Source: Lachnospiraceae bacterium
GTDB taxonomy: Bacteria; Bacillota; Clostridia; Lachnospirales; Lachnospiraceae
Direction: 5' to 3'
Assembly (NCBI GenBank): GCA_022768465.1
Contig: JALELZ010000005.1
Coordinates: 62,001 to 126,000, forward strand
DNA: 64,000 bases
Shown here: piece after piece, positions 1 through 64,000 of the stretch
Layout of the letters: every line of letters begins with the position of its first letter
Position numbering within the stretch: position 1 is the stretch's first letter
Translations under genes and position numbers: made by a program
The notes under the pieces: generated by a model
Told to the model about the DNA's origin: nothing
What the model saw: the letters and a program-made list of their open reading frames with translations, nothing else
The model's database searches: none

Positions 1-1322
1 GAGCCAGGCATACGGAACTCAAACTTACCGCCGGTGTAAGCAAACGGTGATGTACGGTTTCTATCCTCATCCTCCGGCTTTCTCTTCGCCTTTTCCTGGG
101 CTGCTTCAAGGTCTGTGCCTGATATGATAGCATCAACAACATTTGAAAGAGTTCTTCCCAGATACATGGAAATGATGGCAGGCGGTGCCTCATGGCCTCC
201 GAGTCTGTGATCGTTTCCTGCTGTTGAAACAGCTATCTTTAAAAGATCCTGATAATCATCTACAGCCTTTATAACTGCAGTAAGGAAAAGCTGGAATTTA
301 ACATTTTCATAAGGTGCCTTGCCCGGATTTATAAGGTTTTCTCCGTCATCGGTGCAGATAGACCAGTTATTATGTTTTCCTGATCCGTTTATTCCTGCAA
401 ACGGCTTTTCATGAAGCAGGCAGTAGAAGCCATGTTTATCAGCGATCTTCTTCATCATTTCCATTGTAAGCTGGTTCTGATCGATAGAAATAGATGCTTT
501 TGTATAAACTGCTGCCATCTCATGCTGACATGGAGCGACCTCATTATGCTCTGTCTTTGCAAAAATGCCGAGCTTCCAAAGAGTTTCATCCAGTTCTGCC
601 ATGAATGCCTTGACTCTCGGTCTAATATTTCCGAGGTACTGATCTGAAAGTATCTGTCCCTTAGGAGTAGGCGCTCCGAAAAGTGTTCTTCCGCAGAGAA
701 TAATATCCCTTCTCTTTGCATAGTCTTCCTTGTTTATAAGGAAATACTCCTGCTCAAGTCCGACATTAGGAAATACATACTTATATGACTGTCCGAAAAG
801 CGCAAGGACCCTGAGTGCCTGTTTATTAAGAGCATTAATACTTCTTAACAGAGGTGTTTTTTTATCAAGGATAGCGCCGTTAAATGACTCAAATGCTGTA
901 GGAATGCAGAGAGTATCCTCCTTGATGAATGCATCTGAGGTTGGATCCCATACAGTGTAGCCTCTCGCCTCAAAGGTTGCTCTGATTCCTCCGGAAGGGA
1001 ATGAAGATGCATCAGACTCCTGCTTAATAAGGGCCTTGCCTGAAAATTCAAGTATAGGATTGCCTTCTCCGTCATTTTCTATAAATGAATCATGCTTCTC
1101 GGCAGTAATTCCTGTCATAGGCTGGAACCAATGTGTATAATGAGTGGCGCCGTTATCCATTGCCCAGTTCTTCATAGCCTCTGCAACTTCATCGGCAATA
1201 TCTCTGTCAAGCGCCATGCCTTCCTTCTTGATCTTCATGAGCTTCTTAAATGTTGCATCCTTCAGATGACTTTTCATTACAGACTCATTAAAAACCATGC
1301 TTCCGAATTTGTCGTTGAACAT
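1..1322 (-). CDS. glnN: Glutamine synthetase type III (3' end outside the window)
   Basis: Ammonia-assimilating ligase (glutamate + NH3 + ATP to glutamine) of the long type III class, about 700 residues in full; roughly 440 N-terminal residues are visible and the C-terminus runs off the window at base 1. The frame read from the minus strand starts MFNDKFGSMVFN and shows the GSIII N-terminal block SFPSGGIRATFEARGYTVWDP, the glutamate/metal motif GLEQEYFLI and the ATP/glutamate loop AGINGSGKHNNWS. The start at 1322 follows an AAGGAGAGG ribosome binding site. Only 25 bases separate it from the upstream radical SAM gene on the same strand with no terminator between, so co-transcription with it is likely. 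Family assignment is firm; the C-terminal part could not be inspected. Confidence 0.95.
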   Translation of the reverse strand, partial: MFNDKFGSMVFNESVMKSHLKDATFKKLMKIKKEGMALDRDIADEVAEAMKNWAMDNGATHYTHWFQPMTGITAEKHDSFIENDGEGNPILEFSGKALIKQESDASSFPSGGIRATFEARGYTVWDPTSDAFIKEDTLCIPTAFESFNGAILDKKTPLLRSINALNKQALRVLALFGQSYKYVFPNVGLEQEYFLINKEDYAKRRDIILCGRTLFGAPTPKGQILSDQYLGNIRPRVKAFMAELDETLWKLGIFAKTEHNEVAPCQHEMAAVYTKASISIDQNQLTMEMMKKIADKHGFYCLLHEKPFAGINGSGKHNNWSICTDDGENLINPGKAPYENVKFQLFLTAVIKAVDDYQDLLKIAVSTAGNDHRLGGHEAPPAIISMYLGRTLSNVVDAIISGTDLEAAQEKAKRKPEDEDRNRTSPFAYTGGKFEFRMPG

Positions 1323-1347
1323 TTTTCCTCTCCTTATATTACTAAAA

Positions 1348-2499
1348 TCAATTTTTATTGAACTCTGCCGTAATAGTGTTAAGCACTCTTTTTTTATCTG
1401 CTGTCCACTGCGGAAGTATCAGCAGTTTCTTAGGTGCATCACCCGTAAGTCTGTGCACCGCAGTTTCCTTTGGAAGAATATCTACAAGCTCTCTTACAAA
1501 TGAGGCATATTCCGATAAGGTATACTGTGGAAGCAGCACTCCGTCCTTTAAGACGATGCCATGCTCGAATTCAGTAAATCCTCTTCCATATTTAAGTGCA
1601 TCCGGACCTCCGATTTCATCAAAATGTCTTATCCTGAGACCATATCTGTTGACATCAGGCTCTATTGAAGCTCTGTCAGTGTCATATTCAGGCAACAGAG
1701 CTGCAAGCTTAGTATTTTCAAGAACATGCATAAGCTGCAGCTTAATGCCGTCTATCTTCTTACATCCTGCTTTGCTTATTTCTTTCATCTTGGAATCAGC
1801 CGCTTCGTCAGAGACTGCATCTCCGTCATATTTATCTGGGCTTTCTAATACATCTTTTTTGTTAAATTCAAGCTCTGACAGATATCTTACAGTTTCCATT
1901 GTCATTATCTTGCTTTCTCCGGGAAGACCTATAATAACATGCACGACTACTCTTAACCCTGCTCTCTTAAGCCTCCTGAAAGCATCCTCAAATACTGAAA
2001 GCTTATAGCATCTATTGATATATTCAGCAGTGTCATCATGGATAGTCTGAAGTCCAAGCTCTATGAACACCGGCTTTTTCTCATTAATAGCCGAAAGCGC
2101 TTCGATCATCTCATCTGAAATACAATCAGGTCTCGTTCCTATGGAAATCGCCTTGATCTCAGGATGCTCTGCTGCTCTTTTGAAAAGAGCCTTAAGCCTT
2201 TCCTGATCACCGTAGGTATTCGTAAAGGACTGGAAGTACGCCATATATCCTGCGAAGGAGCTTTTATTTCTTATTTTTCCGGATATCTGCTGTTTGGCCG
2301 CTTCTATCTGAGAAAATATTTCTTCCGCAAACGGTTCGGCAAAATCGCCTGAACCACCTTCGCTGCAAAAGATACACCCTCCCTTAGACAGTGTACCGTC
2401 ACGGTTCGGACATGTGCAGCCTGATGAAAGAGACAGTCTGTAAACTTTGCCGCCAAACAGCTCATTCATTTGATCGTTAAAGCTGTACCAGGCTCCCAT
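1348..2499 (-). CDS. Radical SAM protein, TIGR01212 (YtqA/YhcC) family
   Basis: A 383-residue radical SAM enzyme; substrate unknown for the family. The N-terminus carries the family signature around residues 28-45 (SGCTCPNRDGTLSKGGCIFC), whose cysteines bind the SAM-cleaving [4Fe-4S] cluster. It continues with the Elp3-like barrel blocks AISIGTRPDCIS and VFIELGLQTIHDDTAEYINR and the SAM-binding HVIIGLPGE. A segment near residues 215-245 (KKDVLESPDKYDGDAVSDEA) looks like an acidic insertion relative to the compact family core. It lies 3 bases behind a Nudix gene and 25 bases ahead of glutamine synthetase. In E. coli the homologue yhcC neighbours glutamate synthase gltB, so the link to nitrogen assimilation recurs here. 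Confidence 0.88.
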   Translation of the reverse strand: MGAWYSFNDQMNELFGGKVYRLSLSSGCTCPNRDGTLSKGGCIFCSEGGSGDFAEPFAEEIFSQIEAAKQQISGKIRNKSSFAGYMAYFQSFTNTYGDQERLKALFKRAAEHPEIKAISIGTRPDCISDEMIEALSAINEKKPVFIELGLQTIHDDTAEYINRCYKLSVFEDAFRRLKRAGLRVVVHVIIGLPGESKIMTMETVRYLSELEFNKKDVLESPDKYDGDAVSDEAADSKMKEISKAGCKKIDGIKLQLMHVLENTKLAALLPEYDTDRASIEPDVNRYGLRIRHFDEIGGPDALKYGRGFTEFEHGIVLKDGVLLPQYTLSEYASFVRELVDILPKETAVHRLTGDAPKKLLILPQWTADKKRVLNTITAEFNKN

Positions 2500-2502
2500 A
2501 AA

Positions 2503-3006
2503 TCACTTAAGCCTCTCAGGAATTCCCGAAAGCTCCCACGCTTCCAGGAGTACATCCTCGGCATCATAGACAAGCTTTAGCGAAAACGGCTCTATCCTGT
2601 CTTGGATAAGGTATCTCAGCATAAATCTGTCGCCTTCCCACAGTTCAAGTTCTGAAAGCTTTGATTTTTCCACCCAGCGAAATATGCCTTCGTCACATGA
2701 CGGAACAATTGATTCATCTCCGTCAAAATCAGTACTTGTATAGGTGAAGATATACTCAGGTGCCTTATCGGCATATATAAATGTAAGCACTCCTCTGTAT
2801 CTGCAGCTTCTTAATGAAAATCCTGTTTCCTCAGCTGTCTCTCTTCGAATACATTCCTCCGGAGCCTCTCCATTTTCAAATTTTCCTCCGACTCCTATCC
2901 ATTTGCCTTTATTTACATCATCCTTTTTACTGATTCTGTGAAGCATAAGATATTTATCATTGTTTTCAAGATAGCAAAGTGTAGTTATACGCGGTGTACC
3001 TGTCAT
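2503..3006 (-). CDS. Nudix hydrolase, 8-oxo-dGTP diphosphatase-like
   Basis: A 167-residue Nudix enzyme expected to hydrolyse a nucleoside diphosphate linked to another moiety. The Nudix box is complete: GGKFENGEAPEECIRRE followed by TAEETGF, with the REXXEE metal-binding glutamates. The start TTLCYLENNDKYLMLHR and the GKWIGVGGKFE block resemble MutT/YtkD-type 8-oxo-dGTP diphosphatases, but substrate cannot be read from sequence alone. It is the first gene of a probable three-gene unit with the radical SAM protein (3-base gap) and glutamine synthetase. Confidence 0.85.
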   Translation of the reverse strand: MTGTPRITTLCYLENNDKYLMLHRISKKDDVNKGKWIGVGGKFENGEAPEECIRRETAEETGFSLRSCRYRGVLTFIYADKAPEYIFTYTSTDFDGDESIVPSCDEGIFRWVEKSKLSELELWEGDRFMLRYLIQDRIEPFSLKLVYDAEDVLLEAWELSGIPERLK

Positions 3007-3484
3007 AGTTCCATGCCTTTAACTGAATTTCATCTGTTATGACCTGTCATTTTACAATACTAAGGCTGCTGATTTTATAAAAAAATCAGGCTTCAACAAC
3101 ATTGCTGTAAAACGCCATTGCTTACCTGATGATGTCTACATTATACTCCTTCATAGAAATTATGAAAGTCTTTTCCGCATTATTTTTGCACTGTTTTCTG
3201 TACTTTTTATGTATTTATATCTCTGTTTTTTATGGTTTTTGATATAATTTTTATTTTTTTTGAAAATATATCCGTTTTTGATGAAAAATCGCACTAAAAA
3301 ATGTGGTTTTTCAATCTGTTTTATTTATTTTCTTATTTTTTTGAGATTATCCATTGTTTTTCCGCTTAATTCCTGAATTTTTAACGTTTTATATTGTGAT
3401 TGATTGAATGAAGGATCCGTAAGAATTATTTCAATCTAAGAATTATTTGCATGCATTTCCTGTAACACCAAATGCAATCCATTT
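3007..3484. other. AT-rich intergenic stretch with a probable minus-strand promoter
   Basis: No credible gene. On the minus strand a TATAAT hexamer (3140-3145) with a CTTTCA at 3163-3168 spaced 17 bases away is a plausible promoter for the Nudix-YtqA-glnN unit. The leader holds a small hairpin near 3066-3090 (CTGATTTT pairing with AAAATCAG). Bases 3170-3420 are very AT-rich with no other structure I could identify. Confidence 0.45.
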
Positions 3485-3512
3485 AAAAAGCAGGAGACTT
3501 TAAGCCCCCTGC
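3485..3512 (-). terminator. Rho-independent terminator of pyruvate carboxylase
   Basis: Read on the minus strand, an 11-bp stem GCAGGGGGCTT / AAGTCTCCTGC (two G-U pairs) is followed by TTTTT. It lies 25 bases past the pyc stop codon. The pairing is better in the minus-strand RNA than in the plus strand, which fixes the direction. Confidence 0.85.
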
Positions 3513-3536
3513 CTGATAATAAATACGATATATAAT

Positions 3537-6500
3537 TTAGTCCGGCTTGATCCTTACAAGAAGCTGGCCGCCCTTTACAGTGTCGCCTTCCTTTACAAGA
3601 ATCTCTGTAACCTCTCCGTTCATGAGAGCCTGAGCATTGATCTCCATCTTCATAGCCTCGATAACTACGATAGTCTGACCTTCCTCAACCTTGTCTCCGA
3701 CCTTAACATTAATTGATGAGATTGCTCCAGGGATAGATGCTCCGATCTGGCTCTTATCCTCAGGATCTGCCATTTGTACATGAACGATGTACTTCTGAGC
3801 CTCTATATCAGGAACCTTTACCTCACGGCGGATACCGTTAAGCTCGAAGGATACTGTACGCATTCCTTCTGCATCCAGCTCTCCAGGTCCGAGGTACTTG
3901 ATAACGAGAGTCTTACCATCCTGGATATTAACTCTGTTAGTCTCACCTATAGACATACCCTTGAAGAATACATGGCTTCCGAGTCTTACAAGATAACCGT
4001 TTGCTTCTCTCTGCTTAACAAAGTCCTTAATTACCTTTGGATACAGTGCATATGAAATTACAGCTCTCCATGACGGGTTAGGATCAAACTCTTCCATCTC
4101 AGCCTTAAGCTCGCTCCAGTCAACAGGAGGAAGCATTGAACCAGGTCTTACTGTAAGAGCCTCTTTGCCCTTTAATACAACTTCCTGAAGATCCTTAGGG
4201 AAGCCTCCCTCAGGCTGACCCATCATTCCTGAGAAATATGAAAGAGAAGAATCAGGGAATGCAAGAGATTTACCCTTTTCTACTATATTTTCAGGTGTAA
4301 GGTTGTTCTGAGTCATAAATATAGCAAGGTCACCCACTACCTTTGAAGAAGGTGTAACCTTGATAATATCTCCAAGCATAAGATTAGCCTTACGATAGTT
4401 CTCCTTTACCTCTGTGAAGCGGCTTGCAAGACCCATGCTTGCAACCTGAGGATAGAGGTTTGTATACTGGCCTCCAGGAATCTCATAACGATAGATATCG
4501 GTAGCTGAGCACTTAAGTCCCTTATCGAAATCAACGTAACGGAGTCTGATATCCTCCCAGTAATCTGTAAGCTTCTGAAGCTCTTCAAGCTTAAGTCCTG
4601 TATCACGCTCTGTATTCTGAAGTGCAGCAACTACAGCATTCATAGAAGGCTGTGATGTAAGTCCTGCCATTGAAGAAATAGCAGTATCTACGATATCAAC
4701 GCCTGCCTCTGCTGCCATAAGGAGTGCAGCAACCTGGTTTCCTGAGGTATCATGTGTATGAAGGTGAACAGGAATTCCGATTTCTTCCTTAAGAGCCTTA
4801 ACAAGCTTCTTTGCAGCATATGGCTTAAGAAGTCCAGCCATATCCTTAATGCAGAGAAGATGAGCGCCCCTGTGCTCAAGCTCTTTTGCCATTCTTACAT
4901 AGTAGTCAAGAGTATACTTATCTCTTGTGTCATCAAGTATATCGCCTGTATAGCAAAGAGTAGCTTCAAGCAGCTTATCCTGCTTAAGTACCTCATCCAT
5001 AGCTATTTCCATGCCAGGGATCCAGTTAAGTGAATCGAATACACGGAATACATCGATACCGCTTCGTGCAGACTCTCTTATGAACTCACGAATAACGTTG
5101 TCAGGATAGTTAGTATATCCGACTGCGTTTGCACCTCTTAAGAGCATCTGAAGAAGGATGTTGGGCGCCTTCTCACGGATCATGTCAAGACGCTCCCATG
5201 GCGACTCATGAAGGAAACGATAAGCAACATCGAAGGTTGCACCGCCCCAGCACTCAAGTGAGAATGCGTCTGCAAGGATCTCTGAGGTTCCGTCCATACC
5301 CTTTACGATATCACGTGTTCTTACTCGTGTTCCGAGCAGTGACTGATGTGCATCACGGCAGGTAGTATCTGTAATAAGAAGCTTCTTCTGATCCATTACC
5401 CACTTACTTACAGCTGCAGGTCCCTTGGCATCAAGCATCTGCTTAAGTCCAGGTCTGCGCTCACCTGTAGCAACAGGGAAACGAGGCGGATCAAAGGTCT
5501 GGTTGACACTCTTATTCTCAAGGCTCTTTGCTGCTATGTACTTAAGCATCTTAGTACCTCGATCCTCTCGATTGTCTATCTTAAAGAGTGATGGTGTCTC
5601 ATCTATAAACTTGGTGTAGCACTTTCCTTCACGGAATGTAGGATCATTGAGGACGTTTGTAATGAACGCAACGTTGGTCTTTACACCTCTTACATGGATC
5701 TCACGGATAGCACGCTCAGCCTTTGAGCAGCACATAGCGAAGGTATTATCCCATGTTGTAACTTTAACAAGAAGTGAATCATAGTAAGGTGAAATGATAG
5801 CTCCGGTTCCTCTTGTAGCCTCGTCCATACGAACTCCGAAGCCGCCTGATACCTTATAACCTGTTATGGTTCCTGTATCAGGTGCGAAGTTGTTGGTCGG
5901 ATCCTCTGTTGTTACACGGCACTGAATAGCATAACCGTTCTGCTTAACATCCTTCTGTGACTTTATACCGATACGCTCGTCTGAAAGCTCATATCCTTCA
6001 GCAACAAGGATCTGTGCGCGTACAAGGTCAACGCCTGTAACCATCTCTGTTACAGTGTGCTCAACCTGAATACGAGGATTCATCTCTATGAAATAGTAGT
6101 TCTCATCCTTATCAACAAGGAACTCAAGAGTTCCTGCGTTGGTGTATCCTACATGCTTTGCGATCTTAACAGCATCCTTGTAGAGCTTATCCTTAGTCTC
6201 CTTTGAAACTGAGAATGCAGGTGTAAACTCTACTACCTTCTGATAACGACGCTGAAGTGAGCAGTCACGCTCATAAAGGTGAACTACATGGCCGTGCTCA
6301 TCGGCAAGTACCTGAACCTCAATGTGCTTAGGGTTTACAAGGTATTTCTCCATGAAAATGTCATCGTTTCCGAATGACTTGAGTGCCTCGCTCTTAACAA
6401 GATCGAAATTAATTCCAACCTCTTCAACAGTTTCGCAGCGTCTCATTCCTCGTCCGCCGCCGCCTGCTGCTGCCTTAAGGATTACAGGGAATCCGAACTC

Positions 6501-6956
6501 CATGGCAAGCTTCTGTGCTTCCTCACGATTCTTTAAAGGTTCACTTGTACCCGGTGTAATAGGAACATCACAAGCAATAGCGATCTGCTTTGCGCTAAGC
6601 TTGTCACCCATCATATCGAGGACTCTTGATGAAGGTCCGATGAACTTGATTCCGTTTGCTTCACAGGCTCTGGCGAAGTCTCCGTTTTCTGAAAGGAATC
6701 CGTAGCCCGGATGAATAGCATCGCAATGATGAATTTTTGCAAGTTCGATGATACGGTCGATGTCAAGATAAGCACCGAGAGGGCTCAGATTTTCGCCGAT
6801 AAGATAGGACTCATCTGCCGCTGTACGGAACATGGCATATGTATCCTCGTTAGAATAGATTGCAACAGTGTTAAGGTCAAGGTCATGGCACGCACGAAAT
6901 ACTCGCATTGCGATCTCGCCTCTGTTGGCCACGAGAACCTTTTTAAACTTACCCAT
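3537..6956 (-). CDS. pyc: Pyruvate carboxylase
   Basis: Biotin-dependent carboxylation of pyruvate to oxaloacetate (anaplerosis) by a single-chain 1139-residue enzyme of normal length. Domain order is biotin carboxylase (residues 1 to about 450; ANRGEIAMRVFRA, ATP loop KAAAGGGGRGMR, EMNPRIQVEHTVTE), carboxyltransferase (about 530-810; TTCRDAHQSLLGTRVRT, HLHTHDTSG), the PC tetramerisation region, and the C-terminal biotinyl domain with the modified lysine at about 1103 in EAMKMEIN. The open frame extends 35 codons upstream to 7061, but the start at 6956 (MGKFKKVLVANRGE) follows a GGAGG site and gives the canonical N-terminus. It is monocistronic with its own terminator and a structured leader upstream. 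Confidence 0.97.
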   Translation of the reverse strand: MGKFKKVLVANRGEIAMRVFRACHDLDLNTVAIYSNEDTYAMFRTAADESYLIGENLSPLGAYLDIDRIIELAKIHHCDAIHPGYGFLSENGDFARACEANGIKFIGPSSRVLDMMGDKLSAKQIAIACDVPITPGTSEPLKNREEAQKLAMEFGFPVILKAAAGGGGRGMRRCETVEEVGINFDLVKSEALKSFGNDDIFMEKYLVNPKHIEVQVLADEHGHVVHLYERDCSLQRRYQKVVEFTPAFSVSKETKDKLYKDAVKIAKHVGYTNAGTLEFLVDKDENYYFIEMNPRIQVEHTVTEMVTGVDLVRAQILVAEGYELSDERIGIKSQKDVKQNGYAIQCRVTTEDPTNNFAPDTGTITGYKVSGGFGVRMDEATRGTGAIISPYYDSLLVKVTTWDNTFAMCCSKAERAIREIHVRGVKTNVAFITNVLNDPTFREGKCYTKFIDETPSLFKIDNREDRGTKMLKYIAAKSLENKSVNQTFDPPRFPVATGERRPGLKQMLDAKGPAAVSKWVMDQKKLLITDTTCRDAHQSLLGTRVRTRDIVKGMDGTSEILADAFSLECWGGATFDVAYRFLHESPWERLDMIREKAPNILLQMLLRGANAVGYTNYPDNVIREFIRESARSGIDVFRVFDSLNWIPGMEIAMDEVLKQDKLLEATLCYTGDILDDTRDKYTLDYYVRMAKELEHRGAHLLCIKDMAGLLKPYAAKKLVKALKEEIGIPVHLHTHDTSGNQVAALLMAAEAGVDIVDTAISSMAGLTSQPSMNAVVAALQNTERDTGLKLEELQKLTDYWEDIRLRYVDFDKGLKCSATDIYRYEIPGGQYTNLYPQVASMGLASRFTEVKENYRKANLMLGDIIKVTPSSKVVGDLAIFMTQNNLTPENIVEKGKSLAFPDSSLSYFSGMMGQPEGGFPKDLQEVVLKGKEALTVRPGSMLPPVDWSELKAEMEEFDPNPSWRAVISYALYPKVIKDFVKQREANGYLVRLGSHVFFKGMSIGETNRVNIQDGKTLVIKYLGPGELDAEGMRTVSFELNGIRREVKVPDIEAQKYIVHVQMADPEDKSQIGASIPGAISSINVKVGDKVEEGQTIVVIEAMKMEINAQALMNGEVTEILVKEGDTVKGGQLLVRIKPD

Positions 6957-7137
6957 AGAACGATCCTCCACTTCTATTGTATGTTTAGTTGAAAATACCG
7001 CCCGACATACTGCCGGTCGCAATTTTTGTACAAAAATAAGCCGCATGGCAAATCCGCACATAATGCAGATGCCTATAACCGCTTATTAATATATCCCCCT
7101 AAGATCCGTTCTCCTTTGTCCCCCGACAAAACGGATC
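6957..7137 (-). promoter_or_regulatory. pyc leader with a two-part hairpin
   Basis: The stretch upstream of pyc contains, at 7103-7137, GATCCGT pairing with ACGGATC and inside it TTTGTC pairing with GACAAA around a CCCC loop, with a 5-base asymmetric bulge. There is no U tract, so it does not look like a terminator. It could be a 5' UTR regulatory structure or an operator; I recognise no known riboswitch class. Confidence 0.4.
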
Positions 7138-7277
7138 ATATATTCTTATCCAATTATTCTCTCATGCACAATAATAATACATAAGCCGCATCCGCAGTGT
7201 ACATATTCCCGCACACATTTCATCATGCTAAAGTACATTTTATATTTTTTTATGTTTGTGTACAAGTATTTTGCATA

Positions 7278-7337
7278 AAAATACCGTTAAAAGGTACATA
7301 TTATATGTATTTTTTATGTACAATTAACGGTATTTTA
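7278..7337 (-). terminator. Large hairpin terminator downstream of yqeY
   Basis: An 11-bp perfect inverted repeat AATACCGTTAA (7280-7290) / TTAACGGTATT (7324-7334) encloses a second arm GTACATA (7294-7300) / TATGTAC (7315-7321). On the minus strand it ends in TATTTTTATGC, a usable U tract, and lies about 100 bases past the yqeY stop. The dyad is long enough to also be a protein-binding site, but position favours a terminator. The rest of 7138-7434 is AT-rich with no gene. Confidence 0.6.
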
Positions 7338-7434
7338 TATATTTATTATTATTTATTTCAATATTTGGCTTCCTTGTTTTTAATGAGAAACATATTTTCA
7401 GACTGCGTAGCGAGTTCTGTTATATCCGCACATC

Positions 7435-7872
7435 TTACTTTGTAAGCTTTGCTACGATCTCATTTATAAGCTTGCCGTCGGCTTTGCCCTTAAGCTCCGG
7501 CATTACTGCCTTCATGATTGCTCCTTTATTCTTGGAAGCTATCACCTCAGAGAATTTTTCCGTAAGTATTTTCTCAACCTCATCCGCTGTAAGCTGCTTA
7601 GGAGCATACTCTTCAATAACAGCAAGACGAGCCCTGTATTCTTCGATAAGCTCTGTTCTGTCAGACGGGCAGGTATCAAGCTGTTCCTTTGCACTCTTGA
7701 GCTCCTTCATAATAGACTGATCAACCATGGTTTCAGGCACATCCTCACGGCAGCCTGCATCTATGGCAGCCTTCTTGACAGCTGCTATAAGTGATGAAAT
7801 GGCATCCTTTCTATTTTTATCTTTAGCCTTCATCGCTGCTATCATATCCTTCTGAAGTGTTGCTAACTGCAT
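7435..7872 (-). CDS. yqeY: GatB/YqeY domain protein
   Basis: A 145-residue stand-alone YqeY protein, related to the tail domain of the GatB amidotransferase subunit; its exact function is not established, though it is often linked to tRNA or aminoacylation genes. The helical pattern fits the family: MQLATLQKDMIAAMKAKDK at the N-terminus, EEYAPKQLTADEVEKIL in the middle, and the C-terminal KGAIMKAVMPELKGKADGK typical of the tRNA-binding tail domain. The start follows GGAGG with 8-base spacing. It lies 41 bases downstream of the LCP gene on the same strand and may be co-transcribed with it. Confidence 0.93.
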   Translation of the reverse strand: MQLATLQKDMIAAMKAKDKNRKDAISSLIAAVKKAAIDAGCREDVPETMVDQSIMKELKSAKEQLDTCPSDRTELIEEYRARLAVIEEYAPKQLTADEVEKILTEKFSEVIASKNKGAIMKAVMPELKGKADGKLINEIVAKLTK

Positions 7873-7913
7873 ATCCGTTCCTCCTGTTATTTTATATCTT
7901 TACTGTTTCTTTA

Positions 7914-9998
7914 TCACTCTATCTTTGTTGCTTCAACACTTTCTCTGACATCACTTCTGTCTTCGGTGTTTTCGCTCGGTGAATCGATTCCCGGTGCTCC
8001 CGGTCCTATACCGCTGTCATTTGAGATAACATCATAGGTGCTTTCCGGTTCATCACTGATATTAGAATTTCCTCCATGATTCACATTGCTGTTTGAACCG
8101 CCAGGAACCATATCTTCGTCATCGTAGGAGTCATTATCCTCTTCCTCATCAATGGTGCTGTCATCTATGATTTCTTCAATAGTCTCTGACTCGCTCTCTG
8201 ATTCATTGATCGTCTCGGTCTCTGATTCGCTTTCAGGAACAGTTTCCTCGATAGCCTGAGCATTTCCGCCTTGACCTGCTGCAGATAGATCATCAACTTT
8301 TACAGAGGTTTCTCCGCTTCCTCCTAAGCCTGTTCTTTCAGCAACATGTGCACTGATTTCCTTTACAAGCTTACTAGGTGTATAGCTTTCTCCGGGATAT
8401 AAGAACTCATGAAGTGCTATGTCATTAGACTCCCATGTTACAGGGATTACAGCATCAAGCTTTCCGACATTCTGTCCTTTTTTATCAAACGGGAAGCCGG
8501 CTGTTTCTCCTATATAATACTTGCTTATGTCCTTTGCAAAAGGAAGTATATCACTTATTCCCACACTGGTAGATGTCTGCGGAAGCACTGTTACCAGAAT
8601 GTTATTAAGCACTGAAAAGTCTGCATTTTTGGCTTTGTCAAGTGCAAGTGAAATAACCTTTCGCTGTCTTTCTGTACGAGTATAGTCACTATCCATCTTT
8701 CTGAGTCTTACATATGCTACCGCCTGAACTCCGTCAAGATGATTCATGCCTGCATGCTGCAGCTGTACAGATCCGACGCCTGTACTGTTAACAGTCTCGG
8801 TAATGTAGGCATTGATATATTTAAATTCAGCGTCAGTGATATCTATGTCCACGCCGCCGAGTATATTGATAGCATCTACCACTGCCTTCCAGTTGAATGT
8901 CACATAATCATCAACCTTGACATCGGTATTATTTTCCAAAGCCCAGATAGCCTGCTCAGGTCCGCCTCTGAAGTATGCCTCGTTGAATTTGTGGTAATTG
9001 CCGTCTTTATCTATCTGTGTATAGGTATCTCTGTATATAGAGACAAGCTTAATCTCTCCGGTAGCCATGTCCACTCTCGCTATCATATTGACATCAGAAA
9101 GTGCACCCTTTCCGACATTGCCGTCTCTTGAATCTACTCCGAATACCGCAACCGTATAGTATCCGCTCTGCCTTTTTACGAATTTAATACCTACAAAAGC
9201 AATAAAAATAAGAAGTAAAGCAAGAATGATCCAAAGTATTCTCTTTTTCTTTTTTCCTTTTTGGCCATTTGCTGTTCCCTTTTGTCCGTTTACTGTGTTT
9301 GTTTTTAATGTACTCTGCTTAGCATCAGTATCAGCTTTGGCATTAACCTTTGCCATCGAATTCCCCTGAGGTGCAGCTACAGGTCTTCTGCCTGTTTTAT
9401 CGGAGGCTTCCGGTTTTCTTCCGGCGTCATCAGGCTTAGCTGCATTTCTTCTTTGTTCCTGAGGATGCATTTTTCTTTCATTATCCTCTGATACTGCCGA
9501 AGAACGCTTATCATATGCAGTACTGCGATTATCAGAGTTTCTTCTTCGCTCATGCTGCTTATACTGCCCGTCCTCATAAGCTTCATCAGCTGCTGATGAG
9601 GCTATGCGCGAATATTCATCCATGTCATTATAGTAACGGTCACGTTCCTTATAGTACCTGTCGCGTTCCGCAAAATAGCGATCTCGCTCCCTGAAATATT
9701 CACTTCGGTCATCATAATAATCTCGCTCATCCCGATCATCATAACGATCATGTTCAAATCCGTCATAAGCGTAACGACGATCAGCATTCCCACGATTGCC
9801 GTGTTCTGCAACTCTGCCGTCATTTCTGCGTGAATTTCTCAGATTTCTGTCATATTCGACTTTTTCAGAGTGACCTGTGTCATACATATCATCATCTCTG
9901 TCGTACGCACCGTCGATATCATCTCTGAATTCGATATCATCCTCAGATACATTACGATATCTTCGAGATCTTCTGTAGTTTCTTTCTTCTCTTTCCAT
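7914..9998 (-). CDS. LytR-CpsA-Psr (LCP) family protein with a long charged cytoplasmic region
   Basis: Membrane enzyme family that transfers undecaprenyl-linked glycopolymers to peptidoglycan. The 694 residues divide into a cytoplasmic N-terminus of about 250 residues dominated by Arg, Asp and Tyr; one transmembrane helix at about 253-274 (RILWIILALLLIFIAFVG); the extracellular LCP domain from about 280 (VAVFGVDSRDG, RVDMATGEIKLVSIYRDTY, YVRLRKMDSDYTRTERQRKV, i.e. the pyrophosphate-binding Asp/Arg set); and an acidic Ser/Glu tail from about 570. The N-terminus holds three tandem heptads RERDRYF/AERDRYY/KERDRYY at 103-123, encoded by 21-base repeats at 9630-9692, plus a doubled NGQKG. Typical LCP proteins have a short cytoplasmic tail, so the N-terminus is the odd part. 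Confidence 0.9.
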   Translation of the reverse strand: MEREERNYRRSRRYRNVSEDDIEFRDDIDGAYDRDDDMYDTGHSEKVEYDRNLRNSRRNDGRVAEHGNRGNADRRYAYDGFEHDRYDDRDERDYYDDRSEYFRERDRYFAERDRYYKERDRYYNDMDEYSRIASSAADEAYEDGQYKQHERRRNSDNRSTAYDKRSSAVSEDNERKMHPQEQRRNAAKPDDAGRKPEASDKTGRRPVAAPQGNSMAKVNAKADTDAKQSTLKTNTVNGQKGTANGQKGKKKKRILWIILALLLIFIAFVGIKFVKRQSGYYTVAVFGVDSRDGNVGKGALSDVNMIARVDMATGEIKLVSIYRDTYTQIDKDGNYHKFNEAYFRGGPEQAIWALENNTDVKVDDYVTFNWKAVVDAINILGGVDIDITDAEFKYINAYITETVNSTGVGSVQLQHAGMNHLDGVQAVAYVRLRKMDSDYTRTERQRKVISLALDKAKNADFSVLNNILVTVLPQTSTSVGISDILPFAKDISKYYIGETAGFPFDKKGQNVGKLDAVIPVTWESNDIALHEFLYPGESYTPSKLVKEISAHVAERTGLGGSGETSVKVDDLSAAGQGGNAQAIEETVPESESETETINESESESETIEEIIDDSTIDEEEDNDSYDDEDMVPGGSNSNVNHGGNSNISDEPESTYDVISNDSGIGPGAPGIDSPSENTEDRSDVRESVEATKIE

Positions 9999-10169
9999 AT
10001 CCTATGCCTTTTTATCTAACATATTCTTAAGATGAGCATTATACGACCTGCTCACACGAACTTCAATCTCAAATACATGAAAAGTCTAATAAAAGGCAAG
10101 TTTAAATTCAATAAACTATCCTTACAATAGAATTATATATTTTTTAAAAATAATGAACTTTTTAAAAAT

Positions 10170-10814
10170 TTATATATATGCCTCTATGCCGGCAGCTGAA
10201 AATGACTCAAGCAGCTTATGAAGAAGTTCTCCGGTCATACCCCAAATAACTCCGAATTCTGTTTCATAAAAGAAATAGCGCTTTTTGATATCAGCCCACG
10301 GATAGTCTCTTCCGTTAGGAATAAGCTCATAATGAAAACCCTCCTGAGGTGTCTGCACAAATACCGTATCGCTCACCTTCGGTTCTATCTTCATCAGTTC
10401 CTTTATAGATATGCTGAATACACTCGCCACCTCAGCCTCGGAATATGTACCTTCATACTCATCTATGCGTCCAAGATACGCAAAGACATCCGCGCCTGCA
10501 GGCCCTATCATTTTAAACATAGGGGCGATTATATCTGCTTTGCCGTCTGCAAGACAAAGCTCTTCCATAGTTTCTCTCAGCGCTGCATCGGCAGGGCTTT
10601 CTCCGGTTTCTATCCTTCCTCCCGGAAAGCATATCTCACCGCCCTGTTCTATATTTCTTGATCTCACCTCAAAAAGCAATGACAGCTCACCGTCCTTTTT
10701 TACAAGCGGCATAAGCACTGATGCCTTTATGGCTTTAAGCGGCATAATACGTTCAAATCTGTGATTTGAAAATTCGTTGCTTATCATTTCAATGAGACTG
10801 TTATCATTATTCAT
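10170..10814 (-). CDS. Nudix hydrolase, CoA pyrophosphatase-like
   Basis: A 214-residue Nudix protein resembling NudL/YeaB CoA diphosphatases, which cut CoA to phosphopantetheine and 3',5'-ADP. Evidence is the block PLVKKDGELSLLFEVRS, the Nudix box GGRIETGESPADAALRETMEEL, and the downstream PAGADVFAYLGRIDEYEGTYSEAEV, which fits the CoA-specific region. Transcribed alone on the minus strand, with a GAGGAAC ribosome binding site 9 bases ahead of the ATG. A substrate other than CoA cannot be excluded. Bases 9999-10169 and 10815-10937 hold no further gene. Confidence 0.85.
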   Translation of the reverse strand: MNNDNSLIEMISNEFSNHRFERIMPLKAIKASVLMPLVKKDGELSLLFEVRSRNIEQGGEICFPGGRIETGESPADAALRETMEELCLADGKADIIAPMFKMIGPAGADVFAYLGRIDEYEGTYSEAEVASVFSISIKELMKIEPKVSDTVFVQTPQEGFHYELIPNGRDYPWADIKKRYFFYETEFGVIWGMTGELLHKLLESFSAAGIEAYI

Positions 10815-10937
10815 GGTATATGTTCCTCATATTATAAAGTCTTTTTATTGATCGGCTTTTTTGATCCTGCCTATGCTTTAAGGCTCTGACATTAATGAGC
10901 AGACTTTTCAGTCAAATCTTCTGACTCTGTCAGCTGC

Positions 10938-11225
10938 TCATGCATCCAAAAGTCTGCTGCTTACGGAAGATTTTCTGAATGCAATAATATCGGCTCCGTT
11001 TCTGTCATTTACAGAGCTCCTGTTCATCCTGTTTGATATCCTGCCATCCTCCGGCTCATCAGCGCAGCACCAGCCGTTTGCATAGCCGTAAAGTGCTGTA
11101 AATATTCCGCTGATAATACATATAATAATAGGAAGCGGTGTGAGATCCGTATCAAGAAAGCATGCCGAAATAATAAAAATCGTTCCCATAACTGCTGCAA
11201 AACTTTTAAGACATATCTTTTTCAT
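10938..11225 (-). CDS. Small membrane protein, unknown function
   Basis: I do not recognise this 95-residue protein. It begins MKKICLKSFAAVMGTIFII, has two hydrophobic segments (about 8-25 and 30-50) and a polar C-terminus with a CC pair (NGWCCADEPEDG). An upstream ATG (11255) is in frame but the start at 11225 follows GAAAGGGG and gives a normal membrane-insertion N-terminus. An inverted repeat TGAGCAG/CTGCTCA around the stop codon (about 10897-10940) has no U tract. Probably real, since it has a start signal and the gap around it is otherwise empty. Confidence 0.5.
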   Translation of the reverse strand: MKKICLKSFAAVMGTIFIISACFLDTDLTPLPIIICIISGIFTALYGYANGWCCADEPEDGRISNRMNRSSVNDRNGADIIAFRKSSVSSRLLDA

Positions 11226-11387
11226 ATATATAACCCCTTTCAGAACAATCATCAATTTTCTTACTTAGGATTATATCGGTTGTGTTGTCCATTATTCAGG
11301 ACTCGCAGTGCGATTCCATGGATTTTTGTAAAATTATGAATAATTCAAGAAATCTAACTGTTATTTATTGCAAAGCCCCCTGGAATT

Positions 11388-11416
11388 GTTATTATATTTA
11401 ATAAATACTATAATCC
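11388..11416 (+). promoter_or_regulatory. Sigma-A type promoter upstream of the DUF975 gene
   Basis: TTGTTA (11388-11393), a 17-base spacer and TATAAT (11411-11416). It lies in a 353-base gap (11226-11578) with no gene and would give a leader of about 155 bases before the DUF975 start codon. I see no recognised riboswitch in that leader. Confidence 0.6.
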
Positions 11417-11578
11417 ATATTATACTATGGTTACCGTGATTTGCAGACAGCAAATTCATGTTATGAGCTGTATAAATATGTAGTTTTATGCTTGGGAACT
11501 CATGCATTAACAGTTTTTTTATACAGATATTTTAATCATTTTCACCCTAAGGTTCACTTTATTTAAGGAGGTATTTAT

Positions 11579-12301
11579 ATGCTAAATACTATCGAAATCA
11601 AAAGAAGTGCAAAGCAGATACTCAGTACCTGCTATTTAAAATGTGTTGCCGTATCGCTCGTCCTTACTCTTTCAATGTATGGTTTCACAGCAGGATCAGG
11701 CAATACTTCCGGAGGCAATGTTTCTGCCTCATCAGCTTCTGATGCCGCTATTGCTGCCGGCGCGGACATATCGTCAGTTATTTCAGAGCTTCCTAACGAA
11801 ATGCTTCCTCTTATTGCAGGTTTTGCAGGACTATTCATTCTGATAAGCATTGCTGTCAGAATATTCCTTTTGAAGCCTTTGGAGATAGGCTGCCGTAAAT
11901 TCTTCATTAATGTATATGACAGCGTGCCTCCTATAGGTATCATAGCCTCACCTTACAGCTGCAGCTATTTTAACCAGGTGAAGATTTTGTTTTTCAGAGA
12001 TCTGTTCCTTTGCCTATGGTCAATGCTCTTTGTTATACCGGGTATCATAAAGAGCTACAGCTACCGAATGATACCGTACATTCTTGCAGAGGATCCATCC
12101 GCTGATATGGCTTCTGCTTTTAATGCCTCAATAGAAATGATGAACGGACATAAAATGGAAGTATTCATATATGACCTTTCATTTATAGGCTGGTATATTT
12201 TAGGAGTATTTACCTGCGGCATCGCCGGTGTATTTTATGTATATCCTTATAAGGCTATTGCCGATGCCGGACTTTATCTCAGCCTTAAGAATGGATTTTG
12301 A
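11579..12301 (+). CDS. DUF975 family integral membrane protein
   Basis: A 240-residue polytopic membrane protein of a family common in Firmicutes with no defined function. Family features are the N-terminal IEIKRSAKQILSTCYLK, a large loop, then FFRDLFLCLWSMLFVIPGI with IKSYSYRMIPYILAEDP, and the C-terminal VYPYKAIADAGLYL. Four to five hydrophobic segments are visible. The start has a good AAGGAGG site. It is followed by the separate mntP promoter, so the two are not obviously one unit. Confidence 0.85.
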   Translation: MLNTIEIKRSAKQILSTCYLKCVAVSLVLTLSMYGFTAGSGNTSGGNVSASSASDAAIAAGADISSVISELPNEMLPLIAGFAGLFILISIAVRIFLLKPLEIGCRKFFINVYDSVPPIGIIASPYSCSYFNQVKILFFRDLFLCLWSMLFVIPGIIKSYSYRMIPYILAEDPSADMASAFNASIEMMNGHKMEVFIYDLSFIGWYILGVFTCGIAGVFYVYPYKAIADAGLYLSLKNGF

Positions 12302-12356
12302 GATATTAATACTTAAATGTTGAGTGAAAAAGAATACAACATATTGAATGATATAT

Positions 12357-12385
12357 TTGACAAGAAAAACCTTAAATGTTAAAGT
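12357..12385 (+). promoter_or_regulatory. mntP: Promoter of the mntP riboswitch leader
   Basis: TTGACA (12357-12362), 17-base spacer, TAAAGT (12380-12385). Predicted initiation near 12392 places the start of transcription directly ahead of the riboswitch aptamer. Confidence 0.7.
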
Positions 12386-12399
12386 GTCATCATTGAAAT

Positions 12400-12490
12400 A
12401 TCCTATGAGGGAGTAGCATGCGTATAACGCAGCAAGTCAACATACTGACCTTAGGTCTGGCTTGCTTTAAATTGCGAGACTCATGTATAG
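12400..12490 (+). ncRNA. yybP-ykoY manganese riboswitch
   Basis: The conserved class elements are present in order: GAGGGAGTAGC (from 12407), a short P2 hairpin (TGCGT/ACGCA), GTCAACATACT and the closing GCGAGACTCAT. P1 forms from ATGAG with CTCAT. Established knowledge: this class senses Mn2+ and is usually an ON switch for Mn exporters, and here it precedes mntP. The 3' strand AGACTCATG can instead pair with CATGAAGTCT (12501-12510, one bulge), and CATGCGTA (12417-12424) is perfectly complementary to TACGCATG (12497-12504). Either pairing would compete with the aptamer. Confidence 0.92.
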
Positions 12491-12528
12491 CAAAACTACG
12501 CATGAAGTCTGTATTTTCTCGATATATA

Positions 12529-12562
12529 CCCAAGTATAGTTTGCTGTACTTGGGATTTTTTA
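12529..12562 (+). terminator. Riboswitch-controlled terminator ahead of mntP
   Basis: CCCAAGTA (12529-12536) pairs with TACTTGGG (12547-12554), followed by ATTTTTTAT. It stands between the aptamer and the mntP ribosome binding site, so it is the likely expression platform. Confidence 0.9.
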
Positions 12563-12584
12563 TGTCATAAAACAGGAGAAAAAT

Positions 12585-13169
12585 ATGGACTTGGGAATTT
12601 ATTTTTTTATCACAAATATCGTTCTTGGAGTAGGCTTGGCTATGGATGCATTTTCAGTATCACTTGCAAACGGGCTTAACGAATCAAAAATGAAGACCCA
12701 CAGAATGTGCCTTGTTGCAGGAGTCTTTGCTGTATTTCAGTTTGTGATGCCTCTTATCGGATGGGTATGCGTTTCTGCAGTTGCAAATGTGTTTGAAGTA
12801 TTCAGAAAATTCATTCCGTGGATAGCTCTGATCTTACTATCATACATTGGTGGGAAAATGCTGTATGAAGGAATTATAAATAAGGAAAATGAAGATGAAC
12901 AGCCGGCAGTAAGCTTTAAAGATCTTTTAGTTCAAGGCGTAGCAACATCTATCGATGCTCTGTCTGTAGGATTTACTATATCAAATTATAAATTTGTGGA
13001 AGCAACCCTTGCCTGTCTTCTTATTGGAATTGTAACATTTATCATATGCTTCGGCGGACTGCATATAGGTAAAAAAGCCGGAACAAAGCTTGCCGGGAAG
13101 GCGAGTATACTTGGTGGTGTGATACTTATTTTTATAGGTTTGGAGATCCTTATATCAAGCTTCCTGTAA
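12585..13169 (+). CDS. mntP: MntP-family manganese efflux pump
   Basis: A 194-residue inner-membrane protein with six predicted helices that exports Mn2+. Family signatures are the paired LGVGLAMDAFSVSLANGL near the N-terminus and the second-half GVATSIDALSVGFTIS, each contributing a membrane-embedded Asp/Ser metal motif. It ends GLEILISSFL. The start follows AGGAGA. Regulation by the manganese riboswitch just upstream agrees with the assignment. The gene is convergent with a thioesterase gene, with a structured repeat between them. Confidence 0.95.
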   Translation: MDLGIYFFITNIVLGVGLAMDAFSVSLANGLNESKMKTHRMCLVAGVFAVFQFVMPLIGWVCVSAVANVFEVFRKFIPWIALILLSYIGGKMLYEGIINKENEDEQPAVSFKDLLVQGVATSIDALSVGFTISNYKFVEATLACLLIGIVTFIICFGGLHIGKKAGTKLAGKASILGGVILIFIGLEILISSFL

Positions 13170-13432
13170 GAAGAAAAAATGCAGTGCCAAGTTTCAAAAG
13201 CGCTTCGCTCTTTTGAAACTGAGGGCTTTCGCCCTATTCATCTTGAAAGAAATGCGTCCTTGACTGTAAACAGTCAGTCCTTTCGTATGTTTTTTCTTCT
13301 ATCAGCTTGAGCAGTGCCAAGTTTCAAAAATGCTTCGCCTTTTTGAAGCTGAGGGCTTTCGCCCTATCGTAATCATAAGAAAAGGAAACGCAAATAAATT
13401 TGCTGTTCCTTTTCTTCCGATTACGGCACTGC
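13170..13432. repeat. Twin structured repeat between convergent genes
   Basis: Two 57-base near-identical units, 13181-13237 and 13311-13367, each start GCAGTGCCAAGTTTCAAAA, contain a hairpin of that arm with TTTTGAA, then a second hairpin AGGGCTTTCGCCCT. Each unit has its own variable arm. Unit 1 is framed by AGAAGAAAAAA (13169-13179) and TTTTTTCTTCT (13290-13300). Unit 2 carries CGTAATC (13368-13374) pairing with GATTACG (13419-13425), and its GCAGTGCC is closed by GGCACTGC (13425-13432). The element fills the whole gap from the mntP stop to the thioesterase stop. It may serve as a bidirectional terminator, a mobile palindromic element, or both. Confidence 0.75.
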
Positions 13433-13858
13433 TCAATGCAGGATCATGTTTGTGTATATTCCCATTGCTAGTTCATTGTCGTCCTGGTCTTTTACTGTTA
13501 CTTCTGTGACAACTACGTTTTTGCCTTTTTTTATGACGTGTGCTTCGGCGTATATGTGTGTTTTCCCGATTCCCGGCCTAAGGTAATGTATGTTTGCATC
13601 TATTGATGTTGATCGACAGCCCTCCATTGAGTATACTGCTGTTCCGGATGCTGAATCGGCCAATGTAAAGATGCAGCCGCCGTGTATTGAGCCTATCGGA
13701 TTAAGGTGTCTTTTTTCAACATCCATTTCAACTATTGCACAGCCGCCCTCGGCTTTTGTTACTATCATGCCGTTCTCACGAGCGAAGTCTCCGCCTGTAT
13801 TTCTTACATTCAGGAACTCTTTTATTTTTTTATCAAGTTCTTCTTTGTTTTTTTCCAC
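13433..13858 (-). CDS. PaaI-type hotdog-fold thioesterase
   Basis: A 141-residue acyl-CoA thioesterase-like protein. The hotdog signature is NPIGSIHGGCIFTLADSASGTAV, in which the HGG and the acidic residue are the usual catalytic or binding positions, followed by IDANIHYLRPG and AEAHVIKKGKNVVVTEVTV. The initiation codon is GTG at 13858, preceded by AAAGGTAA; no ATG lies nearby. Natural substrate is unknown. The stop codon TGA overlaps the edge of the twin repeat. Confidence 0.88.
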   Translation of the reverse strand: MEKNKEELDKKIKEFLNVRNTGGDFARENGMIVTKAEGGCAIVEMDVEKRHLNPIGSIHGGCIFTLADSASGTAVYSMEGCRSTSIDANIHYLRPGIGKTHIYAEAHVIKKGKNVVVTEVTVKDQDDNELAMGIYTNMILH

Positions 13859-13917
13859 TCTATGTTACCTTTTTCATTTCTATCTCTTTGGTCGCAGCTC
13901 ATTAAATATTGAACTTA

Positions 13918-15060
13918 TCAGGCATCAAAGCGCGCCGATACCTTTTTAAGCATATCTATGATATGTATGTGCTGCGGGCATATACGCTCACACTGTCCGC
14001 AGCCTATGCAATCTCCGGCTCTTCCGAATTCCTGAGATAATCTGCCGTAAAAATCCTGCTGTGCTGTCCATTTCTTTTCTTCCAGTTCAAGCATCTCAGC
14101 ATTATAAAGTGAGAAGTATTTCGGGATCGGTATATTCTTAGGGCAGCCCGGTGTACAGTAGGAGCAGCCGGTACATGGCACAGCTATCGAATCAATAATA
14201 ATGTCAACAGCTTCCTTGACCGCAGCTTCTTCCTTTTCTGATAAAGGTTCAAATTCCTTCATGAAACTGATATTTTCTTCCATCTGCTCAAGGCTGCTCA
14301 TGCCGCTTAAAACAAGTCTTACTCCATCCTGACTTGCCGCAAAACGATAACCCCATGAAGGTATGCTCATATCAGGTCTCACACTGCGGAATATCTCTTT
14401 AGCCTTTTCCGGAACATTCTTTACTAATACTCCGCCCTTTAACGGCTCCATTACAAATACCGGCTTATTGTACTTTCGACAGACCTCCAGGCATTTAGCT
14501 GACTGTATGCTTAATGAATCCCAATCAAGGTAATTAAGCTGAATCTGTACAAATTCCATTTCAGGATGCTCTGAAAGCACCTTGTCCAGGATATCGGCTG
14601 AGTCATGGAAGGAGAAGCCTATATGCTTTACAAGTCCGGCTGCCTTCTTTGCCTTAAGCCATTCAAAACAATCAAGCTCTGTGAACTTCTTATAATGATC
14701 TCTTCCGATATTGTGGATAAGATAGTAATCAAAGAAATCAACACCCGTCTTTTCAAGCTGTTCATTAAATATCTTATCGGGATCATCCTTTGTCTTTATA
14801 TAGTTCGCATGAAGCTTTGTTGTCAGGGTGTAGCTGTCACGCGGATATCTTGAGGTCAACGCCTCCTTAACAGCTGATTCGCTTTTATACTTGCAATACA
14901 TGTATGCTGTATCGAAATATGTAAATCCGTTTGCAATAAACATATCCACCATCTGCTTCATCTGCTCGATGTCTATGCTTCCCTCATCATTTGGGTTTGT
15001 AAGCGGCAGTCTCATGAGACCGAAGCCGAACCTTTTATCTGTCTTTATAATGTCTTCCAT
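13918..15060 (-). CDS. Aldo/keto reductase with C-terminal [4Fe-4S] domain
   Basis: A 380-residue oxidoreductase. Residues 1 to about 280 form the aldo/keto reductase barrel (FGFGLMRLPLT, FDTAYMYCKYKSESAVKEAL with the catalytic Asp/Tyr, DYYLIHNIGRDHYKK). The C-terminus carries two ferredoxin-like cysteine sets, CTGCSYCTPGCPKNIPIP and CIGCGQCERICPQHI. This fusion is common in anaerobic Firmicutes and suggests electron transfer through iron-sulfur clusters; the substrate is unknown. The start follows AAGGGGAA. It is the last of two same-strand genes with the isochorismatase-like gene 76 bases upstream. Confidence 0.92.
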   Translation of the reverse strand: MEDIIKTDKRFGFGLMRLPLTNPNDEGSIDIEQMKQMVDMFIANGFTYFDTAYMYCKYKSESAVKEALTSRYPRDSYTLTTKLHANYIKTKDDPDKIFNEQLEKTGVDFFDYYLIHNIGRDHYKKFTELDCFEWLKAKKAAGLVKHIGFSFHDSADILDKVLSEHPEMEFVQIQLNYLDWDSLSIQSAKCLEVCRKYNKPVFVMEPLKGGVLVKNVPEKAKEIFRSVRPDMSIPSWGYRFAASQDGVRLVLSGMSSLEQMEENISFMKEFEPLSEKEEAAVKEAVDIIIDSIAVPCTGCSYCTPGCPKNIPIPKYFSLYNAEMLELEEKKWTAQQDFYGRLSQEFGRAGDCIGCGQCERICPQHIHIIDMLKKVSARFDA

Positions 15061-15136
15061 AGTTATTTCCCCTTAAAAAATCACTTATTAATATCTGACC
15101 TGAACATTAAAATGCCTGTCTGGCTTCATACAGCAT

Positions 15137-15676
15137 TTACTTTACAAGCCTGCTTATCTGTCTGAACAAATCAGTTCCGGCCTCATGTAAAAGCTCAAAG
15201 AGTACAGATTCGTAGGTTGCAAGTATGATACCTTCCTGCTTTGCTCTCTCAAGCGCCATGTCAAAATCCTTCTTCTTGCGGCTTCCTGCACAATCTGTCA
15301 CAAGCACAGGCGTATATCCTGCTGCCTTAAGGCCTAAAAGAGTCTGCAGAACACATATATGGCTCTCGATACCGCATATTAAAACATAAGGTTTTTCTTC
15401 CGGTGAAGGAATGACCTTTATAAGCTCAGAAGCCGCGCCAAAGCTTATTTTTTCAACATACTCATCGCTTCCTATAGCATCTGTTATTTCCGCCACCGTC
15501 ATTCCGAGTCCTTTGGTATACTGCTGTGTTATATAGGTTGGAATGTTAAGTATTCTGAGTCCGGTGAGAAATTTCGCAGAGCATTCCATAAGCTCTTCCT
15601 TATTTCCTATCGCCGGAACAAGCCTTTCCTGATAATCCACTGCAACTGCTATAGTTTTTTTTGCATCAAGTATCAA
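15137..15676 (-). CDS. Isochorismatase-like cysteine hydrolase
   Basis: A 179-residue alpha/beta hydrolase of the isochorismatase/nicotinamidase superfamily. The catalytic triad candidates are Asp in AVDYQERLVPAI, Lys in EKISFGAA and Cys in CGIESHICVLQTLLGL. The short length and the missing metal-binding loop suit the YcaC-like branch rather than nicotinamidase. Initiation is at a TTG codon (15676) with a strong GGAGG eight bases upstream. Function is not assignable beyond amide or ether hydrolysis. Confidence 0.85.
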   Translation of the reverse strand: MILDAKKTIAVAVDYQERLVPAIGNKEELMECSAKFLTGLRILNIPTYITQQYTKGLGMTVAEITDAIGSDEYVEKISFGAASELIKVIPSPEEKPYVLICGIESHICVLQTLLGLKAAGYTPVLVTDCAGSRKKKDFDMALERAKQEGIILATYESVLFELLHEAGTDLFRQISRLVK

Positions 15677-15821
15677 ATTTATACCTCCGATGTAGTTCTT
15701 TTAACCTATGATCCGGCGAATATCTATAAAGCTTGGCCGGCAGTTTTGATATTATCAATTCTACTACAGATTATATACCGAAATTTCTTCAGATTCTATA
15801 TGCCTATAATTTATATCATCG

Positions 15822-15852
15822 AAAAAATCCGTATCTTCTTCAGATACGGATC
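15822..15852 (-). terminator. Terminator of the uxaA-type operon
   Basis: On the minus strand ATCCGTATC pairs with GATACGGAT around a short loop and is followed by TTTTTTCG. It lies about 80 bases past the stop of the large dehydratase subunit. The remaining bases of 15677-15928 hold no gene. Confidence 0.85.
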
Positions 15853-15928
15853 TCTTCGTAGAAATGGAGTGTATGAAAGGCCGGCTCGGAGCCTGAATTT
15901 TGCTCTTTAACCGTGTCTTATAATGTTA

Positions 15929-17092
15929 TTAATAGGTATAACCTATCTTGTAGATACCAAATTCTCTGTGTCCCAGTGACTCTGCCTTTGTCTGTTCACC
16001 GTTGCAGACTTTAACCATAAGGTCAAAAAGCTCTTCTCCCATATCAGGAAGACTCACGCCTTCAGTAATGATCTTTCCGGCATTGATATCTATATTATCT
16101 ATCATATTATTATATGTTCCTGTATTTCCGGTTATCTTGATAACAGGTGCAATAGGGCTTCCTGTAGGTGTTCCTCTTCCTGTTGAGAATACAATTACCT
16201 GAGCTCCGCTTGCCACCATTCCGGTTATAGAATCAATATCCTGTCCCGGTGAATCCATGAAATAAAGTCCCTTTTTATCGGCAGGTATCTCCTCTGCATA
16301 CTTAAGAACACCTGTAAATTCGCTGTGTCCTGCCTTATGCATGCATCCGAGAGACTTCTCTTCGATTGTAGTAAGTCCGCCCTCCTTATTACCAGGTGTA
16401 GGCTGTCCTTCTCTTAAATCATTGCCTGATGCTGCAGAATGAGCTTCAACAGCCTTAACCATCTCAAGGAATACCTCACTGTCTTTAGGATCCTTAAATC
16501 TTGCGGCTATAAGATGCTCTGCACCGATAACCTCTGTTGTCTCACTTAAAATGCTGCTGCCGCCAAGCTCAACAAGCTTATCTGAAGCAACGCCGATAGT
16601 AGGGTTTGATGCAAGTCCGCTGGTAGGATCACTTCCTCCGCACTCAAGTCCGAGAACGATCTCGCTGATATCGAACTCAACCTTGTTCTGCTTTCCTAAT
16701 TCTCTTGCCATAGCTGCAGCTATCTGAGTTCCTCTGGCAATAGTCTTTATAGTACCGCCTTCTTCCTGTATGATTATTGACTCAACAGGCTTTCCGCTTT
16801 CTGCGATCTGCTCCTTTAAGACATTGGCCTGAATTCCTTCACATCCGAGCCCTACGATAAGACAGGCTCCGACATTAGGATTTTTTGCAAAGCCTACAAG
16901 TGTACGAACTGTATTGAGATAATCCTCTCCTATCTGGCAGCATCCGTGCTGATTCGGTATCGCAACAGCTCCGTCAACCATAGATGCTATACGTGCGGCA
17001 GTATCGCTTGCGCAAACCGACGCAGGTAAAATAAGAAGATAGTTTCTGATTCCGTATCTTCCGTTTTCTCTCTTATATCCTTTTATCTTCAT
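15929..17092 (-). CDS. UxaA family sugar-acid dehydratase, large subunit
   Basis: A 387-residue protein matching the catalytic C-terminal part of altronate/galactarate dehydratases (UxaA/GarD), which remove water from sugar acids to give 2-keto-3-deoxy acids. Evidence: the start GYKRENGRYGIRNYLLILP, the iron-binding region IPNQHGCCQIG, the glycine-rich LGLECGGSDPTSGLASNPT, and VIVFSTGRGTPTGSPIAPVIK. The SAF domain is on a separate gene 18 bases upstream, the usual split arrangement. Which sugar acid is used is unknown; there is no uronate or altronate pathway gene beside it. The start follows GGGAGG. Confidence 0.9.
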   Translation of the reverse strand: MKIKGYKRENGRYGIRNYLLILPASVCASDTAARIASMVDGAVAIPNQHGCCQIGEDYLNTVRTLVGFAKNPNVGACLIVGLGCEGIQANVLKEQIAESGKPVESIIIQEEGGTIKTIARGTQIAAAMARELGKQNKVEFDISEIVLGLECGGSDPTSGLASNPTIGVASDKLVELGGSSILSETTEVIGAEHLIAARFKDPKDSEVFLEMVKAVEAHSAASGNDLREGQPTPGNKEGGLTTIEEKSLGCMHKAGHSEFTGVLKYAEEIPADKKGLYFMDSPGQDIDSITGMVASGAQVIVFSTGRGTPTGSPIAPVIKITGNTGTYNNMIDNIDINAGKIITEGVSLPDMGEELFDLMVKVCNGEQTKAESLGHREFGIYKIGYTY

Positions 17093-17110
17093 ATTGTCCG
17101 CCTCCCGAGA

Positions 17111-17380
17111 TCAAGCTGTAAAATCCTTGGCACTTATAATGTTGTGCACATGTACATAGTCTCCTTCTTTGATATCACAAAGAGCTTTTCCTATTACCTG
17201 TCCGTATTTGTAGCAGGTTTCTCCCTTTGCAATGTTCTCCACAGCGATCTTGTGGAACTGCGGCACATCCTGATTTACAGTAATGCTTTTACCGTCAACT
17301 GTTATAGTCTCGCCTTTTTTTACCGCTCTGAGACAGGTGACAAGATTGTCCTTTTTATCGATCTTTAAAACTGTTTCCAT
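17111..17380 (-). CDS. UxaA-type dehydratase, small SAF-domain subunit
   Basis: An approximately 89-residue SAF-domain protein that partners the large subunit, as seen for split altronate/galactarate and related dehydratases. Features are the beta-rich VLKIDKKDNLVTCLRAVKKG, the conserved HKIAVENIAKGETCYKYGQVIG and the ending HVHNIISAKD. Two ATG codons are adjacent; the second (17380) is better spaced from GGAG than the first (17383). It is the first gene of the operon and is preceded by a consensus sigma-54 promoter. Confidence 0.9.
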   Translation of the reverse strand: METVLKIDKKDNLVTCLRAVKKGETITVDGKSITVNQDVPQFHKIAVENIAKGETCYKYGQVIGKALCDIKEGDYVHVHNIISAKDFTA

Positions 17381-17489
17381 CATCCTTCTCCTTTTTAAAG
17401 CTCTTAATGCAATACAGCCTGAATACTGCCTTTAAAAAACATGCTCAAACTGCAGAATTTGGAGTTTCTTTATCCTCATCTATATACAA

Positions 17490-17504
17490 GCAACTATCGT
17501 GCCA
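17490..17504 (-). promoter_or_regulatory. Sigma-54 (-24/-12) promoter of the uxaA-type operon
   Basis: On the minus strand the sequence reads TGGCACGATAGTTGC, an exact match to the TGGCAC-N5-TTGC consensus for RpoN. It is about 107 bases upstream of the small-subunit start codon. The adjacent gene encodes a sigma-54 activator, which supports it as real. The rest of the 17381-17736 gap shows no gene. Confidence 0.9.
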
Positions 17505-17681
17505 TTTTTATGAAGCATTGTGTATTGCTTTTGTATTTTCATACTTTGTCAAAAACTGCAAAAGACTTTTATGTAAAAATCATATATCATATTTGAACTG
17601 ATACTCGCGTTTCATTCTGACATACATATTTAGGACTCACACAGACAAATTTCAGTTATATTCTGTTTCTTGCCATATAAA

Positions 17682-17730
17682 CAAAAAAAGCAACTCATGT
17701 GTTATTTTGAAACGCAATAGTTGCTTTTTG
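17682..17730 (-). terminator. Terminator of the sigma-54 activator gene
   Basis: CAAAAAGCAACT and AGTTGCTTTTTTTG pair on the minus strand across a loop of about 23 bases, and the right arm runs into a T-rich tail. It starts a few bases beyond the activator stop codon. The long loop leaves room for another role, such as an activator binding site. Confidence 0.65.
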
Positions 17731-17736
17731 AAATCA

Positions 17737-19638
17737 TTATGTATTTGCCGAAGATCCAAGCTTTCTCCACAGCGTTGTTCTGCTTATGCCGAGAATGGCT
17801 GTCGTCTCAGATACACTGTGTCCTGTTTTTTCGTATATATATTTTATATACGCTTCCTCATTTTCATCCAGTGACATGCTTTCATCAAAATACAGTCCTT
17901 CAATGCCTGTCTTAATTTCGGTATCTTTACACGTAAGCGCATCGTCCTCAGACGAATATATGTTTTCGGATGTATATATATTTTCAAAGGAATCAAGCAC
18001 TACGCTTTCCTCCATAAGTCCTTCAAGCTCTCGGATATTTCCTTCATATCTTCGTTTCATAAGATATGCCTTTTCCTCATCCTTAAGCTCGAGTCCGGCT
18101 CTTCCGTACTTTTTGGAATAGTCTCTAAGGAAATAATCGGCAAGCGGTATGATATCCTCCGGTCTGTCATTAAGCGCAGGTAATTTAAGCTTAAGGGTGC
18201 TCACTCTAAAATAAAGGTCAGGTCTGAAGCCGCCTGATTTCATCATGCTGTGAAGATTCTTATTTGCTGCGCAGATGATCCTTACGTTCACCGGTATTAT
18301 CTTCTCTCCGCCGATACGCATTACCTGCTTTTCCTGTATTGCACGAAGCAGTCTGCTCTGCATCTCCACCGGAAGCTCGCTTATCTCATCAAGGAACAAG
18401 GTTCCGTTATGAGCAAGCTCGAATATTCCGGCTTTTCCGTTTTTATGTGCATTGGTAAATGCTCCGGCCTCATATCCGAACAATTCACTTTCTATGAGTG
18501 AAGGGCTTATAGCAGCACAGTTTATGGCTACGAACGGTCCGCTGTGCCTTTTGCTGTAATTATGAATGCTTTGACACAATAGCTCCTTACCTGTTCCGGA
18601 CTCTCCGTATATAAGTATCGGTGAATCTACAAGCGCAAACTTTTTTGCCTTCTCTATTACAGCATCGACCTTTCCGCTGACATGAATGATATCCTCAAAG
18701 TTATATTTTGCAACAAAGCCCTTCTTGTCCGCACTGCGTCTTAAGCTTTGCTCAAAATCCATGATATCGTCTGAGCGCTGCAGTGAAAATACCTTTCCGC
18801 TGAATCTGCCTTCTTCATAGGTAGGTGAACTGTTTACGATATATTTAAGTCCTCTGACATTGCATACAACACCGGTAGTTTTGTCCTCAGTGATTTCTCT
18901 TATAGGAAGTATTTCTGAGATCCGGGCATCTAAATCCCTTACTACCAATTTTGACATAAGCTTGTCAGCAACCTTATTTCTAAGCTTGATCACTCCCTTA
19001 GTATCGGTATAAAAGACAGCCTCTCCTACAGAATCGATGACATTTTTTATTTCGTCACGTTTTCTTATCTGGGCTTTGGAGGCCTCCAGCATGCTCTGTG
19101 CCTGCTGCATTGCAAGAAGAATGCTTTCTGGCTGAGAATCTATAAGTATTCCTGTGCAGTTAAGCTCGTTCGCAATGTCTCTGACCGTTACATCTCCGAC
19201 TATCTTCGTTATACCCTGCTCACGGCATTTTTTTATGACATCATGTATCTCTTCAGGAGAATCAAATGTCATATAAGTAAAATTACCGCGAATGATTCCC
19301 TGCATCATAAGAAAGTCATTGATAACATTGTTGTAGCCCACTATAGCAACCTTTTCATCAAAGGTCTCAAGCTCTCTGTAGGCGGCAATACAGTCACTGG
19401 CACTGACTTTTATTTCCACTATAGGCAGCGGTATGGCATCACGAAGCATGCTGTAGGTGCCGCCTCTGGATATAAGTATTTCCGGAGAATGCTTCTTGCA
19501 GTAAGCTTTTGCGGCTTCGAGCCCCTCCGCTAATATACCTTTTATGATGTCAATGTTTCCGAAGTTATATATTCGCTTCATCTCCATTGCATTTTTATAG
19601 ACATTTTCGGTAGGTGCAACAAATAATATTTCCTTCAA
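17737..19638 (-). CDS. Sigma-54 dependent activator with PrpR-type sensor
   Basis: A 633-residue enhancer-binding protein. Order: PrpR N-terminal ligand domain (about 1-190; PEILISRGGTYSMLRD, KIVGDVTVRDIANELN), a PAS-like segment (about 195-280; VIDSVGEAVFYTDTKGVIKLRN), the AAA+ domain (Walker A GESGTGKELLCQSIH, Walker B GTLFLDEISE), and a Fis-type helix-turn-helix (SVSETTAILGISRTTLWRKL). The sigma-54 contact loop reads GAFTNA instead of GAFTGA. Translation starts at TTG (19638) with AAGGAGAG in front. It sits upstream of the uxaA-type operon, which has a consensus sigma-54 promoter, so that operon is the likely target. Confidence 0.92.
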   Translation of the reverse strand: MKEILFVAPTENVYKNAMEMKRIYNFGNIDIIKGILAEGLEAAKAYCKKHSPEILISRGGTYSMLRDAIPLPIVEIKVSASDCIAAYRELETFDEKVAIVGYNNVINDFLMMQGIIRGNFTYMTFDSPEEIHDVIKKCREQGITKIVGDVTVRDIANELNCTGILIDSQPESILLAMQQAQSMLEASKAQIRKRDEIKNVIDSVGEAVFYTDTKGVIKLRNKVADKLMSKLVVRDLDARISEILPIREITEDKTTGVVCNVRGLKYIVNSSPTYEEGRFSGKVFSLQRSDDIMDFEQSLRRSADKKGFVAKYNFEDIIHVSGKVDAVIEKAKKFALVDSPILIYGESGTGKELLCQSIHNYSKRHSGPFVAINCAAISPSLIESELFGYEAGAFTNAHKNGKAGIFELAHNGTLFLDEISELPVEMQSRLLRAIQEKQVMRIGGEKIIPVNVRIICAANKNLHSMMKSGGFRPDLYFRVSTLKLKLPALNDRPEDIIPLADYFLRDYSKKYGRAGLELKDEEKAYLMKRRYEGNIRELEGLMEESVVLDSFENIYTSENIYSSEDDALTCKDTEIKTGIEGLYFDESMSLDENEEAYIKYIYEKTGHSVSETTAILGISRTTLWRKLGSSANT

Positions 19639-19745
19639 ATGCAGCTCTCCTTATATGCTTATATCTATCGGCGATTATAAATGCAAAGCTTCAGGCGAAA
19701 ATCATACCTGATTGACAATTATATATTTACAGCATTCTGAATGCT

Positions 19746-20756
19746 TTACCAGATGCAGCTGTCATCGATATCAGTAAGTGATGCACATCCGCACATCTTC
19801 ATGGTTTCTCTGAGCTCTTTTCCTAACTTTTCGGTAAGTATGCTTACTCCGTCTTCAGCATCTCCGTATACAGCTGTAACATAAGGTCTCGCGATAAGGA
19901 CCGCATCTGCACCGAGTGCAAGCGCCTTAAAGATGTCACAGCCTGAGCGAATTCCGCCGTCAACGAGTATCATCATATCGCCGCCTACGGCTGCAGCTAT
20001 CTCAGGAAGTACTTCCGCTGTTGCCGGGCAATCATCCAATACACGGCCTCCGTGATTTGAAACGACGATTGCAGAAGCACCGGCCTTTTTAGCCTTGAGA
20101 GCGCCCTTAACTGTCATAATTCCCTTAACTATAAATGGCTTTCCGGCATCCTTTATTATTTCTGAAAGCTCTTCGACTGTCTTTGAGCCTGCCGGCTTTT
20201 CCATGTTCTGAAGGAAAGGAAGCCCTGCTGCATCAATATCCATTGCAACAGCCATGGCACCGGATTCCTTTACAAGAGCGAATTTCTCATTGAGAGTGTC
20301 CTTATCCCAAGGCTTAATTGTCGGGATGCCCTTGCCGTCATGCTTCTTTATAGCCTTTGTCGCTGCAATAACTATCTCGGGATATAATCCGTCTCCTGTA
20401 AATGCAGCAATGCCTGCCTCATCACATTTTGCGAGCAGGATATCATTGTACTCAAGATCGTTGTACTTATCTCCGTAATGCATATTCATAGCACCGACAG
20501 GGCCTGCAAATATCGGATATTTAAGCTTTCTGCCAAAAAAGTCAAAGCTTGTATCCGGAGTAACATTTTCATTTATTGTATCAAGATTTACTCTGATCTC
20601 CTTCCAGGCATCAAAGTTTCTTACTGCATTGTCTCCCCTTGCTCCCGGACCCGGCATGTTGTTGCCGCAGGCCTTGCCGTTACAGACAGGACATGCGTGG
20701 CAAAGCGTGCCTACATTCTTTCTTGCCTCATCCATAAGTTCATTATAAGTCTTCAT
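19746..20756 (-). CDS. FMN-dependent alpha-hydroxy-acid oxidizing protein
   Basis: A 336-residue enzyme of the lactate/glycolate oxidase superfamily. FMN-barrel features are KYPIFAGPVGAMNMHYG, IPTIKPWDKDT, KPFIVKGIMTVKGALKAKKAGASAIVVSNHGGR with the catalytic His, and LVDGGIRSGCDIFKALALGADAVLIARPY. The N-terminus carries a cysteine-rich patch, CHACPVCNGKACGNNMPGPGARG, usual in clostridial members and absent from classical lactate oxidase. An upstream in-frame ATG exists at 20804, but 20756 follows GGAGG with 7-base spacing. Substrate and electron acceptor are not predictable; an oxidase role is unlikely in a strict anaerobe. Confidence 0.9.
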   Translation of the reverse strand: MKTYNELMDEARKNVGTLCHACPVCNGKACGNNMPGPGARGDNAVRNFDAWKEIRVNLDTINENVTPDTSFDFFGRKLKYPIFAGPVGAMNMHYGDKYNDLEYNDILLAKCDEAGIAAFTGDGLYPEIVIAATKAIKKHDGKGIPTIKPWDKDTLNEKFALVKESGAMAVAMDIDAAGLPFLQNMEKPAGSKTVEELSEIIKDAGKPFIVKGIMTVKGALKAKKAGASAIVVSNHGGRVLDDCPATAEVLPEIAAAVGGDMMILVDGGIRSGCDIFKALALGADAVLIARPYVTAVYGDAEDGVSILTEKLGKELRETMKMCGCASLTDIDDSCIW

Positions 20757-20927
20757 GTTCTTCCCTCCGGAATTCTGTATAATAATTGTTTGCAGCATTA
20801 TCATTGGATATTTTAACGATAATACGTCTCTAATAAGTACTGCATTCTGTCACACAGTATCAAATATTTCTGTTATAATATCATAGTCAATAATACCATT
20901 ATTTATTATTTTCAGAAAGGCATAGAA

Positions 20928-21800
20928 ATGAGCAATTTAAAACCTGTCAAGGAAGGTAAGGTCCGCGAGATCTATGACAACGGCGAAAACCTTATCATGG
21001 TCGCTACAGACCGTATAAGCTGTTTTGATGTTATACTGCACAATATAGTTCCTAAAAAAGGTACTGTCCTTACTCAGATGAGTAAATTCTGGTTTGATCT
21101 GACAAAGGACATCATACCTAACCACATGATATCTGTTGATGTTAACGATATGCCTGAGGATTTCAGAACACCTGAGTTTGAAGGCAAGAGCATGCTCTGC
21201 AAAAAGCTCACAATGCTTCCTGTTGAGTGTATCGTAAGAGGCTACATCACCGGCAGCGGCTGGGCAAGCTATAAGGAGACCGGTATGGTCTGCGGTATAA
21301 AGCTTCCTGAGGGTCTTGAAGAATCAGAAAAACTTCCTGAGCCGATCTATACACCTTCTACCAAGGCTGAGATCGGTGACCACGATGAGAATATTTCCTT
21401 TGAGCAGAGTATTGAATACCTCGAGAAGGCATTCCCTGGTAAGGGTCAGGAATATGCCGAGAAGCTTCGTGATAACACCATCGCTCTTTACAAGAAATGC
21501 GCTGACTATGCTCTTTCTAAGGGTATTATAATCGCTGATACAAAGTTTGAGTTCGGTCTTGATGAGGACGGCAACATGATCATCGGTGATGAGATGCTTA
21601 CTCCTGACAGCTCACGTTTCTGGCCTGCAGACGGCTACGAAAAGGGACACGGTCAGCCATCCTTCGACAAGCAGTTTGCAAGAGACTGGCTCAAGGCTAA
21701 TCCGGATAACAACTGGACTCTCCCTGAGGAAATCGTTCAGAAGACCAGGGACAAATACCTCCAGGCATATGAAATGCTTACAGGTAAAGAGCTTGCTTAA
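20928..21800 (+). CDS. purC: Phosphoribosylaminoimidazole-succinocarboxamide synthase
   Basis: SAICAR synthase of purine biosynthesis, joining aspartate to CAIR with ATP. The 290-residue form is complete: [95 protein letters not shown] and [11 protein letters not shown]. Upstream at 20871-20879 is an extended -10 TGTTATAAT. It is monocistronic, separated from the divergent FMN enzyme gene by 171 bases, and ends at a terminator shared with dtd. Confidence 0.98.
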
Positions 21801-21864
21801 ATAAAGATATTGATCAGCTGATATTTGACTGATTCATAAAAGGCTTCATATACAGTAAAATTTT

Positions 21865-21900
21865 AATGCCGCAGGTTCATCTCCTGCGGCATTGTTATTA
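21865..21900. terminator. Terminator between convergent purC and dtd
   Basis: An 11-bp perfect stem AATGCCGCAGG (21865-21875) / CCTGCGGCATT (21883-21893) with a 7-base loop, followed on the plus strand by GTTATT. On the minus strand the tail is AAAATTTTAC, so it can serve both genes. Confidence 0.85.
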
Positions 21901-21931
21901 AAAAAACTATAAAGAGCGAGCAATGCTTTTA

Positions 21932-22534
21932 TCAGCAGATCTCCGCTGAATCCAATACTATTGTAAACGGTCCGTCATTTATAAGTGAAACCTTCATATC
22001 TGCGCCGAACGAACCCGTTTGTACAGAGTATTTTTCTGCAATTATTCCATCAGGTTTGAGTGTTTCATTCCCTGCAGTTATATTGTCTGCAGCTGCTAAA
22101 TTATTATTTTCATACATTACAGCGCCTTCCGCTCCATTATGAACAGCGGTTTTATCTGCCGCAGTCTCCTTTTTCCAGTCGTCAAGCACATTCCTGCAGC
22201 TTGCTATTATATATTCGTACAATCTGTTGGCTTCATCCGGAGCACCGGCTTTTATAAATGAAGGCCTGTTGCCTTTTTTACAGTCTGCATATAATGTAAA
22301 CTGCGATATAAGCAGCAAGGATCCGCCTACATCCTTAAGTGAAAGGTTGGTTTTCCCGTTTTCATCCTCAAAAATACGAAGACCGAGCATTTTTTTAACC
22401 ATTTTGTCGGCTATCGCTTCATTATCCTCATCACATACACCGATAAGAACTAAAAAACCCTTTCCGATCTCGCCTATTACATTTTTGTCAACAACTACCG
22501 AAGCTTCTTTAGTTCTTTGAATTACAAATTTCAT
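21932..22534 (-). CDS. dtd: D-aminoacyl-tRNA deacylase with an internal insertion
   Basis: Removes D-amino acids from mischarged tRNAs. Family motifs are all present: [29 protein letters not shown], the catalytic [17 protein letters not shown], and the C-terminal [20 protein letters not shown] with the conserved NDGP. Normal Dtd has about 145-150 residues; this one has 200. The extra residues (about 118-172, rich in Ala, Asn and Thr) lie between [13 protein letters not shown] and [10 protein letters not shown], where other members have only a short linker. Both catalytic motifs are intact, so activity is expected. The insertion looks like a disordered loop. Confidence 0.93.
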
Positions 22535-22717
22535 TTTGTCCTCCGCATTTTATGTTTTTCGTATAGCACTGTGCTGTTCTTTTATACGTATTTTTATATT
22601 TTTCGCACAGTGCTGTATTATCTCTTTATTTTTTTACCGCTTTTAAGCGCCGCACTTCCAAAGTAAATCCTTCTTTGTTATAATATCATGAGTTTTGCGT
22701 GAAGGGGTTATTAAATT

Positions 22718-24085
22718 ATGGGTAATGATTCTAGAGAATCCTTCGGTTCTCGTCTCGGTTTCATTTTAGTCAGCGCAGGCTGTGCTATCGGAATCGGAAA
22801 TGTGTGGAAATTCCCTTATGTAACAGGGCTTAACGGAGGCGGCTGGTTTGTTCTTTTCTATCTGCTTTTCCTCCTTATTATGGGAATTCCGGTAATGACT
22901 ATGGAGCTTGCCGTAGGACGTGCAAGCAGAAAATCAGCAGTGCAGGCTTACATGGCTCTTGAGAAGCCCGGACAGAAATGGCATCTGCACGGATGGGTCG
23001 CTATATTCGGCTGTGTCATGCTTATGATGTACTACACGACCGTATCCGGATGGATGGTAGACTACTTTGCCAAATTCCTTACAGGAACTTTCACTAAAGG
23101 TATGGATGCTGATGCCATAGGCGGTGTTTTCGGAGGCATGCTCGCCGCACCTAAGGAAATGGGCTTCTGGATGGTGCTTACCGTTGTTGCCGGTTTCATT
23201 GTATGCAGTATGGGACTTGAAAAGGGTATTGAAAAGATAACTACTGTTATGATGGCTGCCCTGCTTATTCTTATAGTCATCCTTGCTGTACACAGTCTTC
23301 TTCTCCCGGGCGCAGGAGAAGGTATGAGCTTTTATCTCGTGCCAAACTTTGAAAATGTCAAGGCTGTCGGCGGAATAACTCACGTTATATCAGCAGCAAT
23401 GAACCAGGCCTTCTTCACACTCAGCCTCGGTGTTGCAGCTATGGAGATATTCGGAAGCTACATGAGCAAATCACAGAGACTTGCAGGCGAGGCCTTAAGA
23501 ATATGCATCCTTGATACCTTTGTTGCTATAGTTTCGGGTATCATCATATTCCCGGCATGCTTCTCTTACGGAGTTCATCCGGATGCAGGACCGTCACTTA
23601 TATTTGTGACGCTTCCAAATGTATTCAACAATATGGCGCTCGGACGTCTTTGGGGAACACTGTTCTTCCTGTTTATGACATTTGCAAGCTTTTCAACAGT
23701 CATAGCTGTATTTGAAAATATCCTTTCATTTGCAATGGATATGTTCGGTATCAGCCGTAAGAAAGCCTCAGTAATATGCTGTATCATAATACTTATATTA
23801 AGCGTTCCTTGCGTACTCGGATATAATGTATGGAGTGATCTTCATATCATAGGCGGACGTGATGTGCTTGACTCTGAGGATTTCATTGTCAGCAACCTGC
23901 TTCTTCCTTTAGGTTCTCTTGTATTCCTTCTGTTCTGCGTAACCAAGTGGGGCTGGGGCTTTGATAACTATATAAAGGAATGTAACGAAGGAACAGGACT
24001 TAAGATTCCTTATGCATTCAAGCGCTACTTCCAGTTTGTGCTTCCTGTTCTCATAGTTATCATTCTTATTCAGGGACTTATGTAA
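22718..24085 (+). CDS. Sodium-dependent transporter, NSS (SNF) family
   Basis: A 455-residue polytopic membrane protein, sodium-coupled importer of amino acids or related amines. Characteristic blocks: SRLGFILVSAGCAIGIGNVWKFPYV at helix 1 with the unwound substrate/Na+ site, PVMTMELAVGRASRKS, the extracellular SGWMVDYFAKF, and helix 6 AFFTLSLGVAAMEIFGSYM. About eleven helices are visible, the size of bacterial MhsT/TnaT-type transporters rather than the 12-helix LeuT form. The start follows AAGGGG. Substrate not predictable. Monocistronic with a strong terminator. Confidence 0.94.
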   Translation: MGNDSRESFGSRLGFILVSAGCAIGIGNVWKFPYVTGLNGGGWFVLFYLLFLLIMGIPVMTMELAVGRASRKSAVQAYMALEKPGQKWHLHGWVAIFGCVMLMMYYTTVSGWMVDYFAKFLTGTFTKGMDADAIGGVFGGMLAAPKEMGFWMVLTVVAGFIVCSMGLEKGIEKITTVMMAALLILIVILAVHSLLLPGAGEGMSFYLVPNFENVKAVGGITHVISAAMNQAFFTLSLGVAAMEIFGSYMSKSQRLAGEALRICILDTFVAIVSGIIIFPACFSYGVHPDAGPSLIFVTLPNVFNNMALGRLWGTLFFLFMTFASFSTVIAVFENILSFAMDMFGISRKKASVICCIIILILSVPCVLGYNVWSDLHIIGGRDVLDSEDFIVSNLLLPLGSLVFLLFCVTKWGWGFDNYIKECNEGTGLKIPYAFKRYFQFVLPVLIVIILIQGLM

Positions 24086-24189
24086 TTTAAAAATAACAGA
24101 CATCTCAATGACAACCTAAGCCCCTAAGGCCTATTTAGACCTATAAGCGTACAGTTCCCAAAGGCTTAAGTACAAAATATATGATTTAT

Positions 24190-24248
24190 AAAACCGCGGA
24201 TCGGCAATTGTTTAAACAATCAGCCTAACCCGCGGTTTTGGTTTATCT
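24190..24248 (+). terminator. Terminator of the NSS transporter gene
   Basis: AAAACCGCGG pairs with CCGCGGTTTT, with an inner GGC...GCC arm and a palindromic ATTGTTTAAACAAT tip, followed by GGTTT. The outer 10-bp stem is very GC-rich at its core. Confidence 0.85.
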
Positions 24249-24334
24249 TGTATGAAAGAAATATAATGTTATTGATAGTTAAAGACTATATATCTCAAAA
24301 TCAATAGCTTTTAGTTTGTAATATTAATCTCAAA

Positions 24335-24547
24335 TCAATCCCTATGCTCTCTGATCCTCTTCTTGGATTCATCCAGCTGTTCTCTGAGACCCGGCTTGCC
24401 CTGAGCCTGATTCATCCTGGAAATGCCTGCCGCATTTTTATTAGCTCCGCGTGACTGTCCTCCACCCTTATCCATACGAAACATCTGTGCTGCAGCAACC
24501 GCAATACCGCATATAACGCATACTACGATAAATATTAATTTTTCCAT
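24335..24547 (-). CDS. Small single-pass membrane protein, unknown function
   Basis: A 70-residue protein that I do not recognise. The N-terminal helix EKLIFIVVCVICGIAVAAAQM is a membrane anchor; the rest is polar and basic (GGGQSRGANKNAAG, ESKKRIREHRD). The ATG is preceded by GAGGGCATAAAG, a good start signal. It lies 60 bases downstream of the DUF1836 gene on the same strand and may be co-transcribed with it. Confidence 0.6.
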   Translation of the reverse strand: MEKLIFIVVCVICGIAVAAAQMFRMDKGGGQSRGANKNAAGISRMNQAQGKPGLREQLDESKKRIREHRD

Positions 24548-24607
24548 CTTTATGCCCTCATTTTTTTATTTTTTAACTACGGATGTTTATTATAAACCTG
24601 ATCCTCA

Positions 24608-25093
24608 TTATTTTACGCTCATATGCTCAAAGCAGTCATTAAGATAAATATAATGTGCTATAGCCGTCATAAGACTTACCGCAAAGCGCTCCTTTTCGCT
24701 CTCCGGGCCTGCATCTGCAGCTGTCATCTTTCCGAACCCGAATACTGACCCGAGTATGTTCTCAAAGCTGTCGCAAAAGCTGTCATATTCATCTCCGTCC
24801 ATCGGGAAAGGATCAGTTTTTAAAAACATGTCAATGTTATCCATGCTGAGCACTAATTTTGCCAAGGCTATGAACATAAGACATATTATCTGTTCACGAC
24901 TGTAAAGCTTTTTTATCGGCTTGCCGATATATTTTTTCTTTACATAGTTGCTGATCATGGACGGTGTGACTTCCACACATCCAAGCGGCCGGAACACCTC
25001 ATTAATATATTTTGTAGTCTGGTCGAGATACAGCCCTATGGAAGCCACTTCCGCTGATCTCGGCATCCTGAAATTTTTGATATCGGCCTGCAT
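24608..25093 (-). CDS. DUF1836 domain protein
   Basis: A 161-residue protein of a Firmicutes family of unknown function whose N-terminal half resembles a MerR-like DNA-binding fold. Diagnostic text: SIGLYLDQTTKYINEVFRP, VTPSMISNYVKKKYIGKPI, and KKLYSREQIICLMFIALAK. The start follows AGAGGAG. The gene lies 34 bases from the DegV gene on the same strand, so the order DegV-DUF1836-small membrane protein may be one unit. Confidence 0.85.
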   Translation of the reverse strand: MQADIKNFRMPRSAEVASIGLYLDQTTKYINEVFRPLGCVEVTPSMISNYVKKKYIGKPIKKLYSREQIICLMFIALAKLVLSMDNIDMFLKTDPFPMDGDEYDSFCDSFENILGSVFGFGKMTAADAGPESEKERFAVSLMTAIAHYIYLNDCFEHMSVK

Positions 25094-25127
25094 TTTACTC
25101 CTCTTTAATCAATCATCAGGCTTATGC

Positions 25128-25997
25128 TTACTCAAAAAGATGATGCTGTTTTGCATTCTCATCTACTTCAAAGCCAACTATATAGCCGTATTTTTCCGCA
25201 TAGAAGCTGCAAAGCTCTGTGGTGCGATGTATCTCAACTTCTATATCATTTCCGAACTGTTTTCTCGCCATATCCGCAAGAGCATTGGCATCCTCCGGAT
25301 TCTGGTTGTGGGAAATAATTATCTTGCCGCCGTTATAGCCATGGCTAAGCATCTGCTTATAGGTTCCCTTAAGGACCTTTGCTGCTCCTCTGTGCTTTCC
25401 TACTAAATTGATAGTACCTTCCGGAGATGCCGCTCCTATAATTCTAAGGTCAAGAATACCTATTGCCTTTACAAGCAGAGGATTAACACGGCCGTTATCG
25501 GCAAGTCTCTTAATTGACTGAAGCGTGAATAAAAGCGCCGTCTCTTTATCTCTGTATTCCGTAATCTTTTCCACAGCAGCATCGCCTGTGATTCCTTCGG
25601 AAATCAGTTTGTGCAGACGCTGTATCATAAGTATCATCTTTGGACCTGTAGCAAGCGAATCAATTACATATACATGTCTGTCCGGATGCTGCTCCTCATA
25701 GATATGCTTTGCAGATACCGCACAGTTAAAGCTGCCTGACAGATTGTGTGATATCGTAAAGCAATATATCTCTTCTGCATCTCCGAATGCACTGAGCCAC
25801 TCATCCGGAGACGGACATGAGGTTGATGTAGCACCGGTATTATTATCTAAAGCATCATTAAATTCATCTATATTTGTATTCGGGGTATCAGCCCAATCGG
25901 TTCCGTTTATCATGATGTGCAGCGGAACAGTTTTATAATTCTCTCCATACAGATCATATAAGTTGCAGGAAGAATCGGATACGATTAAATATGACAT
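25128..25997 (-). CDS. DegV family fatty-acid-binding protein
   Basis: A 289-residue EDD-fold protein. DegV proteins bind long-chain fatty acids; some (FakB) present them to the kinase FakA, which is not in this window. Evidence: YLIVSDSSCNLYDL, VPLHIMINGTDW, the ligand loop TSCPSPDEWLSAF, and ISHNLSGSFNCAVSAKHIY followed by VIDSLATGPKM. An ATG at 26012 is in frame, but it overlaps the GGAGGG that correctly serves the ATG at 25997. Annotated paralogues are many in Clostridia, so the specific role is open. Confidence 0.92.
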   Translation of the reverse strand: MSYLIVSDSSCNLYDLYGENYKTVPLHIMINGTDWADTPNTNIDEFNDALDNNTGATSTSCPSPDEWLSAFGDAEEIYCFTISHNLSGSFNCAVSAKHIYEEQHPDRHVYVIDSLATGPKMILMIQRLHKLISEGITGDAAVEKITEYRDKETALLFTLQSIKRLADNGRVNPLLVKAIGILDLRIIGAASPEGTINLVGKHRGAAKVLKGTYKQMLSHGYNGGKIIISHNQNPEDANALADMARKQFGNDIEVEIHRTTELCSFYAEKYGYIVGFEVDENAKQHHLFE

Positions 25998-26263
25998 GGA
26001 TAAGCCCTCCATTATGTTTCTGAATTAAATGGTAGATTTATACGCAGACTTTGTCAAGAGTTTTTACAAAACCGATGTGGAAATATTTGCACTCCTGTTA
26101 CATGATATTTAATTATGTAACTGTCTGTTCCTAATAATGCTTTTCTGATATCTTATTTATTAAACATTTTAACTATATTTTTTGATTCGTTTATCATCAT
26201 TAATACTTATACATTTTCATATAAACAATATTGAATATTCTCAAGTCCATAAGCCTTAATATA

Positions 26264-26292
26264 TTGACAAATTGCGGCATTTGTCATATTGT
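26264..26292 (+). promoter_or_regulatory. Promoter of the thiamin-salvage operon with an embedded operator-like dyad
   Basis: TTGACA (26264-26269), 17-base spacer, TATTGT (26287-26292). The spacer holds a perfect inverted repeat TGACAAAT (26265-26272) / ATTTGTCA (26279-26286) separated by 6 bases and overlapping the -35 element. That is the position of a repressor site. The stretch 25998-26263 is AT-rich with no gene. Confidence 0.6.
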
Positions 26293-26375
26293 AGCAAACG
26301 TAAACATTAGCTTATTTCAGCTGTTGTTTTTTATAATTTAAGAGAAGTCCGTTGCTTATGCATCGGATGTCTGAC

Positions 26376-26470
26376 CGATTAGGGGAGCTTGCAAAAAGCA
26401 GGCTGAGATTCGGCTGTCAGCGCCGTAACCCATAACCTGATTTGGATAATGCCAACGTAGGGAAATACTT
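26376..26470 (+). ncRNA. TPP (THI element) riboswitch
   Basis: All conserved blocks occur in order: AGGGGAGC, the GCTGAGATT pyrimidine-sensing loop, AACCC, ACCTGATTTGGATAATGCCA and ACGTAGGGAA. Established knowledge: this RNA binds thiamin pyrophosphate and turns off downstream genes. Here it precedes a terminator and the thiD-tenA-ABC operon. Confidence 0.97.
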
Positions 26471-26506
26471 TTAGATTCTCGGATGTTCAATATCATCCAC
26501 ACTAAG

Positions 26507-26538
26507 GAGAGGCTCCCGAAAAGGCGCTTCTCTTTTTT
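26507..26538 (+). terminator. TPP-riboswitch terminator
   Basis: GAGAGGC (26507-26513) pairs with GCTTCTC (26526-26532, one G-U pair), followed by TTTTTT. It is the expected OFF-state terminator. About 290 bases follow before thiD in which I see no convincing gene; the only small frame (26557-26748) lacks a ribosome binding site. Confidence 0.85.
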
Positions 26539-26826
26539 ATTACATTTATAAAGCTAATGGTTTCGTATTTTAACGGGATAGGCTTTTATAGACTTTCGGG
26601 TACATTGGGGGCACCACCTTGTATCTTTAATCTTCAGGCGCTTTCAAAAATTTCACATTGTCTTGTGCTTTTGTTCTTTTGCAAGGCTTTTTTAAGACCC
26701 TTTATGCAGAAGACTCCCGGCTCTTATACTGTACATTTTGTATATTAGCAGTTATGCAGACATTTCGTTATTTTTCCAAAGATAAGCCTGAACAAACAAT
26801 CATATATTATTAAAGGAGCAATGAAT

Positions 26827-27627
26827 ATGATTCATACAGCATTAACTATCGCAGGAAGCGATTCATCAGGCGGAGCAGGAGTTCAGGCCGATATTAAGAC
26901 AATGACCGCTAACGGTGTCTATGCAATGAGTGCCATAACCGCACTTACAGCACAGAATACTACAGGTGTGCAGGGGATCTATGAAGTTACTCCTGAATTT
27001 TTATCACTGCAGCTTGACAGCATTTTCACTGATATCAGACCGGATGCAGTCAAGATAGGAATGGTTTCCTCTATAGGACTCATCAAGGCAATTGCCGACA
27101 AGCTGAAGGAATATAAGGCAGAGCGAATAGTTGTTGATCCTGTTATGGTGGCAACCTCCGGAGCAAAGCTCATCAGTGATGACGCCATTGCGGCACTTAA
27201 GGATCTGCTTCTTCCTCTTGCAACCGTACTTACTCCTAATATCCCTGAAACCGAGGTTCTTGCAGAAATGCCTGTAAGATCTTCCGAAGCTATGGTAACA
27301 GCTGCAGGCATTATCAGCAGCCGCTACGGCTGTGCCGTACTCTGTAAGGGCGGACACAGTCTTAATGATGCAAATGATCTTCTCTGCGCAAACGGAGAAT
27401 ATTACTGGTTTAACGGAAAGCGCATAGATAATCCGAATACACACGGAACCGGCTGTACACTTTCGAGTGCCATTGCCTCCAATCTTGCAAAGGGCTATGA
27501 CCTCAAGACATCCGTAGAGCGTGCAAAGGAATACATCAGCGGAGCTCTTGCAGCCATGCTCGATCTCGGAAAGGGCTCAGGTCCTATGCAGCATAATTTT
27601 GACATTAACAGCAGATTTGCTGAGTAA
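26827..27627 (+). CDS. thiD: Hydroxymethylpyrimidine (phosphate) kinase
   Basis: Phosphorylates HMP and HMP-phosphate to HMP-pyrophosphate for thiamin synthesis. Family text: LTIAGSDSSGGAGVQADIKTM, the pyrimidine/phosphate site GVYAMSAITALTAQNT, VVDPVMVATSGAKLI, LTPNIPETEVL, and the ATP/anion hole NPNTHGTGCTLSSAIASNLA. An ATG six bases earlier (26821) is only 2 bases from GGAG, so 26827 is the likelier start; the protein has about 266 residues. First gene of the operon controlled by the TPP riboswitch. Confidence 0.96.
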   Translation: MIHTALTIAGSDSSGGAGVQADIKTMTANGVYAMSAITALTAQNTTGVQGIYEVTPEFLSLQLDSIFTDIRPDAVKIGMVSSIGLIKAIADKLKEYKAERIVVDPVMVATSGAKLISDDAIAALKDLLLPLATVLTPNIPETEVLAEMPVRSSEAMVTAAGIISSRYGCAVLCKGGHSLNDANDLLCANGEYYWFNGKRIDNPNTHGTGCTLSSAIASNLAKGYDLKTSVERAKEYISGALAAMLDLGKGSGPMQHNFDINSRFAE

Positions 27628-27696
27628 AATTCTAATGCCCAAGGCTTATGCTTAAGGCAGATACATTTATTTATTTTGAAGAAACAGGAGCTTTAA

Positions 27697-28362
27697 ATGG
27701 GAAAGAACACAGATATGCTTATCGAGTCTGTTAAGGACATATGGGATGGCTATGACAGACATCCGTTTGTAACCGGCATCGCCGACGGCACTCTTGATAA
27801 GGAAAAATTTAAGTATTACATGATTCAGGATTACCTCTATCTGATCGATTATGCCAAAGTTTTTGCTTTAGGCGTTGCCAAGGCTTCAGATAAAGAGACA
27901 ATGCGTCACTGTGCGGGCTATGTTGATCAGATCCTTGACGGCGAGATGGACATACACAGAGGTTATATGAAGAGACTCGGCATCAGTCTTGAGGAAGCTG
28001 AGCACACCCCTCTCGCTCTCGACAATCTCAGCTACACCTCTTACATGCTCAGAATGGCTTATGAAGGCGGAGCTGCCGAGGTTCTCGTTGCTATATTGAG
28101 CTGTGCCGTAAGCTATGAGTTCATTGCAAAGCATATAGTCGCAAATAACCCTGCTGCTGCAGATCATGAGTTTTACGGAGAATGGATACGAGGCTATGTT
28201 TCCGACGAATATGCCGAGGCAAATAAGATACTCATAGATCTTACAGAGAGACTTACTGCAGATTTGAACGATGCACAGTTAGAGCATCTTAAGCAGATAT
28301 TTATTAATTGTTCCCGCTATGAAGGCTCATTCTGGGATATGGCATGGGAGATGCGCGGATGA
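27697..28362 (+). CDS. tenA: TenA family aminopyrimidine aminohydrolase / thiaminase II
   Basis: A 221-residue all-helical enzyme that hydrolyses aminopyrimidines formed by thiamin breakdown to HMP. Family features: HPFVTGIADGTLDKEKFKYYMIQDYLYL, HRGYMKRLGI, the region SYTSYMLRMAYEGGAAEVLVAILSCAVSYEFIA that supplies the active-site Cys, and the C-terminal FINCSRYEGSFWDMAW. Its position between thiD and a pyrimidine-type ABC transporter supports salvage of degraded thiamin. The stop overlaps the next start as ATGA. Confidence 0.95.
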   Translation: MGKNTDMLIESVKDIWDGYDRHPFVTGIADGTLDKEKFKYYMIQDYLYLIDYAKVFALGVAKASDKETMRHCAGYVDQILDGEMDIHRGYMKRLGISLEEAEHTPLALDNLSYTSYMLRMAYEGGAAEVLVAILSCAVSYEFIAKHIVANNPAAADHEFYGEWIRGYVSDEYAEANKILIDLTERLTADLNDAQLEHLKQIFINCSRYEGSFWDMAWEMRG

Positions 28363-29126
28363 TTCCCGAAGCAATGCTTGAATTTAACAATGTATCTCTT
28401 ACCTACAACGGTGAAGCCACACCTACGATCGATAATCTGAGCTTCAGTATAAAACGCGGAGAATTCGTGTGCCTCATAGGCCCGTCCGGCTGCGGAAAAA
28501 GCACGATCTTCCGCCTTGTAAATAAGCTGTTAAAGCCTCAGTGCGGTGAGATTTATGCAGATGGTCAGAGTATAAGCGACCACAAAAATTACTGCGGTTA
28601 TATGCCTCAGAATGATCTGCTTTTCCCATGGCGTACTGTTGCCGACAATGTAAGACTTCCTCTTGAGATCAAGGGAGGCTTAAGCAAGTCAGAGATGGAT
28701 GATCGTGTAAATGAGGTATTAAAAAATGTAGGACTGGAAAACTGGGGCCAAAAATCCCCGTCTGAGCTTTCCGGAGGCATGCGTCAGCGTGCAGCCTTTG
28801 CAAGGACACTTCTTACAGGCTGTGACCTGCTGCTTTTAGATGAACCTTTTTCGGCGCTTGATTATCTTACCAGACTTTCCTTAAGAGAATGGCTATTAGA
28901 TCAATGGGAACGCGATAAAAAGACAATACTCTTTATCACTCACGATGTGGATGAAGCGGTATTTTTATCAAACCGCGTCTTTGTTGCCGAGCACTATCCT
29001 ATAGATAGTCTCACCAGCGTTGATATACCGGCAGCCTATCCGAGAAGCTTAAAATCATTAAGTGAACCCGGCATAGCAGATATCAAGGAAAGACTTATAG
29101 GCATGCTCAGAAAGGAGACCGCATGA
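28359..29126 (+). CDS. thiZ: ABC transporter ATPase, probable pyrimidine precursor importer
   Basis: The nucleotide-binding subunit: Walker A GPSGCGKSTIF, Q-loop YMPQNDLLFPW, ABC signature LSGGMRQRAAFARTLL, Walker B LLLLDEPFSALD, H-loop FITHDVDEA. It belongs to the nitrate/taurine/HMP-type group. The start at 28359 overlaps the tenA stop (ATGA) with GGGAG eight bases upstream; an ATG at 28344 is less well placed. ThiZ-type function is inferred from the operon and the TPP riboswitch, not from the ATPase itself. Confidence 0.88.
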   Translation: MIPEAMLEFNNVSLTYNGEATPTIDNLSFSIKRGEFVCLIGPSGCGKSTIFRLVNKLLKPQCGEIYADGQSISDHKNYCGYMPQNDLLFPWRTVADNVRLPLEIKGGLSKSEMDDRVNEVLKNVGLENWGQKSPSELSGGMRQRAAFARTLLTGCDLLLLDEPFSALDYLTRLSLREWLLDQWERDKKTILFITHDVDEAVFLSNRVFVAEHYPIDSLTSVDIPAAYPRSLKSLSEPGIADIKERLIGMLRKETA

Positions 29127-29878
29127 AAAATAACGCTAAAGCGAATCTCCCGGCTGCCATTCTGCTGTTTGCTCTTCTTATTATATGGCAGGCTGCAGCA
29201 ATGCATATGAACGCAGCGTATATACTGCCTTCACCGATACAGATAGTTAAGAAGCTGTGGGATCTCAGAGTTCCGTTATTTAAGGCTCACCTTCCGGCAA
29301 CAATGGAGGTCGTAACCGTAGGATTAACAATTTCGATAGTTCTCGGACTGGTTCTTGCTGTCATTATGGATATGAGTGAAACCGTGGAAAAAGCAATATA
29401 TCCGCTCGTCATAGCCAGTCAGACCATTCCTACTACAGCTCTTGCGCCGCTTTTCGTGCTCTGGTTCGGATACGGCATATGGAGCAAGGTTTTAGTGACA
29501 GTGCTGATGACATTCTTCCCGATAACCATTACTGTCTTCGACGGCTTTAAATCCGTAAAAACAGAAATGACAGAGCTGATGCAGACCTTCGGCGCGGATA
29601 AAAAGCAGATATTTTTAAAGCTTAAGCTGCCTGCGGTGCTTCCTTACTTTTTCTCCGCTATCAAGATGGCTATACCTATTTCAATCATAGGTGCCGCCAT
29701 AGGAGAATGGCTTGGTGCACAGTCCGGTCTTGGCTATTTCAGCCGACGTATGATGACTCAGCTTGACGGAGCCGGTGTTTTTGCACCGATACTTCTTCTC
29801 AGTATTGCGGCTATGGTGCTTGTCGCTATAGTAGGTGTTTTTGAAAAGAAACTCATACGCTGGAGAAAAGATCTTTAA
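29123..29878 (+). CDS. thiX: ABC transporter permease, probable pyrimidine precursor importer
   Basis: A 251-residue BPD-type membrane permease with about six helices. The cytoplasmic EAA coupling motif is visible around MQTFGADKKQIFLKLKLPAVL, and the sequence before it (SQTIPTTALAPLFVLWFGYG) is typical of the nitrate/sulfonate/HMP permease group. It starts four bases inside the ATPase gene (ATGA), indicating translational coupling. The substrate assignment rests on the riboswitch and on the adjacent NMT1-like binding protein. Confidence 0.88.
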   Translation: MKNNAKANLPAAILLFALLIIWQAAAMHMNAAYILPSPIQIVKKLWDLRVPLFKAHLPATMEVVTVGLTISIVLGLVLAVIMDMSETVEKAIYPLVIASQTIPTTALAPLFVLWFGYGIWSKVLVTVLMTFFPITITVFDGFKSVKTEMTELMQTFGADKKQIFLKLKLPAVLPYFFSAIKMAIPISIIGAAIGEWLGAQSGLGYFSRRMMTQLDGAGVFAPILLLSIAAMVLVAIVGVFEKKLIRWRKDL

Positions 29879-30005
29879 TTTATTCAGATATTGATATGCT
29901 TTTTCGTGAGAACGGATCCACTCACCTTTCAGCATTCGATATATAGCAAGGAATCCTTTAAATGCTTCCTTAAAACTTAAACTTTATACATTAAGGGGAA
30001 AGATT

Positions 30006-31094
30006 ATGAAAAAAAGAAAACTAATAGCATTATTTGCAGCCTGCACTCTTGCAGCTGCTTCACTTGCAGGATGCGGATCATCTGCTTCCACCGAATCATC
30101 TGCAGAGGCTGAAGAAAGCGCTGAAGAAACAGTAACCGAAGCTGATGCTGATGCTGATGCTGCAGAAGCCTCAGAAGATCAGGATCTTCGTGAGATCAAC
30201 GTGGTTTTAGACTGGTATCCTAATGCCATTCATACATTTATCTACACCGCTATAGAGCGTGGCTACTACGCAGAGGAAGGCATTAAGGTAAATGTTCAGT
30301 TCCCAAGCAATACCAATGACGCTCTCAGCCTCGTAGCTGCAGGAAAGGCTGAGATCGGTATGTACTATCAGCACGACCTCATTCAGTCTGTTGCAAATCA
30401 GGGTATTGGCTTAAAGAGTATCGGCGCTATCGTACAGAGCCCGCTCAACATCATCCTTTCGCTTAAGGATGAGAATATTAACCGCCCTAAGGATCTTGAA
30501 GGCAAGATCGTAGGCTATGCCGGAACAGCTCTCAGCGAGTCTCTTGTAAAGACCATGATGGAGGCTGACGGAGCAGATTTCTCAAAGACAACAATGCTCG
30601 ATGTCGGATTTGATCTTATGAGCTCAATGACTACAGGAAATGTTGATGCTACAATAGGCTGCCTTGTAAACCATGAGGTTCCTCAGCTTGAGGAGGAAGG
30701 CTTTGATGTTAACTATTTCATGGTTAATGACTACGGCATTCCTAATTACTATGAGGCTGTTTTCCTTGCAAGCGACGATATGATAGCTAATGAATCTGAT
30801 GTACTTGCAGGCTTCCTCCGTGCTTCAAAGAAGGGCTTTGAGGATTTCAAGGCTGATCCTGACGGATGCCTCCAGATCCTTCTTGACAACCAGAATGAGG
30901 AAAACTTCCCGCTTTCAAAGACTGTTGAAGAGAAGAGCTGTGAAGTACTTCTTCCTCTCATGGAGACAGCTGACGCTAAGTTCCTTTCACAGACAGATGA
31001 CTGCTGGCAGGAAAACATCGACTGGATGCTTGAGGCCGGCCTCATTGATAAGGCTGTAGAAGTAAGTGACGTTAAGACAGATATAGAGTTTTGA
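30006..31094 (+). CDS. thiY: NMT1/THI5-like substrate-binding lipoprotein
   Basis: A 362-residue ABC-transporter receptor. The N-terminus is a lipoprotein signal with lipobox SLAGC (Cys about 23), followed by an acidic, Ala/Ser/Glu-rich linker. The mature part has the NMT1 family pattern: LDWYPNAIHTFIYTAIERGYYAEEG, DALSLVAAGKAEIGMYY, and the hinge NIILSLKDENINRPKDLEGK. ThiY proteins bind formyl-aminopyrimidine or HMP. It is the last gene of the riboswitch operon, 127 bases after the permease, with an AAGGGGAA site. Confidence 0.9.
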   Translation: MKKRKLIALFAACTLAAASLAGCGSSASTESSAEAEESAEETVTEADADADAAEASEDQDLREINVVLDWYPNAIHTFIYTAIERGYYAEEGIKVNVQFPSNTNDALSLVAAGKAEIGMYYQHDLIQSVANQGIGLKSIGAIVQSPLNIILSLKDENINRPKDLEGKIVGYAGTALSESLVKTMMEADGADFSKTTMLDVGFDLMSSMTTGNVDATIGCLVNHEVPQLEEEGFDVNYFMVNDYGIPNYYEAVFLASDDMIANESDVLAGFLRASKKGFEDFKADPDGCLQILLDNQNEENFPLSKTVEEKSCEVLLPLMETADAKFLSQTDDCWQENIDWMLEAGLIDKAVEVSDVKTDIEF

Positions 31095-31146
31095 TCTCCA
31101 TATTTAAGCTGTATGCCTTGCCTGGTTAATGCTTAAAAGCTAATTT

Positions 31147-31188
31147 AAAAGCGGTGCCGGATGAATTTCCGATACCGCTTTTCTTTTG
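31147..31188 (+). terminator. Terminator of the thi operon
   Basis: AAAAGCGGTGCCGG pairs with CCGATACCGCTTTT (one mismatch, one G-U), followed by CTTTT. It lies about 55 bases after the thiY stop. Confidence 0.8.
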
Positions 31189-31257
31189 AATTATAACCGT
31201 TTAAATAATGATCCCGACATTATTAAAATATTTCTGAGAGCTCTGATATCGGCTCTG

Positions 31258-33081
31258 TCAGAACAGCTCTGCAAATTCTTCTCCGCTGAGCTTTTCCTTT
31301 TCAAGCAGAAGTGCACAGCTCTTTTCAAGGACATCCCTATGTGCCTCAATCATTTCCTTGGCATCATGATAGCATTCGTCTACAAGCTTTTTAACCTCTC
31401 TGTCGATAAGGCTCAGCATGTCCTCTCCATAGGTCTTATTATGTGCGATATCATAACCGAGAAAGACATCATCTCCTCCGTTATTTTCATCACAATTTAT
31501 CATACCTATCTGGTCACTCATACCGTACTGCATGACCATGGCACGTGCGATCTTTGTGACCTGCTTGATATCCTGTGAAGCACCTGTGGTTATATCATCA
31601 CATATAAGCTCCTCGGCAATACGTCCGCCCATGGCAGCCATCATCATATGCTTAAGCTGTCCTCTGGTAATATGACTGTCGTCCTTATCAGGAAGCGGCA
31701 TGGTATAGCCTGCAGCGCCCTCTCCTGTAGGAATGATGCTTATAAGATGTACAGGTCCTACATCCTTTAAAAGATGGAAAATAATAGCATGCCCGGTCTC
31801 ATGATATGCTGTGATCTTTTTATCACGTTCTGAAATGACCTTTGATTTCTTTTCCTTGCCTATACCTGTCTTAATGAAGGCGTCTTCAATATCCTTCTGA
31901 TCGATCTCAGTTTTCTTCTCCATGGTAGCTTCAATAGCTGCCTCATTTAGAAGGTTCTCAAGATCTGCTCCGGTATATCCCGATGTAGTCTGCGCTATTC
32001 TGTGCAGATCAACATCCGCAGCAATATGCTTATTTCTGGCGTGAACATTAAGTATCGCCTCACGTGCCACGACATCAGGATGCCCTACGGTTATCTTTCT
32101 GTCAAAACGTCCAGGTCTCATGATGGCAGGGTCAAGTATATCCACTCTGTTGGTTGCTGCCATGACTATGATGCCCTGATTCTTCTCAAAGCCATCCATC
32201 TCTACAAGCATCTGATTTAGTGTCTGCTCACGCTCATCATGTGATCCGCCAAGGCCTGTACCTCTTCGTCTTGCTACCGCATCGATCTCATCGATAAATA
32301 TGATGCACGGCGAATTCTTCTTAGCCTCTTCGAACATATCGCGGACTCTTGCAGCACCTACACCTACAAACATTTCTACGAAATCAGAGCCTGAAATGCT
32401 GTAAAACGGAACTCTTGCTTCGCCTGCAACAGCCTTTGCAAGAAGCGTTTTTCCGGTTCCCGGAGATCCGACCAATATTACACCCTTAGGAATACGTGCA
32501 CCCATATCATTAAAGGCCTTAGGATTCTTTAAAAACTCTATGACCTCTTTAAGCTCATCCTTTTCCTCGACCATTCCCGCAACATCATCAAGCTTGACAC
32601 TGACATTGCTTGAAAGTCTCGCACGGCTCTTTGAAAAGTTCGCCATCTTTGCGCCCTGTCCCCCGGCTGCTCCGCTCATCATCCTTATAAGGAAAACTAT
32701 CATAATAATGCTTATGAGCGAAGGCACCACTGTGGCGATAAGCAGATTATAGCTGCCGGACTTACGAACCTCGTAATCCACCCCGGCTGTTTCAAGCTTT
32801 TCTGCAAACCTGTCCGCACTGGTAACATTAGCACTTAACACCCTGCCGTTAGATGTAAGATCTGTGGCTGAGACTGTACCGCTGTTATTGTCAGATGCTG
32901 TAGTAATAGTTACTGCATAGCTACCCGAATCGGCAGATGTAAGCAGGCTTTCCATCTGAGTGCTCGAAATATTTACGGTCATCTGATTTCTTCCGAAGCC
33001 TCGCGTAAGAGCATACGCCAACAGTATAAACATGAGCAGACCGAGCCATGTATTACGCATCATTTTCTGATTAGTGTTCAT
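31258..33081 (-). CDS. ftsH: ATP-dependent zinc metalloprotease FtsH
   Basis: Membrane AAA+ protease for quality control of membrane and short-lived proteins. Two transmembrane segments (about 8-25 and 110-132) frame a periplasmic-side domain of about 85 residues. Then come Walker [19 protein letters not shown], pore loop [15 protein letters not shown], Walker [16 protein letters not shown], second region of homology [10 protein letters not shown], and the zinc site HETGHAII. The 607-residue length is normal. The start is 3 bases after the hpt stop, suggesting coupling. Confidence 0.98.
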
Positions 33082-33084
33082 GCC

Positions 33085-33609
33085 TTAGTCAAGTCCTTCA
33101 ACAACTCCGATGTACGGAAGATTTCTGTATTTCTGATCATAGTCAAGACCGTAACCGATAACAAATTTATCAGGTACATCGAAACCACAGTAATCGATCT
33201 TGACCTCTCTTATTCTTCTGTCAGGCTTATTGAGCATAGCTGCAAGCTTTAATGATGCAGGCTTTCTGTCCTTGAGCATCTCTAAAAGATATGAAAGTGT
33301 ATAGCCTGTATCAATGATATCCTCAACTACGATGACCTCGCGTCCCTCAAGCGGCTCATCATGATCCTTGACGATCTTAACTATGCCTGATGAGGTCGTT
33401 TCTGAACCATAGCTTGTAACCTGCATGAAATCAATAGTTACCGGAACAGTGATATATTTTGAAAGCTCTGTCATAAAATAGGCTCCGCCCTTAAGGATAC
33501 AGATGAGATGAACGCTCTTTCCTTCGTAATCCCTGCTTATCTGTGCACCCATCTCCTTGATCCTTGCAACGAGCTTTTCCTCAGATATAAGTGTACTTAT
33601 CGTATACAC
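33085..33609 (-). CDS. hpt: Hypoxanthine phosphoribosyltransferase
   Basis: A 174-residue purine salvage enzyme converting hypoxanthine or guanine plus PRPP to IMP or GMP. Features: the flexible loop region MQVTSYGSETTSSG, PRPP-binding VIVVEDIIDTGYTLSYL, and the purine-contacting KIDYCGFDVPDKFVIGYGLDYDQKYRNLPY. Placed between tilS and ftsH, as in most Firmicutes. The short intervals (49 bases to tilS, 3 to ftsH) indicate one transcript. Confidence 0.97.
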   Translation of the reverse strand: MYTISTLISEEKLVARIKEMGAQISRDYEGKSVHLICILKGGAYFMTELSKYITVPVTIDFMQVTSYGSETTSSGIVKIVKDHDEPLEGREVIVVEDIIDTGYTLSYLLEMLKDRKPASLKLAAMLNKPDRRIREVKIDYCGFDVPDKFVIGYGLDYDQKYRNLPYIGVVEGLD

Positions 33610-33658
33610 AATAGTTTCCTCCGTATTTAATCTTTTTTATGTAAATGCTTACGCTTAC

Positions 33659-34693
33659 TTACATTCCTCTGTATGTGATATAGGTCTCCCTGTATCCGTT
33701 ATCCGCAGCTGCCATGCCGGGCAGATCCGCATGAGCGCCCTTCCCCATGAAAAGCAGCTTATCTATATCCTGAAAATGCCTGTCTCCCCAGTCCTTAAGC
33801 GGAATATCAAGCAGTCTCAACGCTTCGATTATAACATATATCCTGAATATCTGCGGTTTTTCTTTAAGCTTAGTCTGGCCCAGTCTGACCCTTTTTACAC
33901 CGTTTTCAGACTGTTCCTCCTGTTCATTAAGCCTCCTTATAAAATCTGTGGCTTCAGATCGGATAAATTCGTCTGCTTCATATATTTTCTGCCCTGCAGC
34001 TGCAATGTGCTCCGCAGCTTTCTCATTTACAGATGCCTTCAGCTCCGGCATGATAATATTTCTGATCCTGTTTCTTGTATGATCATTTTCAAGATTTGTA
34101 GAATCTGTCACATATTCTATGCCCTTTTTACCAAGCCATTCTGTAATATCATTTTTACCGATGCAAAGAAGCGGTCTGATAATATCATCTCTTTTTGGCT
34201 GCATGCCGCCCAGTCCCTTAAGTCCGCTGCCTCTCAGCATATTGAAAAGAATAGTCTCTGCCTGATCATCTGCATGATGCGCAACAGCCTTTATTGATCT
34301 GCCTTCAACAAGCTTCTTTCCAATCGTATCGAAGGCTCTGTAACGAAGTATACGTCCGGCTTCTTCCTCAGTAAGTCCATGATCCTTCATATAGCCTCTG
34401 ACATCCGCGTGAAATGCTTCAAACGGTATATCATATTTCCTGCAGAGTGCTTTGCAGAATTCCTCGTCTCTTAATGCCTCTTCTCCCCTGAGTCCATGAT
34501 TAACGTGAACAGCTAACAGCTCTATACCAAGCAGTCTCTTAAGCTGATAAAGTACCATTAAAAGTGCGACGGAATCAGCACCTCCCGAAAAGCCGACTAT
34601 AACATTATCACCGTTTTCGACAAGCTCATTTTCTCTTATGAATTTCAAAACTCTATTTGTAAATCTGTCCATAAACCGTCTGTCTTTTTGCAT
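33659..34693 (-). CDS. tilS: tRNA(Ile)-lysidine synthetase, short form
   Basis: Modifies cytidine 34 of tRNA-Ile(CAU) to lysidine. The catalytic N-terminal domain is intact: PP-loop VIVGFSGGADSVALLMV, VHVNHGLRGEEALRDEEFC, RYRAFDTIGKKL, AHHADDQAETILFNMLRGSGLKGLGGM and the NRIRN motif. The gene encodes 344 residues, or 337 if it starts at the second Met (34672); common TilS is about 430-470. The usual C-terminal TilS_C substrate-binding domain seems to be missing. No ribosome binding site is clear for either start. Confidence 0.92.
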   Translation of the reverse strand: MQKDRRFMDRFTNRVLKFIRENELVENGDNVIVGFSGGADSVALLMVLYQLKRLLGIELLAVHVNHGLRGEEALRDEEFCKALCRKYDIPFEAFHADVRGYMKDHGLTEEEAGRILRYRAFDTIGKKLVEGRSIKAVAHHADDQAETILFNMLRGSGLKGLGGMQPKRDDIIRPLLCIGKNDITEWLGKKGIEYVTDSTNLENDHTRNRIRNIIMPELKASVNEKAAEHIAAAGQKIYEADEFIRSEATDFIRRLNEQEEQSENGVKRVRLGQTKLKEKPQIFRIYVIIEALRLLDIPLKDWGDRHFQDIDKLLFMGKGAHADLPGMAAADNGYRETYITYRGM

Positions 34694-34724
34694 TTACAGT
34701 ACCGTATTCCGGTAATCTTATAAA

Positions 34725-34756
34725 GGAAAACCCGGAACACATCTTGATGTTCCGGG
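34725..34756 (-). terminator. Terminator after divIC
   Basis: On the minus strand CCCGGAACA and TGTTCCGGG form a 9-bp stem with an 8-base loop, followed by TTTTCC. It separates divIC from tilS, so tilS-hpt-ftsH must have its own promoter or depend on read-through. Confidence 0.85.
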
Positions 34757-34801
34757 TGTCTGACCAAACCGAACGAATAAACCTGATTACGTCTTGCTTA
34801 T

Positions 34802-35116
34802 TTAATTGTTCTTTTCCTTTAAAAGTATCTCATCGGGACTTAGTAGTCCAAGCTTATCCTTTGCTACTTCCTTTATATATTTATCGGTAGTAACATATTT
34901 TTTCTTTTCCTTGAGATTCGCTGTTCGATTCTCTTCCTGTGCTATGTCCCTCTTAAGTGATTCTTCCTTTTGAATATACGTCTGCTCCTGCTTGCGCATA
35001 TCATTCTCATTGGTCACTATTGTGCCCGCAATGATCCCCACCATGAGCAGAAGCCCGATCATGGTTGCGCTGCTGTTCAGATTTTTCTTTCGATGCGCTT
35101 TTTTTTCTTTCATCAA
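34802..35116 (-). CDS. divIC: Septum-formation initiator (DivIC/FtsB-like)
   Basis: A 104-residue bitopic division protein. Basic cytoplasmic end KEKKAHRKKNLN, one transmembrane helix (SATMIGLLLMVGIIAGTIVT), then an external coiled coil (about 45-80) and the family ending YIKEVAKDKLGLLSPDEILLKE. It acts with FtsL and DivIB at the septum. Gene order rqcP-divIC is conserved in Firmicutes and supports the call. Confidence 0.85.
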   Translation of the reverse strand: MMKEKKAHRKKNLNSSATMIGLLLMVGIIAGTIVTNENDMRKQEQTYIQKEESLKRDIAQEENRTANLKEKKKYVTTDKYIKEVAKDKLGLLSPDEILLKEKNN

Positions 35117-35126
35117 AAATCACTTC

Positions 35127-35366
35127 TTATATGTATTTATAAAGTTCCTTTGCCTCATCCTTCTTCTGAGTTTCCTCTATTGAAAGAACTTCTACGGCAA
35201 CAGATCTCTCGCCAAAGCCGATCTCTATGCGGTCTCCGACTTTGACATCATATGACGCCTTCTGCGGTTTACCGTTAACTACGATCCTTCCGGCATTGCA
35301 TGCATCGCATGCCACCGTGCGTCTTTTTATAAGGCGGGATACCTTGAGATATTTATCAAGTCTCAT
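35127..35366 (-). CDS. rqcP: S4-domain RNA-binding protein RqcP (YabO/HslR-like)
   Basis: A 79-residue single-S4-domain protein: MRLDKYLKVSRLIKRRTVA, CNAGRIVVNGKPQKASYDVKVGDRIEI. In Bacillus the homologue works with RqcH in alanine-tail addition to peptides on split 50S ribosomes. It lies 11 bases ahead of divIC and 11 after the HU gene, consistent with one operon. The heat-shock Hsp15 group is the only close alternative. Confidence 0.9.
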   Translation of the reverse strand: MRLDKYLKVSRLIKRRTVACDACNAGRIVVNGKPQKASYDVKVGDRIEIGFGERSVAVEVLSIEETQKKDEAKELYKYI

Positions 35367-35377
35367 CTAAGGTCCAA

Positions 35378-35650
35378 TTACTTAACAGCGTCCTTAAGAG
35401 CCTTTGCTGCAGTGAACTTTGCAACGGTGCATGCCGGTGACTCCATTGACTCTCCGGTTCTTGGGTTGCGTACTGTTCTTGCCTCTCTCTTTGCAGCCTT
35501 GAATGATCCGAGATCAGGTATCTGAACCTTTCCTCCGTCCTTGATCTCAGCTGTTATTGTAGATGTAAGAGCCTTAATAACAAGCTCGATATCCTTCTTT
35601 GTAACACCTGTTTCCTTAGCAATAGCTGCAACAAGTTCACCCTTATTCAT
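35378..35650 (-). CDS. hup: HU-family DNA-binding protein
   Basis: A 90-residue nucleoid protein. The dimer core MNKGELVAAIAKETGVTKKDIELVIKAL, the beta-arm KVQIPDLGSFKAAKREARTVRNPRTGESME and the ending AKFTAAKALKDAVK are standard. In the arm, the usual intercalating RNP appears as RNPRTG. The start follows AGGAGG. It separates mfd from rqcP in this lineage, in the place where sporulation genes stand in Bacillus. Confidence 0.96.
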   Translation of the reverse strand: MNKGELVAAIAKETGVTKKDIELVIKALTSTITAEIKDGGKVQIPDLGSFKAAKREARTVRNPRTGESMESPACTVAKFTAAKALKDAVK

Positions 35651-35715
35651 GGTAACCCTCCTTGGTTATATAATCAAATTCTAATATAAAAATATAATAT
35701 TTTTGCAGTATTATG

Positions 35716-38700
35716 TCAAGCTTTTGGCCTTAATGCGGCTATTATTGAACGAGCATATTTTATAAGCTCCTCGATGGTTTTCACATCATTTCTGCCGCCG
35801 TTCCAAATAAATCTCGGATTTGCGCCTGTCATAAACTTGAGCTTTCCTTTTCCTTCCTCAATGAGCTTAGGGATAGCATCGACATTTATCTCTGCCTTCG
35901 GATACATTTTAAGCTCCATACCGCCGTTTCGTATATTCACTTCGGTAATATATGCCTCGTGCGCCTCGGCCTTGAGCAATGCAATCTGTAACAGCCTCTC
36001 GGCCTCCTTAGGTATATCACCGTAGCGATCCGTGAGCTCGTCCTCCATATCGCCAAGCTCGGCTTCATTGGATATCTCCGATATCCTCTTATAAATGTCA
36101 AGCTTCTGATAGCTGTTTCCTATATAGCTGCCCGGTATGAAAGCATCTGCGTCACAGTCAACGCTCGTCTCAAATTCCGGTTTTTCTATCTTTATGCCTC
36201 TCATTATCTTCACGGCATCCGACAGCAGCTTGCAATATAAATCATAGCCGACAGCCTGCATTTCTCCGTGCTGCTCTGCGCCTAATACATTGCCCGCACC
36301 TCTTATCTCAAGATCTCTCATGGCGATCTTAATACCGGCTCCGAATTCAGTGAATTCCCTTATGGCCTTGAGACGCTTTTCTGCTTCCTCGCTGAGTATC
36401 TTATTGCGCCTGTACATAAAGAAGGCGTAGGCGGTCTTATTTGAACGTCCGACTCTTCCTCTAAGCTGATAAAGCTGACTGAGTCCCATGAGCTCTGCAC
36501 CGTCAACTATGAGCGTATTTGCATTCGGAATGTCAAGCCCGGTCTCTATGATGGTCGTTGCGATAAGCACATCTATCTCTCCGCTCACAAACTCCATCAT
36601 AATGTCCTCGAGCTCACGCTCGTGCATCTGACCATGAGCATACTCGATCCTTGCGTTAGGCATAAGCGCTCGCAAATGATTACATTTTTCCTCTATATCC
36701 TTTACACGGTTATAGACATAGAATACCTGTCCGTTTCTTGAAAGCTCTCTGGATATTGCTTCTCTTACGAACTCATCATTATATTCAAGCACATAGGTCT
36801 GAATAGGAACTCTGTCAAACGGCGGCTCCTCGAGTACCGAAAGATCTCTGATGCCCGAAAGAGACATATGCAGTGTCCTTGGTATTGGCGTAGCTGTAAG
36901 CGAAAGAACGTCTATATTACTCTTTAACTGCTTTATCTTTTCTTTGTGGGCAACTCCGAAGCGCTGTTCCTCATCTATGATGAGAAGACCCAGATCCTTA
37001 AACTCCACATCCTTTGACAAAAGTCTGTGTGTTCCTATAACAATGTCAACCTTTCCTTCCTTAAGCTTTGCGGCTGTCTTTTTATTCTGGTCGCTTGTCC
37101 TGAAACGTGACATCATTGCTATTTCAACAGGAAACTTTTCCAGTCTCTCGCAGAAGGTCTTGTAATGCTGCTGAGCAAGTATAGTAGTAGGTACTAAAAG
37201 CGCTACCTGCTTTCCGTCCTGCACGGCCTTAAACGCTGCTCTTAATGCTATTTCTGTCTTTCCGTAGCCGACATCTCCGCATATAAGTCTGTCCATGATG
37301 CCGCTGGATTCCATATCGGCCTTTACTGCCGCTATTGCGCTCAGCTGATCATCTGTTTCTTCATAAGGAAACAGCTCCTCAAACTCTGTCTGCCATATCG
37401 TGTCAGGACTGTATTTATAACCGTCCGCATTAAGCCTTGAAGCATATAGCTTTATCAGATCCTTCGCTATATCCTGAACAGCTCTTGCCACTCTCTGTCT
37501 GGTCTTATGCCATTCTGTTCCGTTTAATTTGTTAAGCTTTGGCTTAACCGCCTCGGAGCTTGCATACTTTTGAATCAGATCGAGCTTGGTCGCCGGTATA
37601 TACAGATTTCCGCCGTCAGCATATTCGACCTTAATATAGTCCTTGCCTATATTGTCTCTTACTATATGCTCAAGGCCTCTGTAAATGCCTATTCCGTGAT
37701 TTTCATGTACTACATAATCTCCGGCATTGAGTTCGTTTAACGAGCTGAGTCTTTCGCCGTCTGTATTTTTCCTGCGCTTCTTTTTTCTTAATGTTCTTCC
37801 GAACATATCGCTTTCTGTCAGAAGCACATACTTGATATCAGTATATACAAAGCCCTGTCTTAGACTTCCGCAGACTACCTCCGTCTCTCCTGGTTTTAAG
37901 CTTTCTGAACTATTTTCATCCGGACAAAATGCCTTGATCCCATACCCTCTGAGATCCTCTGCAAGTCTTGAGGTCCTTGTCCTTGAAGGTGTGAGCACCG
38001 TAATTCTAAAGCCTTTTTCCTGATAGCTTTTAATGTCGTAAATCAGCATTTCGAAGCTGTCCTTATATTGTCCTACAGCTGCTGTATTAAAATGAAATGA
38101 CTTTACCGCGCCGGTTCCGGTAACTGCTCCGTCAAGTCCTGATATATATAAGCTCCTGTGTGAACGCACAGTCTCCATCAGCTCATCCGCTGAAATAATA
38201 TCAACTGTACGGTTTAATTCATCCTCATCACCAGTCACCGGAGCATTGACATTTTTTTTAGAAGAATTTTTCGGCGCTGTTTTAAGGTCTGCTCCGATCC
38301 CGCTTTTAAGTCTTTTCTCAATACTCTCTGAGAATTCAGCCTCTACAGCTTCTGCCCTGGCTGCTGATTTTACCGGATCATCCATTACAAGCAGCGTATC
38401 CGGCCCAAAATAGTCTATAAGCGTAACCCTTTTCTCTGCCGCAAAGGCTTTCCCGGAATCTCCTGCAGGGTAAAGCTCCACCTTATCTATACGTTCAACG
38501 GAACGCTGAGAAAGTGTATCAAAGCTCCTTATGGTGTCTATCTCATCATCAAAGAACTCTATTCTGTAAGGCGTCTCTGAGGCCATAGGATAAATATCGG
38601 CTATACCGCCTCTTACGGCAAATTCTCCCATAGCTTCAACAGATGCGGTACGCTCATATCCGAGCATACTGAGCAGCTTTGCAAGATTGGCGGTATCGAT

Positions 38701-39123
38701 GACCATTCCTTCTTTAAGCTCAAGCTTTGCAGCGCTCATAGCCTTCCTTGCAGGTATCTTATCCATAAGAGCATCAATCGAAGCGACTATGATGCCGCTT
38801 TCATCCTCCATAAGATGCCTCAAGGCCTCCATACGCTGATTATCCAGGTAGCTTCCGTGTATATCAGAGCTGTAGAACAGAAGATCCTTTGCCGGATACT
38901 GCCACACCGTCTCACTAAAATTTCTCAGATCCGAAACAGCCTCCGCCGCAGAGTGTTCATTAGGTGTTATAAACAATGTCCACTTATAATCCGAAGAAAG
39001 CTCTGCCGTAAGCTGCAGCTTCTGTGAATCCATGCATCCTGTGACAGCAAAAGGAGCGGAAGCTGTCATCAGCTCCCGCTTTAGGTCATTGTATTCCTTT
39101 ATCGTGCTCAGTGAATCGTACAT
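35716..39123 (-). CDS. mfd: Transcription-repair coupling factor
   Basis: A 1135-residue translocase that removes RNA polymerase stalled at lesions and recruits UvrA. Order: UvrB-like N-terminus (AEHSAAEAVSDL, the BRCA-like part), the RNAP-interaction domain near residues 460-530 (DYVVHENHGIGIYRGLEHI), then the RecG-like helicase motifs DRLICGDVGYGKTEIALRAAF, LLVPTTILAQQHY, IDEEQRFGVAHKEKIK, LTATPIPRTL, and the C-terminal TRCF domain. Three bases separate it from pth. All helicase motifs are intact. Confidence 0.98.
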   Translation of the reverse strand: MYDSLSTIKEYNDLKRELMTASAPFAVTGCMDSQKLQLTAELSSDYKWTLFITPNEHSAAEAVSDLRNFSETVWQYPAKDLLFYSSDIHGSYLDNQRMEALRHLMEDESGIIVASIDALMDKIPARKAMSAAKLELKEGMVIDTANLAKLLSMLGYERTASVEAMGEFAVRGGIADIYPMASETPYRIEFFDDEIDTIRSFDTLSQRSVERIDKVELYPAGDSGKAFAAEKRVTLIDYFGPDTLLVMDDPVKSAARAEAVEAEFSESIEKRLKSGIGADLKTAPKNSSKKNVNAPVTGDEDELNRTVDIISADELMETVRSHRSLYISGLDGAVTGTGAVKSFHFNTAAVGQYKDSFEMLIYDIKSYQEKGFRITVLTPSRTRTSRLAEDLRGYGIKAFCPDENSSESLKPGETEVVCGSLRQGFVYTDIKYVLLTESDMFGRTLRKKKRRKNTDGERLSSLNELNAGDYVVHENHGIGIYRGLEHIVRDNIGKDYIKVEYADGGNLYIPATKLDLIQKYASSEAVKPKLNKLNGTEWHKTRQRVARAVQDIAKDLIKLYASRLNADGYKYSPDTIWQTEFEELFPYEETDDQLSAIAAVKADMESSGIMDRLICGDVGYGKTEIALRAAFKAVQDGKQVALLVPTTILAQQHYKTFCERLEKFPVEIAMMSRFRTSDQNKKTAAKLKEGKVDIVIGTHRLLSKDVEFKDLGLLIIDEEQRFGVAHKEKIKQLKSNIDVLSLTATPIPRTLHMSLSGIRDLSVLEEPPFDRVPIQTYVLEYNDEFVREAISRELSRNGQVFYVYNRVKDIEEKCNHLRALMPNARIEYAHGQMHERELEDIMMEFVSGEIDVLIATTIIETGLDIPNANTLIVDGAELMGLSQLYQLRGRVGRSNKTAYAFFMYRRNKILSEEAEKRLKAIREFTEFGAGIKIAMRDLEIRGAGNVLGAEQHGEMQAVGYDLYCKLLSDAVKIMRGIKIEKPEFETSVDCDADAFIPGSYIGNSYQKLDIYKRISEISNEAELGDMEDELTDRYGDIPKEAERLLQIALLKAEAHEAYITEVNIRNGGMELKMYPKAEINVDAIPKLIEEGKGKLKFMTGANPRFIWNGGRNDVKTIEELIKYARSIIAALRPKA

Positions 39124-39125
39124 TT

Positions 39126-39731
39126 TTAAGCTTTGGTTTCTTCTTCGGTCTGCGGTGCTAAGTCTATTCCGTTAAATTCATTCATAGCTTCCGCGACTCC
39201 CTTGTCGATAATGCAAAGTGCTGCATCTCCTGCTGCCGAAAAGGCCTTGTCCATGGTTTCCTTATCCTTGCCGGCAAAGCGCCCGAGTACATGAGCTGCA
39301 AGGTCGGTCTGCTCTCTTTTTGCTCCCACGCCTATACGAACTCTCGGAAAGCCGTCACTGCCTATGCAGGCAATGATGCTCTTAATGCCGTTATGTCCTC
39401 CGGCTGAGCCCTGTCCTCTCACTCTCATTCTTCCGCAGGCAAAATTAATATCATCATAGAGCACTATGATATGATCCGGCTCAATGTTGAAATAATTTGC
39501 AGCCTCCGCAACAGACTCCCCCGAAAGGTTCATATAGGTCTGCGGCTTTAAAAGCAGGAGCTTTTGTCCGTTTCTTGCAACGGATGCACTGAGTCCCTTA
39601 AACTTTTTTTCACTTATCCTTGTGCCAAGCTTCTCTGCCAATTTATCTATGGCATTGAAGCCTGCATTATGACGTGTTTCTTCGTATTTTTTATCGGGAT
39701 TACCAAGCCCGACTATCAGATATATTTCCAT
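39126..39731 (-). CDS. pth: Peptidyl-tRNA hydrolase
   Basis: Releases tRNA from peptidyl-tRNA. The 201-residue protein has IVGLGNPDKKYEETRHNAGF with the catalytic His, KPQTYMNLSGESV, VLYDDINFACGRMRVRGQGSAGGHNGIKSI with catalytic Asp and loop Asn/His, and FPRVRIGVG. It stands directly ahead of mfd, as in most Firmicutes. No promoter was resolved in the 15-base gap behind the FAD enzyme gene, so it may be read from further upstream. Confidence 0.97.
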   Translation of the reverse strand: MEIYLIVGLGNPDKKYEETRHNAGFNAIDKLAEKLGTRISEKKFKGLSASVARNGQKLLLLKPQTYMNLSGESVAEAANYFNIEPDHIIVLYDDINFACGRMRVRGQGSAGGHNGIKSIIACIGSDGFPRVRIGVGAKREQTDLAAHVLGRFAGKDKETMDKAFSAAGDAALCIIDKGVAEAMNEFNGIDLAPQTEEETKA

Positions 39732-39746
39732 TAATTCTCTTTATTA

Positions 39747-41153
39747 TCAGTTAATTTCCTCAAGAATATTTCTTGCAACTATGATTCCGTTTGCACTTGC
39801 CTGCTGAAGACCTCTGGTAATAGATGCGCCGTCTCCCATAGTTTTAAGATTCTTTACTGAGGTATTGAATTTTTTATCTACAACTACCTTGTTTGAGTAG
39901 AACTTTACCTCTACTCCGTAAAGTAATGTCTCTGCTGATGCAATACCAGGTGATACCTCATCTAATGCAAAGAGCATTTCCTTAATATCGAGCATTATTC
40001 TGTAAGGAAGTACAAGGCTGAGATCTCCCGGAACCGCATCCTTAAGTGTAGGTATAAGGTTATTTCTGCAAAGCCTTTCCTCTGTAGTACGTCTTCCTCT
40101 TAAGAAATCTCCGAAGGTCTGAACCATTATCTTTCCGTCACAAAGCATGTTTGAAAGCATTGCTATATGCTTGCCGTACTCAATAGGAGTCTTGAAAGGC
40201 TTTGTAAAGTTCTTGGATACAAGAAGCGCAAAGTTAGTATTATTGGTCTTCATATCCTTTGACTTATAAGCATGGCCGTTTACGACAGCAAGTCCGTTAT
40301 CATAGTACTCCGTAGCAACCTCACCTGACGGATTTGTACAGAAGGTACGAACCTTGTCGTCGAAGGTAGGTGTATGATAAATGAGCTTTGCCTCGTAGAG
40401 GTTCTTGTTTAAGAACTCCATTATCTCATCCCTGACCTCGACTCTGACACCGATATCTACGGTTCCAACCTGTGTCTCTATATCATGGTCCTTGCAGATG
40501 TGTGAGAACCAGTCAGAGCCTTCACGTCCGATTCCTGCCGCGATATGATCAGCCATTATAGTCTCGCCCTTATTGGTAACTACGCCCTTTGCTTCTCCGT
40601 TTTCTATGATAATGTCATTTACCATAGTAAGGAATTCCATCTCAACGCCCTTTGCTAAGAGATATTCCTGTATTCTTGAGTAAATCTTATAGCCTTCCTC
40701 TGTTCCCAGGTGTCTGATAGGACACTCAACAAGCTTGAGGTCAGCCTTGATCGCACGGCGTCTTATTTCCTCTATTTCCTGCTGCTTATCCACGCCGTAA
40801 ACATTTTTATCAGCTCCGAACTTAAGATATATATCATCAGATTCATGGATAAGCTTAACAGCCTCGTCATAGCCCAATATGTCAGGAAGGTGTCCCCCTA
40901 CATCCGGTGACAGTGAAAGCTTTCCGTCTGAGAATGCTCCCGCACCCGCAAAGCCTGTAGTGATATTACATGGCTTGCAGTTCATGCAGCGTCCTGTTAC
41001 ACGCTTAGGACATGAACGATTTTCAATCGCACGACCTTTTTCTATCATAAGTATCTTGAGCTCAGGCTTTTTTTCTATAAGCTCGTAAGCACAGAAAATA
41101 CCGGAAGGGCCGGCTCCTATTATAACAACATCATATTTATTGAGTTTACTCAT
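39747..41153 (-). CDS. FAD-dependent dehydrogenase (COG2509-like)
   Basis: A 468-residue flavoprotein of unknown substrate. It opens with the Rossmann dinucleotide fold YDVVIIGAGPSGIFCAYEL, followed by a cysteine-rich loop CPKRVTGRCMNCKPCNITTGFAGAGAFSDGK typical of this uncharacterised family. The C-terminus closes the FAD site with LKTMGDGASITRGLQQASANGI. Start: an ATG at 41159 is too close to GGAGG, so 41153 is used. The ribosome binding site lies inside the end of the preceding ATPase gene, and the two genes overlap by 8 bases, indicating translational coupling. Confidence 0.88.
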   Translation of the reverse strand: MSKLNKYDVVIIGAGPSGIFCAYELIEKKPELKILMIEKGRAIENRSCPKRVTGRCMNCKPCNITTGFAGAGAFSDGKLSLSPDVGGHLPDILGYDEAVKLIHESDDIYLKFGADKNVYGVDKQQEIEEIRRRAIKADLKLVECPIRHLGTEEGYKIYSRIQEYLLAKGVEMEFLTMVNDIIIENGEAKGVVTNKGETIMADHIAAGIGREGSDWFSHICKDHDIETQVGTVDIGVRVEVRDEIMEFLNKNLYEAKLIYHTPTFDDKVRTFCTNPSGEVATEYYDNGLAVVNGHAYKSKDMKTNNTNFALLVSKNFTKPFKTPIEYGKHIAMLSNMLCDGKIMVQTFGDFLRGRRTTEERLCRNNLIPTLKDAVPGDLSLVLPYRIMLDIKEMLFALDEVSPGIASAETLLYGVEVKFYSNKVVVDKKFNTSVKNLKTMGDGASITRGLQQASANGIIVARNILEEIN

Positions 41154-43005
41154 TATCATTTCCTCCTATTGATACAGATGCATGCACGATCTCTGCCAGC
41201 TTAAGTATCTCTTCTTCTCGTTTCTGACAGGTGAATATAAGCACCTGTCCCTTGTAATTATGAGCTAAAAACTTCATGGAGTCCATGAGTCTCTCGTCAT
41301 CGTATAATGCAAAGCTGTCGTCAAGTATAAGCGGTATGCGGTCCGCTTCACCTGCTATAAACCTTATTGCCGCAAGCCTGAGCGCCATATATACCTGATC
41401 TGCGGTTCCCTGGCTTACATCATTTACCGATATCATGCCATCGCGGCAATTGAGCTCAACATTTAAGTTCACTCCGGCATTAACACTGTTATAGCGTCCG
41501 CCGGAAAAGCCGCTTATCATGCGTGAGGCTTCCTTGTTGATGTATGTACCGACAGCTTCTCTGATCGATCCGGATAACTCTCTTAATGTATCGGCTGCCA
41601 GATCCACTGAATCTATCTCATCTCTTACTCTTCTGTTAGTTTCAGCCTTTCTCTTGAGCACGGCCGCCTCGGATCTCAGTGATGAAAGCACCAGCAGATC
41701 ATCATTTACGGCGTCTCTTATACGTTTTTGCTCATCCAGCTCATTTAAATGCTGTCTTTGCTCAGTATTAAGTCCCTGCAGCCTTTGCACAAGCTCGTCT
41801 CTGCAGCTTTCCGCTTCTCTGAGCCTTGCGGCATTTGCAATGTATTCATCGATCTTCTTTCTCAAAAGCTCCATTCCCTGATCTGATAAGGATGTCTCCT
41901 GATCCGGATCAAGATGTCTTGAAAAGAGCTCCAAAAGCTTTGCTGTATCGTTTTTCTTTACCCGCATAAGCTGAACAGTCTTAAATATCGTAAGGACCGC
42001 ACCTGTAAGCAGTGCAATAGCAACGATAAAGAAAAAGTAGGCATATTCTCCCAATGCGGTATATATTCCCTTAATATCCCGCATACGGCAGCCAGCTGCA
42101 AATACTCCCAATAAAAGACAGATAAAGACTGTCATTGTGTAGACAGGAATAGCCTTTTTAACATCAGTATACTCGCTGTAGAGATCATCAGCTTTTTCTC
42201 TCAGCTCTTTGGCATCCCTTTCACCGTTTAAGCCTTTAGCTGAAAGGATAGAGTTAAGCTCCTTTATCCTAAGCTCATTATCGCCTAAGCTGATCGCAGT
42301 TTCTCCTGCTGAACGGCCTGCCGCCTCATTAAGCTTTGATATTTCGCTGATGCGGTTATTTCTCTTTGGATCCCTGAGAGATTCTTCTGTCTTTTTAATT
42401 TTTACAAGCACACGGTTATATTCCGTCTGTGCATTAGTATCAAGCTTAGCTTCAAGCTCTTTTTTTCTGTCTGAGAGGAACATAAGCGCAGCATCGGCAT
42501 CAAGTCCTGAATTTACAGTGCCGGTGACATTGGCCGCATACCTTTTTATCTCAGCTGCCATATCCTTGCCTGTCGCCGCATGCAGCTGACCGGAGCTCAC
42601 TGTGTTGACATAGGCCGTCTCGCTGAGATCATTCAGAAGTCTTTTCATAAGACCTTCGGTTTCCGATTCAGCAACAAAGCAACTATTATCTATATCATAA
42701 ATCCTGATATCATCCGCAGAGACATTGAAATCTCTGTCTATACGATAATTCCTTCCGTCATCAGAGATTTCAAGACTTCCTCCGTAAATATCAGGCGTAT
42801 GCCAGGGTCTCATTCTTTCGTAAACAGGGCGCTGAGCTCCGCGGCGTTTTTTATCTGCCCCGTAAAGCATTGATCTTATAAAAAGATGGATCGTACTTTT
42901 ACCGGCTTCATTAGGTCCTGTTATGACATTAATGCCATCACTAAGCTCCAGCGTAAAATCCCTGAACCTGCCGAAGCCTGTAATGTGTATTTTTTTTATT
43001 CTCAT
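41146..43005 (-). CDS. YhaN-like membrane SMC-type ATPase
   Basis: A 619-residue AAA ATPase of the RecF/SbcC/YhaN group. Walker A is INVITGPNEAGKSTIHLFIRSML. Coiled coil follows (about 150-270), then two transmembrane segments within it (about 290-310 and 325-345; PVYTMTVFICLLLGVFAA, FFFIVAIALLTGAVLTI), more coiled coil, and the C-terminal lobe with signature VSQGTADQVYMALRLAAIRF and Walker B IPLILDDSFALYDDERL. B. subtilis YhaN, a homologue of about 960 residues, also has membrane helices; this one is shorter. It follows the phosphoesterase-like gene by 3 bases. Confidence 0.88.
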   Translation of the reverse strand: MRIKKIHITGFGRFRDFTLELSDGINVITGPNEAGKSTIHLFIRSMLYGADKKRRGAQRPVYERMRPWHTPDIYGGSLEISDDGRNYRIDRDFNVSADDIRIYDIDNSCFVAESETEGLMKRLLNDLSETAYVNTVSSGQLHAATGKDMAAEIKRYAANVTGTVNSGLDADAALMFLSDRKKELEAKLDTNAQTEYNRVLVKIKKTEESLRDPKRNNRISEISKLNEAAGRSAGETAISLGDNELRIKELNSILSAKGLNGERDAKELREKADDLYSEYTDVKKAIPVYTMTVFICLLLGVFAAGCRMRDIKGIYTALGEYAYFFFIVAIALLTGAVLTIFKTVQLMRVKKNDTAKLLELFSRHLDPDQETSLSDQGMELLRKKIDEYIANAARLREAESCRDELVQRLQGLNTEQRQHLNELDEQKRIRDAVNDDLLVLSSLRSEAAVLKRKAETNRRVRDEIDSVDLAADTLRELSGSIREAVGTYINKEASRMISGFSGGRYNSVNAGVNLNVELNCRDGMISVNDVSQGTADQVYMALRLAAIRFIAGEADRIPLILDDSFALYDDERLMDSMKFLAHNYKGQVLIFTCQKREEEILKLAEIVHASVSIGGNDNE

Positions 43006-43008
43006 CGC

Positions 43009-44193
43009 TCAGTCCTCATGATCAGAGGTCTTTAAAAGAGCCTCAAGTCCGTAAAACATCGCTTTTTTCTCTATCTGCGACATTTCCTTTTTCCTGTTTA
43101 CAATACTGGAAATATAAAAGCCTATCATATCCTGCGGATGCTCTTTGAACAGTTCCACATAATCGTACTCAGGAACAGTTTCATCAATTACCTCATTGAT
43201 CCTGAACGTTTCCTTTATGCTGTCGAGCTTCAGATCCTCCTCCGGCGCTCTGCTGCCGGTAAGCCTGAGTCTGTATATATTTTTTTCGCCTCGTTTTATA
43301 AGCTCTTTCCTGACAGAGCTTATAAGCTCCTCGGCCGTTGTTTTCGGACTTATCTTAATATTAAGAGTTACATAGGAAAGTCCGGCAAGCGGCAAAAATT
43401 CAATATGCTCTAACCTTCCGGTCTCTTCGTATATTTCACCCTCCATAGCTCCGTGCTCTCCGGTATCTCTTGAATCCTCAGGTTCAAAGGTTCCCGGGCA
43501 GTATGCCATATCCTTTATTATTTCCTTCTGACCGCTTTTTCCGCCGAAGGCAACATATGAGAACTCAGAGCCTGTAAAAGCTCTTTCCGCCTCCAACCCG
43601 TCCTCCGGACACAGCATCGCTATTCTTATCTCTTCGCTGTCGGGATAGGCTTCGGCTGCTTCGCTGAATTTTTTAGGTTCGGCATTTTTAAGACGCTCAA
43701 CAAGCACTGTTTCTGTCTCTTCATTTTCTCCCTCCTGCATATCTCTGAAAGGAAGTATCGGAGGTTTTTCTTTAATGGTGTTTACCTCTGACTCAAGCAC
43801 ACTGCAGCAGGAGGCTGCAAATATCTCTGTACCTATCTTATCGAGTACTATTCTCTGCACCGAAGGTTCAAGCACATAACGAACATTTGATGACCATTCA
43901 AAGCTCCTTACCGGGCTGCTTCCCGCAACAATATCCGTTTTGCCGGCAATTATAACAATGTAAATTCCGCTATGCGCTCTGAACAGATCATTAACTGCCT
44001 CAAGCTCCTCTATTGCAGGAATATGCGCAAAAAGACCTCCTGTGATCATCACAAGATCCACTCCGTCCTCTTCTGCCTTAGCCAGCAGATTCCTGAGACT
44101 GTCCAAAAGCTCTGTACTTCTGTCTTTATCCCAGCGTCTGCCGCTTTCGATCGGATTTCCTATGCAAATGTCGCTTAAATGTATGAATTTCAT
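43009..44193 (-). CDS. YhaO/SbcD-like phosphoesterase homologue with degenerate active site
   Basis: A 394-residue protein that aligns with Mre11/SbcD/YhaO nucleases in its opening MKFIHLSDICIGNPIE and overall plan and is adjacent to a YhaN-like ATPase, the normal partner. The metal-binding motifs are not conserved: DxH reads DIC, GD reads GG (VMITGGLFAH), GNHD reads GKTD (VIIAGKTDIV), the next His site reads CPEDG, and GHxH reads GGKS (YVAFGGKSG). Nuclease activity is therefore doubtful. It may be a structural or regulatory subunit. The middle (about 200-250) is acidic and variable. The ribosome binding site is weak. Confidence 0.75.
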   Translation of the reverse strand: MKFIHLSDICIGNPIESGRRWDKDRSTELLDSLRNLLAKAEEDGVDLVMITGGLFAHIPAIEELEAVNDLFRAHSGIYIVIIAGKTDIVAGSSPVRSFEWSSNVRYVLEPSVQRIVLDKIGTEIFAASCCSVLESEVNTIKEKPPILPFRDMQEGENEETETVLVERLKNAEPKKFSEAAEAYPDSEEIRIAMLCPEDGLEAERAFTGSEFSYVAFGGKSGQKEIIKDMAYCPGTFEPEDSRDTGEHGAMEGEIYEETGRLEHIEFLPLAGLSYVTLNIKISPKTTAEELISSVRKELIKRGEKNIYRLRLTGSRAPEEDLKLDSIKETFRINEVIDETVPEYDYVELFKEHPQDMIGFYISSIVNRKKEMSQIEKKAMFYGLEALLKTSDHED

Positions 44194-44222
44194 ATACCCA
44201 AACTTCTGTCCTTAAAGACTCG

Positions 44223-44259
44223 AAAAGCCTCCGGCAGCTTTTAAGACTGTTTCGGAGGC
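44223..44259 (-). terminator. Terminator of asnS
   Basis: On the minus strand GCCTCCG pairs with CGGAGGC around an AT-rich loop, followed by TTTTCG. It lies about 40 bases past the asnS stop and just ahead of the phosphoesterase-like gene. Confidence 0.8.
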
Positions 44260-44298
44260 ATTTATTTATGTTTTAAAAGAATCCGCGTGCACTTTTAA

Positions 44299-45693
44299 TC
44301 AAAGCTCGCAGTTACCGGTTGTACGTGGGAACGGTATAACGTCACGGATGTTCTGCATTCCGGTAATGTACATAACCGCTCTCTCGAAGCCGAGGCCGAA
44401 TCCGCTGTGTCTTACAGAACCGTATTTTCTGAGATCAAGATAGAATTCATATGCCTCAGGATCAAGTCCGAGCTCCTTCATACGGCCTAAAAGCTTATCA
44501 TAGTTTTCCTCTCGCTGTGAGCCGCCCATGATCTCTCCTACGCCCGGAACAAGACAGTCAACTGCCGCAACGGTCTTTCCGTCATCGTTGAGCTTCATAT
44601 AGAATGCCTTAATGTCCTTCGGATAGTCCGTAACAAATATAGGCTTCTTGAATATCTGCTCAGTGAGGAAACGCTCATGCTCTGTCTGAAGATCGCATCC
44701 CCATTCAACCTTATTCTCAAATTTATCATTATACTTCGTAAGGAGCTCAACAGCCTCCGTATATGTTACTCTGCCGAACTCGCTGTCTACGAGGTGCTGT
44801 AATCTGTCAATAAGGCCCTTCTCAACAAAGCTGTCGAAGAACTTCATCTCCTCAGGTGCATTTTCAAGTACATAGTTGATAATGTACTTAAGCATGCTCT
44901 CCTCAACCTCGATAACATCATCAAGGTCTGCAAATGCCATCTCAGGCTCTATCATCCAGAACTCCGCTGCATGTCTTGTTGTATTGGAGTTTTCTGCACG
45001 GAAGGTAGGTCCGAAGGTATAAACATTTCTGAATGCAGGCATGTAAGTCTCAACATTAAGCTGACCTGAAACGGTTAAGAATGTTTCCTTTCCAAAGAAA
45101 TCCTTGGAATAATCCACTGTCTTTGCATCACCTGCGGCGATCCTTTCAAGATCAAGTGTTGTAACCTGGAACATCTCGCCTGCACCCTCACAGTCAGATG
45201 CTGTGATAAGCGGTGTATGAACATATACAAAGCCTCTGTCCTGATAGAACTTATGAATTGCATATGCGATGAGTGATCTCACTCTGAACACTGCCATAAA
45301 TGTATTGGTTCTCTGTCTGAGATGAGGCATGGTTCTTAAGTACTCAAGTGTATGTCTCTTCTTCTGAAGCGGATAATCCGGTGTTGATGCACCCTCTATC
45401 TCAACCTTTACTGCCTGTATCTCGAATGGCTGCTTTGCCTCAGGTGTAGCAACTAAGGTTCCTGTAACTATGATTGCAGAACCGACATTGAGCTTTGATA
45501 CCTCAGCAAAATTATCCATAGTGTCATGATAAACGATCTGAAGTGTATCAAAAGAGCTTCCGTCATTTAAAACTATGAATCCGAAGGTCTTGGAGTCTCT
45601 GACTGATCTGATCCAGCCTCCTACCTTTATTTCTTTGCCGATAAATTTATCTGTTTCCTTGAACAGTCTGCTAACTGTGACTAATTTTTCCAT
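44299..45693 (-). CDS. asnS: Asparaginyl-tRNA synthetase
   Basis: A class IIb synthetase of 464 residues. The N-terminal OB-fold anticodon domain ([32 protein letters not shown]) is followed by motif 1 ([16 protein letters not shown]), motif 2 ([22 protein letters not shown]) and motif 3 ([29 protein letters not shown]). The motif 2/3 details fit Asn rather than Asp synthetase. It is monocistronic with its own terminator. No strong ribosome binding site is visible at its ATG. Confidence 0.98.
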
Positions 45694-45764
45694 TTTCTTA
45701 TTAATGAAGAGGCTTTATGTATGCCCTTCGTTACCTCCGTATACCTTTTATATCTATAACTTTT

Positions 45765-46844
45765 TTACTGCTCGTCAAGCTTTGAAGCAGCCTCGCTTAC
45801 CGATGCGGCAGTGCCGTTTTCAAGCATTTCAAGCATCATATTTATCTTGTTTCTGTCTAAATTCTTTGCTCCGATATAGGATACAAACTCCTTATTTATA
45901 CGTGACTCCGCAGCAGTGATCCTGTCGCTGACAGCTTTATGTTCGGCTGCGGCATCATTGATCTCGGCAGTCTTTTCAGCAAGTCTGTCCTTATAATTTT
46001 CGTCTATATCCGCCATGAGCCTGTCCTTTGTGACAGTTTCGAACTCATTTAAAGCTCCGGCCTTCTGTGCCTCGATTTCGGCCTTCTTCTGATTGAGTCC
46101 CGCAAGCTCTGTATCAAACTCATGAAGATCATAGCTGCTGTCATCGCCGGCTTTTTTGATAGTCTTTTCTATATTCCTGGCTTTTTTCTCATTTGCCTTT
46201 ATGCTGTTTATGATATTAAGGCAATTCTTTATCTCATCACGATATCTGACTCTTGTATTTGACCATATCATGATATAAGCAAAAAGCAGTACTATCGCTA
46301 CCAGACCTATTGCAAAGTAAACAGTAGTGCTCTCTCCTGCAAGTGCTTTGGCCTTTGTCATGCTGCCCGAGATATACATTATGAGCAGGAATATGGCAAG
46401 GTAAACCAGATATCCGAATATGCTCGGACAGAAGATCCTGTAATAAAGACGGCTTTTAAGTATCGCCGGAAGCTTATTGGTGCCGGCATATGCTTTAAGA
46501 GCATTTTTGAATGCATCTGCTTCCTGCTTAACGCCCTTAGTGGCTTCCTTTGTCTTCGCCTTCATGCCCTCATTCAAGGCTTTCTGTCTTTTATCTCCGG
46601 CAGACTTAAGCTCTGCGTTAACTGCCTTCAGCTGTTTGTCAAAGCCTGTCTCAATATCATAGCGTCTGTCGCTTATCGTCTTGTTTTTTTCCTTCTCGAT
46701 GCTGTTCTTCATCGAAGCAAAGGCATTCTCAAGACTTTTCTTTCTCTCACCGCATTCGATAAGTGCTGTCCTGTCGGCTTCAAGCTGATCTGTAATACCC
46801 AGAAGCTCTGTCAGAAATTCCTTAGGTGAATTGATATCCGCCAT
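45765..46844 (-). CDS. Coiled-coil membrane protein, unknown function
   Basis: I do not recognise this 359-residue protein. Long charged helices with heptad character (about 20-120; SLENAFASMKNSIEKEKNK) precede two membrane segments (about 140-160 FGYLVYLAIFLLIMYI and 175-195 TVYFAIGLVAIVLLFAYI), followed by another coiled coil (about 205-320). The start follows GGAGG. The architecture suggests a membrane-anchored scaffold or stress-type protein. It stands between HIT and asnS on the same strand, with gaps of 51-71 bases. Confidence 0.75.
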   Translation of the reverse strand: MADINSPKEFLTELLGITDQLEADRTALIECGERKKSLENAFASMKNSIEKEKNKTISDRRYDIETGFDKQLKAVNAELKSAGDKRQKALNEGMKAKTKEATKGVKQEADAFKNALKAYAGTNKLPAILKSRLYYRIFCPSIFGYLVYLAIFLLIMYISGSMTKAKALAGESTTVYFAIGLVAIVLLFAYIMIWSNTRVRYRDEIKNCLNIINSIKANEKKARNIEKTIKKAGDDSSYDLHEFDTELAGLNQKKAEIEAQKAGALNEFETVTKDRLMADIDENYKDRLAEKTAEINDAAAEHKAVSDRITAAESRINKEFVSYIGAKNLDRNKINMMLEMLENGTAASVSEAASKLDEQ

Positions 46845-46895
46845 TTTATACCTCCGTCAGTTATACTGCCGCAGATCATCAAGTTTCATATGATC

Positions 46896-47318
46896 TCAGC
46901 TAAGTTTTGCCGCAATACGTGCCGCAATATCCTTCTGCTCTGCAGGTTCAGACTCATGCTGTACCCATGTAACGATTTTTTCCTTTTCAGATGAATAGCG
47001 AGGAATGATATGTACATGCAGATGATGCACAGTCTGTCCGGCTGCCTCTCCGTTGTTCTGAACTATATTAATGCCGTCGCAGTCCATAGTCTTCTTAACG
47101 GCAGCGGCTATCTTGGCAGCTGTTTTGAATATCTCTCCGACGGTCATCTCATCCGCGCTCAGTGCATCATCAAAATGCTCCTTTGGCAGAACGAGAGTAT
47201 GCCCCTTAGATGCCGGACTCAGATCAAGTATCGCTCTGAAATGCTCATCATCATATACTGTATCAGACGGAATCTCTCCGTTTGCTATTTTACAGAAAAT
47301 GCAATCATCCTTTTTCAT
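46896..47318 (-). CDS. HIT family nucleotide hydrolase
   Basis: A 140-residue HIT protein (Hint-type purine nucleoside phosphoramidase or Ap4A hydrolase). It has the N-terminal zinc pair CIFCKIANGEIPS, the SKGHTLVLPKEHFDD block and the catalytic HLHVHIIPRY. An ATG upstream at 47390 is in frame, but the start at 47318 follows GGGAG and gives the canonical N-terminus. Cellular role undefined. Confidence 0.92.
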   Translation of the reverse strand: MKKDDCIFCKIANGEIPSDTVYDDEHFRAILDLSPASKGHTLVLPKEHFDDALSADEMTVGEIFKTAAKIAAAVKKTMDCDGINIVQNNGEAAGQTVHHLHVHIIPRYSSEKEKIVTWVQHESEPAEQKDIAARIAAKLS

Positions 47319-47646
47319 GTGAATGCTCCCTTCGCTGAATACATATGTCATTGGCGACATATACACATAAGTCTTTAGATTATAGCACATATCAAGGCTT
47401 TTTTATATAGAAAACCACAGCGTATGCAGGCGAAAAGGACGTTTTCGCTGCCAAACCGGAGCGTATGCGAAACTATATAGCAGCACATGCATAGTAAAAC
47501 ACTCCTTGCGATAGTTTTTTCCTTATGCTATTTTGATGATAAAACACAAATCAGACTTTAAGTCAATAATTTTGAAAAAAACATACTAATAATTAAAGAA
47601 AACATTTATCCGGCGGTAACAGCCGATCGATATTGCGGAGGTAACA
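47319..47646. other. Intergenic region between divergent HIT and MBL-like genes
   Basis: No gene. A hairpin GCGAAAA/TTTTCGC (about 47430-47449) is flanked by two direct copies of GCGTATGC (47420 and 47461 areas) and further out by ATATAG/CTATAT. This looks like a regulatory or terminator structure of unknown type. No clear promoter hexamers were resolved. Confidence 0.35.
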
Positions 47647-48945
47647 ATGTTTCAGGATTATAATAACGATAATGCAGCCTCAGACTGGAAGCTTCATGTA
47701 TGGGGAGTACGCAGCAATGCTCCTGCCTCAGGCGATCATTACAAATACTACGGAGGACACACTGCCTGCGTTTCTGTGCAGATAAAAAATGAAATGCTGA
47801 TTTTCGATGCAGGAAGCGGCATTGCGGAGCTTGGCAAACATCTCGCCAAGGCCTATGAGGAAAATCCATCTGATAGCTCTCCGTATGGACATAACGGTGC
47901 CATATCCGGCAACACTCAAGGCTTTGACAGTCTTATGCCCGGTATGAACGAGCATGATTTTGCTTCACCCTTTGGCGATGGTTCATCAGCTTACAACGAT
48001 GATATGTATGATGAGCTCCTTCGAGGTCTTGAAAATGAAGCTGCCGGCTCCGGCTTTATGAACGAAAGCTTTTCTGACATGCCTCAGTTTGAAGATGATG
48101 ATATTCCTTTTCCTTTTGACAATGCCTCTTTCGGAAGCGATGCTTCGTTTCCGTTTGACCGCGGCATGAGTGCCGGAATGCCTGCTATGTTTGGCATGCC
48201 GGAAATGTCAGGTGCTGATGACTTCGAAAACATGCTCATGCTTCAGGAGTATGAAAAGGACAAAAAAAGAGAAGCTGCTCCAAAGACCTTTCATATATTT
48301 ATAAGCAGCCTAAGCCTTGATACGGTTTCATCCCTTATGAGCTTTCTTCCTTTAAATGACGATAAGGTGACTGTTAATATCTATGGCAGCGATATGGGCG
48401 GCATGAATATAGCAGAAGCACTGAGCACGCTGTTCAGGCCTCCGTTCTGGCGCGAAACTCTTGCTGATGTGCCTGCAGTCATCTACTTTAGAAAAGTAAT
48501 TCCGGGTGAAAGCTTTGTTATAGGAAGCCTCGGCCTCCTTGTAAGTGCTCTTAATGGTCGAGACAGCATAATGTATCGTATAGAAGAAGCTGCGTCAGAT
48601 ACCGCTGCTATGAAAAAATGTCTTGTATACGGTTCTGCCTGTGGACCGGATGCATTTACATCAAATGAACTAAAAAGCTTTATTGAGGGTGCTGTCCTCA
48701 CAGTTTGTGACAGCGCCTATTCTCCTGAAGAGCTCTTTATAAAGCATGCTGACGGACATTCCTCATGGAAAAGCTGGCTCCCGGTCATAGCAGCTGCCGG
48801 TTCGCAGAACGCTCTCATGCTCAGATACTCTGACGAATATACCGATGACATATTAAAGATCCAGGCGGAGGACGCTGCGGCTGAAGCCGGCAAATCACGC
48901 ACAAGCTGCATTTTCGCAAGAGAAGGCATGGATATAATTCTCTGA
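47647..48945 (+). CDS. Metallo-beta-lactamase-fold homologue lacking the catalytic motif
   Basis: A 432-residue relative of the PhnP/cAMP-phosphodiesterase-like MBL branch. The start HVWGVRSNAPASGDHYKYYGGHTACV and IFDAGSGIAELGKHL match the active family. An insertion of about 130 acidic, Phe/Met/Gly-rich residues (about 78-210) follows. Where the HxHxDH zinc motif should be, the sequence reads IFISSLSLDTVSSLM. The later HP and HH motifs are also gone, while CDSAYSPEEL and GHSSW remain. Hydrolase activity is therefore unlikely. The protein may be a binding or regulatory derivative. No partner gene is evident. Confidence 0.7.
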   Translation: MFQDYNNDNAASDWKLHVWGVRSNAPASGDHYKYYGGHTACVSVQIKNEMLIFDAGSGIAELGKHLAKAYEENPSDSSPYGHNGAISGNTQGFDSLMPGMNEHDFASPFGDGSSAYNDDMYDELLRGLENEAAGSGFMNESFSDMPQFEDDDIPFPFDNASFGSDASFPFDRGMSAGMPAMFGMPEMSGADDFENMLMLQEYEKDKKREAAPKTFHIFISSLSLDTVSSLMSFLPLNDDKVTVNIYGSDMGGMNIAEALSTLFRPPFWRETLADVPAVIYFRKVIPGESFVIGSLGLLVSALNGRDSIMYRIEEAASDTAAMKKCLVYGSACGPDAFTSNELKSFIEGAVLTVCDSAYSPEELFIKHADGHSSWKSWLPVIAAAGSQNALMLRYSDEYTDDILKIQAEDAAAEAGKSRTSCIFAREGMDIIL

Positions 48946-48954
48946 TAAAAAATA

Positions 48955-49082
48955 TTGAAAAATCTCTAAACTGTGCTATTATCTTGGTTAGTCTTAGCTA
49001 ACATTTCTTTTTACTTTTCCCATTGTTCATAAATAATAACAATTAGGGAAGAGTTCAACCGTTAAGTTAGCGTAGACTAATC
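48955..49082 (+). promoter_or_regulatory. Promoter with paired inverted operator-like elements
   Basis: TTGAAA (48955-48960), 16-base spacer, TATTAT (48977-48982). Directly after the -10 is GGTTAGTCTTAGCTAAC (48986-49002); 63 bases on lies its near-inverted copy GTTAGCGTAGACTAATC (49066-49082), just ahead of the HMA gene. The TTAG/CTAA half-sites resemble DtxR/MntR-type metal repressor boxes, but the match is partial. Confidence 0.5.
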
Positions 49083-49102
49083 GCATAAAAGAAGGTATAG
49101 AC

Positions 49103-49357
49103 ATGATTAAAACAACAATAGAGGTGAGCGGCATGGCTTGTTCCATGTGTGAGGCGCACATTAACGATGCTATCCGCAAAGCATTTTCCGTAAAAAAGGT
49201 TGCATCGAACCACTCAAAAGGAGAAACTGTCATCTTATCCGAGACAGCTTTAGATGAAGCCGCTGTCAAAAAGACTATTGATGCAACCGGCTATATATGT
49301 GGAGAAATTTCTTCTGAGCCATATGAGAAAAAAGGATTTTTAGGCATATTTAAGTGA
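49103..49357 (+). CDS. Heavy-metal-associated (HMA) domain protein
   Basis: An 84-residue single-domain metal chaperone-like protein. The metal ligand loop is GMACSMCEAHI (Cys13, Cys16), followed by the ferredoxin-like fold SVKKVASNHSKGETVILSETALDEAAVKKTIDATGY. It could bind copper, zinc or another soft metal. Absence of a P-type ATPase next to it leaves the partner unknown. The promoter with TTAG/CTAA repeats upstream suggests metalloregulation. Confidence 0.88.
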   Translation: MIKTTIEVSGMACSMCEAHINDAIRKAFSVKKVASNHSKGETVILSETALDEAAVKKTIDATGYICGEISSEPYEKKGFLGIFK

Positions 49358-49369
49358 TTTTTCAGTGCA

Positions 49370-49424
49370 AAAAGGCTGCCGCACTTAAGGAATCTTCCTA
49401 TAGTACGGCAGCCATATTTTTTTA
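49370..49424. terminator. Bidirectional terminator between HMA and wall-binding genes
   Basis: GGCTGCCG pairs with CGGCAGCC, extended by ACT/AGT past one mismatch. On the plus strand TTTTTTTT follows; on the minus strand TTTTTGCAC follows. Confidence 0.85.
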
Positions 49425-49447
49425 TGAGTGCATATTTTATTTAATTA

Positions 49448-50941
49448 TCAGTTTGCGGCCTTAATAGCTGCATCCGCTTCTTCCTTAGTGTCAAAAGGAC
49501 TTCCGGCGATAAGCTCTCCGTCCTTTACGGCATAGTATCCGTAGCCGTCATCCTTGAAGATTCCCTTCTTCTGGATCTTTCCGTCACCGTTTACAAGAAT
49601 ATTCTTTCCGCCGTAGTTAAATGCAGCATACTTTGTGTCTCTTGCAGCAAGACGGATTCCGAAGAGATATGCTCTTCCGTCAACGATCTTATTGTAAGCA
49701 GCTCCGGTATTCTTATCGAATCCCATATAATATACATCATCAGCCAGCTGCATTCCGATCTTCTTTCCTGTCTGCATCTGTCCCTGAAGCTGTTCAACAT
49801 GACCGAAGAAATAAAGCTTTCCGCCCATCATTCCTGCCCTAAGAAGATCTTCTGCAGTTGCAACATCAACGTCAACTACACCATTTTTAATTCCGTTTCC
49901 GTTAATGCTTGTATCTATCTCATTTCCGGCCTTCTTGGCATCCTTAAGGAATACAAGACTGTGCTGCATTATACCGTTATCGTCGAATACATAGAACTTA
50001 TTGTCTATCTTCTTGGTAGTTCCGGTGATGATCTGACCCTTTCCGTCAGTTCTGAACCAATGCTCATCATCATCCTCAATTCCCCATGACTTCGGAGCAC
50101 TTGTCCATATCCACTTGTTCTTCTGAAGAGAACCGTTTTCAATGTCAGCTGAGTAATAAAGTGCCTCTGAAGCTGTGGCTGCATCGTCAAAGCTTGTAAG
50201 CATAACGCCGTTCTCATCAAAATTGTATTTGTGACCGTTAATTTTCTTTGCTGATGTACGCTTTTCACCGTTTGAACCATACCAGAACCAGTAGCAGCTG
50301 TGGTCACGATTGCCGTTATTTACATCAGTGTCAGCATTATCATACTCATCAAGACCGTCCTCGTAACGCAGCCAGCCTGTATGACGAGCTCCGTCATCGC
50401 TTGTACCGAAATAATAATCAGCTCTGAGGATAGGCTCCTCTTCATCATTTATCATTCTGAGTGAATTCTTGCTGTCAACGAAGCCGTAGAGCATTTTGCC
50501 CTCTTCGTCAAAGCCGTACTTTTTGCCGTTTACAGTCTTTCCTACAGTATTTCTGTAAGCCTTTCCTGAAGGTCCAAAGTAATACCATCTGTGGTCAACA
50601 TCCTCGGTTTCATCCTCGTCGGCAGCAACAGCTATCCACTGATTGCGTACCATAACACCGTTGGCATCAACATAGTAGCGCTCAGAACCATCTTCAATAA
50701 GTTCATCTGTGAGCATAATGCCGTCTTCACCAAGATAGTAATAATTACCGTTATAGCTCTTCCATCTGTCAATAACAGCCTCACCGCTGTTATCATAGTA
50801 ATACCAGTTATCTCCCTCATTTGCCCAACCGCGCTGAGCTGCAAAAGCACTTATGGTCCCTGCCGCTGTAAGCATTGCTGCTGCAAATACTCCTGCTGCA
50901 AATTTCATTTTAAATCCTGATGTTGCATAAGATTTTTTCAT
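49448..50941 (-). CDS. Secreted cell-wall-binding repeat protein
   Basis: A 497-residue exported protein. Signal peptide of about 34 residues (MKFAAGVFAAAMLTAAGTISAFAA) precedes choline/glucan-binding type repeats built on GWANEGDNWYYYDNSG, YYYLGEDGIM, WYYFGPSGKAYRN and KKYGFDEEGKM. The repeats extend to near the C-terminus with no catalytic domain. Such repeats anchor proteins to teichoic acid choline or to surface glucans. A C-terminal segment (KDDGYGYYAVKDGELI) differs and may be a partner-binding part. The ribosome binding site is moderate; transcription is monocistronic. Confidence 0.88.
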   Translation of the reverse strand: MKKSYATSGFKMKFAAGVFAAAMLTAAGTISAFAAQRGWANEGDNWYYYDNSGEAVIDRWKSYNGNYYYLGEDGIMLTDELIEDGSERYYVDANGVMVRNQWIAVAADEDETEDVDHRWYYFGPSGKAYRNTVGKTVNGKKYGFDEEGKMLYGFVDSKNSLRMINDEEEPILRADYYFGTSDDGARHTGWLRYEDGLDEYDNADTDVNNGNRDHSCYWFWYGSNGEKRTSAKKINGHKYNFDENGVMLTSFDDAATASEALYYSADIENGSLQKNKWIWTSAPKSWGIEDDDEHWFRTDGKGQIITGTTKKIDNKFYVFDDNGIMQHSLVFLKDAKKAGNEIDTSINGNGIKNGVVDVDVATAEDLLRAGMMGGKLYFFGHVEQLQGQMQTGKKIGMQLADDVYYMGFDKNTGAAYNKIVDGRAYLFGIRLAARDTKYAAFNYGGKNILVNGDGKIQKKGIFKDDGYGYYAVKDGELIAGSPFDTKEEADAAIKAAN

Positions 50942-51258
50942 ACTATTTCCGAATCCTTCTTAAATTTAAATGTCTGCATTATGTTCATCGAACAGCCCTG
51001 TACAAGTGTACTGATATTCATGCTGACGATTAGCGTTGCATCTTTTTTTCTTAAGCGTTACAATCGTCACAGTTACAGCTGTAACAAAATGCACGGAATC
51101 GAATTTTATCAAAACACTTTTGCCGCTTCAAGCATATTAAGCATCAATGTTACATTTTAATGCCTTTTGTTCGACATTTTATGACACATTGTCGAGTTTT
51201 GTAACACGTAGATTTATCAGCGATGAACTATAGATATGAATTTTGAATGTAAGAAGAT
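50942..51258. other. Intergenic region with several dyads
   Basis: No gene. Dyads visible are CAGTTACAGCTGTAAC (about 51072-51087), TCGACA...TGTCGA around 51172-51196, and a long-range GTTACATTTTA/TTTTGTAAC pair. They lie between the divergent wall-binding and TetR genes and could be operators, for example for the neighbouring TetR regulator. Confidence 0.35.
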
Positions 51259-51939
51259 ATGCATGAGAATAAGATGAACAAAAATATTAATATCACTATA
51301 ACTACTGACAGTAAACCGGATATAACTAACACGGTTTCTGATTCCATGTTCTGCAATACTATCGATATCAATTCTACTAAAACAATTGATAATGAGCCAG
51401 CCTCTCAGATAAAGCAGAACAGCTTTGCAAGACAATGCATCGGTGAGGCCCTGGTTCAGCTTATGCGTGAAAAGGAATTTGAATCCATAAGCGTTACTGA
51501 TATATGCAAAACAGCCGGCTTTTCCCGCATGGCCTACTATCGCAATTTTCATTCAAAAAATGACATTTTGGTTCAATATATGAATATGCTTGCGGATAAA
51601 TTCAGGACAGATCTCATGGAGACATATCCGGGCATATCATCAAAGTCATATGAGATAATTTTGTTTGCATTTAAATATTTCAAGGACTATCATACTTACG
51701 CAGAATGCCTTATAAAGGCAAATCTTTCGTCAATCCTGCAGGACGGGCTCAACTATTATTTTGACAGATATGTTGCCGGTACAGGCTCTGACATAGGCAG
51801 ACGTTATTCTCTTTATTATTATTCAGGGGCACTATTTAATATTTATACGACCTGGGTAAAGGGCGGAATGAAGGAATCTCCGGAAGAGCTCGCCCAAATA
51901 GTATATAAGCGTATGAATAAAGGCATTCAAACGCCCTGA
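51259..51939 (+). CDS. TetR/AcrR family regulator
   Basis: A 226-residue one-component repressor. A polar, Asn/Thr-rich stretch of about 55 residues precedes the HTH (about 56-105; IGEALVQLMREKEFESISVTDICKTAGFSRMAYYRNFHSKNDIL), then a helical ligand-binding half with KEFxxITVxDI-type features typical of the YsiA/DhaS-like group. The first ATG has a weak start signal; a later in-frame ATG at 51274 is also possible. It is divergent from the wall-binding protein gene. Confidence 0.88.
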   Translation: MHENKMNKNINITITTDSKPDITNTVSDSMFCNTIDINSTKTIDNEPASQIKQNSFARQCIGEALVQLMREKEFESISVTDICKTAGFSRMAYYRNFHSKNDILVQYMNMLADKFRTDLMETYPGISSKSYEIILFAFKYFKDYHTYAECLIKANLSSILQDGLNYYFDRYVAGTGSDIGRRYSLYYYSGALFNIYTTWVKGGMKESPEELAQIVYKRMNKGIQTP

Positions 51940-52028
51940 CGAAAGCCCTTCCGGACAACGGATATACTAAACGGTCAGAATATATCCACATTTTTTCTAA
52001 AATTCTAATTAATACCTTAAACAAAACT

Positions 52029-52057
52029 AAGCGGTCTGCTGGGACAGACCGCTTTTA
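52029..52057 (+). terminator. Terminator of the TetR gene
   Basis: AAGCGGTCTG pairs with CAGACCGCTT around a 6-base loop and is followed by TTTTAC. Confidence 0.8.
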
Positions 52058-52098
52058 CTATTCCGCTGACAACTATAGGTAAACGCTGACTGCGGGTT

Positions 52099-52176
52099 AC
52101 AGATGGTATGTGCAAAAGCCGGGGAAAATGCGTGCAGCCTACTATTACTCAGGCTGTTTTACAACCTACCATCTGT
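52099..52176. repeat. Nested inverted repeat downstream of dctM
   Basis: ACAGATGGTA (from 52100) pairs with TACCATCTGT (52167-52176), enclosing CAGCCT/AGGCTG (about 52135-52156). On the plus strand TTTTT follows. It could terminate either the TetR or the TRAP transcript, although on the minus strand there is no good U tract. Confidence 0.4.
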
Positions 52177-52190
52177 TTTTCATATTTTAT

Positions 52191-53477
52191 TTATCCGAAG
52201 AACAATCCCGGAAGGAACATTACAATGCCCGGAACAGCGGTACATATAAGTATCGCTATGATAGCTGCAAGCACCAACGGTATTACATATTTGACCTCCT
52301 GCTCGAACTTGATTCCGGCTATAGTAGCTGCTATGTACAGATCCTCTCCTACAGGCGGTGTTGCCATTCCGAGTGAAAGTGTCATACATACTATTACTCC
52401 GAAGTATACCGGATCTATTCCGAGTGATGTCGCTACAGGAAGAAGTACAGGTGTTATCATAAGCACTGATGCACAGCATTCCATGAAGCATCCCATAAAC
52501 AGAAGAAGCATGATAGTCAGTGCCATGAAGATAAACTTTGAGCTTGATACAGCTGCAAACCATGCGCCTATAGATGCGGTTATTCCCTGCATGTTAAGGA
52601 ACCATGTAAATGCTCCTGCACATCCTATTATAAGAAGTACAAGTGATGAATTAGCCGCTGTATCTATGAGCAGCTTTCCTATCTCCTTAAAGTTAAGCTC
52701 CTTATATATAAATGTACCTGCGAAGAGTCCGTATGCGGATGCGACAGCTCCTGCCTCTGTAGGTGTGAAGATTCCCGAATATATTCCGCCAAGGATAATG
52801 ATAGGTACTAAAAGAGCCCATATAGAATCCTTAAATGCAAGCCATACCTCGTGTGAATCAAACTTGACCTTACTTTCTTCTCCAAAGCCTTTCTTCTTGC
52901 AGATGATCGCTGATACTACCATAAGCATTGCCGCATAGATTATTCCAGGAATTACTCCTCCGGCAAACATCTCTCCTACGGATTCTCCCGCACTTACCGC
53001 ATACACTACCATCGGTATACTCGGCGGTATGATAGGTCCTATTGTTCCCGCTACGCACTGCACTCCTGCTGAAAACTCTGCCGGAAAGCCCTTTTTCTTC
53101 ATCTCAGGGATCATCATTCCGCCTATCGCCGCACAGGTAGCCGGTGCGGATCCTGAAAGTGCTGCGAAGAATGCCGATGCCAGTATCATTACATGTACCA
53201 GGCCTCCGGTCACCCATCCTACAAGTGAACTTGCAAACCTTATAAGTCTCCTTGACATTCCTCCGTTTGCCATAAGTGATCCGGCAAACATAAAGAACGG
53301 TATCGCCATAAGTGTGAAGCTGTTTATACTGGAATACACCTTAGATGCAAAATTCATAATCGGAAGTCCGCTTGCTATAAACGCTATCAGCGTTGCTCCT
53401 CCTATACATGCTGCTATAGGCAGTCCTCCCAACAGCAGGACGAACAGACATATGAATAATATTACTCCTGTTGACAT
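52191..53477 (-). CDS. dctM: TRAP transporter large permease (DctM)
   Basis: The 428-residue, about 12-helix subunit of a sodium-driven tripartite periplasmic-type importer for organic acids. Family text: LPIAACIGGATLIAF, PIMNFASKVYSSINSFTLMAIPFFMFAGSLM, GAVASAYGLFAGT and LGMATPPVGEDLYIAATIAG. It lies 31 bases downstream of the DctQ gene. Substrate cannot be told from the permease. Ends near the nested repeat described. Confidence 0.96.
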   Translation of the reverse strand: MSTGVILFICLFVLLLGGLPIAACIGGATLIAFIASGLPIMNFASKVYSSINSFTLMAIPFFMFAGSLMANGGMSRRLIRFASSLVGWVTGGLVHVMILASAFFAALSGSAPATCAAIGGMMIPEMKKKGFPAEFSAGVQCVAGTIGPIIPPSIPMVVYAVSAGESVGEMFAGGVIPGIIYAAMLMVVSAIICKKKGFGEESKVKFDSHEVWLAFKDSIWALLVPIIILGGIYSGIFTPTEAGAVASAYGLFAGTFIYKELNFKEIGKLLIDTAANSSLVLLIIGCAGAFTWFLNMQGITASIGAWFAAVSSSKFIFMALTIMLLLFMGCFMECCASVLMITPVLLPVATSLGIDPVYFGVIVCMTLSLGMATPPVGEDLYIAATIAGIKFEQEVKYVIPLVLAAIIAILICTAVPGIVMFLPGLFFG

Positions 53478-53508
53478 ATATATACCTCTCTATCTTTCCT
53501 TAAGGCTC

Positions 53509-54018
53509 TTATATCTCGCTGTTTTTCATCTTATATATCTCATCTCCCATGAGCTCTATAAGTCTCAGTATGCTCATTGCACATCCGTATGGGATCGCTG
53601 AATATGGGATTATCTGCGGGATATGTGCTGCCATGGTATATTTGCCTATTACATTCTGTGCCGTCTGTATACTTGCATACAGTAACCCTCCAAGAAACAG
53701 AATCGTTCCCAGATATATCACTATCTGTACAACGTTTCTTCCTTTTCCCTTAAATCTGTCTACAAGGAATGTCACGCCTACATTTAGTCCTGTATAGAAG
53801 GCATATGGTGCTGCTCCGAATACGCACCATATCATACATATCAGAGTAAACTCTTCCGACCATCCGAACGGATTCTTTAGTACATATCTGCAGATAACTG
53901 CCGCAAATACTACTGCTGTCATCAGCACTACCGGGATAGTACAGAGTATCTTCTCCAGTATATCCATTATTTTCCACAGTATGAAACGTTCTCTCTTTTT
54001 TTCTGATGCTGTGTTCAT
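53509..54018 (-). CDS. dctQ: TRAP transporter small permease (DctQ)
   Basis: A 169-residue four-helix protein typical of DctQ: ILEKILCTIPVVLMTAVVFAAVICRYVLKNPFGWSEEFTLI with the conserved W-E-E, and FLVDRFKGKGRNVVQIVIYLG. It links the receptor to the large permease. It stands between dctP and dctM with short gaps (121 and 31 bases). Confidence 0.94.
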   Translation of the reverse strand: MNTASEKKRERFILWKIMDILEKILCTIPVVLMTAVVFAAVICRYVLKNPFGWSEEFTLICMIWCVFGAAPYAFYTGLNVGVTFLVDRFKGKGRNVVQIVIYLGTILFLGGLLYASIQTAQNVIGKYTMAAHIPQIIPYSAIPYGCAMSILRLIELMGDEIYKMKNSEI

Positions 54019-54139
54019 CTATGTATTCCTCCGTGAAACCGAATACCTTTGATTCTTAACGATTATAAAACAATCGTCCTTTAGATATTTTTGGCTGCCG
54101 ATATATTAACGGCAGCCACTTATATCAGATAGATTTAAA

Positions 54140-55213
54140 TCATTCTCCCTTGATCTCTGCGATGCACTTTTCATACATTTCATATGCTTCTGCACCCATC
54201 TTATCCTTAAACTGCTCAGGTACATCCTTAACCGCATCCTCAAAGGTCTTACGCTCTTCGTCTGTAAGATCTATAACTGTCATTCCTTCATCAGCAAGCT
54301 TCTGCTTATTCTCTTCTGTAAGCTCTACTGATTTTTCTCTCATATACTCGGCTGCTTCGTCACTTGCCTGCTGTACCCATGCCTTCTGCTCATCTGTCCA
54401 GCTATCCCATGCCTTACCGCTTATGATAAACGGAGCCACATCGTGCACGTGTCTTGTCATTATGAGATATTTCTGTACCTCATTAAATTTTGAACCGATA
54501 ATGTTGGATAACGGGTTCTCCTGTCCTTCAACAACGCCCTGCTGAAGAGCACTGTATACTTCTGAATATGCTATAGGTGTTGCTGCTGCGCCCATTGCTT
54601 TCCATGCCGCAAGGTGTGTCTCCGCATTCATAACACGGATTTTTAAGTTCTTAATATCTGCAACTGTATGAACTTCCTTGTTTGTTGTTGTAAGGTTTCT
54701 GAATCCATTGTCCCAGAAGGATGTAACTACAAGTCCTGTACCATCAAGCGAATCCTTAAGATACTGTCCGAATTCTCCGTCATAAAGCTTCCATACCTGA
54801 TCATAATCTTCTAACGCAAAGTAAAAGTCTACTGCATAGAATGCAGGTGAGAAATTCTGCAATACCTGTCCCGACGGAACTGAGAATGTAACAGAATCAC
54901 CGTATGACTGCATTTCTGCGATCTCACCCTCATCTCCTAAAGCACTGTTGCCGTAAACAGTAGTTTTCATTGTTCCGCCTGAAAGCTCTTCAAGTCTGTC
55001 TGCAAAAAATTCTGCACCAAGCTGTGTCGGATTCGCAGGATCAAGTGTATGTGCAAGCTTAAGCTCTAATACATCGCCGCTTGCCGCACTGCTGTTGTCC
55101 GCTGCCGGCTTATCAGCACCGCCTGCTGCCTGTCCGCCTCCCGATCCTGATCCGCAGGCACAAAGAGCTGCTGTCATTGAAAGTGTAAGTATTGCTGCCA
55201 GTGTCCTTTTCAT
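54140..55213 (-). CDS. dctP: TRAP transporter substrate-binding lipoprotein (DctP)
   Basis: A 357-residue receptor. The signal ends in lipobox ALCAC (Cys about 20), followed by a Gly/Ala/Ser linker. The mature sequence has LELKLAHTLDPANPTQLGAEFFADRLEE, and the carboxylate-contact region KNLKIRVMNAETHLAAWKAMGAAATPIAYSEVYSALQQGVVEGQENPLSN, with the Arg that pairs with acid substrates. It is the first gene of dctPQM. A GAGGGG site precedes the ATG. Substrate unknown, likely a C4 or sugar acid. Confidence 0.96.
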   Translation of the reverse strand: MKRTLAAILTLSMTAALCACGSGSGGGQAAGGADKPAADNSSAASGDVLELKLAHTLDPANPTQLGAEFFADRLEELSGGTMKTTVYGNSALGDEGEIAEMQSYGDSVTFSVPSGQVLQNFSPAFYAVDFYFALEDYDQVWKLYDGEFGQYLKDSLDGTGLVVTSFWDNGFRNLTTTNKEVHTVADIKNLKIRVMNAETHLAAWKAMGAAATPIAYSEVYSALQQGVVEGQENPLSNIIGSKFNEVQKYLIMTRHVHDVAPFIISGKAWDSWTDEQKAWVQQASDEAAEYMREKSVELTEENKQKLADEGMTVIDLTDEERKTFEDAVKDVPEQFKDKMGAEAYEMYEKCIAEIKGE

Positions 55214-55349
55214 AATTTGTCCCCTCGTAATTTTGTTTCTTTACCGGATGATTTTCACTCAATTCCTTGCTCAGACCCGGTGATTAAAGCATATCTTTTG
55301 CCGATTCATATTTTTTCAGCTGTTCATTTGAGTGCCTGATGCAAGTCTA

Positions 55350-55359
55350 CCCCCCCCCC
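55350..55359. repeat. C10 homopolymer tract upstream of dctP
   Basis: Ten consecutive C bases about 137 bases upstream of dctP in a 490-base gap with no gene (55214-55705). Elsewhere in this window G/C runs are short. It could be a slippage-prone (phase-variable) promoter element or an assembly artefact. Confidence 0.6.
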
Positions 55360-55648
55360 GATATCATCGCGTCAACCGTTTTATTCAATTTCCACATTTT
55401 AAAAAGAAATCTCGTCTTATTTTTGTATATATTCACTATTATATTTATCTTTATTACTATTTATTAGCTCTTTTTGTGCGTTTTTGTTATATATTTTGTC
55501 CATATAGTTTTTTGCATTTTTCATCATTTATATATCAGATATATTTATTACCATTATTTAATTTAACTGAATTCCAGAAATCAAGTCTTTATAGCTAAAA
55601 CCCTTCTCGCCTGATACAATGATTTCTGATGCAGTTATGACTAATGCA

Positions 55649-55686
55649 TATAATGAGGTTTGGGTAAAAGATCTTTATCCCAAAAC
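55649..55686 (+). promoter_or_regulatory. -10 element and 26-bp dyad ahead of the HAD nucleotidase
   Basis: TATAAT at 55649-55654 is followed by a dyad centred near 55672: TTTGGG...AAAGATCTTT...CCCAAA with two mismatches. No good -35 was found. The dyad lies at about +1 to +25 and could bind a repressor or form a leader hairpin. Confidence 0.4.
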
Positions 55687-55705
55687 TGATACCGGGTGGA
55701 TTTAC

Positions 55706-56407
55706 ATGATACGAAATATACTTCTTGATCTTGATGATACGATACTTGATTTTCATAAGGCCGAGCATATTGCGCTCGCTAAGACACTTAAAAGCTTCGG
55801 GCTTGAGCCGTCTCAGGCCATCATGGACAGATACAGTGAAATTAATCAGTGGCATTGGAAGCAGCTTGAGCTTGGTCTCCTGACAAGAAAAGAGGTGCTT
55901 GTCGGCCGCTATCGTCAGCTTTTTGATGAACACAGCATTGACGTTCCTGCTGAAGATGCGCAGGCTCTCTATGAGAAAAACCTAAGTATAGGACACTATT
56001 TTATTCCGGGAGCCGAGGAGCTCCTTGAGCGACTTTACGGAAAATATCGCCTTTACCTTGCATCAAACGGCACAGCTGTGGTTCAGCACGGCAGATTGGA
56101 AAGCTCCGGTATCGAAAAGTATTTTGACAAAATATTTATTTCAGAGGAAATGGGGGCTGATAAGCCAAGCACAGAATTCTTTGAAGCAGCATTTTCAGCT
56201 ATACCGGATTTTAAAAAGTCCGAAACTGTTATGATCGGTGATTCACTTACTTCCGACATAAAGGGCGGTATAGCATCAGGAATACATACCGTATGGTTTA
56301 ATCCTCGCGGAAAGAAAAACGAAACTCTTTTTTCGGCGACGCCGATAATTCCTGAAACAGAGATCAAAAGTCTTAAGGAAATAGATGCTCTAATGCTTGA
56401 ACTTTAA
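55706..56407 (+). CDS. HAD hydrolase, YjjG-type pyrimidine nucleotidase
   Basis: A 233-residue phosphatase of the YjjG group that removes non-canonical pyrimidine nucleotides. HAD motifs: I LLDLDDTILDF, II YLASNGTA, III KPSTEFFEAAF, IV VMIGDSLTSDIKGG. The cap domain lies between I and II (about 20-95). The open frame extends upstream to 55619, but the start MIRNILLDLDDT at 55706 follows GGGTGGA and fits the family. It lies alone between two minus-strand units. Confidence 0.9.
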   Translation: MIRNILLDLDDTILDFHKAEHIALAKTLKSFGLEPSQAIMDRYSEINQWHWKQLELGLLTRKEVLVGRYRQLFDEHSIDVPAEDAQALYEKNLSIGHYFIPGAEELLERLYGKYRLYLASNGTAVVQHGRLESSGIEKYFDKIFISEEMGADKPSTEFFEAAFSAIPDFKKSETVMIGDSLTSDIKGGIASGIHTVWFNPRGKKNETLFSATPIIPETEIKSLKEIDALMLEL

Positions 56408-56535
56408 TTTGTTCGTTTAATTTTTTATCGGCAACACATAAACACTGTTCACATTTTCATTTAAATTCAGTTACAAAACCGCTGTGAATGTCATAGATAT
56501 GTACATTTGCGGAGGTTTTTCTTGTATACCTACAC

Positions 56536-56580
56536 AAAAAGGGCGGCCGCATTTCTGCAGCCGCAGCATTTTTCCGCCCT
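56536..56580 (-). terminator. Terminator of the unrecognised two-gene unit
   Basis: On the minus strand AGGGCGG pairs with CCGCCCT, with an inner GC-rich arm (GCTGCGG, CTGCAG) and a TTTTTGTG tail. It is 35 bases past the stop of the 334-residue gene. Confidence 0.85.
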
Positions 56581-56616
56581 GCGGATTAAGCCTTATACAT
56601 TTGCCGATATGCTAAA

Positions 56617-57621
56617 TTAAACCTCTCGCTCAAACACTATTTCATCTGCCTTGAACTTTTTGGCTCCGACTGCACCCGGAATGAGATCATCGGCTCTTGC
56701 AATTACTTCATCCTTGCTGAGTTCTAACTTTACCTGCATCCATTCTCTTGTACATCCAATTGAATCAAGCTCGGCCTGCGCCTCATACGTTATTCTTTCG
56801 AATGCAATAGGCGCTCCGAGTGCTCTGGCTACTGAAAGAACGACCGGAGAACAGCCTATATCTCTTGCCGGAACACACCCTGCCTCAATAGCCTTTATAG
56901 TAAGTGCAGCTATTATCTTTTTATCGCAGACGATGCATGGAATATGTTCCTTTAATGTCTTTGCTTTATCGCCGGAATTATGAGCTGTGCTTCCTGCCGG
57001 GAACTGAGGATGAGGAAATACTCGTCCAAACTCCTCTGCAACAGTCATCCCGATTCCAACAGAAATATCCTCGCCTGTAAGTCCCACAAGCACATATCCG
57101 TGAGTAATGCACTGAAGCTGTCCAAGTATAGGAAAAATCAGCTCATCCATGGTTACGATATTCATCATCTCTGTTGCAGAGTTATTATTTGCTGTTCGTC
57201 CTGTAATTACTACATTATGTACCGGAATAAGCTTTTTGGAAGGATCCGGACCTCTGTAAAGCTTTCTGCCCGGATAATATTTCTTCCACTGCTTTAAATG
57301 CGGCTCATTCTTGATCCTTTCTTCAGAATACTCGATTTCAGCCATAGGCAGTATGCCGAATTCCTTATTAACATGGCCATGGTCCCCTGCTCCCATCCTG
57401 ACGATAGCGCCTTCGGCAACTATTCCGTCACTGGTTGTCGTGACTGCATCCATATCAAAAATATTTATTGCAACCGGACCGTCAAATTCTTTTGCTGTTT
57501 TTATAATGGCATCATCCTCTGAAATGCCTTCGGCTTCAATATCCTTTTTATCTATAAATACAACGGATACAGGAATGATCTTTCCGTCTATTTCCCCTTC
57601 CGGAATAACCTTATATTTCAT
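56617..57621 (-). CDS. Unrecognised conserved-looking protein, 334 residues
   Basis: I cannot place this protein in a family. It starts MKYKVIPEGEIDGKIIPVSV and has glycine-rich blocks that look conserved: VRMGAGDHGHVNKEFG, VVITGRTANNNSATEMMNI, GLTGEDISVGIGMTVAEEFGR, PAGSTAHNSGDKAKTL and CVPARDIGCSPVVLSVARALGAPIAF. The content of His, Cys, Asp and Glu suggests a cytosolic enzyme. It lacks a signal peptide. It is 66 bases from the smaller partner gene and shares a terminator, divergent from a GntR regulator and near a TRAP importer. Confidence 0.6.
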   Translation of the reverse strand: MKYKVIPEGEIDGKIIPVSVVFIDKKDIEAEGISEDDAIIKTAKEFDGPVAINIFDMDAVTTTSDGIVAEGAIVRMGAGDHGHVNKEFGILPMAEIEYSEERIKNEPHLKQWKKYYPGRKLYRGPDPSKKLIPVHNVVITGRTANNNSATEMMNIVTMDELIFPILGQLQCITHGYVLVGLTGEDISVGIGMTVAEEFGRVFPHPQFPAGSTAHNSGDKAKTLKEHIPCIVCDKKIIAALTIKAIEAGCVPARDIGCSPVVLSVARALGAPIAFERITYEAQAELDSIGCTREWMQVKLELSKDEVIARADDLIPGAVGAKKFKADEIVFEREV

Positions 57622-57687
57622 ATCATTCTCGCATGATGATTTTCAGAAGATAAATCAACATTTTCCTTTCTCTTTGATTCTTGCAGC

Positions 57688-58068
57688 TTAATGAAGGCCT
57701 ATCCTCGGTCTTCTGTCTTCAATATCTGTACATCCGTCAAATTCAGTCTCTTCAGTCTGGTGAATAATATTAATAACTTCAAGGATTATCTTTGTTGTTT
57801 TACCGTCAGCATCCTTCCCCTTTACAAGTACTGTATGCATGGTCTCCGGAATTCTCGGCAATACCTTAAGCTCGACATTGGCAACATTTTCATCATTTGC
57901 AATCTCTTCAACGGCATTTTCAATTCGCCCCGTTCTGAGTGACTGCATCTTTGCTGAATGCAGACTCTCAAGACCCGATATCTGCAGGGTTTTATCCCCT
58001 TTTGCCCTTCCCACGGCGTTATACATCTTCTGAATAAACTCCGGAAGCTTCGTGTGCATCAGCCTCAT
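57688..58068 (-). CDS. Unrecognised 126-residue protein, first gene of the unit
   Basis: Not recognised. Text: MRLMHTKLPEFIQKMYNAVGRAKGD, LESLHSAKMQSLRTGRIE, VELKVLPRIPETMHTVLVKGKDADGK. The open frame runs to 58125, but the start at 58068 follows GGGAGG and is chosen. It is not a signal-bearing or membrane protein. Together with the 334-residue gene it forms a short unit opposite a GntR/FCD regulator, hinting at a catabolic step with two subunits or an enzyme plus helper. Confidence 0.6.
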   Translation of the reverse strand: MRLMHTKLPEFIQKMYNAVGRAKGDKTLQISGLESLHSAKMQSLRTGRIENAVEEIANDENVANVELKVLPRIPETMHTVLVKGKDADGKTTKIILEVINIIHQTEETEFDGCTDIEDRRPRIGLH

Positions 58069-58144
58069 ATAAATTACCTCCCGTGTAATTTCAAACCGTC
58101 GCTTCATGTGACGGCGTATTTTCATAATAATCTTTATATTTTTG

Positions 58145-58200
58145 ACCGATATATCGGTGTATCGTCAAGTTTAATATACCCTGATTTCTATAGATGTCAA
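58145..58200 (-). promoter_or_regulatory. Promoter and 14-bp perfect palindrome in the divergent region
   Basis: Minus-strand TTGACA (58195-58200), 16-base spacer, TATATT (58173-58178). Downstream at 58145-58158 is the perfect palindrome ACCGATATATCGGT, in the position of an operator just after the transcription start. A 5' UTR hairpin CCGTC/GACGG (about 58097-58115) precedes the ribosome binding site. The neighbouring GntR/FCD protein is the obvious candidate ligand. Confidence 0.6.
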
Positions 58201-58424
58201 TGTTTTCATGTCTCGCGTCTCTCTTTTCGTCATTATAATGCACAGCACATTTTATCTTTCGTAACTTTTGCAGATTTTAATGTTGAATTTCATTTGTTAA
58301 CCTTCATCTTAGTAATCTTCACGGCTTTTTATGAGCTTGATATTTCCAATATTAATTATTATACTTATCTGAGTTTTTTAATGACTATTTTGCCGTTTTT
58401 CTTGCGGCATACGGAAAGGCTGAT

Positions 58425-59090
58425 ATGAATAATCCTACTGCAATGCTCCAGGATCTTGCTTATGATTACCTGAAAAAAGCGATCCGCGACGGTGAACTTG
58501 AAGAAAATAAGATATACTCTCTGAGCGCTGTATCAAAGATGCTGGATATGTCCAAAACTCCTGTTCGCGATGCCCTGCAGATGCTGAGTCGTGAGGATCT
58601 TATAGAAATACTTCCAAGCCGCGGCTTCAGGCTTAAATATTTTTCCGAGCAGGACGTTACAGAGCTTTATCAGCTTCGCTGTGCCATTGAAGGTTACTGC
58701 TGCCATACCATTGCTGTAAGATATTCCGGGGATCATAAATATGAGCTTATTGATAAGCTGAGGAACAACCTTTTGATACAAAAACAGGCTGTGAAAGACC
58801 ATGCTTCCGCGGAAGATTTTTTGCCTCTGGATATTGAGTTTCACAACATAATATATTCCTGCGTAAATAATAATCGCTTTAATGAAACTATAAACTTAAA
58901 TCGTGACAGAAGCATGAACTTTACGCTCAACTCACTCAAATCAAACGGAATTATTGAACGTTCATATAATGAGCACAAGCTTATATACGATGCAATTATC
59001 GACAGTGATCCGTTAAAAGCATATACTGCTATGCTTAACCATCTAAAGACACCGTATAAAAGAAATCTTGAGCAATTCAAAAAATCTTGA
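58425..59090 (+). CDS. GntR family regulator with FCD domain
   Basis: A 221-residue repressor/activator. N-terminal winged HTH (AYDYLKKAIRDGELEENKIYSLSAVSKMLDMSKTPVRDALQMLSREDLIEIL) and the helical C-terminal FCD ligand domain (about 90-210; LYQLRCAIEGYCCHTIAVRY, DIEFHNIIYSCVNNNRFNETINLNRD, with the metal-binding Asp/His positions). FCD regulators respond to sugar acids and related metabolites. It is divergent from the two unrecognised genes and followed by its own terminator. Confidence 0.92.
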   Translation: MNNPTAMLQDLAYDYLKKAIRDGELEENKIYSLSAVSKMLDMSKTPVRDALQMLSREDLIEILPSRGFRLKYFSEQDVTELYQLRCAIEGYCCHTIAVRYSGDHKYELIDKLRNNLLIQKQAVKDHASAEDFLPLDIEFHNIIYSCVNNNRFNETINLNRDRSMNFTLNSLKSNGIIERSYNEHKLIYDAIIDSDPLKAYTAMLNHLKTPYKRNLEQFKKS

Positions 59091-59128
59091 TATCTGTCTG
59101 ACAGCTTCAATATTGTACTTATTTTTAG

Positions 59129-59160
59129 CATGAGATCGACCTTGATCTCATGTTTTTTTA
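59129..59160 (+). terminator. Terminator of the GntR gene
   Basis: CATGAGATC pairs with GATCTCATG around a 6-base loop and is followed by TTTTTTTA. The next promoter begins right after it. Confidence 0.9.
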
Positions 59161-59181
59161 CTGTTTATTCCTTATAGTATA

Positions 59182-59348
59182 TGCTATAATAATCACATAT
59201 AGGATTTGATAGTTAATTTTCTGTCAATCCGTTATGCTCTGACGATGAGATTCATCAAATCGGAAGGCAGGAGTTAATACACTACTTGAGGACAATATTA
59301 TTCTTTATTGATTTCAGCGTCCGAAATGAATGTACATATAAGACTTTT
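59182..59348 (+). ncRNA. Candidate regulatory leader RNA of the nitrogenase-like operon
   Basis: An extended -10 TGCTATAAT (59182-59190) predicts initiation near 59197. The leader can fold into a closed domain in which ATTCAT (59251-59256) pairs with ATGAAT (59325-59330) and TCGG with CCGA just inside. It encloses AAGGCAGGAGTTAATACAC and related unpaired text. After it, AAGAC (59340-59344) can pair with GTCTT (59353-59357), which would disrupt the terminator that follows. This is the layout of a transcription-attenuating riboswitch, but I recognise no known class. Confidence 0.5.
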
Positions 59349-59349
59349 T

Positions 59350-59390
59350 AAGGTCTTCTCATGCCATGCCGTATGAGAGGACCTTTTTTA
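59350..59390 (+). terminator. Attenuator-type terminator ahead of the Fe-protein gene
   Basis: A 13-bp stem AAGGTCTTCTCAT (59350-59362) / ATGAGAGGACCTT (59373-59385) with one G-U pair, a 10-base loop and TTTTTT. It stands inside the leader, 54 bases before the start codon, so it must be regulated or leaky for the operon to be expressed. Confidence 0.9.
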
Positions 59391-59443
59391 CGCTTAAATA
59401 TTAAACGGGCATAGCCCAACTACTTTTTGAAAAGGATCGATAT

Positions 59444-60202
59444 ATGATAAAGATAGCTGTATACGGTAAGGGCGGCATCGGAAAATCCACAGTCACCGCC
59501 AACCTGTCCGCTGCGTTTGCCAGCATGGGGAAAAAAGTAATCCAGATAGGCTGTGACCCTAAGGCTGACTCGACCATCAACCTTCTCGGAGGAAAGCCTT
59601 TGCTCCCTGTCATGAACTATATGCGTGATATGGAAAAGGATCCGGAGACGCTTGAGGATATCTCAAAAACCGGCTTCGGAAACATTCTGTGCATAGAGAC
59701 CGGAGGTCCTACACCGGGGCTTGGCTGTGCAGGAAGAGGCATCATCGCTACCTTCCAGCTGCTTGAAGAGCTTGAGCTTTTCGAAACCTACAAGCCTGAT
59801 ATCGTCATGTACGATGTCCTCGGAGATGTAGTCTGCGGCGGCTTTGCTGCGCCTATCAGAGAAGGCTATGCCGAGGAGGTCCTTATCGTGACTTCCGGCG
59901 AAAAGATGGCGCTCTATGCTGCCAACAATATATATCAGGCTGTCAAAAACTTTGAGGACCGCAGCTATGCAAGAGTCAGAGGTATTATCCTCAATCACAG
60001 AAATGTTGAAAATGAAAATGAAAAGGTAGCTGCATTCGCAGATGCAAACGGACTTGAGATAGTCGGCGAGATCCCGCGCAGCAATGATATTAATTTTTAT
60101 GAGGAACATGGAATGACCGTTATTGAAGGAGATATTACTTTACCTGTCAGTCAGACCTTTATTGATCTTGCCGCAAAGCTTTTAAAGGAACACGAAGAGT
60201 AA
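59444..60202 (+). CDS. Nitrogenase Fe-protein (NifH) homologue
   Basis: A 252-residue ATP-dependent reductase component. P-loop [14 protein letters not shown], switch I region [17 protein letters not shown], and both cysteines that bridge the [4Fe-4S] cluster of the dimer: [10 protein letters not shown] (about Cys95) and [13 protein letters not shown] (about Cys131). The Arg after the first Cys, the site of ADP-ribosylation in NifH, is present. It is slightly shorter than NifH (about 270-290), the size of nitrogenase-like Fe proteins. It precedes a component-1-like fusion by 28 bases. Nothing here shows N2 fixation. Confidence 0.93.
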
Positions 60203-60230
60203 TTTATAAGAGGACAGACATTCTAATTTT

Positions 60231-62909
60231 ATGACAGATACAAGCTTAGAAAAACTTAATCCGTTCAGCCGTACCGTATCGGAGCTTTCCGATTCCGGCA
60301 TCAAAGAGCTGCCGTGGCAGTTCATTTCAGGGGAGCATCTTATATACAGCTCTCCTGCTGCCCTTTCATTTAATTCACCCGGTGCCGAAGGCTTCGGTGT
60401 TAAGCGTGCCGCTCTATCCATACCGGATTCGGTGCTTCTTTTGGTGTCTCCGGGCTGCTGCGGTCGCAATACCTCAGGTATAGGCGACATTCCGCAGTAC
60501 AAAAACCGCTTTTTCTTCATGAACATGGATGAGGCCGATATAGTTACCGGCAAGCATCTTAAAAAGGTTCCTGATGCCGTGTCCAATGTTGTTAATGAAT
60601 ATCTTCAAAGGACAGGCAAAAAGCCTTCAGTAGTAATGATCTGCATTACCTGTGTGGACGCATTGCTCGGAACAGACATGGAGAGAGTGTGCAGAAAGGC
60701 AGAGGAACAGGCAGGACTTCCTGTTCGCCCAAGCTATATGTATGCCCTTACAAGAGAAGGCCGCAAGCCGCCTATGATCCATGTGAGACAGTCTCTTTAT
60801 TCACTGCTTGAAAAACGCAGAAAGCGCAGTACAAGCGTTAACCTTATAGGTCATTTTGCACCGCTTATCGATGACTGCGAGCTCTATGATATGCTGCACA
60901 GCATGGGAGTTAAAAGCATCCGTGAGCTTTCCCGCTGCAAAAGCTATGATGAATTCATGCTCATGGCAGAGGCCAATTTTAATCTTGTGCTGGATGCGGA
61001 GGCGCGTCCGGCTGCTGCCGACATGGAAAAAGCTCTCGGCATTCCGTATATAGAGCTTAAGAGACTTTATCAGACTGACAAGATTGAACGCCAGTATATG
61101 GCTTTGGGACAGGCTCTCGGAGTAACTATTGACGTAAGCAAGGCTAAGGCCGAAGCACTTTCAGCAATTTCAGCATTCAAGAAAGCGCTCGAAGAGCACG
61201 GCTATTCGCTTTCTTCCGGACAGCAGCCTGTTTTTGCCATAGGTGAATTTTTAAATGCCGACCCGTTTGAGCTTTCACTTTCTCTTATACATGAAGGCTT
61301 TGCCGTATCAGAGATATTCGGCACTATCACTGCCGACAACTTTATATACATCGAAAAGCTTGCTGAGCTTTCCCCTGATATAAGAGTATATTCAAATCTT
61401 GATCCGGGAATGATACATTACCGTGAAAAAGAGCATGCAAAACCTGATTTTGTTATAGGCCGAGACGCCGCATACTATCATCCTGATGCCGTAAGCGTGC
61501 AGTGGCGCGAGGATATTCAACCATTTGGCTTTGCCGGAGTAAAAAAGCTGTATCGTGAGCTTCTTTCTGCTTTTGAAGCATCGCTTTCAACAGTGAAAGA
61601 CGATACTAAGTCACACTGTGATGCCGCAGCCGTATCTGCAGTTTCCGCCGGAAATGTTGTTCCTGATATCATGCTGTCTCATATAAAATCAGCTGAAAAT
61701 GCTTCCAGCCATATTTCAGCATCAACAAATGCCGCCTGCACCTTAAAGCATTTACGCGGCTACCGCAGCTATCTTCCTCCGTTTGCGCCTGATGCCTCGG
61801 GAGCATCTTCCGTGCTCTATTCGCTCGGGGGAATCATAGTTATATGTGACGCCGGCGGCTGTGCCGGAAACATCTGCGGCTTTGACGAGCCAAGATGGCT
61901 CAGCGAAAAAAGTGCAATCTACAGCGCAGGCTTAAGAGACATGGACGCTATCCTGGGCCGTGATGACAGACTTGTTGAAAAGCTTAAGCGCACAGCTGAA
62001 AGTGTCGGCAATGTACCTTTTGCCGCAACTATAGGTACACCTGTTCCTGCAGTGATCGCAACGGATTACCACGCACTTAAGCACATGAGCGAAAGACGTA
62101 CAGGACTTACGACCTTAAGCATAGATACCTCAGGCATGGAGCTTTATGATACCGGTGCCTCAAAGGCATACCTTGAGCTTTTCAGTGAATTCACCAAGGA
62201 CTCTCAGGTTTATGATAAAGCTGTAATAGCTAAGGACGAAGCAGCAAAAACTGCCTATAACGGTTACACAGGCATATTAGGTGCAAATCCTATAGATATG
62301 AGCAGCCGTGAAATAAAGAGCTTTTTCTCTGACGCACTTTCAAACGACAAAATATGCTGTTTTTCTATGGGAGACGGGCTTGATGCAGTACGTGCTGCAG
62401 GCAATATGGCTGAAAACATTGTCGTATCGCCTTCCGGAATAAAAGCTGCTGAGTTTATCAAAAGAAAATTCGGCGTACCTTATAAAATCAGCTTCCCTGG
62501 TGCAGAGCATATTTTAAAGGCAGCTGTTAATGCTTTAGGACTTTTTAACACCAAAGATACTGAAGTTAAAGTTAAAGCTACTGCTGACACAGCTTTCTAT
62601 AAATGCTTTGATAATAAGAACGTACTTATTATTCACCAGGATGTGCTCTCCTGCGCTCTTAAAGAGCTTATTAACGATCACTCAAATGCAAAGGTCACTA
62701 CAGCCTGCTGGTTTAAGACAGTGTCCGATAAAACCATCAAGCTTCATGATGAGCATGACCTTTCAGAGCTTATCAAAAAGCTCAATCCGGATCTTATCAT
62801 CGGAGACATAGATATGAAGCCGCTTTGTGACAGTACCGGCATTGAGGTAAGCTTTATTGATCTTCCTCATTTTGCAGTCTCCGGAAGACTCATGGAGGAG
62901 CTGTTATGA
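60231..62909 (+). CDS. Fused nitrogenase component-1-like protein
   Basis: An 892-residue protein with two halves that each follow the component-1 (NifD/K, BchN, CfbD) plan. First half (to about 430): VLLLVSPGCCGRNTSG (Cys76/77), VVMICITCVDALLGTDMERV (Cys138, Cys141). Second half (from about 510): GGIIVICDAGGCAGNICGF (Cys539, 544, 549) and PFAATIGTPVPAVIATDYHAL. The usual first and third cysteines are partly absent: the FNSPGAEG and APDASGA sites have no Cys, and the second-half CxxxIG site has Thr. Cluster type is thus unusual. Start ATG has a distant AGAGGAC; no alternative start exists before an in-frame stop. Confidence 0.85.
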   Translation: MTDTSLEKLNPFSRTVSELSDSGIKELPWQFISGEHLIYSSPAALSFNSPGAEGFGVKRAALSIPDSVLLLVSPGCCGRNTSGIGDIPQYKNRFFFMNMDEADIVTGKHLKKVPDAVSNVVNEYLQRTGKKPSVVMICITCVDALLGTDMERVCRKAEEQAGLPVRPSYMYALTREGRKPPMIHVRQSLYSLLEKRRKRSTSVNLIGHFAPLIDDCELYDMLHSMGVKSIRELSRCKSYDEFMLMAEANFNLVLDAEARPAAADMEKALGIPYIELKRLYQTDKIERQYMALGQALGVTIDVSKAKAEALSAISAFKKALEEHGYSLSSGQQPVFAIGEFLNADPFELSLSLIHEGFAVSEIFGTITADNFIYIEKLAELSPDIRVYSNLDPGMIHYREKEHAKPDFVIGRDAAYYHPDAVSVQWREDIQPFGFAGVKKLYRELLSAFEASLSTVKDDTKSHCDAAAVSAVSAGNVVPDIMLSHIKSAENASSHISASTNAACTLKHLRGYRSYLPPFAPDASGASSVLYSLGGIIVICDAGGCAGNICGFDEPRWLSEKSAIYSAGLRDMDAILGRDDRLVEKLKRTAESVGNVPFAATIGTPVPAVIATDYHALKHMSERRTGLTTLSIDTSGMELYDTGASKAYLELFSEFTKDSQVYDKAVIAKDEAAKTAYNGYTGILGANPIDMSSREIKSFFSDALSNDKICCFSMGDGLDAVRAAGNMAENIVVSPSGIKAAEFIKRKFGVPYKISFPGAEHILKAAVNALGLFNTKDTEVKVKATADTAFYKCFDNKNVLIIHQDVLSCALKELINDHSNAKVTTACWFKTVSDKTIKLHDEHDLSELIKKLNPDLIIGDIDMKPLCDSTGIEVSFIDLPHFAVSGRLMEELL

Positions 62910-64000
62910 CAGCCGAAGTCATTACCAGAAGGATAAGAGTATACGGAATAGTTCAGGGCGTAGGCTTTAGACCCACAGTAGCCCGTCATGCCAATGTCTC
63001 CGGCATAAATGGCACTGTCATCAATAAGGGCTCATACGTTGAGATAATAGCTCAGGGCTCTGAAAAAGCATGTGACTTATTTCTGGAGCTGCTAAAAAAA
63101 GAGCCTCCAATAAGAGCTTATATTATTAAGATAAGTGTACAGGAGCTTGGAAAATTCAAATTTGAAGATAACGCTAATGAAGCCGCCGCTTCTGAAGAAA
63201 GCAACAACCTTCCGCTTTATAACAGCTTCACGATAGAAGAAAGTGAGCATACAGACGGAGATATTTACATCTCCCCTGATATCGCCATATGTGATGACTG
63301 CAAGCGTGAGCTTTACGACAAAAATAACCGCAGATATCTGCATCCTTTTATAAACTGCACTAACTGCGGGCCACGTATGACCATACTTGATGCACTTCCT
63401 TATGACAGAGAGCGTACTAGCATGAAGGTCTTTCCTATGTGCCCGGAATGCTCAAAGGAATACCATTCCCGCGGCAACAGGCGCTTTGATGCTCAGCCGG
63501 TCTGCTGCAATAACTGCGGCCCTGAGGTATATATCCTTAATAAGGAAAGCGGAAAGCCTGATGAGGCTCTTACAGGCAGTGCAGCTATAACGTATTCAAG
63601 ACGTATCATAAGTAACGGCGGTATCATTGCCGTAAAGGGCATAGGCGGCTTTCATCTTTGCTGTGATGCTTCTAATGAAAATGCCGTAAAACTGCTGAGA
63701 GAAAGAAAGCATCGGCCTTCAAAGCCCTTTGCTGTAATGATGCATGATATCAATACCGTTAAACGCGAATGTGTGGTTACCGACAATGAAGCTAAGGAGC
63801 TTGAAGGTCACAGAAAGCCTATAGTTCTCCTTGAAGGCAGAAAAGATGCACATTGCCGCATTGCTTCGTCGGTTGCTCCCGGCAATCCAAAGCTTGGAGT
63901 CATGCTTCCGTATGCACCTGTACAGCTGCTGCTTTTTGATTATAATGACGGTATAGCAATGCCTGACTGTCTCGTTATGACAAGTGCCAATGAATCCGGC
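62906..64000 (+). CDS. hypF: Carbamoyltransferase HypF, 5' part
   Basis: HypF uses carbamoyl phosphate to make the carbamoyl group that HypE turns into the cyanide ligands of [NiFe]-hydrogenase. The visible 365 residues have an acylphosphatase domain (RRIRVYGIVQGVGFRPTVARH, INGTVINKGS), two zinc-finger-like sets (ICDDCKRELYD...INCTNCGPRMTI and MCPECSKEYHS...VCCNNCGPEV) and the first part of the YrdC-like domain (GGIIAVKGIGGFHLCCDA). The carbamoyltransferase domain lies beyond the window. It starts inside the stop codon of the fusion gene (ATGA) with GGAGGAG upstream, so translation is coupled. Confidence 0.95.
   Translation, partial: MTAEVITRRIRVYGIVQGVGFRPTVARHANVSGINGTVINKGSYVEIIAQGSEKACDLFLELLKKEPPIRAYIIKISVQELGKFKFEDNANEAAASEESNNLPLYNSFTIEESEHTDGDIYISPDIAICDDCKRELYDKNNRRYLHPFINCTNCGPRMTILDALPYDRERTSMKVFPMCPECSKEYHSRGNRRFDAQPVCCNNCGPEVYILNKESGKPDEALTGSAAITYSRRIISNGGIIAVKGIGGFHLCCDASNENAVKLLRERKHRPSKPFAVMMHDINTVKRECVVTDNEAKELEGHRKPIVLLEGRKDAHCRIASSVAPGNPKLGVMLPYAPVQLLLFDYNDGIAMPDCLVMTSANESG

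Follow-up and report, generated by a model that had tools for sequence, protein, structure and literature searches.

The analysed window is a stretch of 64,000 nucleotides (G000:C29:62001-126000) from a Lachnospiraceae genome of 1.86 Mb that is 96% complete (G000, the source genome). Three genes follow each other closely at the end of the window: nifH1, which encodes an Fe-protein homologue; fusN-fusC, in which an alpha and a beta component-1-like protein are fused; and hypF (Table 1). The spacing of 28 bp between nifH1 and fusN-fusC, and the overlap of 4 bp (ATGA) between fusN-fusC and hypF, agree with the description in the first-pass annotation, which was made from the letters of the window. 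To extend the locus, as that annotation had proposed, we read on along the contig past the window end (adding 59999 to an L002 position gives the window numbering). The complete hypF occupies L002:2907-5519 (62906-65518 in window numbering) and encodes 870 aa, with 669 bits against TIGR00143 (cut-off 466).

The extended operon has the order nifH1 - fusN::fusC - hypF - hypC - hypD - hypE - TM1266 - C1A - C1B - hydF - hydE. The whole run is on one strand, with small gaps except for the one that separates hypE from the TM1266 gene (about 320 bp), and the order is identical in G012, a genome of the same genus. All operon genes were read; hydG is absent from the operon, and no NifB was found among its genes. 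It should be noted that hydE, hydF, TM1266 and the second component-1 pair were initially missed because they are located past position 64000. Their presence, together with the absence of hydG, makes the H-cluster of [FeFe]-hydrogenase the most likely metal centre. The original idea of a cyanide-bearing metal centre is retained as the best reading; however, this centre is most likely the H-cluster, not one of the nitrogenase-like enzyme itself and not mainly that of [NiFe]-hydrogenase.

Table 1. Positions of the operon genes in the source genome and of related features at other loci (positions without a locus prefix are those of the window)
Feature	Position	Strand	Length	Profile match
NifH1, Fe-protein homologue	59444-60202	+	252 aa	Pfam Fer4_NifH, 291 bits
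fusN-fusC, fused alpha + beta component-1-like protein	60231-62909	+	892 aa	Pfam Oxidored_nitro, 2 stretches
hypF, truncated at window end	62906-64000	+		Pfam HypF finger / acylphosphatase / YrdC
hypC	L002:5562-5783	+	73 aa	
hypD	L002:5783-6826	+	347 aa	
hypE	L002:6866-7885	+	339 aa	
TM1266-family [FeFe]-hydrogenase regulator	L002:8209-8472	+	87 aa	115 bits, cut-off 61
C1A, component-1-like	L002:8477-10060	+	527 aa	
C1B, component-1-like	L002: about 10051-11469	+	about 472 aa	
hydF	L002:11480-12739	+	419 aa	TIGR03918, 523 bits
hydE	L002:12770-13897	+	375 aa	TIGR03956, 554 bits
ATPases with C-terminal TM1266 [FeFe]-hydrogenase regulator domain	L083 6692-7786; L174 11266-12321; L111 6516-7883; others			
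Third-clade loci	L175; L176; L177; L052; L053; L192 8001-14297 (Treponema saccharophilum plasmid pTS1)			
Tandem HypB-like GTPase genes	L111; L118; L121; L127; L134; L136 (first 4.3 kb)			

The coupling between the nitrogenase-like genes and hypF is not a chance one, since every one of the 42 fusC-type proteins in our tree is encoded at a locus that has hyp genes; nearly all of these loci were retrieved via similarity to C1B and not via hyp. The link noticed in the window is thus real and conserved, as opposed to a hypF that opens an unrelated hyp operon beside a fusion gene occurring mostly without it. The fusion in a single ORF is itself a local variant: the form of fus was readable in 41 loci, with one ORF in 12 and a separate fusC ORF in 29. 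NifH1 proteins from fus/Hyp loci form a single clade (n = 25, support 1.0). The Walker A motif and both [4Fe-4S] cysteines are retained in NifH1 of G000 and, in the NifH set, in 81/82 and 79/82 proteins, respectively, which places the set in the NifH superfamily. The nitrogenase-like proteins were found to have the component-1 fold. AlphaFold modelled the fused protein with only moderate confidence (pLDDT 70.8, pTM 0.56, 11 sequences), with a low-confidence linker at residues about 456-521; therefore, we claim no cluster geometry. The model of C1A is better (86.5 and 0.86).

Catalytic motifs are intact in nearly all maturation proteins across the loci: the C-terminal PRIC of HypE in 46/47, those of HypD in 45/45 and HypC in 44/45, HHYAH of HypF in 39/43, the HydF signature in 35/35 and CX3CX2C of HydE in 40/40 proteins, 30 of the latter being from C1 loci. 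In the gap that separates hypE from the TM1266 gene, a 51-base repeat occurs three times at intervals of 77-78 bases (L002:7969-8174; window numbering 67968-68173). A search with its 26-base core, allowing up to three mismatches, found no further copies in the window or in L003.

Distribution of the cluster and replacement of HydG

Genomes of other species were scanned with C1B. At least 597 stretches matched and at least 564 were confirmed; 80 loci were kept among the matches listed, so that locus frequencies in this set are not unbiased. Together with L002, L049, L051, L052 and L053, which stem from G000 and its relatives, they make up a set of 85 loci. The cluster-bearing loci include Blautia, Eubacterium ramulus, Roseburia faecis, Coprococcus catus, Megasphaera, Clostridium muellerianum, Coriobacteriaceae and Mogibacterium. 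Among the 85 listed loci, 52 have the Hyp form and 22 have an ABC importer, none have both, and 11, some of them short contigs, have neither; in these ORF-based tallies, longer overlapping ORFs hide some genes. HydE, HydF or TM1266 is nearby in 68/85 loci (some of the remaining 17 are short contigs), whereas HydG was found at none of the 85. Five loci carry an AspA-like gene, and that of L102 exceeds the cut-off of the NCBIfam aspartate ammonia-lyase subfamily. AspA has been tied to H-cluster synthesis, where it feeds nitrogen to the H-cluster bridge in vitro (PMC11736057).

We then considered 53 genomes with a C1 pair, that is, G000, G012 and G005 plus 50 of the 80 kept loci, picked for longer contigs and isolates. 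HydA is present in all 53, and HydG exceeds the cut-off in two, both Intestinibacter bartlettii; a third genome, G104, has two fragments that fit a broken HydG. All three belong to the importer form, which comprises 13 of the 53 genomes, whereas no HydG was found in the 40 Hyp-form genomes. The exclusion of HydG is thus weaker in the importer form (2/13 with HydG and 1/13 with fragments) than in the Hyp form. With HydE-HydF-HydG maturation, the cluster shares HydE, HydF and TM1266 with intact motifs, HydA and, at a few loci, the AspA-like neighbour; it differs in that 50/53 genomes lack HydG and have HypCDEF or the ABC importer, with nitrogenase-like reductases, instead.

A similar pattern is seen in a class-wide draw of 196 genomes (completeness filter 90), where HydE was found in 134 and HydG over the cut-off in 126. 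The C1B profile was matched at E up to 1e-10 by 30 of these genomes; 14 matches above 300 bits were counted, and 16 at 73 bits or less were dropped. By this count, C1B is present in 10/13 genomes with HydE and without HydG, versus 3/121 genomes with both, the two groups being divided by eye from lists, with a second check of the division. The corresponding Fisher p value of 2e-10 is indicative only, because the genomes are not independent and kinship was left uncorrected. The ten genomes span six families; within genus g86, C1 without HydG is seen in four species and HydG without C1 in a fifth. The other four of the 14 are three genomes with both HydE and HydG (G172, G226 and G240) and G234, with neither over the thresholds. 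Reading of the loci of G172, G226 and G234 placed them in a separate clade that has no hyd genes in the vicinity. Incompleteness of genomes was rejected as the cause of the absence of HydG, since the single-contig cluster genomes G215 (2.8 Mb) and G062 (L065, NZ_LT635539.1, 3.3 Mb) also have no HydG over the cut-off.

When 60 HydE proteins (22 from HydG genomes, 32 from C1 genomes and six from genomes with neither) were placed in one tree, the groups interleaved, and one alignment column separates HydE of HydG genomes from HydE of C1 genomes. A special HydE in C1 genomes was therefore rejected, and the HydE substrate is probably of the same kind in both routes. The simplest reading of this tree would be that the source of the substrate was swapped several times.

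It should be noted that C1 is not the sole way to be without HydG. Three of the 13 class genomes with HydE and no HydG also have no C1 (G052, G166 and G293). Among 61 relatives of the source genome, five (G006, G019, G035, G043 and G052) combine the presence of HydF with the absence of both HydG and any match to the fused protein; in that search, HydE was judged solely via weak matches to the HydG model. Loci of such genomes with HydE and with neither HydG nor C1 (G006, G019, G035, G052, G166 and G293) are L054, L055, L056, L058, L210 and L211. As a separate observation, no HydF match was found in 31 of 56 relatives with HydA, some of which are incomplete genomes, so that HydA alone is no proof of a matured H-cluster. 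The HydA motifs are intact in both HydF-less relatives that were read, and many of the 31 (G002, G020 and others; L189, L190) have no match to the HydG model, which also catches HydE.

Hydrogenases of the source genome

G000 encodes one PF02906 protein, a monomeric [FeFe]-hydrogenase (TIGR04105, 606 bits, cut-off 450), in which the three H-cluster motifs, in the patterns that we take to be theirs, are intact. HydE and HydF have one match over the cut-off each, both inside this cluster; thus, the only HydE and HydF found share an operon with HypCDEF and the nitrogenase-like genes. The profile search of the genome found no HydG over the cut-off. The highest score against the HydG model, 182 bits (cut-off 312), belongs to a ThiH-like gene, which adjoins genes judged by eye to be thiG and thiF.

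Conceivably, HydG is simply dispensable: HydE and HydF would use free CO and cyanide, or would be supplied by ThiH, and the cluster would be employed otherwise. The genomes that lack both HydG and C1 fit this explanation, and HydF matured with HydE in the absence of HydG is reported to activate HydA to about 1% (PMC9431212). However, activation by free ligands is very weak, and the cluster is repeatedly present precisely where HydG is missing. ThiH was rejected as a stand-in for HydG, since 24/53 C1-pair genomes have no match of HydG or ThiH strength and the ThiH-like gene of G000 sits with the thiG/thiF-like genes. We consider dispensability extremely unlikely.

A second hydrogenase is encoded at L169 5612-8401 (G000:C30), an operon with a group-4-like [NiFe] large subunit that ends in DPCFSC. 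The part that was read has hypA, hypB and hypC alongside and no hypDEF. A comparable operon is present in G012, and in both genomes the [NiFe] genes adjoin genes that by eye resemble those for Mrp antiporter and complex-I subunits. The earlier suggestion that the nitrogenase-like genes are expressed with hydrogenase maturation is borne out in part in G000 by this operon. These operons would also suit a conventional explanation, in which HypFCDE of the cluster matures the [NiFe]-hydrogenase of the same genome and the proximity of the nitrogenase-like and hyd genes reflects chance or shared regulation. Conversely, a [NiFe] large-subunit match is present in only 7/40 Hyp-form genomes (G000, G012 and five others) and absent from the other 33, and the linkage to hydE, hydF and TM1266 recurs in other families. 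Searches of the 85 listed loci with G000 proteins (tblastn, E up to 1e-15) found neither hypA nor a [NiFe] large subunit, and found HypB-like genes at six loci, none of the Hyp form. The cluster thus shares HypF, HypC, HypD and HypE, with their catalytic motifs, with HypABCDEF maturation of [NiFe]-hydrogenases, and differs in lacking hypA and the large subunit and in that the hyp genes of G000 run together with hydE and hydF. An explanation by [NiFe] maturation only was accordingly demoted and appears very unlikely. In the seven genomes with a large-subunit match, HypDEF of the cluster may nevertheless have two clients. C1 loci resembling that of Mogibacterium, which are mostly of the importer form, were also seen to have two tandem HypB-like GTPase genes upstream (Table 1).

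Comparison with nitrogenase-like systems

The NifEN scaffold is among the best sequence-profile matches of the component-1-like proteins. Shared with it are the component-1 fold and the alpha/beta pair, at times in one chain as in GmNifEN (9i0g); however, the L-cluster ligand cysteine of NifE is unconserved here, and the partner genes are hyp and hyd genes. The cofactor-ligand cysteine, which we take to be Cys275 of NifD and Cys250 of NifE, is replaced by L, I, Y or T in 9/10 sequences (4 fusN, 4 C1A and 2 of the third clade), with C in C1A of L098 only. In 10/10 sequences, L or V takes the place of the first alpha P-cluster cysteine, and the other two cysteines are kept. Methylthio-alkane reductase MarHDK is likewise nitrogenase-like, with NifH and two component-1 chains, but our proteins lack the cofactor cysteine as well as the first of the alpha P-cluster cysteines, and no MarB was found among the G000 operon genes. 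The P-cluster cysteines of the MarD alpha subunit are given as Cys66, 91 and 158 (PMC12552129). Membership in NifEN or MAR was rejected because of the absent ligand cysteines. DPOR (BchLNB) and CfbCD differ in that the G000 operon has no tetrapyrrole gene among its genes and that the proteins studied here form clades of their own. No CfbD chain is among the fold-search matches listed, a result that excludes no likeness.

The two component-1-like pairs adjoin ligand-making genes, and no substrate is known for them. They might therefore be the client, with Hyp, HydE and HydF building an organometallic centre for them and HydA being matured otherwise. This seems very improbable: the cysteine that would hold a cofactor is unconserved in fusN and C1A, while C1B has S there in the profile alignment; HydE is not distinct from ordinary HydE; and HydA accompanies the C1 pair in every one of the 53 genomes, HydG in hardly any.

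Proposed maturation route

In the established pathway, the Fe(CO)2(CN) unit is the product of the radical SAM tyrosine lyase HydG; HydE processes this unit, and assembly and delivery of the two-iron subcluster are the task of HydF. We consider it likely, on genomic evidence, that the cluster is a HydG-independent system for [FeFe]-hydrogenase maturation, where HydE and HydF would be kept and HydG replaced. The observed basis consists of gene order, co-occurrence, the replacement of HydG, intact active-site motifs and the fold, whereas all of the chemistry and the order of steps are inferred.

In the Hyp form, cyanide is probably supplied by HypCDEF: HypF and HypE would produce it from carbamoyl phosphate and transfer it to iron held by HypC-HypD. 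NifH1 and fusN-fusC, as an ATP-driven low-potential reductase, might perform a reductive step on the HypC-HypD scaffold or on a released iron complex, and this step could plausibly form the CO ligand or ligands from CO2. CO formation by a nitrogenase-like reductase is a tentative assignment and somewhat less likely than not. NifH2 with C1A-C1B would carry out a second reduction or a hand-over, yielding an Fe-CO-CN unit that HydE could accept; in G000, where the cluster has one nifH, a shared NifH1 would replace NifH2. Finally, HydF would complete the subcluster and load HydA. HypCD is known to build Fe(CN)2CO and not Fe(CO)2CN, so that extra chemistry must be assumed.

The importer form and the third clade

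In importer-form genomes, the ABC importer would stand in for the Hyp/fus part. It replaces hyp and fus at the 22 importer-form loci, two of which (L052 and L053) belong to the third clade. According to a profile test on G005, the importer is of the Peripla_BP_2/FecCD type, a class whose substrates are iron complexes, haem or cobalamin. Among the matches listed, the importer ATPase ends in a TM1266 domain at 13/20 loci of the Hyd-linked clade versus 0/6 of the other clade; four of these 20 loci (L137, L174, L178 and L179) were assigned to the Hyd-linked clade from their best BLAST matches and neighbouring genes instead of from the tree. Pfam confirms the domain in 4/4 Hyd-linked ATPases tested and detects none in the one tested from the other clade. 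The fusion ties the importer to [FeFe]-hydrogenase regulation.

Since the importer replaces a putative module for making iron-cyanide-carbonyl, the boldest reading is that a precursor is imported. There would then be two interchangeable HydG-free feeds of HydE: HypCDEF with a CO-forming nitrogenase-like reductase, which make an Fe-CO-CN block, or TM1266-gated ABC import from neighbours. H-cluster precursors would be a shared good in gut communities, with TM1266 as the sensor, and many gut "nifH" genes would serve hydrogen metabolism and not nitrogen fixation. We regard this scenario as speculative and rather doubtful. Loci of the third clade, the sister of fusC, have the arrangement NifH-C1-C1-ABC importer without hyd genes nearby (Table 1).

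Implications

According to current teaching, all CO and cyanide of [FeFe]-hydrogenases come from HydG. Yet Di Leonardo et al. 2022 (PMC9431212) report eight clostridial acetogens with HydE and HydF, of which only three have HydG; five have HypCDEF and lack HypAB. The authors offer no straightforward explanation for the missing hydG; their guesses include the use of free ligands and an atypical radical SAM protein in the role of HydG, which in most of those acetogens might be a HydG that had been overlooked (PMC9431212). The assignment of HydG in C. autoethanogenum, from which an electron-bifurcating [FeFe]-hydrogenase complex was isolated (PMC6288185), is described there as differing between annotations (PMC9431212). 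The locus tags of C. ljungdahlii given in the same source indicate consecutive hypF, C, D and E (PMC9431212), which matches the C. muellerianum locus. In our search set, C1 was found in 4/7 genomes of the C. muellerianum genus, with HydG tested in C. muellerianum alone. Among the open-licence PMC papers listed by our searches, no title or abstract linking nitrogenase-like genes to [FeFe] maturation was found.

A HydG-free route would join the Hyp, Hyd and nitrogenase-like metallocofactor systems, which were thought to be separate, and would give a role to two new clades of the nitrogenase superfamily. It could explain those acetogens that have an [FeFe]-hydrogenase, hydE, hydF and orphan hypCDEF, and no recognised hydG (PMC9431212). 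The finding also bears on the origin of CO in anaerobic HypCD chemistry, and it concerns gut fermenters, since loci of Roseburia, Blautia, Eubacterium, Coprococcus and Megasphaera carry the cluster. Many anaerobes, including common gut bacteria, have an [FeFe]-hydrogenase without HydG, and the cluster described here probably does the job of HydG in a new way.
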